From NCBI RefSeq assembly GCF_000568255.1, contig NZ_KK037166.1, positions 2,347,527 to 2,392,501 on the forward strand: 44,975 nt of DNA, read 5' to 3'. The stretch is from Kutzneria sp. 744 (GTDB lineage: Bacteria; Actinomycetota; Actinomycetes; Mycobacteriales; Pseudonocardiaceae). Shown in pieces: positions 1 through 44,975 of the stretch. The position numbers and the translations under genes are program-made. A model generated the notes under the pieces. The model made no database searches, had not been told where the DNA came from, and saw nothing but the letters and a program-made list of their open reading frames with translations. Each line of letters opens with the position of its first letter. The first letter of the stretch is position 1.

Positions 1-885
1 GTAGCCGTCGGCGGTCTGGAACAGCGAGGTGCCGCCGACCGAAACCACCCACGGCAGGTTGGCCGGCCAGCCGCCGTGCTGGTCACCCTCGTAGCCGCCG
101 TCGCCGGACGAGGCCAGCACGGCCACGCCCGGGTGGAACAGGTCGCGGCCGGCCTGCCCGAACTCGACGACGGAGTCGCTCGGGTACTGGTAGCTCATGC
201 TGACCGAGGAGGCCCCGAACTTGGCGGCGGTGTTGACCGCGGTGCCGAAGTCGGCCATGGCGGCGTCCAGGTGGGCCTGGTCGCCGTAGTAGGCGTCGAG
301 AATGGGCAGCTGGAGCTCGACCAGGTTGCACGAGGGGCAAGCCGCCGAGGCCATGTCCATGTCCAGCGCGGTCTCCACGCCGACCTGCTCCTCGCCGATC
401 TGGAGGTTCGGGTCGGTGGACGGGGTCTGCGGCGAGCCGCCGTCGAAGCCGGCGACCGTGAAGCAGCCGCTGGCCGACGTGCAGGCCGGCAGCCCGTACT
501 GCGCACGGTAGGCGTTGACGTCGGATTCCAGCGTCGGGTAGGCGCCGGCGTCGATGATGGCGATGGTGCCCTTGGCACCGGTGCCGGCCGCGGGCAGGTG
601 GTAGGCGGCGGCCAGCTCGTCGGCGCCGTATCCGGCGGGGGCCGGGGTCGACAGGGGTGTTTTCGACCCGGATCCGGTGGTGACGATCTGCGCCTGACAG
701 GCGTCGCAGGCTTTCATCAGTCCGTGCGACTTCAACAAGGTGCCGCTGTGCACCTGGGCGCGCAGCGATTGGACCTGCGGGGTCACGGCGTGCGGATCAC
801 CGGCCGCCGAGGCGACCGGAGCCAGTGCGGTCAGTGCGGCGACAACGGCCGCGCCTGCGATGAACAGGGAATTTCTCGCGAACAC
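1..885 (-). CDS. secreted S53-family (sedolisin-type) serine peptidase, copy 1, C-terminus cut by window edge
   Basis: The 295 codons present begin at a GTG with GGAGG six bases upstream; the rest lies beyond position 1. A signal peptide comes first (FIAGAAVVAALTALAPVASA, then AGDPHAV). The protein follows copy 2 almost residue for residue, including VETALDMDMA (the E-x3-D pair of sedolisins) and the SGDGG segment carrying the oxyanion-hole Asp, where copy 2 has SGDSG. The GTSAS serine segment would lie past the edge. No large pro-kumamolisin propeptide is visible, only about 60 residues between the signal peptide and the catalytic domain. Role by family: extracellular acid-type endopeptidase. 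Its close DNA similarity to copy 2 points to recent duplication or gene conversion. The family is clear; activity is inferred. Confidence 0.85.
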   Translation of the reverse strand, partial: MFARNSLFIAGAAVVAALTALAPVASAAGDPHAVTPQVQSLRAQVHSGTLLKSHGLMKACDACQAQIVTTGSGSKTPLSTPAPAGYGADELAAAYHLPAAGTGAKGTIAIIDAGAYPTLESDVNAYRAQYGLPACTSASGCFTVAGFDGGSPQTPSTDPNLQIGEEQVGVETALDMDMASAACPSCNLVELQLPILDAYYGDQAHLDAAMADFGTAVNTAAKFGASSVSMSYQYPSDSVVEFGQAGRDLFHPGVAVLASSGDGGYEGDQHGGWPANLPWVVSVGGTSLFQTADGY

Positions 886-951
886 GGGTCCTCCAGGAAA
901 GGAATTACCGGAACCGACACCGCGAGCCTACCGAGACAATTCGGGAATCCA

Positions 952-973
952 TTCACGACGGCATCACTGTGAA
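952..973. promoter_or_regulatory. inverted repeat TTCAC-N12-GTGAA upstream of S53 copy 1
   Basis: TTCAC at 952-956 and GTGAA at 969-973 lie about 67 bases upstream of the copy 1 start. A similar element (TTCAC-N11-GTGAA) precedes copy 2 at a comparable distance, so it may be a shared operator. It is short and could be chance. Confidence 0.3.
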
Positions 974-1032
974 GAGATTGCCCCGACCGCACCACAACGA
1001 AAGGGGGCATTAATTCAGCACAGACAGGAGTC

Positions 1033-1063
1033 GTGGCGGGCGGCGACCGAAACCGCCCGCCAC
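1033..1063 (-). terminator. hairpin terminator of S53 copy 2
   Basis: A perfect 11-bp stem (GTGGCGGGCGG / CCGCCCGCCAC) with a 9-base loop lies 15 bases past the stop codon of copy 2. There is no clear T-tract, as is common in actinomycetes. Confidence 0.7.
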
Positions 1064-1077
1064 AATTCACTGGTGAA

Positions 1078-2418
1078 TCAGAACCCGGCCAGGCCGTTCG
1101 GCACGCCGATGCCGGTCGGCGCGTCCCAGCCCTTGCCGGACACACACAGCGCCGGCGTCGCGGTCGGGCAGGCGTGCGGCGGGGCGTTCTGACCCAGCGT
1201 CACGTCGGTGAAGGCGCCCTTGGGCGCGGTGTACAGGGTGTTCGGGCCGATCACCTGGGAGGTGTGGCCGCCGCGGGCGTACAGGCCGGCGACGAACGGC
1301 GACGAGGCGCTGGTGCCGCCGACGAGGATCCAATTCAGCGGCTCGCCGAAGAACGGCGAGTACGTGTCGAAGACGGACACGCCGGTGTTCGGGTCGGCCA
1401 CGGCGGACACGTCGGAGGCGGCGCGGTGGCCGCCGCAGTTGGCGCTGACCGAGGTCGGGGCGCCGAAGGCGGCGGGCAGGTCGGTCTCGCAGCCGCTGCC
1501 GGCCCCGCTCCAGGCGATGTCGGTGTAGCTGTCGCCGCTCTGCAGCAGCGAGGTGCCGCCGACCGAGACGACCCACGGCAGGTTCTGCGGCCAGCCGGTG
1601 TGCACGTTGCCCTCGTAGCCGGAGTCGCCGGAGGAGGCCAGCACCGCGACACCGGGGTGGAACAGGTCGCGTCCGGCCTGCCCGAACTCGACGACGGTGT
1701 CGCTGGGGTACTGGTAGCTCATGCTCACCGCGGTCGCGCCGAGCTTGGCGGCGGTGTTGACCGCGGTGCCGAAGTCGGCCATGGCGGCGTCCAGGTGGGC
1801 CTGGTCGCCGTTGAGCGCGTCGCCGATCGGCAGCTGGAGCTCGACCAGGTTGCACGAGGGGCAGGCCGCCGAGGCCATGTCCATGTCCAGCGCCGTCTCG
1901 ACGCCGATCTGCTCCTCGTAGTACGAGTTCGGGAAGTCGGTCGACGGCGGCAGCGTGGGGCCGCCGTTCAGGTCGGCCTGCTTGAAGCAGCCGCTGGCCG
2001 CGGTGCAGGCCGGCAGCCCGTACTGGGCGCGGTAGGCGTTGACGTCGGACTCCAGCGTCGGGTAGGCGCCGGCGTCGATGATGGCGATGGTGCCCTTGGC
2101 GCCGGTCGCGGCGTCCGGCAGGTGGTAGGCGGCGGCCAGGTCGGAAGCGCCGTAACCGATCGGAACCGTGGTCGACAGGGGTGTTTTCGACCCGGGTGCG
2201 GTGGTGATGAGCTTCGACTGGCAGAACGCGCAGGGCGCCAGGGTGCCGTGCGTCTTCAGCAGCGTCCCATTGTGGACCTGGGCCCGCAGTGACTGGACCT
2301 GCGGCGTGACGGCGTGCGGATCGCCGGCCGCCTGGGCGACCGGGGCAAATGCGGTGAGCGCGGCGACGGCGGTCGCGCCCACGGCGAGCAAGGTTGATCT
2401 GACGAACGTTCCCGACAC
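1078..2418 (-). CDS. secreted S53-family (sedolisin-type) serine peptidase, copy 2
   Basis: A complete 446-residue protein starting at GTG with AGGAGG at good spacing. Residues 1-30 form a signal peptide ending in AQA. The catalytic layout of family S53 is visible: VETALDMDMA supplies the Glu/Asp pair, SSGDSGYEG the oxyanion Asp, and GGTSASSPFVAG the nucleophilic Ser. The C-terminal calcium site is suggested by DVTLG and GWDAPTGIGVPNG. The long activation propeptide typical of kumamolisins is missing, so maturation may differ. Cysteine pairs (CAFC, CPSC) suggest disulfides in the exported form. It lies in tandem with copy 1 and is separated from it by its own terminator, so the two are probably transcribed independently. 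The likely role is extracellular protein degradation. Confidence 0.9.
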   Translation of the reverse strand: MSGTFVRSTLLAVGATAVAALTAFAPVAQAAGDPHAVTPQVQSLRAQVHNGTLLKTHGTLAPCAFCQSKLITTAPGSKTPLSTTVPIGYGASDLAAAYHLPDAATGAKGTIAIIDAGAYPTLESDVNAYRAQYGLPACTAASGCFKQADLNGGPTLPPSTDFPNSYYEEQIGVETALDMDMASAACPSCNLVELQLPIGDALNGDQAHLDAAMADFGTAVNTAAKLGATAVSMSYQYPSDTVVEFGQAGRDLFHPGVAVLASSGDSGYEGNVHTGWPQNLPWVVSVGGTSLLQSGDSYTDIAWSGAGSGCETDLPAAFGAPTSVSANCGGHRAASDVSAVADPNTGVSVFDTYSPFFGEPLNWILVGGTSASSPFVAGLYARGGHTSQVIGPNTLYTAPKGAFTDVTLGQNAPPHACPTATPALCVSGKGWDAPTGIGVPNGLAGF

Positions 2419-2489
2419 TTGTCCTCCTGAAATGGAAGAACACGTCCAACATCGGGAGCGTACCCACGCAATTACAAACCCGGCCTACG

Positions 2490-3326
2490 TCAACTATTCA
2501 CGGAGTTCTCTTGTGAATAATTCGTCCAGGTGGCCCACGACGAATGTCGTGAATCGCCGATAGCGGTCCGGCACAAGACCGTGAAGGCATAAGGAACCAG
2601 ATCCGAACCACGTCTCCATAGCCACGGAATGCCCTTGAGCACGAGCCAGGCCACATGCTGCCACGCGGCGATCGCGGCCCCGCCGGCGCACTCCAGGCTG
2701 ACCGGCGTCTCGATGGCGCAGCCGGCCAACTCCAGCTCCCCGGCGAAGGCAGTGGCCAGCATGCGGTGCCCCAGCTCGGACGGGTGCAGCCGGTCCACGC
2801 TCCAGGCCGCCAGGTCGTAGGCCCCGGGCAGCGTGTCGAGGTCGATGCAGCCGACGCCGCGGGCCACCACGACCGAGCGGATCACGCCGTTGAGCTCGTC
2901 GACCCGGCGGCGCAGGGCGCGGCGCAGCGGGGCCGGCAGCCGGAACACCTTGGCGTGGTCGTGGTAGCTGGCCAGCACCACCACAGCGCCCACGTCGAGC
3001 AGCTTGCCGACCATGTGGTCAAGGTCGGCGCGCAGCTGGGCGGGGTCGAAGTCCGAGCGCATGGTGTCGTTCATGCCGGCTACGACCACCACCGCGTCGG
3101 GACGCAGCGCCGCCGCCATGGGCAGCTGCTCGTGCCGCACGGTGCCGATCCGGGCCCCGGTGCGGGACAGATTGGTCAGATCGCAGCCGCCGAGCGCGTC
3201 GGCGAGCAGCGGGCCGAAGCCGCGCCAGCCGCCCCCGGGCAGCGGATCACCGAGACCGACGCTGGTCGAGTCCCCCAGCACCACGAGCCGTCCGACCGCA
3301 CGCCGGGCGGGCACGCTCTCCGACAT
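2490..3326 (-). CDS. SGNH/GDSL-type hydrolase
   Basis: A 278-residue protein from the chosen ATG. The reading frame stays open to a TTG at 3365, and a GTG at 3344 is also possible because no start has a strong ribosome site. The SGNH blocks are in order: VLGDSTS near the N-terminus (nucleophile Ser), NLSRTGA (block II Gly), VVAGMND (GxND, block III Asn) and DRLHPSELGH (catalytic Asp and His, DxxH). No signal peptide is visible, so it is probably cytosolic. The family acts as esterases or lipases; the substrate cannot be told. The tail after the DxxH block (about 75 residues) is unusual and ends within an inverted repeat (2495-2519) that could act as a terminator. Confidence 0.8.
   Translation of the reverse strand: MSESVPARRAVGRLVVLGDSTSVGLGDPLPGGGWRGFGPLLADALGGCDLTNLSRTGARIGTVRHEQLPMAAALRPDAVVVVAGMNDTMRSDFDPAQLRADLDHMVGKLLDVGAVVVLASYHDHAKVFRLPAPLRRALRRRVDELNGVIRSVVVARGVGCIDLDTLPGAYDLAAWSVDRLHPSELGHRMLATAFAGELELAGCAIETPVSLECAGGAAIAAWQHVAWLVLKGIPWLWRRGSDLVPYAFTVLCRTAIGDSRHSSWATWTNYSQENSVNS
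2495..2519. promoter_or_regulatory. inverted repeat TATTCAC-N11-GTGAATA
   Basis: Seven-base perfect arms at 2495-2501 and 2513-2519 overlap the end of the SGNH gene and lie about 77 bases upstream of S53 copy 2. It resembles the TTCAC/GTGAA pair upstream of copy 1 and may serve as operator or terminator. Confidence 0.3.
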
Positions 3327-3365
3327 CGCCTGAACCGTCACCCGTCCACGATCACCCCCGGACAA

Positions 3366-3934
3366 TCACTCCCGGTGATGGCCGGGTGGCGTGACGGGGA
3401 CGGCTCGGAAAACAGTGTTGGATGGCGCCGCCTTCGGCGTCGCGGCACTGTGCTTTTTGCCGCGCGTGAGTGCGGGTTACTCGGGATCATCTGATTTGCT
3501 AAGCTATGTATGCCATCTACTCCCGACCGGCGTTAGTTAGTTAAACTCAAGTCTCTAGCGAGCTCCCAACGAAGAATACAAATCTACTGGGTATGCAACA
3601 CTAGCCGCCACCAAGTCTTTCCGCACGACTAGGCAAGTCTTGATGGGTGCTTGCCGGTGTTTGCAGCGCGCAACTTTGGCTCCGTGACCTCAGTGGCTAT
3701 GCTGGTCCCATACAGAGTGTGTAAGGGTCGGTTGGCCTGGTCGCCCCTATTGGTGACAAGGGGCAAGCTATTGGATTCTTCGCTCTAGTAACGGGTGAAG
3801 AACGGCGCGCATTCTAATGTTGACCGATGCCGCGCTTTAGAACAGAGCGTTGTGTGCGGGCGGGGCCGAGCGCTCTGTGGGGTTGGGGGTCAGCTGAAGG
3901 CGGGGCCGAGCGGTCGCTGGGTCGGCGGAGCGGG
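3366..3934. other. gene-free region with a low-GC island
   Basis: About 570 bases without a credible gene. From roughly 3470 to 3830 the composition drops (for example about 42% GC at 3541-3600) against the GC-rich surroundings. It holds a small hairpin (GCCCCT 3743-3748 / AGGGGC 3759-3764). A 19-base direct repeat (first copy 3887-3905, second 3932-3950) overlaps the end of the kinase gene. No tRNA fold or transposase remnant was recognised. It could be a small-RNA locus or an acquired remnant. Confidence 0.5.
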
Positions 3935-3950
3935 TCAGCTGAAGGCGGGG
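3887..3950. repeat. direct repeat of GGGTCAGCTGAAGGCGGGG
   Basis: Two identical 19-base copies at 3887-3905 and 3932-3950, with a 45-base period. The second contains the stop codon and last codons of the kinase gene, so the 3' end of that gene appears partly duplicated. CGGGGCCGAGCG also recurs nearby. Confidence 0.8.
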
Positions 3951-5140
3951 AACAGGGGGAGGTGGACGGCTTCGGCGCCGTGCTGGGTGGCGATCGCGAT
4001 GGCCACCTGGTCGGCGTGCTCGGCTACGGCGGGCACCTTGAGGCGGGCGGCGTCGTCACGCAGACGCAGCCACCGGGCGTGCAGGGCGCTGCTGCGGCGG
4101 GGAGAGGCGAGGCGGTTGGTGATGGGACCGTCGGGCACGCCGGGTCGAGGCAGGTACATCCAGGTGGACAGCCAGACCCACAGCAGCTGGCCGTGCAGCA
4201 GCTTGGGCATCAGCACCTCGTCGTCGTCCAGGTCGGCGAAGACGGGGCTCACCTCGGCCCGCCACGCCGCGACCATCGCCTCGGTCATGCCGTTGGGCAG
4301 CCGGAACGAGCAGCCGCAGAGCGGGAACGGGATGCGCAGCGCCGCGGCGTCCAGTGCGACGTCGCGCACGCAGCCGCCCTCGAAGTCCAGCACGCGCAGG
4401 CCCTTGCCGGTGATCAGGTTGTTGTCCGCGCACGCGTCCGACGGGCTGAAGGCCCGGTGCTGGCCGCTGGTGAGCAGCCGGCCACCCTCGCGGGCGTGGA
4501 CCAGCGCCTCGGCGCCGACGGTCACGCCCAGCACCGACTCCAGCAGCTCCGGCAGCTCGGCCAGCGCCACCTTGGCCCGGCGGGCCAGCGGATCCTGGCC
4601 TGGGCGGCCGCCCAGCCGTCGGGTCAGCGCGTCGAAATCGGCCTCGCGGCCCGCGGTCGTGGCATGCAGCCGGCCCAGGGCACGGGCCCAGGCCAGCAGC
4701 GCCCGCTCGGCGCCGCGCGCGTCGTGTTCCAGCAGCTTGTCGGCCAGCGTCGGGGCCCGCCCGAGATCCTCCAGCACGATGACGCGCTTGGCGCCGTCGT
4801 GGGCGATCAGCTCGGGGCAGATGCGATCCTCCTGGCCCAGCGCCGTGAACAGCTGATAGCTCACGGCCTCGTGCGGGAACGGGTCGACCAGCTCCCCGGC
4901 CGGGGGCGTCTCGTAGCTCTTCACCACCAGCGTTCGTGGCAGCGAGAACGGCGTCGACGCAACACGGACCCGCAGCACGGTCGCCTTGCCGCTGCCGCGT
5001 AGGTCCTCCGGGTCCGCCAGTCTGATCGACGCCCCGAACCGCCTCGTGAGCACTGATTCGGCGGCCGCGACGGTCGCCAGGACCTCGTTGTCCGCTGCCC
5101 CGGCGGCGTTGGCGGGGCCGGCGGTGGTCTCCACGCTCAT
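3935..5140 (-). CDS. aminoglycoside phosphotransferase/choline kinase-like protein
   Basis: A 401-residue protein from the chosen ATG (MSVETTAG), which directly follows GGAAGGG; an in-frame extension reaches 5182. It shows a protein-kinase-like fold of the APH group: LVVKSYE (ATP-binding Lys), VIVLEDLG (hinge), then SDACADNNLI, a variant of the catalytic HxDxxxxN loop in which the usual His is Ser, and VLDFEGG, the metal-binding Asp segment. Members phosphorylate small hydroxylated substrates, and many are of unknown substrate. The altered catalytic loop makes true aminoglycoside resistance doubtful. It lies downstream of aspS on the same strand but beyond a hairpin, so it is probably a separate transcript. 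Confidence 0.7.
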   Translation of the reverse strand: MSVETTAGPANAAGAADNEVLATVAAAESVLTRRFGASIRLADPEDLRGSGKATVLRVRVASTPFSLPRTLVVKSYETPPAGELVDPFPHEAVSYQLFTALGQEDRICPELIAHDGAKRVIVLEDLGRAPTLADKLLEHDARGAERALLAWARALGRLHATTAGREADFDALTRRLGGRPGQDPLARRAKVALAELPELLESVLGVTVGAEALVHAREGGRLLTSGQHRAFSPSDACADNNLITGKGLRVLDFEGGCVRDVALDAAALRIPFPLCGCSFRLPNGMTEAMVAAWRAEVSPVFADLDDDEVLMPKLLHGQLLWVWLSTWMYLPRPGVPDGPITNRLASPRRSSALHARWLRLRDDAARLKVPAVAEHADQVAIAIATQHGAEAVHLPLFPAFS

Positions 5141-5274
5141 CCCTTCCGACCCTACTCCTTCGAGTGCACAGCACGTCCACACGATCGGTGCAATCGGCTA
5201 CCCGGAGCAGCCGACGCACCCGTCATGTTCGAGCATCACCGCGCTGGAATACGGCTTGGTAACGGGTTGGTGCA

Positions 5275-5305
5275 GCCGGGGGACGCCTGATCGGGTACCC
5301 CCGGC
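5275..5305 (-). terminator. hairpin terminator after aspS
   Basis: GCCGGGGG (5275-5282) pairs with CCCCCGGC (5298-5305), just past the aspS stop. A competing stem, GCCTGATC (5285-5292) with GATCAGGC (5318-5325), overlaps it and reaches into the last codons. Confidence 0.6.
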
Positions 5306-5319
5306 GGACTCACCGGCGA

Positions 5320-7122
5320 TCAGGCCTTCGCGGCCTCGCCCTTCGGGGCCTCGGCGCCCTTCACGACCGGCTTGGCGTCCACGCCGGCCTCCTTGCGCTG
5401 CTGCGCGGTGATCGGCGCGGGCGCGGCGGTCAGCGGGTCGTAGCCGCCGCCGGACTTCGGGAAGGCGATGACCTCACGGATCGAGTCGACGCCGGCCAGC
5501 AGCATGACGATGCGGTCCCAGCCGAAGGCGATGCCGCCGTGCGGCGGGGCGCCGAACTTGAACGCCTCCAGCAGGAAGCCGAACTTCTCCTCGGCCTCGG
5601 CCTCGCCGAGGCCCATGATCGCGAAGACCCGCTTCTGCACGTCGGGGCGGTGAATACGGATGGACCCGCCGCCGATCTCGTTGCCGTTGCAGACGATGTC
5701 GTAGGCGTAGGCCAGGGCCTTGCCCGGGTCCTCCTCGAAGCGGTCGATCCACTCCGGCGTGGGCGAGGTGAAGGCGTGGTGGACCGCGGTCCACTTGCCG
5801 CTGCCGACCGCGACGTCGTCGCCGATCTTGTCGACCGACTCGAACAACGGGGCGTCGACGACCCAGACGAACGACCAGGCCGACTCGTCGATCAGGCCGA
5901 CGCGGCGGCCGATCTCCAGCCGGGCCGCGCCCAGCAGGGCGCGGGCGTCGGACGGGTCGCCGGCCGCGAAGAAGATGCAGTCGCCGGCGTTGGCGCCGAC
6001 GGCCTTGGCCAGGCCCTCGCGCTCGGTGTCGGACAGGTTCTTGGCCACCGGGCCGCCGAGCGTGCCGTCCTCGGCGACGAGCACGTAGGCCAGGCCGCGG
6101 GCACCGCGCTGCTTGGCCCAGTCCTGCCAGGCGTCGAGCGTGCGGCGGGGCTGGTCGGCGCCGCCGGGCATGACCACGGCGCCCACGTACGGGGCCTTGA
6201 ACACCCGGAACGGGGTGTCCTTGAAGTACTCGGTGAGCTCGGTCAGCTCCAGGTCGAAGCGCAGGTCCGGCTTGTCGGTTCCGTAGCGGGCCATCGCGTC
6301 GGCGTAGGTGATGCGGGCGATCGGGCCGGAGATGGTGTGGCCGGCCAGCTCGCTCCACAGCGCCTTGACCACGGCCTCGCCGAGCTCGATGACGTCGTCC
6401 TGCTCGACGAAGCTCATCTCGATGTCGAGCTGGGTGAACTCGGGCTGGCGGTCGGCCCGGAAGTCCTCGTCCCGGTAGCAGCGGGCGATCTGGTAGTAGC
6501 GCTCCATGCCGGCGACCATCAGCAGCTGCTTGAACAGCTGGGGCGACTGCGGCAGGGCGTACCAGGAGCCGGGCGCGAGGCGGGCCGGCACCAGGAAGTC
6601 GCGCGCGCCCTCGGGGGTGGAGCGGGTCAGCGTCGGCGTCTCGATCTCGACGAAGTCCCGCTCCTCCAGCACGTGGCGGGCGATGCGGCTGGCGGCGCTG
6701 CGCATCCGGATGGCCTTGGCCGGGCCGGTGCGGCGCAGGTCGAGGTAGCGGTGGCGCAGGCGCGCCTCCTCGCCGACCTCGAGGTTGTCGTCGAGCTGGA
6801 ACGGCAGCGGCGCGGCCTCGGACAGCACCTCGAACGCGGTGACCGTGACCTCGATCTGGCCGGTCGCGATGTCCGGGTTGTCGTTGCCCTCGGGGCGGCG
6901 CACGACCTCGCCGGTGACCTTGAGGCAGTACTCGGCGCGCAGGCGGTGCGCGCGCTCGGCCATCTCGCCCTCGCGGAACACGACCTGGGCCACGCCGGAG
7001 GCGTCCCGCAGGTCGATGAAGATGACGCCACCGTGATCGCGCCGGCGTGCCACCCACCCGGTCAGGGTGACGGACTGCCCGGCCTGCTCGGCCCGGAGCG
7101 TCCCGGCCTCGTGCGTGCGCAT
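5320..7122 (-). CDS. aspS: aspartate--tRNA ligase
   Basis: A 600-residue class II aminoacyl-tRNA synthetase of the bacterial type, charging tRNA-Asp in the cytosol. Order: an OB-fold anticodon-binding domain ([10 protein letters not shown], then [12 protein letters not shown]), the catalytic core with motif 2 ([19 protein letters not shown]), the GAD insertion domain in the middle, and motif 3 near the end ([15 protein letters not shown]). The start is the ATG of MRTHEAG; a GTG immediately before it is equally possible, with GAGGAG upstream. The open frame extends to 7458, but that part overlaps the divergent chitinase promoter and is not coding. H30 and G79 look like the His/Gly pair reported for non-discriminating AspRS that also charge tRNA-Asn; that reading is from memory and is an inference. 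Confidence 0.97.
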
Positions 7123-7210
7123 CACGGGTACAGCACTCCTCGGTGACGTGGTCTTGTGAGTCAACGGACAGGTTAGCCAACCTCGCGCGACGCCATTCGC
7201 CGCGGTGCCG

Positions 7211-7239
7211 TTGACGAAGTGGTCCAGACCACCTACGGT
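7211..7239 (+). promoter_or_regulatory. chitinase promoter with embedded DasR-type dre site
   Basis: TTGACG (7211-7216) and TACGGT (7234-7239) are spaced 17 bases. Filling the spacer is the perfect palindrome GTGGTC-CA-GACCAC (7219-7232), matching the dre consensus (ACTGGTCTAGACCACT) known for the GntR-type regulator DasR in streptomycetes, which controls N-acetylglucosamine and chitin genes. The position predicts direct repression of the chitinase, relieved by amino-sugar phosphates. Confidence 0.85.
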
Positions 7240-7339
7240 GATGGACGACACACGCTTTGTCCCTTTTTCACGGGTCACGCACGGGCCCTCCGCCGCCGCC
7301 CCGCGCGCCGACCCCTCCTGCGGATTCAGGGAGAAACGC

Positions 7340-8557
<1,218 letters not shown>

Positions 8558-8568
8558 TCCTTCTCCCA

Positions 8569-8653
8569 CCGCGAGTCCCGCTCTCGGGCAGCCATGTGTC
8601 GAGTTCCGTAACTCGACATTCAGTTGCCTGAGCGCGGGACTCGCGGCTTTTCT
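8569..8653. terminator. long nested bidirectional terminator
   Basis: Outer arms CCGCGAGTCCCGC (8569-8581) and GCGGGACTCGCGG (8634-8646) are perfect over 13 bases. A middle stem (CTCGGGCA / TGCCTGAG, one wobble) and an inner stem (TGTCGAGTT / AACTCGACA) nest inside, and CTTTTCT follows on the plus strand. It ends the chitinase transcript; its right half encodes the last codons of the convergent regulator gene. Confidence 0.85.
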
Positions 8654-9180
8654 GGGTCTGGCTCGCTTCGTCCGGCGGCGGCGTCCTCGGCGGGGAACAA
8701 GATCGGGCTCAGCAGGTAGCGGCGCCGGTCCGCGGTCGGCTCCTGGGCCAGGCGGGGCACGATCACCTTGCGCAGGTCGGAAATCAGCGCCTCCAGCTCG
8801 TCACGGCTGAGCCAGACCGCGTGCTGACGGAAGCCGACGAGGTCCGCGGTCGGGTCCACGCCGCCACGGTCCAGGTAGGCGGTGAACTCCGCCAGCAGCG
8901 TGGCCAGGGCGAGGTCGAAGCCGCGGCGGTAGTCCTCGGTCGTGAGGTCCTCGGTGTCGATCGTGGCCTGGTGCAAGCGATAGGTCCGCTCCACCGCGCC
9001 ACGGACCCGGCGTTCCTGCGCCACCTCGATGACGCCGCCGCCGGCCAACGCCTCGACGTGCCGGTAGACCATCGCCTTGGAGACGTCCGGCAGCAGCTCG
9101 GCCAGCCGGCCGGTGGTCAGCTCGCGGCCCCGCAGGGCATGCACGATCCGCATCCGGACGGGGTGGGCCAGCAGTTCCAT
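8620..9180 (-). CDS. helix-turn-helix (ArsR-like fold) transcriptional regulator
   Basis: A 186-residue protein starting MELLAHPVRMRIVHAL, the classic opening of ArsR-like winged helices, followed by LTTGRLAELLPDVSKAMVYR (recognition helix) and a wing (EVAQERRVRGAVERTY). The C-terminal 110 residues resemble the effector part of the larger ArsR-like family seen in actinomycetes and carry no obvious metal-binding cysteines. An upstream start at 9219 (MRTVARCENIGPV) is possible and would abut the divergent hydrolase start at CATATG. Placed head to head with the hydrolase gene, it probably controls it and itself. Confidence 0.75.
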   Translation of the reverse strand: MELLAHPVRMRIVHALRGRELTTGRLAELLPDVSKAMVYRHVEALAGGGVIEVAQERRVRGAVERTYRLHQATIDTEDLTTEDYRRGFDLALATLLAEFTAYLDRGGVDPTADLVGFRQHAVWLSRDELEALISDLRKVIVPRLAQEPTADRRRYLLSPILFPAEDAAAGRSEPDPEKPRVPRSGN

Positions 9181-9222
9181 CACAGGTCCGATGTTCTCAC
9201 ATCGTGCTACCGTTCGCATATG
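9181..9222. promoter_or_regulatory. very short divergent promoter with GTTCTC/GAGAAC arms
   Basis: Only 39 bases separate the regulator ATG (9180) from the hydrolase ATG (9220). ATGTTCTCACAT (9191-9202) is nearly self-complementary, and GAGAAC at 9225-9230 forms a second half-site within the hydrolase's first codons. Neither ATG has a ribosome site, suggesting leaderless transcripts. The operator reading is inference. Confidence 0.45.
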
Positions 9223-10290
9223 TTGAGAACGGTAGTTGACCTGGCCGCCGCCGACCGCTTCGAGGAGCTGGCCGACCGCTTCACGCCTGAGCTGCGGGCC
9301 GCGGCGTCGGCCGACCTGGTTCGGTTGGCCTGGGCCAAGGAGGTCGGCGAACTGAGGTCGGTCGGCGAGCCGGTGAACCTCGGTTCCGGGACGTTCAGCG
9401 TGCGACTCAACGGAAACGTCGACTTGTTCGCGTCGTTCGACGAGCAGGGCCGGGTGAGCGGGCTGCGGCTGGCCGCCGCCGCGCAATGGACGCCGCCGCC
9501 CTACGCCAAGCCGCACCTCTTCACGGAAACCGACGTGCTGGCCGGTCAGCGACCCGGCGCATTGGCGTTGCCACGCAAGGGAAACGGCATCGGGGTGGTG
9601 CTGCTCAGCGGCGGCGGGCCGTTCGACCGGGACGGCACCGCCGGGGCGATGAAGCCGTTGAAGGACCTCGCCTGGGGGCTGGCCGGCCGGGGCGTCGCGT
9701 CGGTGCGGTTCGACAAGCCGGTGGACGCGCCGACCTTGACCGAGGAGTACGTGCCGCACGCGGTCGCCGGCGTGGAACTGCTCCGCGAGCACGTGGATCG
9801 GGTGTTCGTGGTCGGCCACAGCGCCGGCGGCAAGGTCGCACCCAAGGTCGCCTTGGCGGCGCCAGCGGTGTCAGGTCTGGTCTTGATGGCCGCCGACACC
9901 CAACCGATGACCGACACCGCCGTACGCGTGGGCCGACGCCTCGGGCAGGACCTCACCGAGGTGGCGGCCCGGACCGCCGACGTCACCGCCGACACCCCGG
10001 CCGGCGAGCTGCTGTTCGGCTTTCCGGCGACGTATTGGCTGGAGCTCAAGGCGTACGACCAGGTCGCGACGGCCATCGAGGCCGACCGCCCGATGCTGGT
10101 GCTGCAAGGCGGCCGGGACTACCAGGTGACGGTCGAGGACGACCTGCCGGCGTGGCGCCGGGTGCCGCGAGCGGAGATCAGGATCCTCCCGGAGCTGGAC
10201 CACATGTTCTTCCCCGACAACGGAACACACGTGGACGAGCAGGTGATCGAAGACATCGCCGCCTGGGTCAGTTCACCCGCCGCCGACTGA
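9220..10290 (+). CDS. alpha/beta hydrolase with N-terminal DUF3887-like domain
   Basis: A 356-residue protein from the ATG in CATATG (MLRTVVDLAAADRF). Residues 1-80 look like DUF3887, a small domain often fused to hydrolases (ADRFEELADRFTPELR). The hydrolase core shows an oxyanion region (LLSGGGPFDRDG), a nucleophile elbow VVGHSAGGK, an acid in LQGGRDYQV and the terminal LDHMFF histidine, giving a full Ser-Asp-His triad. No signal peptide, so cytosolic. It is probably an esterase or thioesterase acting on a small substrate. No ribosome site precedes the ATG. The 3' end overlaps the convergent IclR gene by 23 bases. Confidence 0.8.
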   Translation: MLRTVVDLAAADRFEELADRFTPELRAAASADLVRLAWAKEVGELRSVGEPVNLGSGTFSVRLNGNVDLFASFDEQGRVSGLRLAAAAQWTPPPYAKPHLFTETDVLAGQRPGALALPRKGNGIGVVLLSGGGPFDRDGTAGAMKPLKDLAWGLAGRGVASVRFDKPVDAPTLTEEYVPHAVAGVELLREHVDRVFVVGHSAGGKVAPKVALAAPAVSGLVLMAADTQPMTDTAVRVGRRLGQDLTEVAARTADVTADTPAGELLFGFPATYWLELKAYDQVATAIEADRPMLVLQGGRDYQVTVEDDLPAWRRVPRAEIRILPELDHMFFPDNGTHVDEQVIEDIAAWVSSPAAD

Positions 10291-11005
10291 ACTTGTGCAG
10301 GGCGTCCAGCAGTAGCTCGACGAACTCCGGCAGCCGCCCGATGGCCTGATCATGCGGCCCGGCCAGGGCGACGGCCCCGACGACCAGGCCCTGCTCCCAC
10401 ACCGGCGCGGCCACGGACGCGATGCCGCGCAGCATGGGGCCGCTGTCCCCCATGGTGTAGCCGGCCTCCCGGACGCTGCTCAGCTCGGTGAGCAACGCCA
10501 GCGCGCCGGGGCGGTCGTCGGGGAAGGCCGCCGCGACCAGCTCGTGGCGTTCGCGGTCGGGCATGAACGCAAGCAGGACGCGACCTACTGCCGTCTCCGG
10601 CAACGGAGTGCGGAGTTGCTGCACGGTCAGGTAGTTGAAGGGGTCGTCGGTGCCGGCCCAGTCTGCGTACACGGAGGTGTCGCCGGTGCGCACGGCCAGC
10701 ACGGCGCTCAGGCCGGTCCGGTTGTGCAGGTCGACCAGGTCGGCATGCCCCACGGTGGACACGAGCCGCTGCCCGGAGCGCATGGCCAGCAGATAGGGCG
10801 CGGCGCCGAGACGGAAGCGCTTGTCGTCCTCCTCCAGGTAGCCGACGGCGACCAGGCCGTTGACCAGCTTCTGCACCGACGACACCGGGGCGTGCAGGCG
10901 AAGCGCCAGCTGGGTCAGCGTCAGCCCCGACCGCTCGGTGACCACCGCCTCCAGGATCTCCGCGATCCGGTCCACCGCCCGGTGGTGCGGCCGCAGCTCG
11001 GACAT
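10268..11005 (-). CDS. IclR-family transcriptional regulator
   Basis: A 245-residue protein with the IclR layout: winged HTH at 10-70 (LTLTQLALRLHAPVSSVQKL, then VAVGYLEEDDKRFRLG) and an effector domain (VGHADLVDLHNRTGL, then TAVGRVLLAF and GIASVAAPVWEQGLVVGAVAL). It is divergent from the acyl-CoA operon, and a perfect palindrome sits just upstream of its start, so it is the probable local regulator of that operon, responding to a small organic acid or acyl derivative. The family and likely target are well supported; the ligand is unknown. Confidence 0.9.
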   Translation of the reverse strand: MSELRPHHRAVDRIAEILEAVVTERSGLTLTQLALRLHAPVSSVQKLVNGLVAVGYLEEDDKRFRLGAAPYLLAMRSGQRLVSTVGHADLVDLHNRTGLSAVLAVRTGDTSVYADWAGTDDPFNYLTVQQLRTPLPETAVGRVLLAFMPDRERHELVAAAFPDDRPGALALLTELSSVREAGYTMGDSGPMLRGIASVAAPVWEQGLVVGAVALAGPHDQAIGRLPEFVELLLDALHKFSRRRVN

Positions 11006-11016
11006 GATCCACTCCT

Positions 11017-11030
11017 TACCTATATAGGTA
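11017..11030. promoter_or_regulatory. palindromic operator TACCTATATAGGTA
   Basis: A perfect 14-base palindrome in the 104-base gap between the IclR gene and the CoA-transferase gene, in an AT-rich spot suited to overlap promoter -10 elements. Probable IclR binding site. Confidence 0.6.
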
Positions 11031-11109
11031 GAACCGTATCACATTGCGTAAAGCCGAGGAGCGGAGCAAGGTAGTTCATGTAAGGCAAACAACTGAGGAG
11101 GCGGAGAGC

Positions 11110-12300
11110 ATGGGGGCTCTGGACGGCATCAGGGTGATCGACCTCGCGACCGTGGTCATGGGGCCGTACGCCACGCAGATCCTCGGCGACCTGGGCGCCG
11201 ACGTGATCAAGGTGGAGCCGCCGACCGGCGATTCGAGCCGACTGGCCGCGCCGTACCGCAACGAGGGCATGGGCTCGCTGGCCCTCAACGTCAACCGCAA
11301 CAAGCGAGCGGTCGCCATCGACCTGAAGAACCAGCGCGGCAAGCAGGTCTTCCTGGACCTGGTCAAGACGGCCGACGTGCTGGTGACCAACATGCGCCCG
11401 GGCGCGCTGCGCCGGCTGGGCCTGGACTACGAGCAGCTGGCCGAGGTCAACCCAGGCCTGGTCTACTGCAACGCGCAGGGCTTCCGCAGCGACTCGTCCC
11501 TGGCCGACCGCGCCGCCTACGACGAGATCGTGCAGGCCGCGTCCGGCACCGCCGACCTGATGCGCCGCGCCACCGGCACGCCGACGTACATGCCGACCAT
11601 TCTGGGCGACAAGGTCAGCGGCCTGACCATCGTCTACGCCGTGCTGGCCGCCCTGCTGCACAAGCAGCGCACCGGCGAGGGCCAGCGCGTCGAGGTGCCG
11701 ATGACCGACACCATGCTGGCCTTCAACCTGGTCGAGCACCTCGCCGGCCGCACGTTCGAGCCGGCCGCCGGCCTGATGGGCTTCTCCCGCTCGCTGTCCC
11801 CCGGCCACCGCGCCGTGAAGACGAAGGACGGCTGGGCCTGCATCCTGCCCTACAGCCGGCGCAACATCGACGACTTCTTCGCCGAGGTCGGGCACGCCGA
11901 GCTGCTGGACGACCCCCGTTTCGCCGACTCGGCCAGCCTGGCGGCCAACTTCGACGCCTTCTACGACCTGATCGAGAAGTTCGCGGCGGAGCGCACCACG
12001 GCCGAGTGGGAAGCGACCTGCGCCCGGCTGAGCATCCCCTTCGCCCCGGTGCTCGACCTGGACGACGTCACCGAGGATCCCTATGTCACCGAGGTCGGCC
12101 TGCTGGAGTGCGCCGAGCACCCCACCGAAGGCACCTATCGGGTGATCGGTTCCCCCGTGCAGTTCTCGGCCACGCCTGCGAGTGTGCGAAGGCACGCGCC
12201 GCGGCTGGGGCAGGACAACGACGAGGTGCTGGGCGAACTCGGGTACTCCGAGGACGAACTGCGTGAGCTGGCCGAGGCCGGCGTCACGGTGAGGAGGTAG
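11110..12300 (+). CDS. CaiB/BaiF (family III) CoA-transferase
   Basis: A 396-residue protein; the ATG follows GAGGAGG at 8 bases. It is a typical family III CoA-transferase: LDGIRVIDLATVVMGPYATQ, LGDLGADVIKVEPP and LNVNRNKRAVAIDL near the N-terminus, and AAYDEIVQAASG carrying the expected catalytic Asp at 138, which forms the aspartyl-CoA anhydride. It transfers CoA between an acyl-CoA donor and a carboxylic acid, and so would activate the substrate of this operon. First gene of four; its TAG shares a base with the next possible GTG. The acid it activates cannot be read from sequence. Confidence 0.93.
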   Translation: MGALDGIRVIDLATVVMGPYATQILGDLGADVIKVEPPTGDSSRLAAPYRNEGMGSLALNVNRNKRAVAIDLKNQRGKQVFLDLVKTADVLVTNMRPGALRRLGLDYEQLAEVNPGLVYCNAQGFRSDSSLADRAAYDEIVQAASGTADLMRRATGTPTYMPTILGDKVSGLTIVYAVLAALLHKQRTGEGQRVEVPMTDTMLAFNLVEHLAGRTFEPAAGLMGFSRSLSPGHRAVKTKDGWACILPYSRRNIDDFFAEVGHAELLDDPRFADSASLAANFDAFYDLIEKFAAERTTAEWEATCARLSIPFAPVLDLDDVTEDPYVTEVGLLECAEHPTEGTYRVIGSPVQFSATPASVRRHAPRLGQDNDEVLGELGYSEDELRELAEAGVTVRR

Positions 12301-12302
12301 TG

Positions 12303-13043
12303 GTGAAGGCATCGGAAGTGGCCCGCCGCCTGGCGACCCCGCTGACCGCGCCCGCGTGGGCCCCGGTCCGGGCCCGGTTCACCGACCGGGAGTACCTGAA
12401 CATCGTCTACCGCACCGATCCCGAGGCGTTGCGGGCCGTCGTGCCGGAGCCGTTGGAGATCGACGAACCGCTCGTCCGGTTCGAGGTCATGAAGATGGGC
12501 GACAGCACCAGCTACGGCCCCTACACCGAATCCGGCCAGGTAATTCCGGTCCGGTTCGGCGAGGAGCGCGGCGAGTACCTGCACGCGATGTACCTGGACA
12601 ACGTGGCCGCGACCGTGGCCGGCCGGGAGATCAGCGCGTATCCGAAGACCGCCGGCTCGCCCCGGCTGTTCGCCGAGGCCGGCGCGCTCGTGGGCACTTT
12701 GGACGTCGGCACGCAGCGGGTGGCCACGGGAACCATGGGGTACAAGCACTACCCGATGGACCTGGACGAGGCCCGCGCCGAGCTGACGCTGCCCACATAC
12801 ATGGTCAAGATCGTGCCCGGCTACGAGCGCGAGCCGCGGGTGGCCGAACTGGTCCGCACCCAGATCACCGACATCACGGTGAAGGCCGCCTGGACCGGGC
12901 CGGCCCGGTTGCAGCTGTTCCAGCACGTCCTGGCCCCGCTGGCCGACCTGCCCGTGCTGGAGGTCGTGTCGGCCAACCACATCATCACCGACCTGACGCT
13001 GTCCGGTGTCCAGCCGGTGTTCGACTACCTCAAGGAGCGCTGA
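12303..13043 (+). CDS. acetoacetate decarboxylase (ADC)-family protein
   Basis: A 246-residue protein; the second GTG (12303) is chosen because GAGGAGG then has 6-base spacing, though 12300 is possible. The size and the segment GREISAYPKTAGSP match acetoacetate decarboxylase, with the Schiff-base lysine at position 115 in this numbering. In the clostridial enzyme the next residue is a second lysine that lowers the pKa of the first; here it is Thr. The protein may therefore be a divergent decarboxylase or another ADC-fold enzyme (aldolase-dehydratase members are known). Its place between a CoA-transferase and a hydroxyacyl-CoA dehydrogenase suggests it acts on a beta-keto acid or related intermediate. 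Confidence 0.85.
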   Translation: MKASEVARRLATPLTAPAWAPVRARFTDREYLNIVYRTDPEALRAVVPEPLEIDEPLVRFEVMKMGDSTSYGPYTESGQVIPVRFGEERGEYLHAMYLDNVAATVAGREISAYPKTAGSPRLFAEAGALVGTLDVGTQRVATGTMGYKHYPMDLDEARAELTLPTYMVKIVPGYEREPRVAELVRTQITDITVKAAWTGPARLQLFQHVLAPLADLPVLEVVSANHIITDLTLSGVQPVFDYLKER

Positions 13044-13045
13044 CC

Positions 13046-13927
13046 ATGACTGTCGCAGTTGTCGGCGCCGGCACCATCGGCCTGTCGTGGACGACCCTGA
13101 TGCTGGCCAAGGGACACACCGTGCGCGTTACGGATCCCCGACCGGACCTGGAGTCCGCGGTTCGGGACGCCGTCCGCGAGTTCGCCCCGACCGTGCCGGG
13201 TTTCACCGGTGACGCCGAGGAACTGCTGTCCCGTCTGGAGATCGTCGGCTCCGTGGAGGACGCCGTCGACGGTGTCCAGGCGGTGCAGGAGAACGGGCCG
13301 GAGCGCCTGGAGTTCAAGCGGGATCTCTTTGCCACCATCGAGAAGGCGGCTCCCACCGACGCATTGATCCTGTCGTCCACCTCGGGCCTGACGCCGTCGT
13401 CGATGTCGTCGAAGATGGTGTCGCCGGGACGGCTCGTCGTGGGGCACCCGTTCAACCCGCCGCACCTTCTGCCGCTGGTGGAACTGGTCGGCGCCGACGA
13501 GGCGGAAGTGGCCCGCGCCAAGGAGTTCTACCTGTCGCTGGGCAAGGTTCCGGTGGTGGTGCACCAGGAGGTCCGCGGCCACGTGGCGAATCGCCTGCAG
13601 CGCGTGCTGTTCGAGGAGTGCGTGAACCTCGTCGAGCAGGGCGTGGTGTCCATGACCGAACTGGACGACATCGTCACCAACTCGGTGGGCGTGCGCTGGG
13701 CGACCGTGGGGCCGTTCCTGGCCTTCCACCTCGGTGGCGGCCCGGGCGGGCTGCGGCACATGATGGCCCACCTCATGCCGTACATCCCGGCCGACGTGCA
13801 GGCCCGGCTGGCCGACCAGGCCGAAGCCGTGTACCCGTTGGCCGACAACGAAAGGCGAGCCGCCGAGCGCGACCGCGAACAGCTTGGGATCATCAGCTTG
13901 AAGGAGCGTGACGACGATGTCCGGTGA
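13046..13927 (+). CDS. 3-hydroxyacyl-CoA dehydrogenase family protein
   Basis: A 293-residue NAD-dependent dehydrogenase; the ATG has AAGGAG at 8 bases and lies 2 bases after the ADC stop. The Rossmann motif VVGAGTIG is at the very N-terminus, the DP pair after the second strand (VTDPRPDL) suggests NAD rather than NADP, and VVGHPFNPPHLLPLVEL contains the catalytic His 134. It is about 290 residues with one C-terminal domain, nearer the short lambda-crystallin/carnitine-dehydrogenase-like members than fused beta-oxidation enzymes. It would oxidise a beta-hydroxy acid or acyl-CoA to the beta-keto product for which the adjacent decarboxylase-like protein is a natural partner. Its end overlaps the next gene by 11 bases. 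Confidence 0.9.
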   Translation: MTVAVVGAGTIGLSWTTLMLAKGHTVRVTDPRPDLESAVRDAVREFAPTVPGFTGDAEELLSRLEIVGSVEDAVDGVQAVQENGPERLEFKRDLFATIEKAAPTDALILSSTSGLTPSSMSSKMVSPGRLVVGHPFNPPHLLPLVELVGADEAEVARAKEFYLSLGKVPVVVHQEVRGHVANRLQRVLFEECVNLVEQGVVSMTELDDIVTNSVGVRWATVGPFLAFHLGGGPGGLRHMMAHLMPYIPADVQARLADQAEAVYPLADNERRAAERDREQLGIISLKERDDDVR

Positions 13928-15065
13928 CTTCTACGACTTCGAGGGTTTGCTGACCGAGGACGAGAAGGCGATCGTCGCGAAGACGCGGGAGTTCCTGCGC
14001 AGCGAGGTCGCGCCGATCGCCAACGAGTCGTGGGCGAACGCCGAGTTCCCGCACCAGATCGTGAAGGGCTTCGCCGAGCTGGACATCGCCGGCCTGGCCT
14101 ACCGGGGCTCGCGCAGCCTGCTCACCGGCTGGCTGGCCCTGGAGATGAACCGCGTCGACCCGTCCATCGCCACCTTCTTCGGCGTCCACAGTGGACTGGC
14201 CATGGGCAGCATCAACCGCTGCGGCTCCGACGAGCAGAAGGAGCGCTGGCTGCCGGCGATGGCGCGGATGGAGAAGATCGGCGCCTTCGCCCTGACCGAG
14301 CCCAACGGCGGCTCGGACGTGGCCGGCGGCCTGCAGACCACCGCCCGGCGTGACGGCGACGACTGGATCCTCAACGGCGCCAAGCGCTGGATCGGCAACG
14401 CCACATTCGCCGACCTGGTCGTGGTGTGGGCGCGGGACGAGGCCGACAACAAGGTCAAGGGCTTCGTGGTGGAGAAGGACACGCCCGGCTTCACCGCCAC
14501 CAAGATCGAGCACAAGATGGCCCTGCGCACCGTGCAGAACGCCGACATCACCCTGGTCGACTGCCGCGTGCCCGAGGCCAACCGCCTCCAGAACGCGCAC
14601 GGTTTCCGCGACACCGCCGACATTCTGCGGCAGACCCGCGGCGGCGTGGCCTGGCAGTCCGTCGGCGTGATGATGGGCGCCTACGACCTCGCGCTGGCCT
14701 ACGCCAAGGAGCGCAAGCAGTTCGGCAAGCCCATCGCCGGCTTCCAGCTCGTGCAGGACCTGCTGGTGAAGATGCTCGGCAACGTGACCGCGTCACTGGG
14801 CATGGTCGTGCGGCTGGCCCAGTTGCAGGACGAGGGCGTGTACCGGGACGAGCACTCCTCGCTGGCCAAGGCGTTCTGCACCTCGCGGATGCGGGAGGCC
14901 GTCGGCTGGGCCCGGGAGATCCTGGGCGGCAACGGAATCGTGCTCGACTACAACGTCGGCCGCTTCGTGGCCGACGCCGAGGCGGTGTACTCCTACGAGG
15001 GCACGCGGGAGATCAACTCCCTGGTCACCGGCCGGGCGATCACCGGGTTGAGCGCCTTTGTCTAA
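13917..15065 (+). CDS. acyl-CoA dehydrogenase of the ACX4/glutaryl-CoA dehydrogenase clade
   Basis: A 382-residue flavoenzyme. The ATG at 13917 has AAGGAG at 10 bases; a GTG at 13908 is too close to it. FAFALTEPNGGSD-type flavin contacts (FALTEPNGGSDVAGG), KRWIGNATFADLVVVWA, RKQFGKPIAGFQ and YSYEGTREINSLVTGRAITG (catalytic Glu 361) follow the pattern of plant ACX4 and glutaryl-CoA dehydrogenases rather than straight-chain butyryl-CoA dehydrogenases. It introduces the alpha-beta double bond in an acyl-CoA, possibly with decarboxylation if the substrate is a dicarboxylyl-CoA. Last gene of the operon; a canonical terminator follows. Confidence 0.92.
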   Translation: MSGDFYDFEGLLTEDEKAIVAKTREFLRSEVAPIANESWANAEFPHQIVKGFAELDIAGLAYRGSRSLLTGWLALEMNRVDPSIATFFGVHSGLAMGSINRCGSDEQKERWLPAMARMEKIGAFALTEPNGGSDVAGGLQTTARRDGDDWILNGAKRWIGNATFADLVVVWARDEADNKVKGFVVEKDTPGFTATKIEHKMALRTVQNADITLVDCRVPEANRLQNAHGFRDTADILRQTRGGVAWQSVGVMMGAYDLALAYAKERKQFGKPIAGFQLVQDLLVKMLGNVTASLGMVVRLAQLQDEGVYRDEHSSLAKAFCTSRMREAVGWAREILGGNGIVLDYNVGRFVADAEAVYSYEGTREINSLVTGRAITGLSAFV

Positions 15066-15076
15066 GCAGCAATAAG

Positions 15077-15105
15077 AAGAGCCGGGCTGTTGCCCGGCTT
15101 TTCTT
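15077..15105 (+). terminator. rho-independent terminator of the acyl-CoA operon
   Basis: AGCCGGGC (15080-15087), loop TGTT, GCCCGGCT (15092-15099), then TTTCTTT. With one wobble the stem extends to 11 pairs. Confidence 0.93.
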
Positions 15106-15110
15106 TGTGT

Positions 15111-16133
15111 TCAGGACGGGCGCAGTGGCGGCATCCACAGCCGTTGCGCGCCCGGCACGACCATGCGCACCAGCGCGGCCACCAGCACCGGCAGGCCGGC
15201 GTCGTCCGGCCAGGCGAGGGTGCCGATGGTCTTGAGCGCCCAGTCGCGGTGCCGGCCGTCCCCGGTCGCTTCGGCCATGTCGAGAAGAAACTCCACGTTC
15301 TCGACGACGCCGTGGCAGGACGCCGTGGCCATCGTCCACTGATCGGCCCGCACCGCCGCCGCGGCGGCGTCGGCGACCTTGCGGTAGCGCTCGTCCCCGG
15401 TGGCGAGCCAGGCTCGGACCAGGAAGCTGCCGACGCCGGCCGCGTCGCCGCACCAGCCGCCGAGCGGGATGCTCTCCCCCGGACCCGACGGCCAGCGCGC
15501 CGCCGTCCGGTCCCACATCGCGCCGTCGCACAGGGCGTCGGCCAGGCGGATCGCCTTGATGCGGCAGAGCTTGTCGTCGGTGACCAGCGCGTAGTCCAGC
15601 AGGAACGCCGCGATGCCGGCGATGCCGTGGCCGAAGCCGTACTTGCCCTGATCGGTATCCTGATGCCGGGCGCATTCCGCGGCCCGGTCGAGGAACTGGA
15701 GATCTCCGGTCACCCGCCACGCGTGCAGCACCGTGAGGCCCGCGCCGGCCGAGCCGTCGCAGACGTCCGGATTCGTGCTCACGATCGGGATCTCCGTGGC
15801 CAGCTTGACCGCCCGCGCCATCAGCTTCGGATCGGCCAGCGCCCGCGCCGCGTCCAGCAGCGCCCACACCGCCCCCGACTGGCCGAAGTGCAGACCCGGC
15901 AGGACCATCGACTCCCGCTCGCAGCGCTTGGCCGTGTACTTGGCCGCCGTGCGCACCACCGCCGGCAGCCGCTCGTTGCGCGGCATCGCCGCCACCAGCG
16001 CGCCCAGCACCGAGGCGCTGTGCTTGCGGAGATTGAGCCCGTCGAGCAGTTGAAGAATGCCGTCGTCGAGCAGGCGATCACCCGGCGCACCCTCAGGATG
16101 CACCGCACCTGCTGTCACCGACCCGGTCGACAT
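15111..16133 (-). CDS. stand-alone LanC-like (lanthionine synthetase C-type) protein
   Basis: About 340 residues, starting at ATG (GTG immediately upstream possible). Repeated alpha/alpha-barrel signatures are clear: GLHFGQSGAVWALLDAA, CDGSAGAGLTVLHAW, YGFGHGIAGIAAFLL, GGWCGDAAGVGSFLV and ASCHGVVENVEFLL. Numbered from the GTG, H170 matches the catalytic His of NisC, and C229, C274 and H275 match its zinc ligands, so the active site looks intact. LanC proteins add cysteine thiols to dehydrated residues in lanthipeptides, but no kinase/lyase half (LanKC, LanL), LanB or LanM, and no precursor peptide, was recognised nearby. It may serve a distant cluster or, like eukaryotic LanCL, act on glutathione or damaged proteins. 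Confidence 0.85.
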   Translation of the reverse strand: MSTGSVTAGAVHPEGAPGDRLLDDGILQLLDGLNLRKHSASVLGALVAAMPRNERLPAVVRTAAKYTAKRCERESMVLPGLHFGQSGAVWALLDAARALADPKLMARAVKLATEIPIVSTNPDVCDGSAGAGLTVLHAWRVTGDLQFLDRAAECARHQDTDQGKYGFGHGIAGIAAFLLDYALVTDDKLCRIKAIRLADALCDGAMWDRTAARWPSGPGESIPLGGWCGDAAGVGSFLVRAWLATGDERYRKVADAAAAAVRADQWTMATASCHGVVENVEFLLDMAEATGDGRHRDWALKTIGTLAWPDDAGLPVLVAALVRMVVPGAQRLWMPPLRPS

Positions 16134-16284
16134 CACCGGCAGGACCCCCTCCGGCCTGCGAAAACCCCGCTACCCGTCCACAATCGCACCAGGTGATCGC
16201 GGGGCCGACCATACAGAGCATATAGTCCCGTCACCGTTGCCCCAATGGACACGGCCAGGTAATTCCGTGAAAGATATTCTTGTT

Positions 16285-16758
16285 TTAGCCGATCTGCTTG
16301 AGCAGCTTGGCGATCGTCTCCACCTGTTCCCTGACAGTTGTCAGGGCGGCGGCGCAGGGCGCGGCGTTGGGGCCGGCGGTGCTCGGGTCGGCGTTGTTGA
16401 CGCCCGGATTCTGCGTGCCGACACCGCAGGTGCGCTTCTCGTAGTCGGCGACGGCGGCCTGCACCTTGTCCACGGCGGCCTTGATGGCGTCGGCCTGCTT
16501 GCTTCCGGCCGTCTCCGAGACCACGCTGTTGCCGAAGTTGACGACCTGCGTCGCGTAGCGCTCGCATTCCGGATAGACCCGGGCCGCGTCCACGCTCTGG
16601 CACTGGTCGGCCTCCAGGGCGTCGACCTTCACCGAAAGGTCCTGCACCGACGGCCCGTACTTGGCCACCGGCGGCCCGGTGGGGCCGGCCTCCCGACTGC
16701 ACCCGGCGGTGACCAGGAGCAATGCGGCGGCGGGCAGGACGAGCAGACGCAGGTTCAC
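16285..16758 (-). CDS. putative lipoprotein of unknown function
   Basis: A 157-residue protein from the GTG at 16758; the frame is open to 16815 but a lipobox fits this start. The leader LLVLPAAALLLVTAGC ends in the lipobox TAGC with the lipidated Cys at 20, so it is anchored outside the membrane. The mature part is largely helical, with four further cysteines that could form two disulfides, and a stretch (QADAIKAAVDKVQAAVADYE) that may be a short coiled coil. I do not recognise a family. Confidence 0.7.
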   Translation of the reverse strand: MNLRLLVLPAAALLLVTAGCSREAGPTGPPVAKYGPSVQDLSVKVDALEADQCQSVDAARVYPECERYATQVVNFGNSVVSETAGSKQADAIKAAVDKVQAAVADYEKRTCGVGTQNPGVNNADPSTAGPNAAPCAAALTTVREQVETIAKLLKQIG

Positions 16759-16981
16759 CACCCGGCCAGCGTAGAACAGGACGGGTCGGCCCCCGACGGC
16801 GCGTCCAGCGTGCAACCTCTACAGGTGCGGGGAAATTCCCGCCGGATACACAATTCGCCGATGGGGCAGGAATCGACGACCGACAAGCCAGGATTGGCTG
16901 ACCGCCAGCTTCCGGGCGCGTAGGTTCGCTGTCGACACGACCAATACGTGTGACCGCGTGCACAGTTCTAACGAGGCCATC

Positions 16982-17728
16982 ATGCAATCCAGCACCAATG
17001 CCTGCCGTACCGCCCTGGCCCCGAGCGGCCGCCGGCCGCGCCTCGGCCGGGCTCGCACCGCGGGCGCGTTGGCCGTCGGGTTCACCTTCCAGCGCGACGC
17101 CGCGCCGCAGCCGGCGCCGGACGCGTGGCTGATCCTGCGGCCGGGCGAAATCCTGTTGTACAGCAGGGACATCGCCTTCGACGCGGTGGCTCAGGCCGCG
17201 GCCAGCCGCATGATCGCCGAGGAGCTGCACCTCGACGAGGCGACCGTCCGGTTCAGCTCCGGCCAGGCCCTGCACAACGTGGGCCTGCCGTGCGGAATCG
17301 CGCTGCGCAAGGCGGCGGCGTCGGCGTACTGGGGTCTGCACCGCGACGCGGCGGCGCTGCTGAACGTGCCGAGCCGCGCGCTGGCTTCGGACAACGGCCG
17401 CTTCCGGGTGCGCGGCGGATTGCGTCGAGTGTCCTATTTCGAACTGTTGGACGCCACGACAACCGTGCTGTCGCTGGACACCCGGGTGCCGTTGGTCTCC
17501 GATCACGACTATCTCGCCGACTACGTCGCCCCGGCGGGCCTGCTCAGCAGCACGTCCTTCTCGTCGCAGGGCGCGGGCCGGTTCTCCGGCTACCTGCGCG
17601 AGGAGATCCGCCGGGACGACGAAGCGGCGACCGGGATCCGGTCGGCCCCGCCGGTGCTTCGTCCGGTTGCCGGATTTCGGCCGCCGCTAGCGACACGCCC
17701 CACCACCTACGCCGACGCGGCGGACTAA
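16982..17728 (+). CDS. N-terminal fragment-like relative of IorB-type molybdenum hydroxylase large subunits
   Basis: A 248-residue protein (ATG of MQSSTNAC; an upstream start at 16958 is possible). Residues about 30-195 read like the start of isoquinoline/aldehyde oxidoreductase beta subunits: a short hydrophobic leader, PDAWLILRPGE, AASRMIAEELHLDEATVRF, LPCGIALRKAAASAYWGL, then FRVRGGLRRVSYFELLDA and a linker. The full enzymes exceed 700 residues; the molybdopterin-binding and active-site regions are absent here. The expected GQG-type cofactor segment is replaced (YSRDIAFDAV). It has its own stop and GC-rich third positions, so it may be a retained remnant or a protein with a new role. Assigned from pattern recall only. 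Confidence 0.5.
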   Translation: MQSSTNACRTALAPSGRRPRLGRARTAGALAVGFTFQRDAAPQPAPDAWLILRPGEILLYSRDIAFDAVAQAAASRMIAEELHLDEATVRFSSGQALHNVGLPCGIALRKAAASAYWGLHRDAAALLNVPSRALASDNGRFRVRGGLRRVSYFELLDATTTVLSLDTRVPLVSDHDYLADYVAPAGLLSSTSFSSQGAGRFSGYLREEIRRDDEAATGIRSAPPVLRPVAGFRPPLATRPTTYADAAD

Positions 17729-18454
17729 ATCCGGCAAGGGCGAGGCACCGGTCACCAGGGGCCGAGCCGCGACGCCGAAGGCGGCGCAATCAGGCACAGC
17801 CCGGATCAGCTGAGCGGCACCAGCTGGCCCGGCAGGAACGGCGGCTTCTGACCCGTCGCGTCCTCGTAACCCTTGACGGCGCCGTCGAAAGCGCCGCCCG
17901 CCGCGCCACCCCGCCGCGCCGGCCAGCTGACCGCCGGCCGTGCCGACCGCGGTGCCGATGGCCGTGCCGATCGGGGCCGCCGGCGGGGCGATCGCGCCGC
18001 TGATTGCACCACCGATCGCCCCTCCCGCCTCGCCACCGAACGGGCCGCCCACCGCCTTGCCGATGTTTCTGGGGGGAGTGGCCGTTCCCGTCGCCGTGCC
18101 GGTCACGCTGCCGATGCCGCCTTCCACCGCGCCACCCAGCCCGCCGCCGGCGGTGGATCCCAGCACCGACCCGGTCTGCTGGCCGAACTGTTCGCCGGCC
18201 TTCTGCCCGGACCCGTCCTTCACGCCGAAGATGCCGTCGGCCACCGCGCCGACCGTGCCGCCGGCGAAGCCGCCGAGGCCCGACCCGAGCTGCTCGCCGG
18301 CGGTGATGCCGGCGTCGGTGAAGTCGGTCGGCTCGTTGTTCACCGTGCTCGCGCTGGCGGAACCGGCCAGCGGCAGCATCATCATCGCCGCGACCACTCC
18401 GCCGCCGACGGCGACGCTGAGCGCCGACCGCCGGACCACACTGTGACGACCCAT
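17687..18454 (-). pseudogene. secreted glycine-zipper protein with an apparent frameshift
   Basis: The gene begins MGRHSVVRRSALSV with a signal peptide ending near residue 35 (AGSASA). A Gly/Ala-rich GxxxG-type repeat region follows (GSGLGGFAGGTVGAVADG, GTAIGTAVGTAGGQLAGAAG), typical of membrane-associating glycine zippers. Near 17905-17915 the frame moves: the original frame runs on with poor codons to 17687, over the end of the convergent gene. The neighbouring frame has GC-rich third positions and reads on as AAGGAFDGAVKGYEDATGQK, ending PPFLPGQLVPLS with a stop at 17806. A single extra base therefore seems to split the gene, as a mutation or sequencing error. The intact product would be about 215 residues. 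Confidence 0.65.
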
Positions 18455-18600
18455 GGGAATTCCTCTCTCGCAACGGAATTGCCTGGACCGTAGCCAGCGT
18501 TTGGACGACTCGGTCGCGCCGTGTGAGTCAGTTCATCCGTGGTTTCGAGGAGTTGTCACGTCGGTGCGCATCGCCGTCGGCTTCTGTTGTGCTCGCGGCG

Positions 18601-19833
18601 CTAGGCGACCCGCGCCGCGACCTCGCGGAGGTAGGTCCGGGCCGTCTCCTCGTCGCCCAGCCAGGGCACGTAGTCCGTGGGATCGTTGAACAGGTGCGCG
18701 AAGCGGTGCGCCACCTCCGGATGCTCCTGCGCGGCCTGGAGGGTCTCCAGGATGTGCACGGGCGGCGGCGCGAGCAGGTCGTTGTTGAACCGCGTCGAGT
18801 GCTGGGCGTAGTCCCAGTACCGGTCGAAGCAGTTCTGCATGAAGTCGGCATCGAAGGGGCGATCCCCGTGCGCGAGGATCAGCTGCTGGTAGATGCGGGC
18901 GCAGTGCACCGCGTTGTTGGCGCCCTGGCCGGCGATCGGGTCGTTGGTGATCGCCGTGTCGCCCATGGCCAGCACGTGCTCACCGGTGGGCAGCCTGCCG
19001 ACGCCGTGCCGCACCACCGGCGCGATCCGGCCGGTCAGGAACTCCAGCGGGCCACCGGACTCCGCCCCTTCGGCCGCGGCGGTCGACCAGGGGAAGAACC
19101 TTCGCAGCTGCTCCTGGCACAGTTCGAGATGCTGGTTGTGGTCGGTCACGCCCGTGAAGACGTCCATCGGGCCGCCCGGGATCGCCGAGAAGTACAGGCC
19201 CATCCTCGGGCCGTCGGCCGTGAGCACCGGCAGCACGAAGAACTCGCCCACGCCGGGCACCAGCCCGAACGTCACGCCTTGGTAGAAGTCGGTCTTGTGC
19301 TTCACGAGGTGCAGGCTGATCCCGCGCTGGGGCTCGGTGTACGGGGAACGATTGTCGTCACGGGGGAAGATTCCGTCGAACTGGGGGCCTCTCCCGGCGG
19401 CCACGAGCACCAGGTCCGCTTCTCGGGTGTAGTCGGCGAGATCCTCCGGCGTCGCCTTGTGCGTGCGGAGTTCGCCACCGCGGGCCACGAACTCGTTCAG
19501 CCAGAACGACATCTTCAGCCGCTGATCCACCGACTGCGCCGGCTCGTCCAACGGCGACACCCACGAGATGAACGGATCCTGCGCACCAGGCATACCCGCG
19601 TCGAAGGCGATGCCTACCACGGGTGGCACTACGTCGTCCCAGTGGTTGAGGCCCAGGGCGCGCTCGTGCCTTAGCGCCGGCTCGAAAACACACTGGTTGG
19701 AGAGGATCCGGCCGGTTTCGATCTCCTCCGCCGTCCGCTCCGACACCATGGTCACCCGGTAACCCTCGGCCAGCAGCCCCAACGCCAACAGCGAACCCGC
19801 CTGCCCAGCCCCCACGATCACGACGTGCCGCAC
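18601..19833 (-). CDS. StyA-like FAD-dependent monooxygenase (styrene/indole monooxygenase family)
   Basis: A 410-residue protein from the GTG of VRHVVIVGAGQAG, with a purine-rich ribosome site (GAAGGGGG); the open frame extends to 19974. The FAD-binding GAGQAGSLLALGLLAEGY is at the N-terminus and GDTAITNDPIAGQGANNA is the second flavin motif. The length and the ETGRILSNQCVFEPALRHER segment match StyA-type two-component epoxidases, which depend on a separate reductase (StyB) for FADH2. No reductase gene is in this window, so it must borrow one. It probably epoxidises or hydroxylates an aromatic or olefinic substrate. Confidence 0.82.
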   Translation of the reverse strand: MRHVVIVGAGQAGSLLALGLLAEGYRVTMVSERTAEEIETGRILSNQCVFEPALRHERALGLNHWDDVVPPVVGIAFDAGMPGAQDPFISWVSPLDEPAQSVDQRLKMSFWLNEFVARGGELRTHKATPEDLADYTREADLVLVAAGRGPQFDGIFPRDDNRSPYTEPQRGISLHLVKHKTDFYQGVTFGLVPGVGEFFVLPVLTADGPRMGLYFSAIPGGPMDVFTGVTDHNQHLELCQEQLRRFFPWSTAAAEGAESGGPLEFLTGRIAPVVRHGVGRLPTGEHVLAMGDTAITNDPIAGQGANNAVHCARIYQQLILAHGDRPFDADFMQNCFDRYWDYAQHSTRFNNDLLAPPPVHILETLQAAQEHPEVAHRFAHLFNDPTDYVPWLGDEETARTYLREVAARVA

Positions 19834-20244
19834 GCCAAACCCCCTTCGCGCCCCAGTATGCCGGCCAGCGTAGGCGGAAACGTCGGCCGGCGAAGCGCCT
19901 TTTCGGGTCGTTTGGGGTGAGGGGCTGCACTTTGGGGCAGCGTTGAGGTCGGGCGGACTCCGCCGGCACAACACAGTCGGGCTCTCTTCGGCATGCGGTG
20001 CTGGAGTGGAGGGGGCGCCAGGTGGGTGGGTGAGTGGGTTGCGTTGCGCGGCTTCGGATGGGCGGGTGCGCGCGTTTACTGATGGCTTGGGACGGGCCGA
20101 AGGGTAGGGGTTCGATCATGGAGAGGGAAGCGTTGAAAGGGAGGCTGGAAAGCGCTTTCCGACCAGGGCGATTTGAGCCGCCACGATCGTGTATAGGTTG
20201 GCGTGTAACGGAAGTCGATCACATATCGGGAGTAGAATGGGGGT
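19834..20244. other. intergenic region with a LacI-type palindrome
   Basis: No credible gene; the short open frames here lack ribosome sites. It contains the perfect palindrome GGAAAGCGCTTTCC and a less GC-rich stretch (20200-20240) that should be the promoter of the HNH gene. Confidence 0.5.
20147..20160. promoter_or_regulatory. palindrome GGAAAGCGCTTTCC (LacI-family-like operator)
   Basis: A perfect 14-base palindrome centred on CG, the form typical of LacI/GalR-family operators, 84 bases upstream of the HNH gene. No LacI gene is in the window, so the reading is inference. Confidence 0.4.
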
Positions 20245-21393
20245 ATGTCAGCGAATCCTGAATTCCCTGCCGACACCGAAGGGTGGCAGCACGGCGAACT
20301 GGAGCTGTGGCAAGCGGGCAAGGAAGCCGAAGCCCTGTATCGGGCGCTCTACATCCAGCAGCTGGAGCGGGTGTGGGAAGTCTGGGACCGGTCGTGCCGG
20401 TCGAAGGAGGACCGGACCTCGATCGTGTCGTCGATGGTGCTCCACTGGCGGCTCACGATCAGGGAAGCGCGTGAGCGGCTTCGGTACGCGGAACTGTTCC
20501 ACAGCGAGGCGATCCGCGAAGCAGGCCGCGCTGGGGCGTTGGACCGGCAGCACCTGAAGATCATCCACGAGACGCTGCGGATAGCGCCGGCGGTCGAGCG
20601 GAACCGGGTTGAGGCATCACTGTTGGAGAACGTCCCGTTCGACGAGGGTGAGTTCAAGAACATCGCGCAGCGGATCCTGTTTCACCTCGACCAGGACGGC
20701 AAGGCGCCGGATGATCGGGAGTTGCGGGAGCCGAAGCGGGAGTTCCGCTTCGAACGCAAGCTGGACGGCAGCATGGTGTTCTGGGGAAGGCTCGACCAGG
20801 AGTACGGTGCGAAGATCGCAGCGATGCTCAGTGCGCTGGCCAAGCCCACCTCCAGCACAGACCCCCGCACCACCGCCGAGCGGCAGGGCGACGCGTTCGC
20901 GGAGATCATCGAGCTGGCCTCCCGTAGTGAGGGCCTGCCGGAGCAGGGCGGCGAGCGGCCCCATCTGACGTTGTCCATGTCGTTCCAGGATTTCATGGAC
21001 AACACGGGTGTGGCGAAGGTCGAGGGTGGTGGCGTGATGAGCGCGGCGGAGGCCCGGCGGATCGCCTGTGACAGCACGGTGATGCGCCTGGTGCTCGGAG
21101 CCGGCAAAGAGATCCTGAATGTGGGCCGCCAGCAGCGCACAGCCCCGAAGGGGATCCGCAAGGCCCTGATCGAGCGGGACGGCAGCTGCGCGTTCCCCGG
21201 GTGTCACACGGAACCGGCGCGGTGTCACGCCCACCACGTGGTCGAGTGGGCTGACGGAGGGCCGACCAGCCTGGACAACATGGTGCTGCTGTGCGGGGCG
21301 CACCATAGGTTGATCCACCACAGTCGGTGGACGGTGACGATGGTGGACCATCGGCCGGTGTTCTCCGATGGGTTGGACGTTGCACGAGGATAG
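20245..21393 (+). CDS. DUF222 (13E12-type) protein with C-terminal HNH nuclease domain
   Basis: A 382-residue protein; the ATG follows GGGGG. Residues 30-290 form the helical DUF222 region of the mycobacterial REP13E12 family (WEVWDRSCRSKEDRTSIVSS; FRFERKLDGSMVFWGRLDQE). The C-terminus is a complete HNH domain with zinc-binding and catalytic residues: CAFPGCHTEPARCHAHHVV, then WADGGPTSLDNMVLLCGAHH. The family is abundant and often multicopy in actinobacteria; its function is unsettled (mobile or DNA-processing nucleases are suggested). Nine bases downstream lies a SUKH-like gene, suggesting co-expression. Confidence 0.9.
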   Translation: MSANPEFPADTEGWQHGELELWQAGKEAEALYRALYIQQLERVWEVWDRSCRSKEDRTSIVSSMVLHWRLTIREARERLRYAELFHSEAIREAGRAGALDRQHLKIIHETLRIAPAVERNRVEASLLENVPFDEGEFKNIAQRILFHLDQDGKAPDDRELREPKREFRFERKLDGSMVFWGRLDQEYGAKIAAMLSALAKPTSSTDPRTTAERQGDAFAEIIELASRSEGLPEQGGERPHLTLSMSFQDFMDNTGVAKVEGGGVMSAAEARRIACDSTVMRLVLGAGKEILNVGRQQRTAPKGIRKALIERDGSCAFPGCHTEPARCHAHHVVEWADGGPTSLDNMVLLCGAHHRLIHHSRWTVTMVDHRPVFSDGLDVARG

Positions 21394-21402
21394 GATGCGG
21401 CG

Positions 21403-21915
21403 GTGAGCAACGAAGCGTTCCCGGCGGCGCTGGCGGAAGTCGCGCGGGTGGACTTTCCCTACGACGGCGACGAAGACGTCGACTTCGAGCCGTACGGGGA
21501 GTTCCGGCCGGACGAAGAGACGGCGCACTGGCTGCCGCTCTGGACAGGCACGGATCGGCTGGATCCCAAAGACTTCCTGGTGATCGGGCAAGACGGCAGC
21601 GGGGGCTACGCGATCATCTGGCGGGCCAAGGAGGGCGCGGCGGTGAGCGAGCAGCCGGTGGTGTTCGTGGGATCCGAAGGCGAGCACGGGGTGATCGCCA
21701 GCGACCTGGGCGACTTCCTCTGGCTGCTGGCCGACGGATCGGGGCCGTACGAAGCGGTGGAAGAGCCGGAACGGGCGTCGAAACCCAACGCGGAGCTAAC
21801 GGCGATCGCGGAGCGGTGGGCGGCGGAGGCACGGAAGACGGCGGCCGAAGTTATTGCCCTGGCCCGAGAACGGTACCCGGAGTTCGAAAGGGTCATCGCG
21901 GACGCGATCGGCTAA
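21403..21915 (+). CDS. SMI1/KNR4 (SUKH)-like protein, possible immunity partner
   Basis: A 170-residue acidic protein starting at GTG nine bases after the HNH gene. FLVIGQDGSGGYAIIWRAKE, followed by VVFVGSEGEHGVIASDLGDF and LWLLADGSGPYEA, matches the SUKH fold, in which the G-x-G-x-x-x segment and the glutamate-rich edge are typical. SUKH proteins are widespread immunity proteins against nuclease toxins, including HNH types, but also occur in other roles. Context suggests a partner for the upstream nuclease. Its stop overlaps the stop of the convergent GH128 gene (CTAA at 21912-21915). Confidence 0.7.
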   Translation: MSNEAFPAALAEVARVDFPYDGDEDVDFEPYGEFRPDEETAHWLPLWTGTDRLDPKDFLVIGQDGSGGYAIIWRAKEGAAVSEQPVVFVGSEGEHGVIASDLGDFLWLLADGSGPYEAVEEPERASKPNAELTAIAERWAAEARKTAAEVIALARERYPEFERVIADAIG

Positions 21916-23117
21916 GAGGCGGCCCGGTAGGCGAGACCGACGTCGGTGGGCTGCCCGGACGACCGGTACAGGCCCGTGTCCTCGCCCTCGGACGGCAGGG
22001 CGAACCACGAATAGCGCTCCAAGAAAGGCAACGAATCCAGCATCGCGGCGGCATTGGTGACAAAAGCCGACTGCTGGGCCTGGGTGGGGAACTTGGGCGA
22101 GCCGGAGAAGTTGATCAAAGCGAACTCGGTGAGCCAGATGGGCTTGTGGTAGCGGGCGTACACGGCCTGGAGATAGCCCCGGAGCTGGCTGACGGCGGCG
22201 GCGCTGAAATCGGAGCCGTACCAGTGCAAAGGAATGAAATCGACGCGGTAGCCACGAGAAGCGGCGCCGGACATGAACTGGTCAAGCCAACCGCCGGCCC
22301 GGTCACCGCCGAAAGCGACAGCGGGACTGCCCAAACGCAAGCCGGTGGCCTGAAGCTGAGGCCAAAGGTCCAGGGCCTGGGCGGGGGTCATGTTGGACTG
22401 CTGAGCCATGTCAGGCTCGTTGAAGCCGAGCAACTGGGAACCCTGCTTCTTGACCTGAGCCAAGGTGTCGGCGGTGACCGACTTGGTGCCCCAGATCATC
22501 GGCACGAACTCGACGCCGGCTGGGGCGGCAATGGTGTTGTGGTTGGAATCCCAGTCGTAGAACCAACTCGCGCCGACATCCTTGAGCGAGGCCGTGGCGG
22601 CACCGAACGCCCACGTGCTGACGCCCTTGCGGGCCGACTTCTGCGCCGGGGACTGCTGCTGCGGCACCGCGCGGCTGCTCAACGCCGGCTTGGTCGACGT
22701 GGTGGTCGAGGTCGGCGGCGGCGATGCGCTGGTCGCGGTCGGGGCCGTCGTGGTCGCGACAGCCGTGGTGGTGATCGGGGCGGCGACGGCGATCGGCTGG
22801 GGCGCCGCGTACTTCGGGACGAGGACGGCAGCGACGACGGCGATGGCGGCGGCAGCGGCGACCAAGGGCTTCGTGGCGGCGTGCTGCCACCAGCGCTTGG
22901 GCGGCACAGACGGCGCCGAGGTGGGGACGGCACCGAAGTCGGCCGGGATCGGCACCAGAGGGATACCCAACAAGAGACGCTCGGCAGGCATCAGGTCGTC
23001 ACGACGGCAGCGGACGCAATCACGAACGTGACGGGCGATTCGCTTGCGCCACAGTGGCAAGTGCGGACAATCTAGCGAGGTGAGGTAAAAATTGAGCATC
23101 AGGATACCATTTGTCAT
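21912..23117 (-). CDS. zinc-finger/TM/GH128-like glycosidase, apparently the detached C-terminal half of an ECF sigma factor
   Basis: 401 residues if begun at the ATG at 23117, which has no ribosome site. C17, H30, C34 and C37 form an H-x3-C-x2-C zinc-associated anti-sigma signature (RIARHVRDCVRC). Residues 84-100 are one membrane helix, 105-160 a Pro/Ser/Thr linker, and 165-401 an Asl1-like GH128 domain with acid/base E234 in GFNEPDM and nucleophile E331 in IWLTEFA. The catalytic half should face the outside and cleave beta-glucan. In actinobacteria such zinc-finger/TM/carbohydrate domains usually form the C-terminus of ECF sigma factors. Here the sigma part lies upstream behind about 300 bases of low-GC DNA. 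Whether it is still translated is uncertain. Confidence 0.8.
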   Translation of the reverse strand: MTNGILMLNFYLTSLDCPHLPLWRKRIARHVRDCVRCRRDDLMPAERLLLGIPLVPIPADFGAVPTSAPSVPPKRWWQHAATKPLVAAAAAIAVVAAVLVPKYAAPQPIAVAAPITTTAVATTTAPTATSASPPPTSTTTSTKPALSSRAVPQQQSPAQKSARKGVSTWAFGAATASLKDVGASWFYDWDSNHNTIAAPAGVEFVPMIWGTKSVTADTLAQVKKQGSQLLGFNEPDMAQQSNMTPAQALDLWPQLQATGLRLGSPAVAFGGDRAGGWLDQFMSGAASRGYRVDFIPLHWYGSDFSAAAVSQLRGYLQAVYARYHKPIWLTEFALINFSGSPKFPTQAQQSAFVTNAAAMLDSLPFLERYSWFALPSEGEDTGLYRSSGQPTDVGLAYRAAS

Positions 23118-23425
23118 GATGAGGTGAATTCTGTTCTAGAAGTGCCGATGACGGTCCTCATGTCCTGCTACTGACACTAACAGATCCACTAACTCTGTAG
23201 TCCGCTGTGGTATCAGTCGAAGAGCCCAACGTGTCTGTGCGGCCTCTGGCGTTGCATGATTGTCGAAAATCGCGTATGTGTCCGAGGTATTTCGATGAAG
23301 TCAAATCTCACACGGCACCAAATCGTCAACTTGTAGTCGACTCGGTAGACTACGGTGTTGAGCGGCCCGTCTGGGAGGTGTGTAACTGAGAACGGTTTAG
23401 GCCCATCGCAAAGTATATCAGGATA
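23098..23425. repeat. low-GC segment bracketed by a 9-base direct repeat
   Basis: ATCAGGATA occurs at 23098-23106 and 23417-23425, exactly at the junctions between the sigma ORF, the low-GC DNA and the zinc-finger ORF. The roughly 310 bases between have no credible gene, visibly lower GC and no clear terminal inverted repeats. It may be an insertion with a target duplication, or a decayed element. The repeat is read in different frames in the two ORFs, so simple excision would not restore the gene. Confidence 0.5.
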
Positions 23426-23984
23426 TGTGGCCTTGTGTCAAAACCACCAGCCGGGCGGCGTCCAGCTTCGCGCATCCGCTGCACCGCACGGCCGTGTGCT
23501 GAGGCGTCAGACCCAAGCCCGCCGCCACCTCCGCCCGAGTCAACCGGCCGGCGGCCTCCAGCCACCACAGCGACAGCAGCTCGCGCTCGTCGTCCTCCAA
23601 CCACCGCGTCGCCTCGACCAGATCCTTGCGCTGGTCGGCCAAGTGCAGGCGGTCGATGGTCAGGTCGACGAAATCCGCGCCCGGATCGGCCACGTCGTCG
23701 GGCGGCACGGGCGGGAAACCCTCGCCGGCGCGGCGGCGCTTGCGGACCTCGCGCACGGCGATGACCACCAGCCACGAGCGGAAGTCCGCCGGGTCCGGCA
23801 GGCTGTGCAGGCCGTCCAGGGCGGCGAGCATGGTGTCCTGGACGGCGTCGTCCATGTCCGGGTGCCCGGCCATGGCCCGGCCCACAATGTTGTAGACCAG
23901 CGGCAGGTAGGCCGCCACCAGCTCGTCGAGGGCGTCATCGCGGCCCTTGCGCGCCGCGATGACCAGGTCCCAGTCGTCGCTCAC
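23418..23984 (-). CDS. ECF RNA polymerase sigma factor (probably truncated by a downstream insertion)
   Basis: 188 residues from the GTG of VSDDWDLVIAARKG, with GGGAG at 7 bases. Region 2 spans about 10-80 (ALDELVAAYLPLVYNIVGRA; DMDDAVQDTMLAAL; FRSWLVVIAVREVRKRRR) and region 4 about 115-165 (LEDDERELLSLWWLEAAGRL; AEVAAGLGLTPQHTAVRC). The frame then reads LDAARLVVLTQGHIS and stops inside the ATCAGGATA repeat. Homologous fusions continue after the LDAAR segment into a zinc finger, membrane helix and extracellular domain, which here begin at 23090 downwards. Loss of the fused anti-sigma zinc finger could make the factor constitutively active, or the locus may be dead. Confidence 0.85.
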   Translation of the reverse strand: MSDDWDLVIAARKGRDDALDELVAAYLPLVYNIVGRAMAGHPDMDDAVQDTMLAALDGLHSLPDPADFRSWLVVIAVREVRKRRRAGEGFPPVPPDDVADPGADFVDLTIDRLHLADQRKDLVEATRWLEDDERELLSLWWLEAAGRLTRAEVAAGLGLTPQHTAVRCSGCAKLDAARLVVLTQGHIS

Positions 23985-24098
23985 AACATCACTCCCGGAC
24001 GCGAGGCGGATTCCTCCGCATGCTCGCACCTACGCCCGGGAGCGCTCCACGTGTTCAATTCCACTGGCCGATTCACCAGCGGATAACGGTTTTTCGAC

Positions 24099-24755
24099 TC
24101 AGACGATTCGCCGGAAGGCGGCGTCGGCCACGCTCGGCGGCACCTCGTGCCCGCCCGTGAACTCACGGTAGTCGACGCGGTAGCCCACGATGCGCAGCGC
24201 GGGCACGATGCGACGGCTGGTGCCCTCGATCGGCAGCACGCCATCCTGGCGACCGTGCGACACGAACACCTCGGGCCTGCCGGCCCGAGCACCGGGCACG
24301 ACGAAGCCCGGCGAGAACGCCACCACGTCCTCGAACAGGGTGCCGTTCACCAGCCCCAACGACAGCGCGTACGAAGCCCCGTCCGAGAAGCCGGCGATCG
24401 TCGCCCGGCCCACCTCGAAGTGCTCGAACAGCTCGACCAGGCTGCGGTCCAGCGCCTCCACGTCCGGCCCGAAGTTCCCGTGGATCGCATCCCACGTTCT
24501 GGCGCCGGACTTCGGCGCGTACACCAGCGCCGGCCGGTCCTTCATCACGGTCAGCACCCGCTCAGGGGTCGAACCAGCCCCGTGCAACAGCACCACCAGC
24601 GGCACCGGCCCATCGGCCAGCCCCGCCGGCACCTGGAGCACCCCGTCCCCGAACTCGTGCCGACCCGCCGGCAGACGCTCCCGGGAAGGCGTCCCCGGCC
24701 GTGCGGCCAGCTCGCCCAGCCGCCAACCCGTGCCCAGCTGCGCCGTCGTGCCCAT
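24099..24755 (-). CDS. alpha/beta hydrolase (phospholipase/carboxylesterase type)
   Basis: 218 residues from the ATG of MGTTAQLGTG, with GGGAGG at 8 bases; the open frame reaches 24815 but those codons cover the operator. LVVLLHGAGSTPE (oxyanion region), TIAGFSDGASYAL (nucleophile Ser), SHGRQDGVLPI (Asp) and FTGGHEVPP (His) give a full triad of the esterase/LpqC-like group. No signal peptide is seen, so it is cytosolic. A 20-base palindrome 16 bases upstream of the start should control it. The partner regulator is not adjacent. Confidence 0.82.
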   Translation of the reverse strand: MGTTAQLGTGWRLGELAARPGTPSRERLPAGRHEFGDGVLQVPAGLADGPVPLVVLLHGAGSTPERVLTVMKDRPALVYAPKSGARTWDAIHGNFGPDVEALDRSLVELFEHFEVGRATIAGFSDGASYALSLGLVNGTLFEDVVAFSPGFVVPGARAGRPEVFVSHGRQDGVLPIEGTSRRIVPALRIVGYRVDYREFTGGHEVPPSVADAAFRRIV

Positions 24756-24770
24756 GGCCCACCCTCCCTT

Positions 24771-24790
24771 TGTACGACCTTTGTCGTACA
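24771..24790. promoter_or_regulatory. 20-base palindromic operator TGTACGAC-N4-GTCGTACA
   Basis: Perfect 8-base arms (24771-24778 and 24783-24790) around CTTT, overlapping the promoter/leader of the hydrolase gene. The form is typical of TetR- or MarR-type operators; the binding protein is unknown. Confidence 0.65.
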
Positions 24791-24831
24791 CAACCGCGAG
24801 GGTTGGCGATTCCATTCCCAGGGTGGGCGAA

Positions 24832-24921
24832 CGGGCAGGTGGAGAGGGTGGATCGGCCGGCCGGGCAGGTGGAAAGGGTGCATCGCCCGGCCGGGCTGGC
24901 GGGGGAGTGGATCAGCCGGTC
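24832..24921. repeat. three imperfect tandem repeats of 30 bases
   Basis: Units at 24832-24861, 24862-24891 and 24892-24921, each opening with CGGGC. The first two differ at only a few bases; the third is more diverged and includes the stop codon of the DUF4365 gene (24912-24914). Confidence 0.75.
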
Positions 24922-26273
24922 GACGCCTTCCGTACGAATCTCTCCTCGGGCCAGAAGGTGTCCCCCAGCCATAGCCGATCAAACTGCACGCAGACCGCTC
25001 CCGGCGTGTCCTCGGAATCCCAGACGGCTCGCACGGTCCGACCACGTTCATTCCCATACCGGCTCAGCCAGTAGATCCGGTCGCCCGGCCGGAGCTCATA
25101 GGGCGACACGAACTCCCGGTGCGGCGACTTGCGAAAGCTCGGTCGTCCTACTCGTGCATCGAAGCTGTACTCCTCGGCCGGCCTAGGGCATCGCCACTCG
25201 ATCCGGAACTGCTCGTCGATCGGCAACGCCGGTACGCTCACCTTAAGCTCTTTAACCACATAAAACGTGACGAGCCGGCGCGCCTTCTCTGACATCTCGC
25301 GCCACGGCTTCGACCGTGCTTCGGCACAGACCTCGGCATCCGACTCCAACTCTGTGGCCATGGCTGCCAGTTCGTGGTCGGTCTCGGCTTCGCCGTGGAG
25401 CTTCTTGATCGACCGGGTCAGCGAGTCGGGCTCCATACGGAGGTGGTGCTCGACGCGCCTGGCCACGTAGTTGTCACGCGCGTCGAGGTTCGTGCGCAGC
25501 GGCGGCTCGTCGGCGCGCCTGTCGGCCCACCGAGCCGCGTCCAAGCATGCCGCCAACCACTGCGCCTCAGGCTTTTCCAGAATCGTGTCCAACACTACGG
25601 CCATGCCGCGCAGCAGGCCCGGTCGACCATCGGGAAAGAAGTGCTCGGGGCCGAAGTGCTCCGGGTACCAGTCAAGATCGCTGTGGAGCAGCGTCGCGAA
25701 GCCCTCGCCCCGGCGCTGCCAGAAGATCATGTCTTCGCCGTGGATGTTCACGTGGTGCTGGACGACGTCCGTCGGGCCAAACTCGACGCCCGCCATCTCT
25801 CCCAACGGGCCGTGGATGCCCCGATAGCTGTGGAGATAGGCCCTGACCTGAGCGACGAAGTCCGCCATGGAGTCGTCGTCTACCTGATGGACGACGTTGA
25901 TCGTCTTGAGCACCTTGCGGTTGCGTCGGGCCGACCGCAGTTGCTTGGTGGCGTTGGCCCAGTACAGCCCGTCGGCGTCCGGGTCGTGCACGACGCAGAG
26001 CACCGGGATGTTGCCGTCGGCCCAGTTCTCGCCGTGGTCGCCGACCGGCACGCCAAATCCGTCGGCGCGGCGCCATGAGCGGCCGCCCTTGACCTGGATC
26101 TTGACTACGTCGCCGGTGACCATGCCGTTCTCTGTGAAGGTGACGTGCAGGTCCTCACCGAAGTCGTTCTGGCCGTCGACTTCCTGGACGATGTGGTTGT
26201 GCCGCTCCAGCAGCGCTCGCAGCGCGTTGACCGCCGCGCGGCCGGTTCTGCGGGCGTCGGGCACTTTCGGCAA
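24912..26273 (-). CDS. DUF4365-domain protein (PD-(D/E)XK nuclease-like) with unknown C-terminal part
   Basis: 453 residues from a TTG with GGGGGA at 5 bases (a GTG three codons later is possible). Residues 5-125 match DUF4365: GRAAVNALRALLERHNHIVQ, NDFGEDLHVTF with acids at 37, 40 and 41, then VVKIQVKGG with the Q-x-K pair at 60-62, and NIPVLCVVHDPDADGLYWAN. This is the core of PD-(D/E)XK-type nucleases, often found in phage-defence or mobile regions. The middle (150-330) is helical and charged, and the C-terminus (380-450) looks like a small beta domain (LRPGDRIYWLSRYGNERGRT). No partner genes for a known defence system adjoin it. Function uncertain. Confidence 0.65.
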   Translation of the reverse strand: MPKVPDARRTGRAAVNALRALLERHNHIVQEVDGQNDFGEDLHVTFTENGMVTGDVVKIQVKGGRSWRRADGFGVPVGDHGENWADGNIPVLCVVHDPDADGLYWANATKQLRSARRNRKVLKTINVVHQVDDDSMADFVAQVRAYLHSYRGIHGPLGEMAGVEFGPTDVVQHHVNIHGEDMIFWQRRGEGFATLLHSDLDWYPEHFGPEHFFPDGRPGLLRGMAVVLDTILEKPEAQWLAACLDAARWADRRADEPPLRTNLDARDNYVARRVEHHLRMEPDSLTRSIKKLHGEAETDHELAAMATELESDAEVCAEARSKPWREMSEKARRLVTFYVVKELKVSVPALPIDEQFRIEWRCPRPAEEYSFDARVGRPSFRKSPHREFVSPYELRPGDRIYWLSRYGNERGRTVRAVWDSEDTPGAVCVQFDRLWLGDTFWPEERFVRKASTG

Positions 26274-26352
26274 CGGATCCCCCGATCATGCTGCGGTCAG
26301 GGCGATCTCGGACTGAGCAGCCCCCGAATCGAGCCTAGACCCCGGGCCTGAC

Positions 26353-26397
26353 AATGCCGACCGGAGCGATCTTGGTCGATCGCTGACGGCCGGCATT
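26353..26397 (-). terminator. hairpin terminator of the Atu/Liu-like operon
   Basis: AATGCCG and AGCGATC on the left pair with CGGCATT and GATCGCT on the right, with an internal mismatch bubble, 45-90 bases past the stop of the last operon gene. Confidence 0.7.
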
Positions 26398-26442
26398 CCC
26401 AGGTTGATCCGGTTGGATTGATTCGGGGGCGGCTCGAAGCGG

Positions 26443-27600
26443 CTAGTACGACTTGGGCAGGCCCAGGGTGTGCTGGGAGACGTAGTTGAGGATCATCTCC
26501 CGGCTGACCGGGGCGATGCGGCCCAGCCGGGACGCCCCGAGCAGGGCGCCGAGGCCGTACTCGGTGGCCAGGCCGTTGCCGCCGTGGGACTGGATGGCCT
26601 GGTCGACGGTGGCGGTGGCGGCCTCGGCGGCGGAGTACTTGGCCATGTTCGCGGCCTCGCCGGCGCCCTTGTCGTCGCCGGCGTCGTAGAGCGCGGCGGC
26701 CTTCTGGGTCATCAGGCGGGCGAGCTCGACCTGGATGGCGCACTGGGCCAGCGGGTGGGCAAGGCCCTGGTGGGCGCCGATGGGGGTGTCCCACACCTTG
26801 CGCGTCTTGACGTACTCGGTCGCGCGGCCCAGGGCGTTGCGGGCCAGGCCGGTGGAGAACGAGGCGGCCATGATGCGCTCGGGGTTGAGGCCGGCGAACA
26901 GCTGCCCGATGCCGGCGTCGGGCGCGCCGACCAGGGCGTCGGCGGGCAGGCGGACCTCGTCGAAGAACAGGGTGAACTGCTTCTCCGGCGAGACGATGTC
27001 CATCTCGATGGGCTGCCACTCGAAGCCGGGGGCGTCGGTCGGCACGATCATGAGGGACGGCAGCAGGCGCTGGCCCTTGGAGTCCACGTGCCGGGCGACG
27101 ACGAGCACGGCGTCGGCCTCGTCGACGCCGGAGATGTAGGTCTTGCGGCCGTTGAGCACCCACTCGTCGCCCTCGCGGCGGATGGCGGTGGACAGCTTGT
27201 GCGAGTTGGAGCCGGCGTCGGGCTCGGTGATCGCGAAGGCCATCTTGGTGGTGCCCTCGGCGAAGCCGGGCAGCCACCGCTGCTTCTGCTCGGCGGTGCC
27301 GAAGCGGGCGATGATGGTGGCGCAGATGGCCGGCGACACGACCATCATCAGCAGCGGGCTGCCGGCGGCGGCCAGTTCCTCGCACACGGCGGCGAGATCG
27401 CCGATGCCGCCGCCACCGCCGCCGAACTCCTCGGGCACGGCGACGCCGAGATAGCCGAGCTTGCCGGCCTCGGACCACAGCTCGGTGGTCTTCTCGCCGG
27501 CCCGCGCCTTGGCCGTGAAGTACTCGGAGCCGTATTGGGACCCGAACTCGAAGACGGCCTTGCGCAGCGCCTGCCGCTCCTCGCTCTCGACAAAGCTCAT
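26443..27600 (-). CDS. acyl-CoA dehydrogenase
   Basis: 385 residues; its ATG overlaps the stop of the carboxylase alpha gene (ATGA). Flavin and substrate motifs are in place: FAITEPDAGSNSHKLSTAIR, KTYISGVDEADAVLVVA, RKVWDTPIGAHQGLAHPLAQ and IQSHGGNGLATEYGLG. The C-terminus (RIAPVSREMILNYVSQHTLG) has the helix that ends these enzymes. The residue expected as catalytic base in the usual late position is not a clear Glu, which fits the subgroup with branched or bulky acyl chains. It oxidises an acyl-CoA within the operon pathway. Last gene, with a terminator beyond. Confidence 0.93.
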   Translation of the reverse strand: MSFVESEERQALRKAVFEFGSQYGSEYFTAKARAGEKTTELWSEAGKLGYLGVAVPEEFGGGGGGIGDLAAVCEELAAAGSPLLMMVVSPAICATIIARFGTAEQKQRWLPGFAEGTTKMAFAITEPDAGSNSHKLSTAIRREGDEWVLNGRKTYISGVDEADAVLVVARHVDSKGQRLLPSLMIVPTDAPGFEWQPIEMDIVSPEKQFTLFFDEVRLPADALVGAPDAGIGQLFAGLNPERIMAASFSTGLARNALGRATEYVKTRKVWDTPIGAHQGLAHPLAQCAIQVELARLMTQKAAALYDAGDDKGAGEAANMAKYSAAEAATATVDQAIQSHGGNGLATEYGLGALLGASRLGRIAPVSREMILNYVSQHTLGLPKSY

Positions 27601-29507
27601 GCCTGCTCACCCTCCACCACAGCGAGCACGGCGCCCGCCTCGACTTGCTGACCTGCCTGCACAAGCACCTCGGCCACGGTGCCGCCGGCGGCGGCCACGA
27701 CCCGGTGCTCCATCTTCATCGCCTCCAGCACCAGCAGCTCCGCGCCGGCCTCGACCACGGCGCCGGGCTCGACCGACACCCGGACCACGGTGCCGGGCAT
27801 CGGGGCCACGGTGGCGCCATCGGCGACCTTGTCGGTCGGGTCCGGGAAGCGCGGGACCAGCGTCAACGCCACCGGGCCGACGTACACGGTGTCGCCGTGG
27901 CGGGCGACCTCGTAGCGCTGCCGCACACCGTCGGCATCGAGGACGACCTCGTCGGCCGAGGCCCTGACCAGCTCGATGCCGGCCGGTTCGACGAGCTTTC
28001 CGTTGCGGTCGAAGCGATACGTGACCTCGGCCTGCTCGAACGCGGTCCGCTGCGGCTGGGACGGGATGTTCCGCCACCCCAGGGGGAAGCGAGTCTTGCG
28101 CTCATGGGCCAGGGCGATGGCCGCAACGAGGGCGCTGCGGTCCACATCGGACACCAGCGGCTTGGCCAGCACGTCGAGGCCGACCCGGTCCAGGAAGCCG
28201 GTGTCGGTGTCGCCGGCCAGGAACTCCTTGCTGCGCAACACGTTCACCAGCAGGTCACGGTTGGTCAGCACGCCGTGGATCTTCGCCGACGCCAGCGCGG
28301 CCGACAGCCGACGGGCGGCGGCGGCCCGGTCCGGGCCCCAGGCGATGACCTTGGCCAGCATCGGGTCGTAGTGCACGCCGACGACCGACCCGTCTTCGAC
28401 GCCGCTGTCCAGCCGGAGACCGAACTCCCGAGGCACGGCGAACTCCGCGTCCACATCGGACAGCGCGAACCGGTGCAGCACACCGCTCTGCGGACGCCAG
28501 TCCAGGGAGGGGTCCTCGGCGTAGAGCCGGACCTCGATGGCGTGGCCGCGGGGCTCTGGGCGGTCCGCCGGCAACTGGGCACCCTCAGCGATGGCCAGTT
28601 GCCAGCGAACCAGGTCGATACCGTACACGCACTCGGTCACCGGGTGCTCCACCTGGAGCCGGGTGTTGACCTCAAGGAAGTGGATGCTCCCCTTGGCGGA
28701 CAGCAGGAACTCCACCGTGCCGGCCCCGACGTAGCTGATCGAACGGGCGGCGGCGACCGCGGCGTCGAACAGCTTCGTCCGGATTTCCGGTGTCACCGCC
28801 GGTGACGGGGTCTCCTCGACGATCTTCTGGTGCCGCCGCTGAATGGAGCATTCTCGCTCCCCCAACGCCCACACCGTGCCGTGCGAGTCGGCGAGGATCT
28901 GCACCTCGACGTGCCGCGCGCCCTCCAGCAGCGGCTCGCAGAACACCGTGCCGTCGCCGAACGCGGACTCGGCCTCGCGACGCGCTGCGGCGACTTCCTC
29001 ACGCAGCGTGGACAATTCGCGCACGATCCGCATGCCGCGCCCGCCGCCGCCGGCCGACGCCTTGATCAGCACCGGCAGGTCGTCCTCGGTCACCGTCTCC
29101 GGGTCGAGCTCGGCCAGCACGGGCACGCCGTCGGCGGCGACACGCTTCTTCGCCGCCACCTTGGAACCCATGGCCTCGATGGACTCCGGCGACGGGCCGA
29201 CCCAGGTCAGCCCCGCGTCCAGCACCGCCCGGGCGAAGCCGGCGTTCTCGGACAGGAAGCCGTAACCGGGGTGCACGGCGTCGGCCCCGGTCGCCTTGGC
29301 CGCGGCGATCAGGGCGTCGACTCGGAGGTACGTCTCGGACGGCGCGGCGCCGGGCAGCCGCACGGCGTGGTCGGCCTCGGCGACGAACGGGGCGTCGGCG
29401 TCCGGGTCGGAGAACACGGCGACCGGCGAGATGCCGGCCAGTCGGCAGGACCGGAAGACCCGGCGGGCAATCTCGCCCCGGTTGGCCACCAGCAGTCGGG
29501 AGATCAT
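27597..29507 (-). CDS. acyl-CoA carboxylase alpha subunit (biotin carboxylase plus biotin carrier)
   Basis: 636 residues from the ATG of MISRLLVANRGEIA, five bases after the beta subunit gene. Order: biotin carboxylase N domain (to 110), ATP-grasp (KASAGGGGRGMRIV; the metal-binding FLEVNTRLQVEHPVTE), C domain, a linker domain, and a C-terminal biotinyl domain with LEAMKMEH (biotinyl Lys). It carboxylates biotin with bicarbonate and ATP, and the beta subunit then passes CO2 to an acyl-CoA. The size and partner fit methylcrotonyl- or geranyl-CoA carboxylases. The open frame continues far upstream as a shadow of the beta gene. Confidence 0.95.
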   Translation of the reverse strand: MISRLLVANRGEIARRVFRSCRLAGISPVAVFSDPDADAPFVAEADHAVRLPGAAPSETYLRVDALIAAAKATGADAVHPGYGFLSENAGFARAVLDAGLTWVGPSPESIEAMGSKVAAKKRVAADGVPVLAELDPETVTEDDLPVLIKASAGGGGRGMRIVRELSTLREEVAAARREAESAFGDGTVFCEPLLEGARHVEVQILADSHGTVWALGERECSIQRRHQKIVEETPSPAVTPEIRTKLFDAAVAAARSISYVGAGTVEFLLSAKGSIHFLEVNTRLQVEHPVTECVYGIDLVRWQLAIAEGAQLPADRPEPRGHAIEVRLYAEDPSLDWRPQSGVLHRFALSDVDAEFAVPREFGLRLDSGVEDGSVVGVHYDPMLAKVIAWGPDRAAAARRLSAALASAKIHGVLTNRDLLVNVLRSKEFLAGDTDTGFLDRVGLDVLAKPLVSDVDRSALVAAIALAHERKTRFPLGWRNIPSQPQRTAFEQAEVTYRFDRNGKLVEPAGIELVRASADEVVLDADGVRQRYEVARHGDTVYVGPVALTLVPRFPDPTDKVADGATVAPMPGTVVRVSVEPGAVVEAGAELLVLEAMKMEHRVVAAAGGTVAEVLVQAGQQVEAGAVLAVVEGEQA

Positions 29508-29512
29508 GGCCC

Positions 29513-31110
<1,598 letters not shown>

Positions 31111-31111
<1 letters not shown>

Positions 31112-32253
31112 CAGGCGAATCCCATCCTGCGCGCGGCCAGCTCGGCCATCACCTCGCGGGCACCGCCGCCGATGCTGAGGATGCGCGCGTCCCGGTAGTG
31201 TCGTTCCACTTCGGACTCCCGCAGGTAGCCCGCGCCGCCGTGCAGCTGCACGGCCTCGTTCACGACGAAGTCGCAGGCGTCGGTGCTGGCGTTCTTGGCC
31301 ATCGACACCTCGGCGATGACCTCCTCGCCGGCCGCCACCTTGACCGCGACCTCGCGGGTGTATGTGCGGGCCAGCGCCGTGCGCTGGGTCATCTCGACCA
31401 GCTTGTGCCGCACCACCTGGCGGCTGATCAGCGGCCGGTCGAAGGTGACGCGGTTGCGGACGTAGTCCACGGTCAGGTCGAGGGCACGCTGCGCGGTGGC
31501 GTAGGCCTGCACGGCCAGCGACAGCCGCTCCACCTGGAACTGCTGCATCAGCTGCGGAAAGCCGCCGTTCTCCGGCCCGACCAGGTTGGCCGCCGGCACC
31601 CGGGCGTCCGAAAAGGACAGTTCGGCGGTGTCGGAGCAGTGCCAGCCCATCTTCTCCAGCTTGCGACTGGCGGTGAAGCCGGGCGTGCCGCGTTCGATCA
31701 CCAGCAGGCTCACGCCCTGGTAGCCCGGCTCGCCGGTGCGCACCGCGGTGGTGACGAAGTTGGCGCGGGTGCCGGAGGTGATGAACATCTTGCTGCCGTT
31801 GACGATGTAGTGGTCGCCGTCGCGGACCGCCCTGGTGCGCAGCGAGGCGACATCCGAACCACCGTCGGGCTCGGTGACGGCCAGCGAGCCGATCTTCTCG
31901 CCGGCCAGCGCCGGCCGGACGAAGCGCTCCACGTGGTCGGGATCGCCGGCCGCGACGATGTGCGGGATGGCGATGCCGTGCGTGAGCAGCCCGGCGATCA
32001 GGCCGGACGAGCCGCCGGCCTGGATCAGCTCCTCGGTCACCACCACCGTGTCGAGCAGGTCGCCGCCGCTGCCGCCGATCTTCTCGTCGAAGCCGACACC
32101 GAGCAGACCGACCTCGGCGGCCTTGCGGTGCAACGACCTCGGCAACTCGCCGTCGCGCTCCCACTGGTCCATGTCGGACCGCACCTCGCGCTCGACGAAC
32201 GCGCGCACGGTGTCGCGCAACTGCCGTCGTTCCGGAGTCTCCCAGGGACTCAC
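31111..32253 (-). CDS. acyl-CoA dehydrogenase (citronellyl/isovaleryl-type candidate)
   Basis: 380 residues from the GTG of VSPWETPERRQLRD, which overlaps the AtuA-like stop (GTGA). Typical motifs: LAVTEPDGGSDVASLRTRAV, KMFITSGTRANFVTTAVRTG, RKLEKMGWHCSDTAELSFSD, VTFDRPLISRQVVRHKLVEM, VNEAVQLHGGAGYLRESEVE and YRDARILSIGGGAREVM. The HCSDTAEL and IGGGA segments are common in long or branched-chain members. Paired with a carboxylase and an AtuA-like protein, it is a candidate citronellyl-CoA or similar dehydrogenase, forming the double bond needed before carboxylation. Confidence 0.93.
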
Positions 32254-33896
32254 ACACTCACCTCGACCGATCGGAGCCACTCCCCCAGCGCCTTTGCCTG
32301 GGGGTCGAACCGGGTGCTGGCCGCGACGCCCTCGCCGAGCAGGCCGCGGACCACGAAGTTGACCGCCCGCAGATTGGGCAGCGGATACCGCTGCACGCTC
32401 AGGTCCTTGAGCTCCGGCAGCAGCTCCTTGAGCCGCGCGGAACTCAGGGTCCGGGCCAGCCAGGCGTAGTCCTCGTCGGTGCGGGCCCAGACGCCGAGGT
32501 TGGCGTCGCCGCCCTTGTCGCCGGAGCGGGCCCCGAACCGTTCGCCGATGCGGAACCGTGCCGTCGCAACGGGTTCGCCGTCCGGATCGACGCTGACTGC
32601 TGGCTCGACGGTTGCGGTCGTGACCGGCGGTGTCACCTCGACACGCCGCCCGTCGGGCAACACGACTGTGTGGGCAATCGCTTGCTGCGGAAGGAAGGCC
32701 GCCGAGAACACCCCGAACGGCGTGGCGTCTCCGGGCGGCGCGGTGACGTGGAAGCCCGGGTAGGAGGCCAGCGCCAGCTCGACCGCGGCCTGCGAGAACG
32801 CTCGTCCCGATCGCTTACCGTCAGCGTCCTTGATCGTCACGTGGAGCAGCGCGCTCGCGGATTCCTCGGTCGGCGGGTCGTCGTGCGCGACGGTGCCGAG
32901 GCTCCACGTCATGCCGTCCGCGCCGATGCGCTCGGTCAGCTGGCGCTGCACCAGGTCCGCCTTGGCCTCGACGTCCAGTCCACACAGGACGAACGTAATG
33001 GAGTTGCGGAAGCCGCCGAGCTTGTTCAGGCACACCTTGGCGTCCGGCGGCGGCGGGGTGCCCTTGACGCCGGTGATGCCCACGCGGTCGGGGCCGTCCT
33101 GGGTCAGGGTGATGGTGTCGAACCGGCTGACCACGTCCGGGCCGAGGTAGTTCGGGCCGCCGATCTCGTAGAGCAGCTGGGCCGTCACGGTTTCCGTGGT
33201 GACCGCGCCGCCGGTGCCGGCGTGTTTGGTGATCACCGACGAGCCGTCGGCGGCGATCTCGGCGATCGGGAAGCCGGCGTGCAGCAGGTCCGGGATCTCC
33301 GTGAAGAAGGCGAAGTTGCCGCCGGTGGCCTGGGCGCCGCACTCGATCACGTGGCCGGCGACCGTGGCCCCGGCCAGGGCGTCCCAGTCGTCGCGGGCCC
33401 AGCCGTAGTGCGCCGCCGCCGGGCCGACGATCAGCGAAGCGTCCGTCACCCGGCCCGTGACGACGATGTCGGCGCCCGCGTTCAACGCCTCGACAATGCC
33501 CCAGCAGCCCAGGTAGGCGTTGGCCGTGAGGAATCCGTCGAACTTCGACCGCACGTCGTCGCCTTCGACGTGCGCCACCGACACCGTGATGCCGAGGCGG
33601 TCGGCCAGCTCGCGGATCGCCGTCGCCAGGCCGGCCGGGTTCAGGCCGCCGGCATTGGCGACGATCTTCACGTCCCGGTCGACGGCCGTGCCCAGCGAGC
33701 CTTCGAGTTGGCGCAGGAAGGTCTTGGCGTAGCCCTTGCTCGGGTCCTTCATCAGGTCCCGGCCCAGGATCAGCATGGTCAGCTCGGCCAAGTAGTCGCC
33801 GGTGAGCACGTCCAGCGGGCCGCCTTCGAGCATCTCGCGGACCGCGTCGAAGCGGTCCCCGTAGAAGCCCGAGGCATTCCCAATGCGGTAGGTCAC
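32250..33896 (-). CDS. AtuA-like acyclic terpene utilisation family protein (DUF1446)
   Basis: 548 residues; starts MTYRIGNASGFYGDRFDAV, the typical opening of the family, four bases overlapping the gene before. The N-terminal two thirds are DUF1446 (IVANAGGLNPAGLATAIREL; NAYLGCWGIVEALNAGADIV; VTGRVTDASLIVGPAA; ECGAQATGGNFAFF). The last 100 residues are the AtuA ferredoxin-like domain (FGARSGDKGGDANLGVWAR). AtuA is required for citronellol/geraniol growth in Pseudomonas, but its reaction is unproven. It co-occurs with biotin carboxylases and acyl-CoA dehydrogenases, as here. Confidence 0.92.
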   Translation of the reverse strand: MTYRIGNASGFYGDRFDAVREMLEGGPLDVLTGDYLAELTMLILGRDLMKDPSKGYAKTFLRQLEGSLGTAVDRDVKIVANAGGLNPAGLATAIRELADRLGITVSVAHVEGDDVRSKFDGFLTANAYLGCWGIVEALNAGADIVVTGRVTDASLIVGPAAAHYGWARDDWDALAGATVAGHVIECGAQATGGNFAFFTEIPDLLHAGFPIAEIAADGSSVITKHAGTGGAVTTETVTAQLLYEIGGPNYLGPDVVSRFDTITLTQDGPDRVGITGVKGTPPPPDAKVCLNKLGGFRNSITFVLCGLDVEAKADLVQRQLTERIGADGMTWSLGTVAHDDPPTEESASALLHVTIKDADGKRSGRAFSQAAVELALASYPGFHVTAPPGDATPFGVFSAAFLPQQAIAHTVVLPDGRRVEVTPPVTTATVEPAVSVDPDGEPVATARFRIGERFGARSGDKGGDANLGVWARTDEDYAWLARTLSSARLKELLPELKDLSVQRYPLPNLRAVNFVVRGLLGEGVAASTRFDPQAKALGEWLRSVEVSV

Positions 33897-34684
33897 ACGA
33901 ACTCCCCCGGCTTCCGACCGGCGCCCGGCAGGCCGGCAAACGCTTGCGCCACGCGGAGGAACTGCTCGGCCACCGGGCCGACCGCCGTGACGTCGAGGTC
34001 ATCGAGGTGCCGTCGCTGCGTGACGAGGAAGCAGAAGTCCAGTGCCGGCGCGGTGATCCGGTTGTCGGCGTCCTCGTCGTTCCAGGTCCAGAACTCGCCG
34101 TCCGGCCCGGTCAGCTCGACACGGACCGGCTCGGCCGGCTTGGGCAGGCCGTTGACCTGGAAAGCGAATCCCATGGCTCGCACGCCGATGTGCGCCACGT
34201 GCCGCAGACGGCCCGTGGGCTCGCGGCGGACCTTGAGCGTGTCGGCGATGTCCTGGCCGTGGGCCCAGGTCTCCATGATCCGCGCGGTGGCCATCGACGC
34301 CGGCGCCATCGGCGGCCCGAACCACGGTAGCTTCTGTCCACTCGGGACACCGGCAAGCGCTTGCGCCAGGTCTTTCCGGCCCTGCCGCCACTCGTCGAGC
34401 AGCTCCGCCGGATCCTGTTGCGACCACGCCTCGGTCGCCCGGTCGACGTAATTGGTCGGGTTGGCCGTTGCCTGCTTCAGCGAGTCGGCGAAGGCCTCTT
34501 CGTCGGTGGCCGCCATCGCCGCCTGCCGGTCCGTCCAGGCCAGGTGCGCCACCTGGTGCGCGATCGTCCAGCCCGGCGCCGGCGTCGGCGTCGCCCAGGC
34601 GTCCTTGGGCAGGTCGGCCACCAGCGTGTCGACGCTCGCGCTCTCCGCCACCAGATCCGCCAACAGGGCGGAGATGTCCGTCAT
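33893..34684 (-). CDS. TIGR03084-type DinB/mycothiol-dependent-like protein
   Basis: 263 residues; the start overlaps the TetR stop (ATGA) and its end overlaps the AtuA-like start. The N-terminal half is the DinB-type helical bundle of mycothiol-dependent maleylpyruvate isomerases: WTIAHQVAHLAWTDRQA and METWAHGQDIADTL supply the putative metal-binding histidines. The C-terminal half (VRVELTGPDGEFWTWNDEDA) resembles the sterol-carrier-like extension of the family. Function unknown; the operon context suggests a role in a thiol-dependent step or in protection from reactive intermediates. Confidence 0.85.
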   Translation of the reverse strand: MTDISALLADLVAESASVDTLVADLPKDAWATPTPAPGWTIAHQVAHLAWTDRQAAMAATDEEAFADSLKQATANPTNYVDRATEAWSQQDPAELLDEWRQGRKDLAQALAGVPSGQKLPWFGPPMAPASMATARIMETWAHGQDIADTLKVRREPTGRLRHVAHIGVRAMGFAFQVNGLPKPAEPVRVELTGPDGEFWTWNDEDADNRITAPALDFCFLVTQRRHLDDLDVTAVGPVAEQFLRVAQAFAGLPGAGRKPGEFV

Positions 34685-35298
34685 GACTGCTCCTGTGTGT
34701 TCACCACGTCATCGAGCATCGACGCCCACTGCCGGACGATCCTGGCCCGGCGGCGCGAATCGTCCGTCAGCTGGTTGGCCAGCGCCAGGCCGCGGGCCAG
34801 GTCCAACGTCGCCTGGACCGTCTCGCGGACCCCAGGCCGCTTCTCGTCGGCCCCCAGCAGCTCCACCGTCAGCCGGTGGCACTGCCGTCCGAGGCGGGCT
34901 TCCAGCTCCACCACCACCGGCTTCAGCTCCGGGTCCGTCCTCGCCGCCACCCACAGCTCCAGCGCCGCCGTGAACATCGGGCTGGCGAAGAAGTCCACCA
35001 CCAGCTCCACGACCGCGCGGGTGCGGTCCGGTGCCGCCGTCACGCGCTCCGACTCCCGCAGCAGCTGTTCCGCGCTCTCATGGCCCACGTACTCCACCGC
35101 TGCCGTCACCAACTCGTTGCGTGTGCGGAAGTGGTGCAGCTGCGCTCCCCTTGAGACGCCCGCCCGCTCCGCCACCTGCGTCGTCGTCGTGCCCGACCAG
35201 CCGTGCTCCACCAGGCAGTCGACCGTCGCCTCCATCAGCTTGCGCCTGGTCTCCCTGCTCCGGTCGGCCTGCCGCTGCCGCGTCAGCTCCGGTGCCAT
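34681..35298 (-). CDS. TetR-family transcriptional regulator
   Basis: 205 residues from the ATG of MAPELTRQRQADRS; a TTG seven codons upstream is open but lies at the edge of the operator. HTH at 15-60: ETRRKLMEATVDCLVEHGWS, then TTTQVAERAGVSRGAQLHHF (recognition helix) and TRNELVTAAVEYV. The C-terminal ligand domain is of the usual size. It is the first gene of the seven-gene operon and divergent from an MBL-fold gene, with a near-perfect palindrome between them, so it probably represses both directions until an acyl-CoA-like ligand appears. Confidence 0.9.
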   Translation of the reverse strand: MAPELTRQRQADRSRETRRKLMEATVDCLVEHGWSGTTTTQVAERAGVSRGAQLHHFRTRNELVTAAVEYVGHESAEQLLRESERVTAAPDRTRAVVELVVDFFASPMFTAALELWVAARTDPELKPVVVELEARLGRQCHRLTVELLGADEKRPGVRETVQATLDLARGLALANQLTDDSRRRARIVRQWASMLDDVVNTQEQS

Positions 35299-35318
35299 GG
35301 CTGCGAGTGTGGCCCCCA

Positions 35319-35348
35319 ACTAACAAACAGTCAAGACTGATTGTTAGT
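35319..35348. promoter_or_regulatory. TetR operator, 30-base palindrome
   Basis: ACTAACAAACAGTC (35319-35332) and GACTGATTGTTAGT (35335-35348) match as an inverted repeat at 13 of 14 positions around AA. It occupies the gap between the divergent TetR operon and the MBL-fold gene. Confidence 0.8.
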
Positions 35349-35389
35349 GACGGCTCGCCTCGGCCCCGGCCGCCTGGCAGAGTGCAGCA

Positions 35390-36142
35390 ATGCTGAGCGA
35401 GGTGGCCGACGGCGTCTGGGTGCGGCAGAGCGAGTGGGTGCAGAGCAACGCCACCGTGGTGCGCGGGGACGACGGAGTGATCCTGGTCGACCCCGGCATC
35501 TCCGGCGCCGACCTCGACCAGCTCGCCGACGACATCGACGGGCTGGGACTGCCCGTGGTCGCCGGGTTCTCCACCCATCCGCACTGGGACCACCTGCTCT
35601 GGCATTCCCGCTTCGGCGACGTTCCGCGCTACGCCACCGCCGCCAACGCCCAGCTGGCCGCCCAGGCCCGCGAACGGGCGCAGGCCATGGCCACCGAGAG
35701 CACGGTCGGCGTCCCGCTCGACCTGGTCGCCCTGCTCACCCCGCTGCCGGCCGACGGCGGACCCATACCGGGCGAGATCATCGAGCACGGCGCCCACGCC
35801 ATCGGCCACGCCGCGATCCTGCTGGCCGACCGTGGCGTCCTCATCGCCGGCGACATGCTCTCCGACGTCCTGATCCCGCTGTTCGACCCGCGCCGCACCG
35901 GTCAGCTGGCCGCCTACACCGCCTCCCTCGAACTCCTCGGCCAGGCCGCCCAGCAGGTCGACGTCCTGATCCCCGGCCACGGCACCGTCGCCACAGGTCC
36001 CGAGGTGGCCGCCCGCTTCGCCGCCGACTGCACCTACCTCGACGCCCTGCGGCAGGGCACCGACCCCGTCGATCCGCGCCTTGACCAGGACTGGCTCGCC
36101 CGCCCCCATCAGGCGAACCTCGCGCAGGCCCAGCAGGCGTGA
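35390..36142 (+). CDS. metallo-beta-lactamase-fold hydrolase
   Basis: 250 residues. THPHWDH at 62-68 is the HxHxDH metal site, followed by GHAAILLADRGVLIAGDMLSD (further metal His and Asp) and LIPGHGTVATGP with the final His. The fold covers glyoxalase II-like thioesterases, lactonases and others; there is no signal peptide. It shares the TetR operator with the operon, so it may hydrolyse a thioester or lactone of the same pathway. The ribosome site before the ATG is weak. Confidence 0.88.
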   Translation: MLSEVADGVWVRQSEWVQSNATVVRGDDGVILVDPGISGADLDQLADDIDGLGLPVVAGFSTHPHWDHLLWHSRFGDVPRYATAANAQLAAQARERAQAMATESTVGVPLDLVALLTPLPADGGPIPGEIIEHGAHAIGHAAILLADRGVLIAGDMLSDVLIPLFDPRRTGQLAAYTASLELLGQAAQQVDVLIPGHGTVATGPEVAARFAADCTYLDALRQGTDPVDPRLDQDWLARPHQANLAQAQQA

Positions 36143-36218
36143 TTTTCGCGGCCGGTGTCGATCGGGGCGCCGTCCGTTCGTGTAGAGGGTGAGAATCCAC
36201 CTCAAGGAGGCGCTCACC

Positions 36219-36557
36219 ATGAAGAACTACCTGCTCAGCGTGTACCAGCCGGATGGCCCGACCCCCGGCCCCGAGGTGCTGGGGCCGATCATGACGACCG
36301 TGGCGGCCCTGAAGGAGGAGATGCGGGCGGCCGAGGCGTGGGTGTTCGACGGTGGGCTGTTCCCGCCGGACACCGCGACCGTGGTGCGGGTGACCGACGG
36401 CGACGTCGGCATGACCGACGGCCCGTACGTGGAGGGCAAGGAACACCTGGGCGGCTTCACCATCGTGCGGGCGGCGGACCTGGACGCGGCGCTGGAGTGG
36501 GGACGCAAGCTGGCCGCGGCGACGACGTTGCCGATCGAGGTCCGACCGTTCCAGTGA
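36219..36557 (+). CDS. YCII/DGPF-domain protein
   Basis: 112 residues from the ATG of [14 protein letters not shown], with AAGGAGG at 8 bases (an open extension to 36189 is not coding). [18 protein letters not shown] is the DGPF signature of the YCII-like family. Such proteins are consistently encoded next to ECF42 sigma factors, as here, with the gene overlapping the sigma gene by four bases (GTGA). Their biochemical role is not established. Confidence 0.93.
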
Positions 36558-37741
36558 GCGTCGAGGGCGTGTTCGCGGCGGAGTACGGGCGGGCGGTCGC
36601 GGTCCTGGTCCGGGTGTTCGGCGACATCGACGTGGCGGAGGAGGCCGTGCAGGAGGCCTTCGCGACGGCGGTACGGAAGTGGCCGGAGACCGGCACGCCG
36701 CCGAGCCCGGCGGGCTGGATCATCACGACGGCCCGGCACGCGGCGATCGACCGGCTGCGCCGGGAGTCGTCCCGGCAGGACCGTCACGCCCAAGCGGCGC
36801 TGTTGCACGCCAACGACTTCGTGGAGGAGGGGCCGGTGCGGGACGAGCGGCTGCGGCTGATCTTCACCTGCTGCCACCCGGCGCTGGCCCCGTCCACGCG
36901 GGTGGCGCTGACCCTGCGGCTGCTGGGCGGTCTGGCCACGCCGGCCATCGCGCGGGCGTTCCTGGTGCCGGAAAAGACCATGGCGCAACGGATCGTCCGC
37001 GCGAAGGCGAAGATCCGCGACGCCGGCATCCCCTATCGGGTGCCGCGCGACGCCGACCTCCCCGACCGGCTGCGGGCCGTGCTCGCGGTGCTGTACCTGA
37101 TCTTCACCGAGGGACACACCGCGAGCTCGGGCGCGGAGCTCGTCCGGGACGACCTGTGCGCGGAGGCGATCCGGCTGGCCCGGGTGCTGACCGAGCTGAT
37201 GCCCGACGAGCCCGAGGCGTGGGGTCTGCTGGCGCTGATGCTGCTCGTGCACTCCCGCCGCGACGCCCGCACCACGCCGTCCGGCGACCTCGTGCTGCTG
37301 GCCGACCAGGATCGCAACCGATGGGACGCCCGGCTCGTCGCCGAGGGGCAGGCCATCGTGCGCCGGTGCCTGCGCTGGCGGCGGCCCGGCCCGTACCAGA
37401 TCCAGGCCGCGATCAACGCCGTGCACAGCGATCCCCCGACCGACTGGGGCCAGATCGTCCAGCTGTACGACCAGCTCCTGCACTTCACGCCCACGCCCGT
37501 TGTCGCGCTGCACCGGGCGGTGGCGGTCGCCGAGGTGTCCGGGCCCGCGACGGCTTTGGACCTCGTCGACGACCTGGAACTGCCGTCGTACCACGTGTTC
37601 CACCTCGTGCGGGCGGACCTGCTGCGGCGCCTGAACCGCGGGCACGAGGCGGCCGATGCCTACCGCCGGGCCATCGGCCTCACGGAGAACACGACGGAGC
37701 GGGCCTTCCTGACCCTCCGGCTTCAGGAGCTGAGCGCCTGA
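36554..37741 (+). CDS. ECF42-type RNA polymerase sigma factor
   Basis: 395 residues from the GTG overlapping the DGPF stop. Region 2 ([56 protein letters not shown]) and region 4 ([39 protein letters not shown]) are followed by a 200-residue C-terminal TPR-like extension ([35 protein letters not shown]), the mark of ECF42. In this group the extension is needed for activity, the partner is DGPF, and no anti-sigma factor is known. Both conditions are met here. Confidence 0.93.
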
Positions 37742-37810
37742 CGCAGCTCGGCCACGTCGTCGTTGTCCATCGGACCCGAACCCCAGGCACCCCTGACAAC
37801 ACCGGATCGC

Positions 37811-38815
37811 TCACTCGGCGATCTCGGACAGCGCTTCGCGCGGTCGGCGGAGCAGGGCCCACAGCACCCAGCCGACGCCGATCACCAGCACCAGGCTGAT
37901 CAGCCGGTACAGGATCACCCCGGCGACGGCGTCGTCGATCGGCGTGCCGCCGGCCACCAGACCCAGCGTCAGCGCCCCGTCCACAACGCCGAGGCCACCG
38001 GGCACCAGCGGCACGCTGGCCGCGGCCATACCGGCCGTGTACGCCACGAAGATCTGCGCGACCGACAGGCCCTGCGCGCCGGCGGCGAGGCAGCACAGGC
38101 CGAAGCACACGGCGTCCAGCAGCCAGTTCCCGGCGGCGAAGCCCATCGCCACCCGCAGGTCCCGGGTGGACATCCGGATCACCGACAGTTGCTCGACGGC
38201 GCCGCTGACCAGGCGCGTGCCTCGCTCCGCGGACCGCCCGGTGACCCGGGCGAAACCGGTCAACACCTTGCCGCACAACCAAAGCAGCCAGTTCGGGTGC
38301 TGCACGAACGTGCGCAGGCAGACGGCGAGGCCGATCGCCACGACCACGTCGCCGGCCAGCGCGAGCCAGCCGTGGCCGCCGCGGGTCAGCACCCCGCCGA
38401 CCGCGCCGATGAGAATCAGGGTTCCGGTGGACAGCAGGCCACTGACCGCGACCGCCCAGGACGCCACCGCCGACGTCGCCCCGAATCGCCGCATCTGGGA
38501 GAAGTTGAACGCGGTGGAGAAGACAGGACCACCCGGCAGGGTGACGCTCAGGGAGTGGGCGGCATAGGCGAGGGCGACCGCGCGCTGGATCGGCACCAGC
38601 GTCCCGGCAGCGCGCAGCAGGCGGCGTTGCATGCGGGCGAACAGGCTCATCGAGCCCAGATCGGCGAGCACCGCGAGGCCGAGCAATGACCAGTTCGGCG
38701 TCCGGAGGTGGGCGAGCGCCGAGGCCAGGCTGGGAGCCCCGTACCAGAGTTCAACGGCGAGCAGGACGAGCGCGAGACCGGTGGCGATGATCTTGATCCG
38801 GCGCACCGCGGGCAT
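37811..38815 (-). CDS. YbhN/LPG-synthase-like integral membrane protein (UPF0104)
   Basis: 334 residues from the ATG of MPAVRRIKIIATGLAL; the open frame upstream is antisense shadow. Six to eight membrane helices are visible, with the family's hallmark segments SLSVTLPGGPVFSTAF and AAASVPLVPGGLGVVDGALT near the ends. It resembles the flippase half of lysylphosphatidylglycerol synthase but lacks the aminoacyl-transferase half. Function unknown, probably lipid or polyprenyl handling at the membrane. Convergent with the ECF42 gene. Confidence 0.88.
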   Translation of the reverse strand: MPAVRRIKIIATGLALVLLAVELWYGAPSLASALAHLRTPNWSLLGLAVLADLGSMSLFARMQRRLLRAAGTLVPIQRAVALAYAAHSLSVTLPGGPVFSTAFNFSQMRRFGATSAVASWAVAVSGLLSTGTLILIGAVGGVLTRGGHGWLALAGDVVVAIGLAVCLRTFVQHPNWLLWLCGKVLTGFARVTGRSAERGTRLVSGAVEQLSVIRMSTRDLRVAMGFAAGNWLLDAVCFGLCCLAAGAQGLSVAQIFVAYTAGMAAASVPLVPGGLGVVDGALTLGLVAGGTPIDDAVAGVILYRLISLVLVIGVGWVLWALLRRPREALSEIAE

Positions 38816-38847
38816 CCGGCGATGGTAGTCGGGCCGGACCGGACCGC

Positions 38848-39198
38848 TCAGGAAGCGACGGCGTGGCGCAGCAGGACCGTGCCGGGGGTGCGGTCGTCGG
38901 GGAGGCTGAGGAGTTCGGCCAGGACCTCGCCGGCGGGGCCGGCGGAGCGCCAGGTGATGCGGGTGGGGGTGAGGAAGTTCGTCTCGTCGCCGGGCATGCG
39001 GGTGGCGACGACGTCGTCCTCGCCGCGCAGCCACACGACGTCGATGACGTTGTGGTGGGCCCGCACACCGATGACGGCGACGACATGGCCGTCGGGATTG
39101 CGGGGGTGCATGAAGCGGAACCCGCGGGTGACCAGCTCGGCCAGGCGCAGGTCGGTTGAGCTCGGAGCCTCAGTGGTGGGAGTCATCGAATTCGCCAT
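38848..39198 (-). CDS. small conserved-looking protein of unknown function beside the XRE gene
   Basis: 116 residues from the ATG of MANSMTPTTEAP (an ATG four codons later is equally possible, with GGAG better placed). It has a beta-rich look (HVVAVIGVRAHHNVIDVVWL; TRITWRSAGPAGEVLAELLS). It is not a DUF397 protein, the usual partner of XRE/DUF5753 regulators, but occupies that position on the same strand after the regulator. I do not recognise a family. Confidence 0.65.
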   Translation of the reverse strand: MANSMTPTTEAPSSTDLRLAELVTRGFRFMHPRNPDGHVVAVIGVRAHHNVIDVVWLRGEDDVVATRMPGDETNFLTPTRITWRSAGPAGEVLAELLSLPDDRTPGTVLLRHAVAS

Positions 39199-39342
39199 TC
39201 TCCGGGGGCGGCCGCGGCGACGGTCGGGCCAGCCGGGTAGCAGCTGAACACGCTCGTGCACCGAACAGCGGCCCCCATGGGGCGCGCGGCGTGTACGTCG
39301 GCCATGCTCCCCAGCCTCCAGACCTACGTTCGGGCTTGCAGC

Positions 39343-39398
39343 TGCACGTGCATCTGAGCGCTGCGTCACACTAGCACGACCACATGCACGTGCATCTG
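39343..39398. promoter_or_regulatory. twin operator-like repeats TGCACGTGCATCTG
   Basis: Identical 14-base repeats at 39343-39356 and 39385-39398, 42 bases apart (four helical turns). Each contains the palindrome TGCACGTGCA; the right copy extends to ATGCACGTGCAT. They lie between the XRE gene and the small downstream gene, upstream of the latter. Confidence 0.7.
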
Positions 39399-39443
39399 CG
39401 CGACACCGAAGTTGGGCCGGTGGGGTGATCTTCCGCGGGAGGG

Positions 39444-40349
39444 CTAAAGCGCGTCCATGACTTCGCCCAGGGAACGCCGGCTGCGCTCAGGCGTCTCGGC
39501 GTCGACCATGAGCCGGTCGACGACCCGGCTGTACTGCTCGATCTCCTGCCGCTTGTCCAGGTACAGGGCGCCGGTCAGGTGCTCGATGTAGACCAGGTTG
39601 GGCAGCTCGGGCTCGGCGAACCGCAGCATTGTGAACGATCCCTCGGCCGCGTACCCGCTCAGATCGAACGGAACCACCTGAATGGTGATGTTGGGCCGCT
39701 TGGTGAACTCGATCAGCCGCTTGAGCTGGGCCCGCATCACCTCCTTGCCGCCGATCGGCCGGTGCAGCACCGACTCGTCGAGCACGGCCCACAGCCGAGG
39801 CGCGTTGGATCTGGTCAGCAGCTCCTGCCGCTTCATGCGCAGCCGCACGCGGCGCTCGACGACGTCGCTGGCCGACTCGGGCCGGCCGCGGGTGGCGATG
39901 GCCCGCGCGTAGTCCTCGGTCTGCAGCAGCCCAGGCACGAACTGGGACTCGTAGGTCTGGATGCGGGCCGCGGACTCCTCCAGGCCGACGTAGTCCTGGA
40001 ACCAGTCGGGCATCAGGTCGGTGAAGCGGTGCCACCAGCCGGGCTCGTTGGACCGCTTGACCATGTCGAGGAAGACCTCGCGCTCGCCGGGATCGTCCAC
40101 CCCGTACAGCGAGAGCAGATCGGCGACGTCGCGCTCCTTGAAGCTGACGCGCCCGAGCTCAAGACGGCTGATCTTGGACTCGGAGCCGCGGATGGCGTAG
40201 CCGGCGTCGGCCCGGGTGATCTCCGCCGCCTCGCGCAGCCGACGCAGCTGCGAGCCGAGCACGATCCGCCGCGCGGTCGGCCCTGCACCGTGTTCAACCG
40301 AGCGGCCATTACCACTTTCGGATGAATTGGTGGGGTCAATCGCGCCCAT
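39444..40349 (-). CDS. XRE-family regulator with DUF5753 domain
   Basis: 301 residues; the ATG has GGAGGAG at 6 bases. The HTH is at about 28-80 (GSQLRRLREAAEITRADAGY; SESKISRLELGRVSFKERDV), then DUF5753 (PGWWHRFTDLMPDWFQDYVG; YESQFVPGLLQTEDYARAIA; NITIQVVPFDLSGYAAEGSF; LPNLVYIEHLTGALYLD). This streptomycete-type group (WhiJ-like) usually pairs with a DUF397 protein, which is not present here. It probably binds the twin repeats downstream and controls the neighbouring small gene or itself. Confidence 0.93.
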   Translation of the reverse strand: MGAIDPTNSSESGNGRSVEHGAGPTARRIVLGSQLRRLREAAEITRADAGYAIRGSESKISRLELGRVSFKERDVADLLSLYGVDDPGEREVFLDMVKRSNEPGWWHRFTDLMPDWFQDYVGLEESAARIQTYESQFVPGLLQTEDYARAIATRGRPESASDVVERRVRLRMKRQELLTRSNAPRLWAVLDESVLHRPIGGKEVMRAQLKRLIEFTKRPNITIQVVPFDLSGYAAEGSFTMLRFAEPELPNLVYIEHLTGALYLDKRQEIEQYSRVVDRLMVDAETPERSRRSLGEVMDAL

Positions 40350-40568
40350 TCCGGCTCCTCCCTCACGCCCTCGAAACCCGGGTCGCCCCGGCTGCCCGGC
40401 CCCGCTCCAGGTGCTTCCATCAGGGCCTTTTGCCGGCGAACCCGACTACTCAACGTACACCGAGGCGGGCCGAGCCCGACAGCGCACCGCCGTTTACCGC
40501 AGTGGTGGCGCACCAATAGGCTTACTCGCTCGGTTGTCGGAACCACCCTGACGGTCTGCGAGGCGGAG

Positions 40569-41384
40569 ATGCCCACTCCCAAAGCACCAGTTCACATCGA
40601 CACGACCAAGGCCAGCATTGCCCGCGTCTACGACGCCTTCCTGAACGGGAAGGACAACTACGAGGTCGACCGGGAGGTGTTCCGGCGGGTGAAGTCGGTC
40701 GCCCCGGAGGCGGCGCTGCTGGCCATCGACAACCGGAACTTCCTGATCCGCGCGACCCGGTTCATCGCCAGCCAGACCAACATCACCCAGTACCTGGACT
40801 GCGGGTCGGGCCTGCCCACGGCGGAGAACACCCACCAGGTGGCGCAGCGGCTCAACCCCGACTCCAAGGTCGTCTACGTGGACAACGACCCGGTGGTGAT
40901 CGCGCACGGCCGCGCGCTGCTGGAGGAGAACGAGCAGACCCACTTCAGCGCGGCCGACATCTTCGAGCCGGAGCAGGTGCTGCAGGACGAGGTGGTGCGC
41001 AAGCACATCGACTTCAACGAGCCGCTGGCCCTGTTCCACATGGGCACCATGCACCACTACACCGGCGACCGGGCGCAGGAGATCATGCAGACCTACGTCG
41101 ACGCGCTGCCGTCGGGCTCGTACGTGGGGCTGAGCCACTTCTACGACCCGCAGACCGAGGAGTACAACGAACTGGCCCGCCGCATGGAGGACATGTTCGT
41201 GCACAGCCCGATGGGCAGCGGCGTGTTCCGCACCCGGGCCCAGATCGAGGGCATGTTCCCGGGCCTGGAGATGGTGGAGCCGGGCGTGGTGGAGTGCGTG
41301 CGCTGGTGGCCGGACGGCCCGCAGATCAAGCCGATGGACCCGGTGCAGTACTGCATCGTCGGCGGCATCGGCCGCAAGCCCTAG
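40569..41384 (+). CDS. SAM-dependent methyltransferase (DUF574 family)
   Basis: 271 residues from an ATG just after AGGCGG. DUF574 traits: SIARVYDAFLNGKDNYEVDR at the N-terminus, TQYLDCGSGLPTAENTHQVA (SAM-binding loop), VVYVDNDPVVIAHGRALL (second strand acid), and the C-terminal VECVRWWPDGPQ. The family is abundant in actinomycetes and often sits beside XRE/DUF397-type regulators, as here, divergently. Substrate unknown. Confidence 0.93.
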   Translation: MPTPKAPVHIDTTKASIARVYDAFLNGKDNYEVDREVFRRVKSVAPEAALLAIDNRNFLIRATRFIASQTNITQYLDCGSGLPTAENTHQVAQRLNPDSKVVYVDNDPVVIAHGRALLEENEQTHFSAADIFEPEQVLQDEVVRKHIDFNEPLALFHMGTMHHYTGDRAQEIMQTYVDALPSGSYVGLSHFYDPQTEEYNELARRMEDMFVHSPMGSGVFRTRAQIEGMFPGLEMVEPGVVECVRWWPDGPQIKPMDPVQYCIVGGIGRKP

Positions 41385-41411
41385 TCACAACAGGTTCGTA
41401 GTCACAACAGG
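41382..41411. repeat. 13-base direct repeat spanning two convergent stop codons
   Basis: TAGTCACAACAGG at 41382-41394 and 41399-41411. The first copy holds the TAG of the methyltransferase gene; the second holds the stop of the convergent radical SAM gene (41402-41404). Confidence 0.8.
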
Positions 41412-43327
41412 GTCAACTGCTCCTGGTCGACGCGGTGGACAGGGGCCACCGCGTCGACCGGCAGCGCCCCGGCCGGCCAGGTCGCGTCCTGGTCGCCGGG
41501 CACGCCGGACGGCTCGTTCCTCATGACCTTCGCCGCGAGGCCGTGCTTGCGCACCAACGGTTCCACCCGGGCCGCGAGCCGGTTCCGGTAACGACGGTCC
41601 GCGTAACTCTCGTTGCCGTAGAGCTGGCGGTAGCCAGGGACCAATGACGGGTGTTCCCGTTTCAGCCACTGCGCAAACCATTCTTTCGCACCCGGCCTCA
41701 GATGCAGGGCCAGCGTGCTCACGCCGGTGGCCCCGGCCTCGGCGATCGCGCCGAGCAGATCGTCCAGCTGCTGCTCCGAATCGGTGAGCCCGGGCAGCAC
41801 GGGCGCGATGAACACGCCGCACGGCAGCCCGGCGTCGGTGATCCGGCGGACCAGCTCCAGCCGGGCCTGCGGGGTGGGCGTGCCGGGCTCCAGCGTGCGG
41901 TGGATCTCCTTGTCCAGCAAGGCGATCGACACGCCCAGCCCGACCGGCACCCGCTTGGCCGCCTCGGCCAGCAGCGGGATGTCCCGGGACAGCGTGGTGC
42001 CCTTGGTGAGGATCGAGAACGGGGTGCCGGTGTCGGCCAGCGCCCGGATGATGCCGGGCATCAACCGGTAGCGGCCCTCGGCCCGCTGGTACGGGTCGGT
42101 GTTGGTGCCCATGGCGACGTGCTCACGGGTCCAGCGCGGCGAGGAGAGCTTGGCCCGCAACAGTTCCGCGGCGTTGACCTTGACCACGACCTGGCTGTCG
42201 AAGTCGTGGCCCGAGTCCAGATCGAGATACGTGTGGGTGTTGCGGGCGAAGCAGTTGTGGCTGACGACGCCGTCGGCGATGAAGTCGCCGGTGCCGGTGG
42301 TGATGTCGTAGAGCTGCCGGGTCTCCAGGCGTTCGATGTTCGTGACGATCAGGTCCGCGGCCGGGGCGAGCTCGCCGTCGACGGCGAGGCGGTCGGCCAT
42401 CGCCGGGCCGACGGTCTGCCGGAACCGCAGCCGCTCCCCCAGATCCGCGGTCAGCACCACGGCCCGCCGGTCCTCGCTGACCTGGTGGGAGAAGTCGAGT
42501 TCCTTCAACGCCAGGCAGATCGCGTCCAGCAGCCGGGCGTCGCGGGTGAAGATCCGGGTCACGCCGTCGCGAACGCTGCCCCGGGCGTCGAAGATGCCGG
42601 CCAGCAGACCCTTGTGCCAGTCGAGGCCGGGAGCGAGCGGCAATTCCTCCGGCACGGCCGAGGTGCCGAGCTCGGACAGGTAGCGCTCGGTGCGGTCGAT
42701 GCCCTCGGCGCCGGCCAGCGCGACCCGGAAGCCTTGCGTGCCACCGCCCTGGACCATGCCGCAGAGGTAACCCCGTTGGTAGCTCTCGGTTTCCTCCGGC
42801 GGTAAGGAGAACATCCCCGTGCCGACAAGGCGGGCGCCGACCGTCAGATGTGGACGCATGGAGCCCGTGACGTGCCGCCAGCCGTCGGCGGCGAGGAAGC
42901 GGTGGTCCCCGCTGGCCACGATCTCCGTGCCGTCGTGCAGGGTGATCCGGTAGGCGCGCTTGGTGGTCCGCCAGTGCGCCAACACCTTCGTGCGCACGTA
43001 GCGCCGCTGCGCGCCGACGGCCTGGGTGCCGACGATGTCATCGCCGACTTCCAGCCGTGCCAACGTTTTTGTGCTGCCGTCAGCCAGCAGGATCGGGGTT
43101 TCCCCGTCCAGGCAGTAGACGCAGGCGTGGGTGCAGCCGCGATAGGGGTTGACGGTCCAGCCGAACGGCATGGGCGATCCGCCGGGCACCTTGTTCAGCA
43201 CGCTCTTGGCCCGCACCTCATGGAAGACCACGCCGGCGAACTCCGGCGAGCGCACCGACCTGATCAACCCGGACAGGCCCAGCAGGGCAGGTTCGTCGCG
43301 GTCCACCCGTTGCTCGTCCCATCGCAC
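41402..43327 (-). CDS. intein-containing Rv2578c-family radical SAM protein
   Basis: 641 residues from a GTG (VRWDEQRVDRDE), chosen because family members begin with an RW segment; an ATG six codons upstream lies inside the SOS box. The host protein (354 residues after splicing) has GFTVN-type and YRGCTHACVY segments, then FARNTHTYLDLD and GTNTDPYQRAEGRYRLMPGI. The cluster motif C65-x3-C69-x2-C is completed only after splicing: the intein (residues 72-358) ends one residue before the third cysteine. The family is tied to the mycobacterial SOS-linked locus Rv2578c; its reaction is unknown. A perfect SOS box precedes the gene, so DNA-damage induction is likely. Confidence 0.93.
   Translation of the reverse strand: MRWDEQRVDRDEPALLGLSGLIRSVRSPEFAGVVFHEVRAKSVLNKVPGGSPMPFGWTVNPYRGCTHACVYCLDGETPILLADGSTKTLARLEVGDDIVGTQAVGAQRRYVRTKVLAHWRTTKRAYRITLHDGTEIVASGDHRFLAADGWRHVTGSMRPHLTVGARLVGTGMFSLPPEETESYQRGYLCGMVQGGGTQGFRVALAGAEGIDRTERYLSELGTSAVPEELPLAPGLDWHKGLLAGIFDARGSVRDGVTRIFTRDARLLDAICLALKELDFSHQVSEDRRAVVLTADLGERLRFRQTVGPAMADRLAVDGELAPAADLIVTNIERLETRQLYDITTGTGDFIADGVVSHNCFARNTHTYLDLDSGHDFDSQVVVKVNAAELLRAKLSSPRWTREHVAMGTNTDPYQRAEGRYRLMPGIIRALADTGTPFSILTKGTTLSRDIPLLAEAAKRVPVGLGVSIALLDKEIHRTLEPGTPTPQARLELVRRITDAGLPCGVFIAPVLPGLTDSEQQLDDLLGAIAEAGATGVSTLALHLRPGAKEWFAQWLKREHPSLVPGYRQLYGNESYADRRYRNRLAARVEPLVRKHGLAAKVMRNEPSGVPGDQDATWPAGALPVDAVAPVHRVDQEQLTLL
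42254..43114 (-). other. intein with degenerate LAGLIDADG endonuclease
   Basis: 287 residues, from Cys 72 (CLDGETPILLADG, block A) to VVSHN at 354-358, with Cys as the +1 residue. Block B (ASGDHRFLAADG, H142) and block F (QLYDITTGTGDFIADG) are in place, so splicing should work. The two LAGLIDADG-like helices read LCGMVQGGG (188-196) and LAGIFDARG (242-250). The eighth position, which carries the catalytic acid, is Gly and Arg, so the endonuclease should be dead. Confidence 0.92.
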
Positions 43328-43335
43328 CCCAGCAG

Positions 43336-43351
43336 TCGAACACATGTTCGA
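43336..43351. promoter_or_regulatory. LexA SOS box
   Basis: TCGAACACATGTTCGA is a perfect match to the actinobacterial SOS consensus TCGAAC-N4-GTTCGA. It lies 9 bases before the GTG of the radical SAM gene and 117 bases before the divergent YibE/F-like gene. Confidence 0.88.
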
Positions 43352-43468
43352 TCGAACGTCAACCGGATCGGCGTCCGGAGCAACCGAACAGGTGGTTCGG
43401 GAGTCTGCCCCGACATGAAAGACCGCACCCGAGTCGGGCCCCGCACGGGGACCAGTCAGGATGTGGGG

Positions 43469-44975
43469 ATGAGCCACGGGCACGGGCACGGGTCTCACGG
43501 CCACGAGCCGGCGGCCCCGGCGTCGGCCAAGGTGCGCAGGCTGGTCATCGGCCTGCTGCTGCCGTTGGTCGCGCTGACGGTCGTCGGTGTGGCGCTGCTG
43601 TTCCCGTGGAGCGGACACACAACGAGCACGCCCGCGGGCGGGGCGATGGTCACCGAGCAGGGCGTCGTCACGAAGGTGGTGGCCAGCGACTGCGGTGGCG
43701 GCGCCGGAAACGGCGGCGGGGCCAAGCAGTGCGAGGCCGTCACGGTGCAGCTGGACAACCGGCAGAACATCACCGAGCCGATGCCGATCGAGCCGTCGAC
43801 GCCGCGCTTCACCGTCGGCGACAAGGTCGTGCTCGGCTACAACGGCGGCGACCCCAACGATCCCGGCTCCTACCAGCTCCAGGACTTCCAGCGCGGTTTC
43901 CCGTTGGCGCTGCTGGGTGTGCTGTTCGCGGCGGCGGTGTTGATCCTGGGGCGGATGCAGGGTCTGAAGGCGTTGGGCGCGCTGGTTCTCACCTTCGTGG
44001 TCATCGTCCTTTTTGTACTGCCGGCGATGGCCGCCGGAAAGGACCCGTTGTCGGTCGGCGTGGTCGGCGCCGCGGTGATCATGTTCATCGTGCTGTACCT
44101 GACGCACGGCCTGTCGGCGCGAACATCCACCGCCGTGGTCGGGACCCTGGTCAGCCTCGGCCTGATCGGCGTGCTGGGCTGGCTGTTCTCCGTGGTGGCG
44201 AACCTGACCGGCCTGGACGAGGACACCGCCAACCTGATCTCCGTGCTGGGGCACGGGATCGACGCCCGAGGCCTGCTGCTGGCCGGCATCGTCATCGGCT
44301 CCGTCGGTGTGCTCGACGACGTCACGGTCACGCAGACCAGCGCCGTGTGGGAGCTGCGGCGGGCCAACCCCAAGCTCGGCTGGCGCGACCTGTACGCCGC
44401 CGGGCTGCGCATCGGCCGCGACCACATGTCGTCCTCGGTCAACACGCTGGTGATGGCCTACGCCGGCGCGGGCCTGCCGCTGCTGCTGGCCTACGCGGCC
44501 AGCGGCCGCGGGCTCACGGATCTGCTGACCGCCGAGACCGTGGCCCAGGAGATCGTGCGTACCCTGGTCGGCAGCATCGGTCTGGTGGCCTCCGTGCCGA
44601 TCACGACCTTCTTGGCGGCGAAGATCGCCATGCAGGAGACGGTCGACGAGCCAGCGGTCGCCGAGCCCGAGGTCCCGGAACCGGAACCCTCGAAGGCCAA
44701 GACGGAGGAACCGGAACAGCCGGTGCGGCGCAAGCGTGTCAACCCGGACGACATGCCCACCGAACGCTTCGAGGGCGTGCGCCCGCGTGTCCAGAACCCG
44801 CCCGGGGCTGAGCAACACCAGCCGACGCAAGCCCTGCGCCGGCCGCAACCGCCCCGCCAGCAACCGCCCGAGCAGCAACCACACCGGCAGCCGCCCGAGC
44901 AGCACACGCAGGTGGCGCCGCGCCGAGGGCAGCTCCCTCCCCCGCCGGACCGCCGGCAGCCGCCGCCGGGGCAGG
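43469..44975 (+). CDS. YibE/F-like integral membrane protein, C-terminus cut by window edge
   Basis: 502 codons present, starting at the ATG of MSHGHGHGSHGHE behind AGGA (upstream in-frame starts at 43415 and 43463 are weaker). The N-terminus is His-rich (five His in the first 12 residues), suggesting metal binding. A membrane helix (VIGLLLPLVALTVVGVALLF), an extracytoplasmic beta domain (VTEQGVVTKVVASDCGG; VTVQLDNRQNITEPM) and about seven further helices follow, with the YibE/F hallmarks GRMQGLKALGALVLTFVVIV and GSVGVLDDVTVTQTSAVWEL. From about residue 400 the chain is a Pro/Gln/Glu-rich disordered tail that runs off the window. Role unknown; a transporter is possible. Confidence 0.88.
   Translation, partial: MSHGHGHGSHGHEPAAPASAKVRRLVIGLLLPLVALTVVGVALLFPWSGHTTSTPAGGAMVTEQGVVTKVVASDCGGGAGNGGGAKQCEAVTVQLDNRQNITEPMPIEPSTPRFTVGDKVVLGYNGGDPNDPGSYQLQDFQRGFPLALLGVLFAAAVLILGRMQGLKALGALVLTFVVIVLFVLPAMAAGKDPLSVGVVGAAVIMFIVLYLTHGLSARTSTAVVGTLVSLGLIGVLGWLFSVVANLTGLDEDTANLISVLGHGIDARGLLLAGIVIGSVGVLDDVTVTQTSAVWELRRANPKLGWRDLYAAGLRIGRDHMSSSVNTLVMAYAGAGLPLLLAYAASGRGLTDLLTAETVAQEIVRTLVGSIGLVASVPITTFLAAKIAMQETVDEPAVAEPEVPEPEPSKAKTEEPEQPVRRKRVNPDDMPTERFEGVRPRVQNPPGAEQHQPTQALRRPQPPRQQPPEQQPHRQPPEQHTQVAPRRGQLPPPPDRRQPPPGQ

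Follow-up and report, generated by a model that had tools for sequence, protein, structure and literature searches.

Does the split of an ECF sigma factor from its zinc finger, membrane helix, and glycosidase in Kutzneria sp. 744 reflect the biology of the organism, or the way in which its genome was put together? The window that we analyzed comprises 44,975 nucleotides (G000:C1:2347527-2392501) of a genome (G000) represented by a single 11.65 Mb sequence. Two open reading frames (ORFs) are present on the minus strand at the positions originally given for them. The first (23418-23984, GTG at 23984, ORF listed from 24029) encodes the sigma part, in which a Pfam scan locates Sigma70_r2 (PF04542, E 1.6e-12); its closest named relatives, from Lentzea and Umezawaea, share 66-70% identity with it. 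The original prediction had placed both sigma regions 2 and 4 in this ORF. The former is borne out by the Pfam match. In region 4, the recognition helix is scrambled in the assembled sequence, and a region-4 Pfam match is found neither in the window nor in the four relatives scanned. The second ORF (21912-23117) indeed carries an H-x3-C-x2-C zinc finger (HVRDCVRC) together with a putative membrane helix (PLVAAAAAIAVVAAVLVP, read by eye) and a GH128 part. The latter is matched by Glyco_hydro_cc, the Pfam family that we take to be GH128 (E 2.6e-53 to 2.7e-53), and its best solved relative is PDB 6uaq (query residues 160-400, E 1.6e-98). NEP and TEF motifs are both found in this ORF, and their glutamates are presumably catalytic. 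Inspection by eye revealed no Shine-Dalgarno-like run upstream of 23117, in agreement with the ribosome site reported missing there.

Homologs of the two ORFs occur as single chains. The GH ORF is matched in 18 of 60 genomes searched (G000 being one of the 60), and the congeners G005, G002, and G001 match it at 83, 81, and 78%, each within one long, unbroken frame (602, 601, and 589 amino acids, respectively). In these frames the sigma part is followed by a linker with RCP, the sequence WDxRPSPLWRKR, the H-x3-C-x2-C finger, the helix, and the GH128 domain; the zinc finger/membrane part shares a chain with sigma in all three congeners and forms a separate ORF in the window as assembled. Synteny with the three continues on both sides of the locus, and the sigma part is 87-92% identical to theirs at the amino acid level up to a damaged helix (see below). 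In all of the best 80 named loci out of 255 encoding stretches found, a single ORF begins with the sigma part, crosses the junction, and includes the finger, and in 17 of these 80 it continues through GH128. Seven further whole-genome loci (L006, L007, L017, L021, L022, L025, and L026) have one ORF across the junction, and ten (L008-L016 and L020) match in the GH domain only, the region upstream of it lying outside the comparison. The two-ORF layout is seen in no locus with a sigma part that we found, apart from that of the window itself, and none of the close relatives compared shares it. Because single-chain homologs exist and align from end to end, the assembled locus is, as had been suspected, a disrupted member of an architecture that is known in single-chain form. 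Both halves show a dN/dS of 0.10-0.20 relative to the congeners, as expected of an unbroken gene.

Comparison with the congeners also locates the break. The alignment with each of the three breaks off at 23442-23443 and is taken up again at 23053, within the second ORF, and 388-389 bp replace 70-71 bp. The foreign block, bordered by BLAST against G005, G002, and G001, thus covers 23054-23442 (389 bp, 49% GC). The lowest-GC 383-base interval of the whole 45 kb (10-base step) sits between the two ORFs; the low GC originally noted there stands, and the extent of about 0.3 kb does not. Four in-frame stops (23420, 23399, 23303, and 23138) separate the halves. Adjoining the block edge (23471-23487, minus strand), deletions of 1 base (about 23484) and 2 bases (about 23472) relative to all three congeners change VRVQRMRAKLD to VRCSGCAKLD in the recognition helix of region 4.2. 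Every relative matched by our pattern (78 of 78; 91 tried) has a Cys in the linker, and the window has lost this residue together with the linker. Neither the two deletions, nor the loss of the Cys, nor the four stops had been mentioned in the original prediction.

These lesions bear on the proposal that the sigma factor has been freed from its tethered finger, with separate production of the GH128 protein from a promoter-like site at the block edge. Such a site exists: a Sigma70-like match (TTGACA-18-TATACT, 11 of 12 positions) lies at 23412-23441 on the minus strand and is the only one of its kind in 21000-25500 (shuffle mean 0.4, sd 0.5), although it would be a chance match if the block is filler. 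The GH part is under purifying selection, with 48 synonymous and 8 nonsynonymous changes specific to G000, but this signal would be equal if the gene of the organism were intact. GH128 proteins without sigma part and finger are found at the ten GH-only loci listed above, and yet the split layout is absent from every other locus in which we found a sigma part. With the recognition helix scrambled and the linker lost, it is unlikely that a freed sigma factor would work, even if the assembly is taken as it stands, and no ribosome site was seen ahead of the second ORF. We consider a functional split highly improbable.

An insertion with target duplication had been proposed for the origin of the block. 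The repeat on which this reading was built, ATCAGGATA, is confirmed at 23098-23106 and 23417-23425, and removal of the 319 bases that set the copies apart would leave 70 bp, with 71 bp in the congeners. However, both copies lie within the block (span 23098-23425), at distances of 17 and 44 bases from its ends and off the homology borders, between which 389 bp replace 71. When the flanks are joined at ATCAGGATA, the resulting 70-bp "empty site" is equaled by shuffled sequences in fractions of 0.27, 0.23, and 0.58 against the linkers of the three congeners (1000 shuffles); the congener linkers score 37-43 against each other, whereas the remnant scores like the shuffles. A repeated 9-mer of some kind arises in 18% of shuffled blocks, and the ATCAGGATA pair is likely a chance match. 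Target-site duplication was rejected on the grounds that the remnant linker is unrelated to those of the congeners. The ends of the block do not form a pair of inverted repeats, the G000 genome contains no second copy of it, and neither a family set (390 genomes) nor an order set (397 genomes, overlapping with the former) contains a match at E <= 0.001 outside G000. At E <= 1, some match is found in 134 of the 390 family genomes, G000 included, with lengths of 17-45 bases outside G000. We thus regard a small mobile element inserted with a 9-bp target duplication as extremely unlikely.

Other origins fared no better. Plasmids and E. coli genomes contain no match to the block, and six phage records have matches of 25-36 bases (E 0.4-5); an origin from phage, plasmid, or IS was rejected, as no relative was found in the sets searched. 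A structured RNA was dismissed on a single Rfam match far below the gathering score (19.8 of 50 bits) and a folding z of 0.68, and no tRNA was detected in the block. The 74-codon open frame at 23213-23437 was rejected as a protein fragment: at E values of up to 10 it has no family match in Pfam or PHROG, it has no viral relative, its tblastn matches have E values of 2-10 only, and matches in its own genome, besides itself, are at E 1 or worse.

Blocks of this kind recur elsewhere in the genome. Where further copies of a mobile element (discussed below) sit in G000, the surrounding loci contain many stretches that do not align with the congeners; most, with 57-76% GC, look like the usual differences in gene content, and two consist of N runs. 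Picking for low GC (45-49%) among the unaligned stretches gave four further blocks: L178 9311-9799 (489 bp for 321 in two congeners), L197 9497-9978 (482 bp for 126 in two congeners), L175 3198-3445 (248 bp for 176 in three congeners), and L177 1755-2120 (366 bp for 31, bounded against G002 only). The four share no significant similarity with one another. Compared with uniform random letters, their dinucleotide P values are 0.98 (L178), 0.98 (L197), 0.48 (L175), and 0.10 (L177, which fits less well, with a base composition P of 0.03); the window block alone gives P values of 0.02 for dinucleotides and 0.03 for trinucleotides. Pooled, the five blocks (1974 bp) conform to uniform random letters (chi2 15.0, P 0.44), whereas five natural low-GC stretches, taken from islands in a congener (L243) and in G000 (L219) and totaling 1913 bp, do not (chi2 168, 0 of 2000). 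Single natural control stretches have a dinucleotide P < 0.05 in 12 of 14 cases, and the two exceptions (L219 11491-11930 and window 3441-3700) are also flagged as random-like by a likelihood scan. Low-GC stretches of a G000 sample, which have rough edges, show P > 0.05 in 11 of 14 cases and P < 0.05 in 3 of 14.

The likelihood scan called segments random-like if they had at least 150 bp, a GC content of 0.42-0.58, and a dinucleotide P > 0.01. It returned 14 segments in 400 kb of G000, some of which may be of natural origin, compared with 0 in the 360 kb scanned for G005 and G002, where two segments failed the call only on a GC content of 0.60; there is one in 40 kb of G006. The element loci together with the window (166 kb) contain seven, two of them in the window. 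The second of these is intergenic (3447-3856) and is probably filler too: window 3437-3934 is unaligned, and G001 has 95 bp in its place. We counted 23 N runs, 13 of exactly 100, in 20 G000 samples (L209-L228), as against none in 20 congener samples (400 kb); some N runs may be operators' masks. At another place in the window, a DUF4365 gene (24840-26444, minus strand, about 450 amino acids) is not aligned at the corresponding place in the three congeners.

Small indels are concentrated at most of the block edges, as they are at contig ends. The L178, L197, and L175 blocks fall in open frames of at least two congeners (284-499 amino acids, third-position GC 0.86-0.94), and L177 is less clear in this respect. 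Indels found only in G000 lie within 120 bp of an edge at the window block, L178, L175, and L197, and not clearly at L177. Elsewhere in the window, only two places, near 19858 and 24769, show frame-changing indels relative to all three congeners at once, and both fall in the first codons, which are poorly conserved, of two called ORFs. If a filled gap were flanked by contig ends, the edge indels and the congener open frames would be explained together.

A real and recent disruption could leave similar traces at this one locus: a double-strand break, end-joined with capture of foreign DNA, the loss of 71 bp, and small indels would give a young pseudogene. Consistent with this, the replacement has indels adjoining it, the G000 genome contains three Ku matches, and a mobile HNH element surrounded by a substitution halo is only 1.7 kb away. 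The mild non-uniformity of the window block is also in its favor. Against filler count both this non-uniformity and the 11 of 12 promoter match, whose probability in 389 random bases we estimate at about 0.005. But captures of random composition would then be needed at many places in G000, with none in 360 kb of two congeners, and similar blocks, again with edge indels, are seen at other loci. A young pseudogene is therefore unlikely.

We conclude that the gene split is very probably an assembly artifact in which a gap has been filled with random letters. The break, the orthology with single-chain genes, the random-like pooled composition, and the excess of such segments in G000 are observed; from these, we infer that the letters come from the assembly and that the gene of the organism is probably intact. 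The claim is made from the assembled sequence. A random-letter stretch would thus fill a gap inside a normal ECF sigma - zinc finger - membrane helix - GH128 gene encoding a single chain, and low-quality contig ends beside the filled gap would carry the small indels. The intact protein would probably work as its relatives do: the fused finger would keep the sigma domain membrane-bound, and release of sigma, probably by proteolysis, may follow an event at the GH128 domain on the outside, as has been proposed in the literature for ECF52/53. The best fit is that the block belongs to the many random-letter stretches of this assembly, so that a dead locus and a freed sigma factor, the two outcomes originally considered, both probably describe an artifact, and the split is probably not a real biological feature. 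Random letters in a genome represented by one sequence can thus produce a striking domain split. A comparison with congeners, followed by a uniform-dinucleotide test of the odd block, provides a quick test, and claims of broken genes or low-GC islands from the G000 genome need that check.

The GH half bears a second signal, which looks real and more interesting than the split. Its pS on the G000 branch is 0.41, compared with 0.04-0.11 in four other window genes. This high synonymous divergence prompted us to consider whether the GH half had been imported, with a diverged lineage as the donor. However, changes in 21391-23053 are strand-asymmetric (93:16), and the halo in the window covers the flanks of a multicopy mobile element with DUF222 and HNH domains (19982-21376, plus strand, defined by common copy boundaries) out to about 24800. 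The element is missing from the same site in the three congeners; it has 12 matches in G000 at E <= 1e-100, and G001, G005, and G006 contain only relatives of 48-59% identity. We compared 10 of the 12 element sites (including L173-L178 and L197-L199), leaving out L162 (match in one congener only) and L168 (partial copy, two congeners). On both sides of the element, and whatever its own orientation, G>C, C>T, and G>T changes are in excess on the strand whose 3' end faces it. Counts of these facing changes versus G>A, C>G, and C>A are 174:70, 286:61, 235:54, 171:47, and 134:58 in the first five 500-bp bins outward and 116:49, 100:68, 70:60, 69:54, and 75:75 in the next five, the halo fading over about 3.5 kb. 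The excess is present in 17 of 18 covered flanks of the 10 sites, with one tie (10:10). A local mutational process fits this strand asymmetry at 10 sites better than import does.

Transcription is disfavored as the cause, as the asymmetry holds for genes directed toward the element (596:171), for genes directed away from it (245:76), and for positions with no called gene (159:43). Within 2.5 kb of the same sites, other lineages taken as targets lean mildly in the opposite direction (G005 363:468, G002 226:312, and G001 456:630); lineage-specific skews thus exist, and binomial p values overstate the certainty. Fourteen other centers in the window gave ratios from 42:66 to 42:26, compared with 145:45 for the element center. 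We relied on the strand and flank counts above and on this center comparison instead of a maximum-segment scan of the window, which gave a broad segment, the two change classes being unbalanced. Of the facing changes within 2.5 kb that lie in coding sequence, 622 of 841 are at third codon positions, a bias that sequencing errors would not produce. Starts of G000-specific insertions amount to 0.75 and 0.61 per kb within 2 kb of the element and to 0-0.12 per kb at 2-6 kb, and G000-specific deletions show no dependence on distance from it. A plausible mechanism, which we infer from this pattern, would be repeated double-strand breaks at the DUF222/HNH element, with 5' resection followed by error-prone repair of the 3' single strands. 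That the halo over the GH half and its neighbors is real, and that such breaks make it a bacterial counterpart of a mutation shower, appears to us about evenly balanced between true and false. If confirmed, an HNH mobile element would leave a lasting, strand-oriented mutational footprint on neighboring host genes.

If the gene of the organism is intact, it would encode a membrane-tethered ECF factor that has its own anti-sigma finger and, on the outside, a GH128 domain; this design is not new. Passages of three papers describe the ECF52 and ECF53 groups of Actinobacteria (e.g. SCO4117) as joining sigma factor, zinc finger, membrane helix, and an outside carbohydrate-related domain in one chain (PMC10766802, PMC5826349, PMC8999054); glycosyl hydrolase domains have been predicted for some members (PMC10766802), and release by proteolysis has been put forward as a proposal (PMC8999054, PMC5826349). 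Unlike these, the window locus as assembled consists of two ORFs with a scrambled region 4.2, and a group number within ECF52/53 is for this locus a lead only. The SCO4117 ortholog of S. clavuligerus likewise has its domains in split ORFs, for which its authors suspected a sequence error, according to a passage of that report (PMC5826349). The domain aligned with GH128 glycosidases of solved structure (PDB 6uaq and others) is joined in the congeners to membrane helix, finger, and sigma domain. The blocks resemble random-letter gap filling in their near-uniform composition, lack of relatives, abrupt edges, and occurrence as several unrelated blocks per genome; some software converts N into random bases. 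With its DUF222 and HNH domains and multiple copies, the element at 19982-21376 is like the REP13E12 / DUF222-HNH repeats, and REP13E12, HNH endonuclease, and DUF222 are named together in a passage of PMC10589994. The passages of the literature searched contain no report of a strand-asymmetric halo around such repeats. The closest likeness in our comparison is kataegis, described in a passage on breast cancer genomes as same-strand clustered changes near DNA breaks, with deaminases (PMC3628087). The halo shares with it the same-strand clustering of changes, and differs in that it is found in a bacterium, surrounds a mobile HNH element, and consists of changes filtered by selection.
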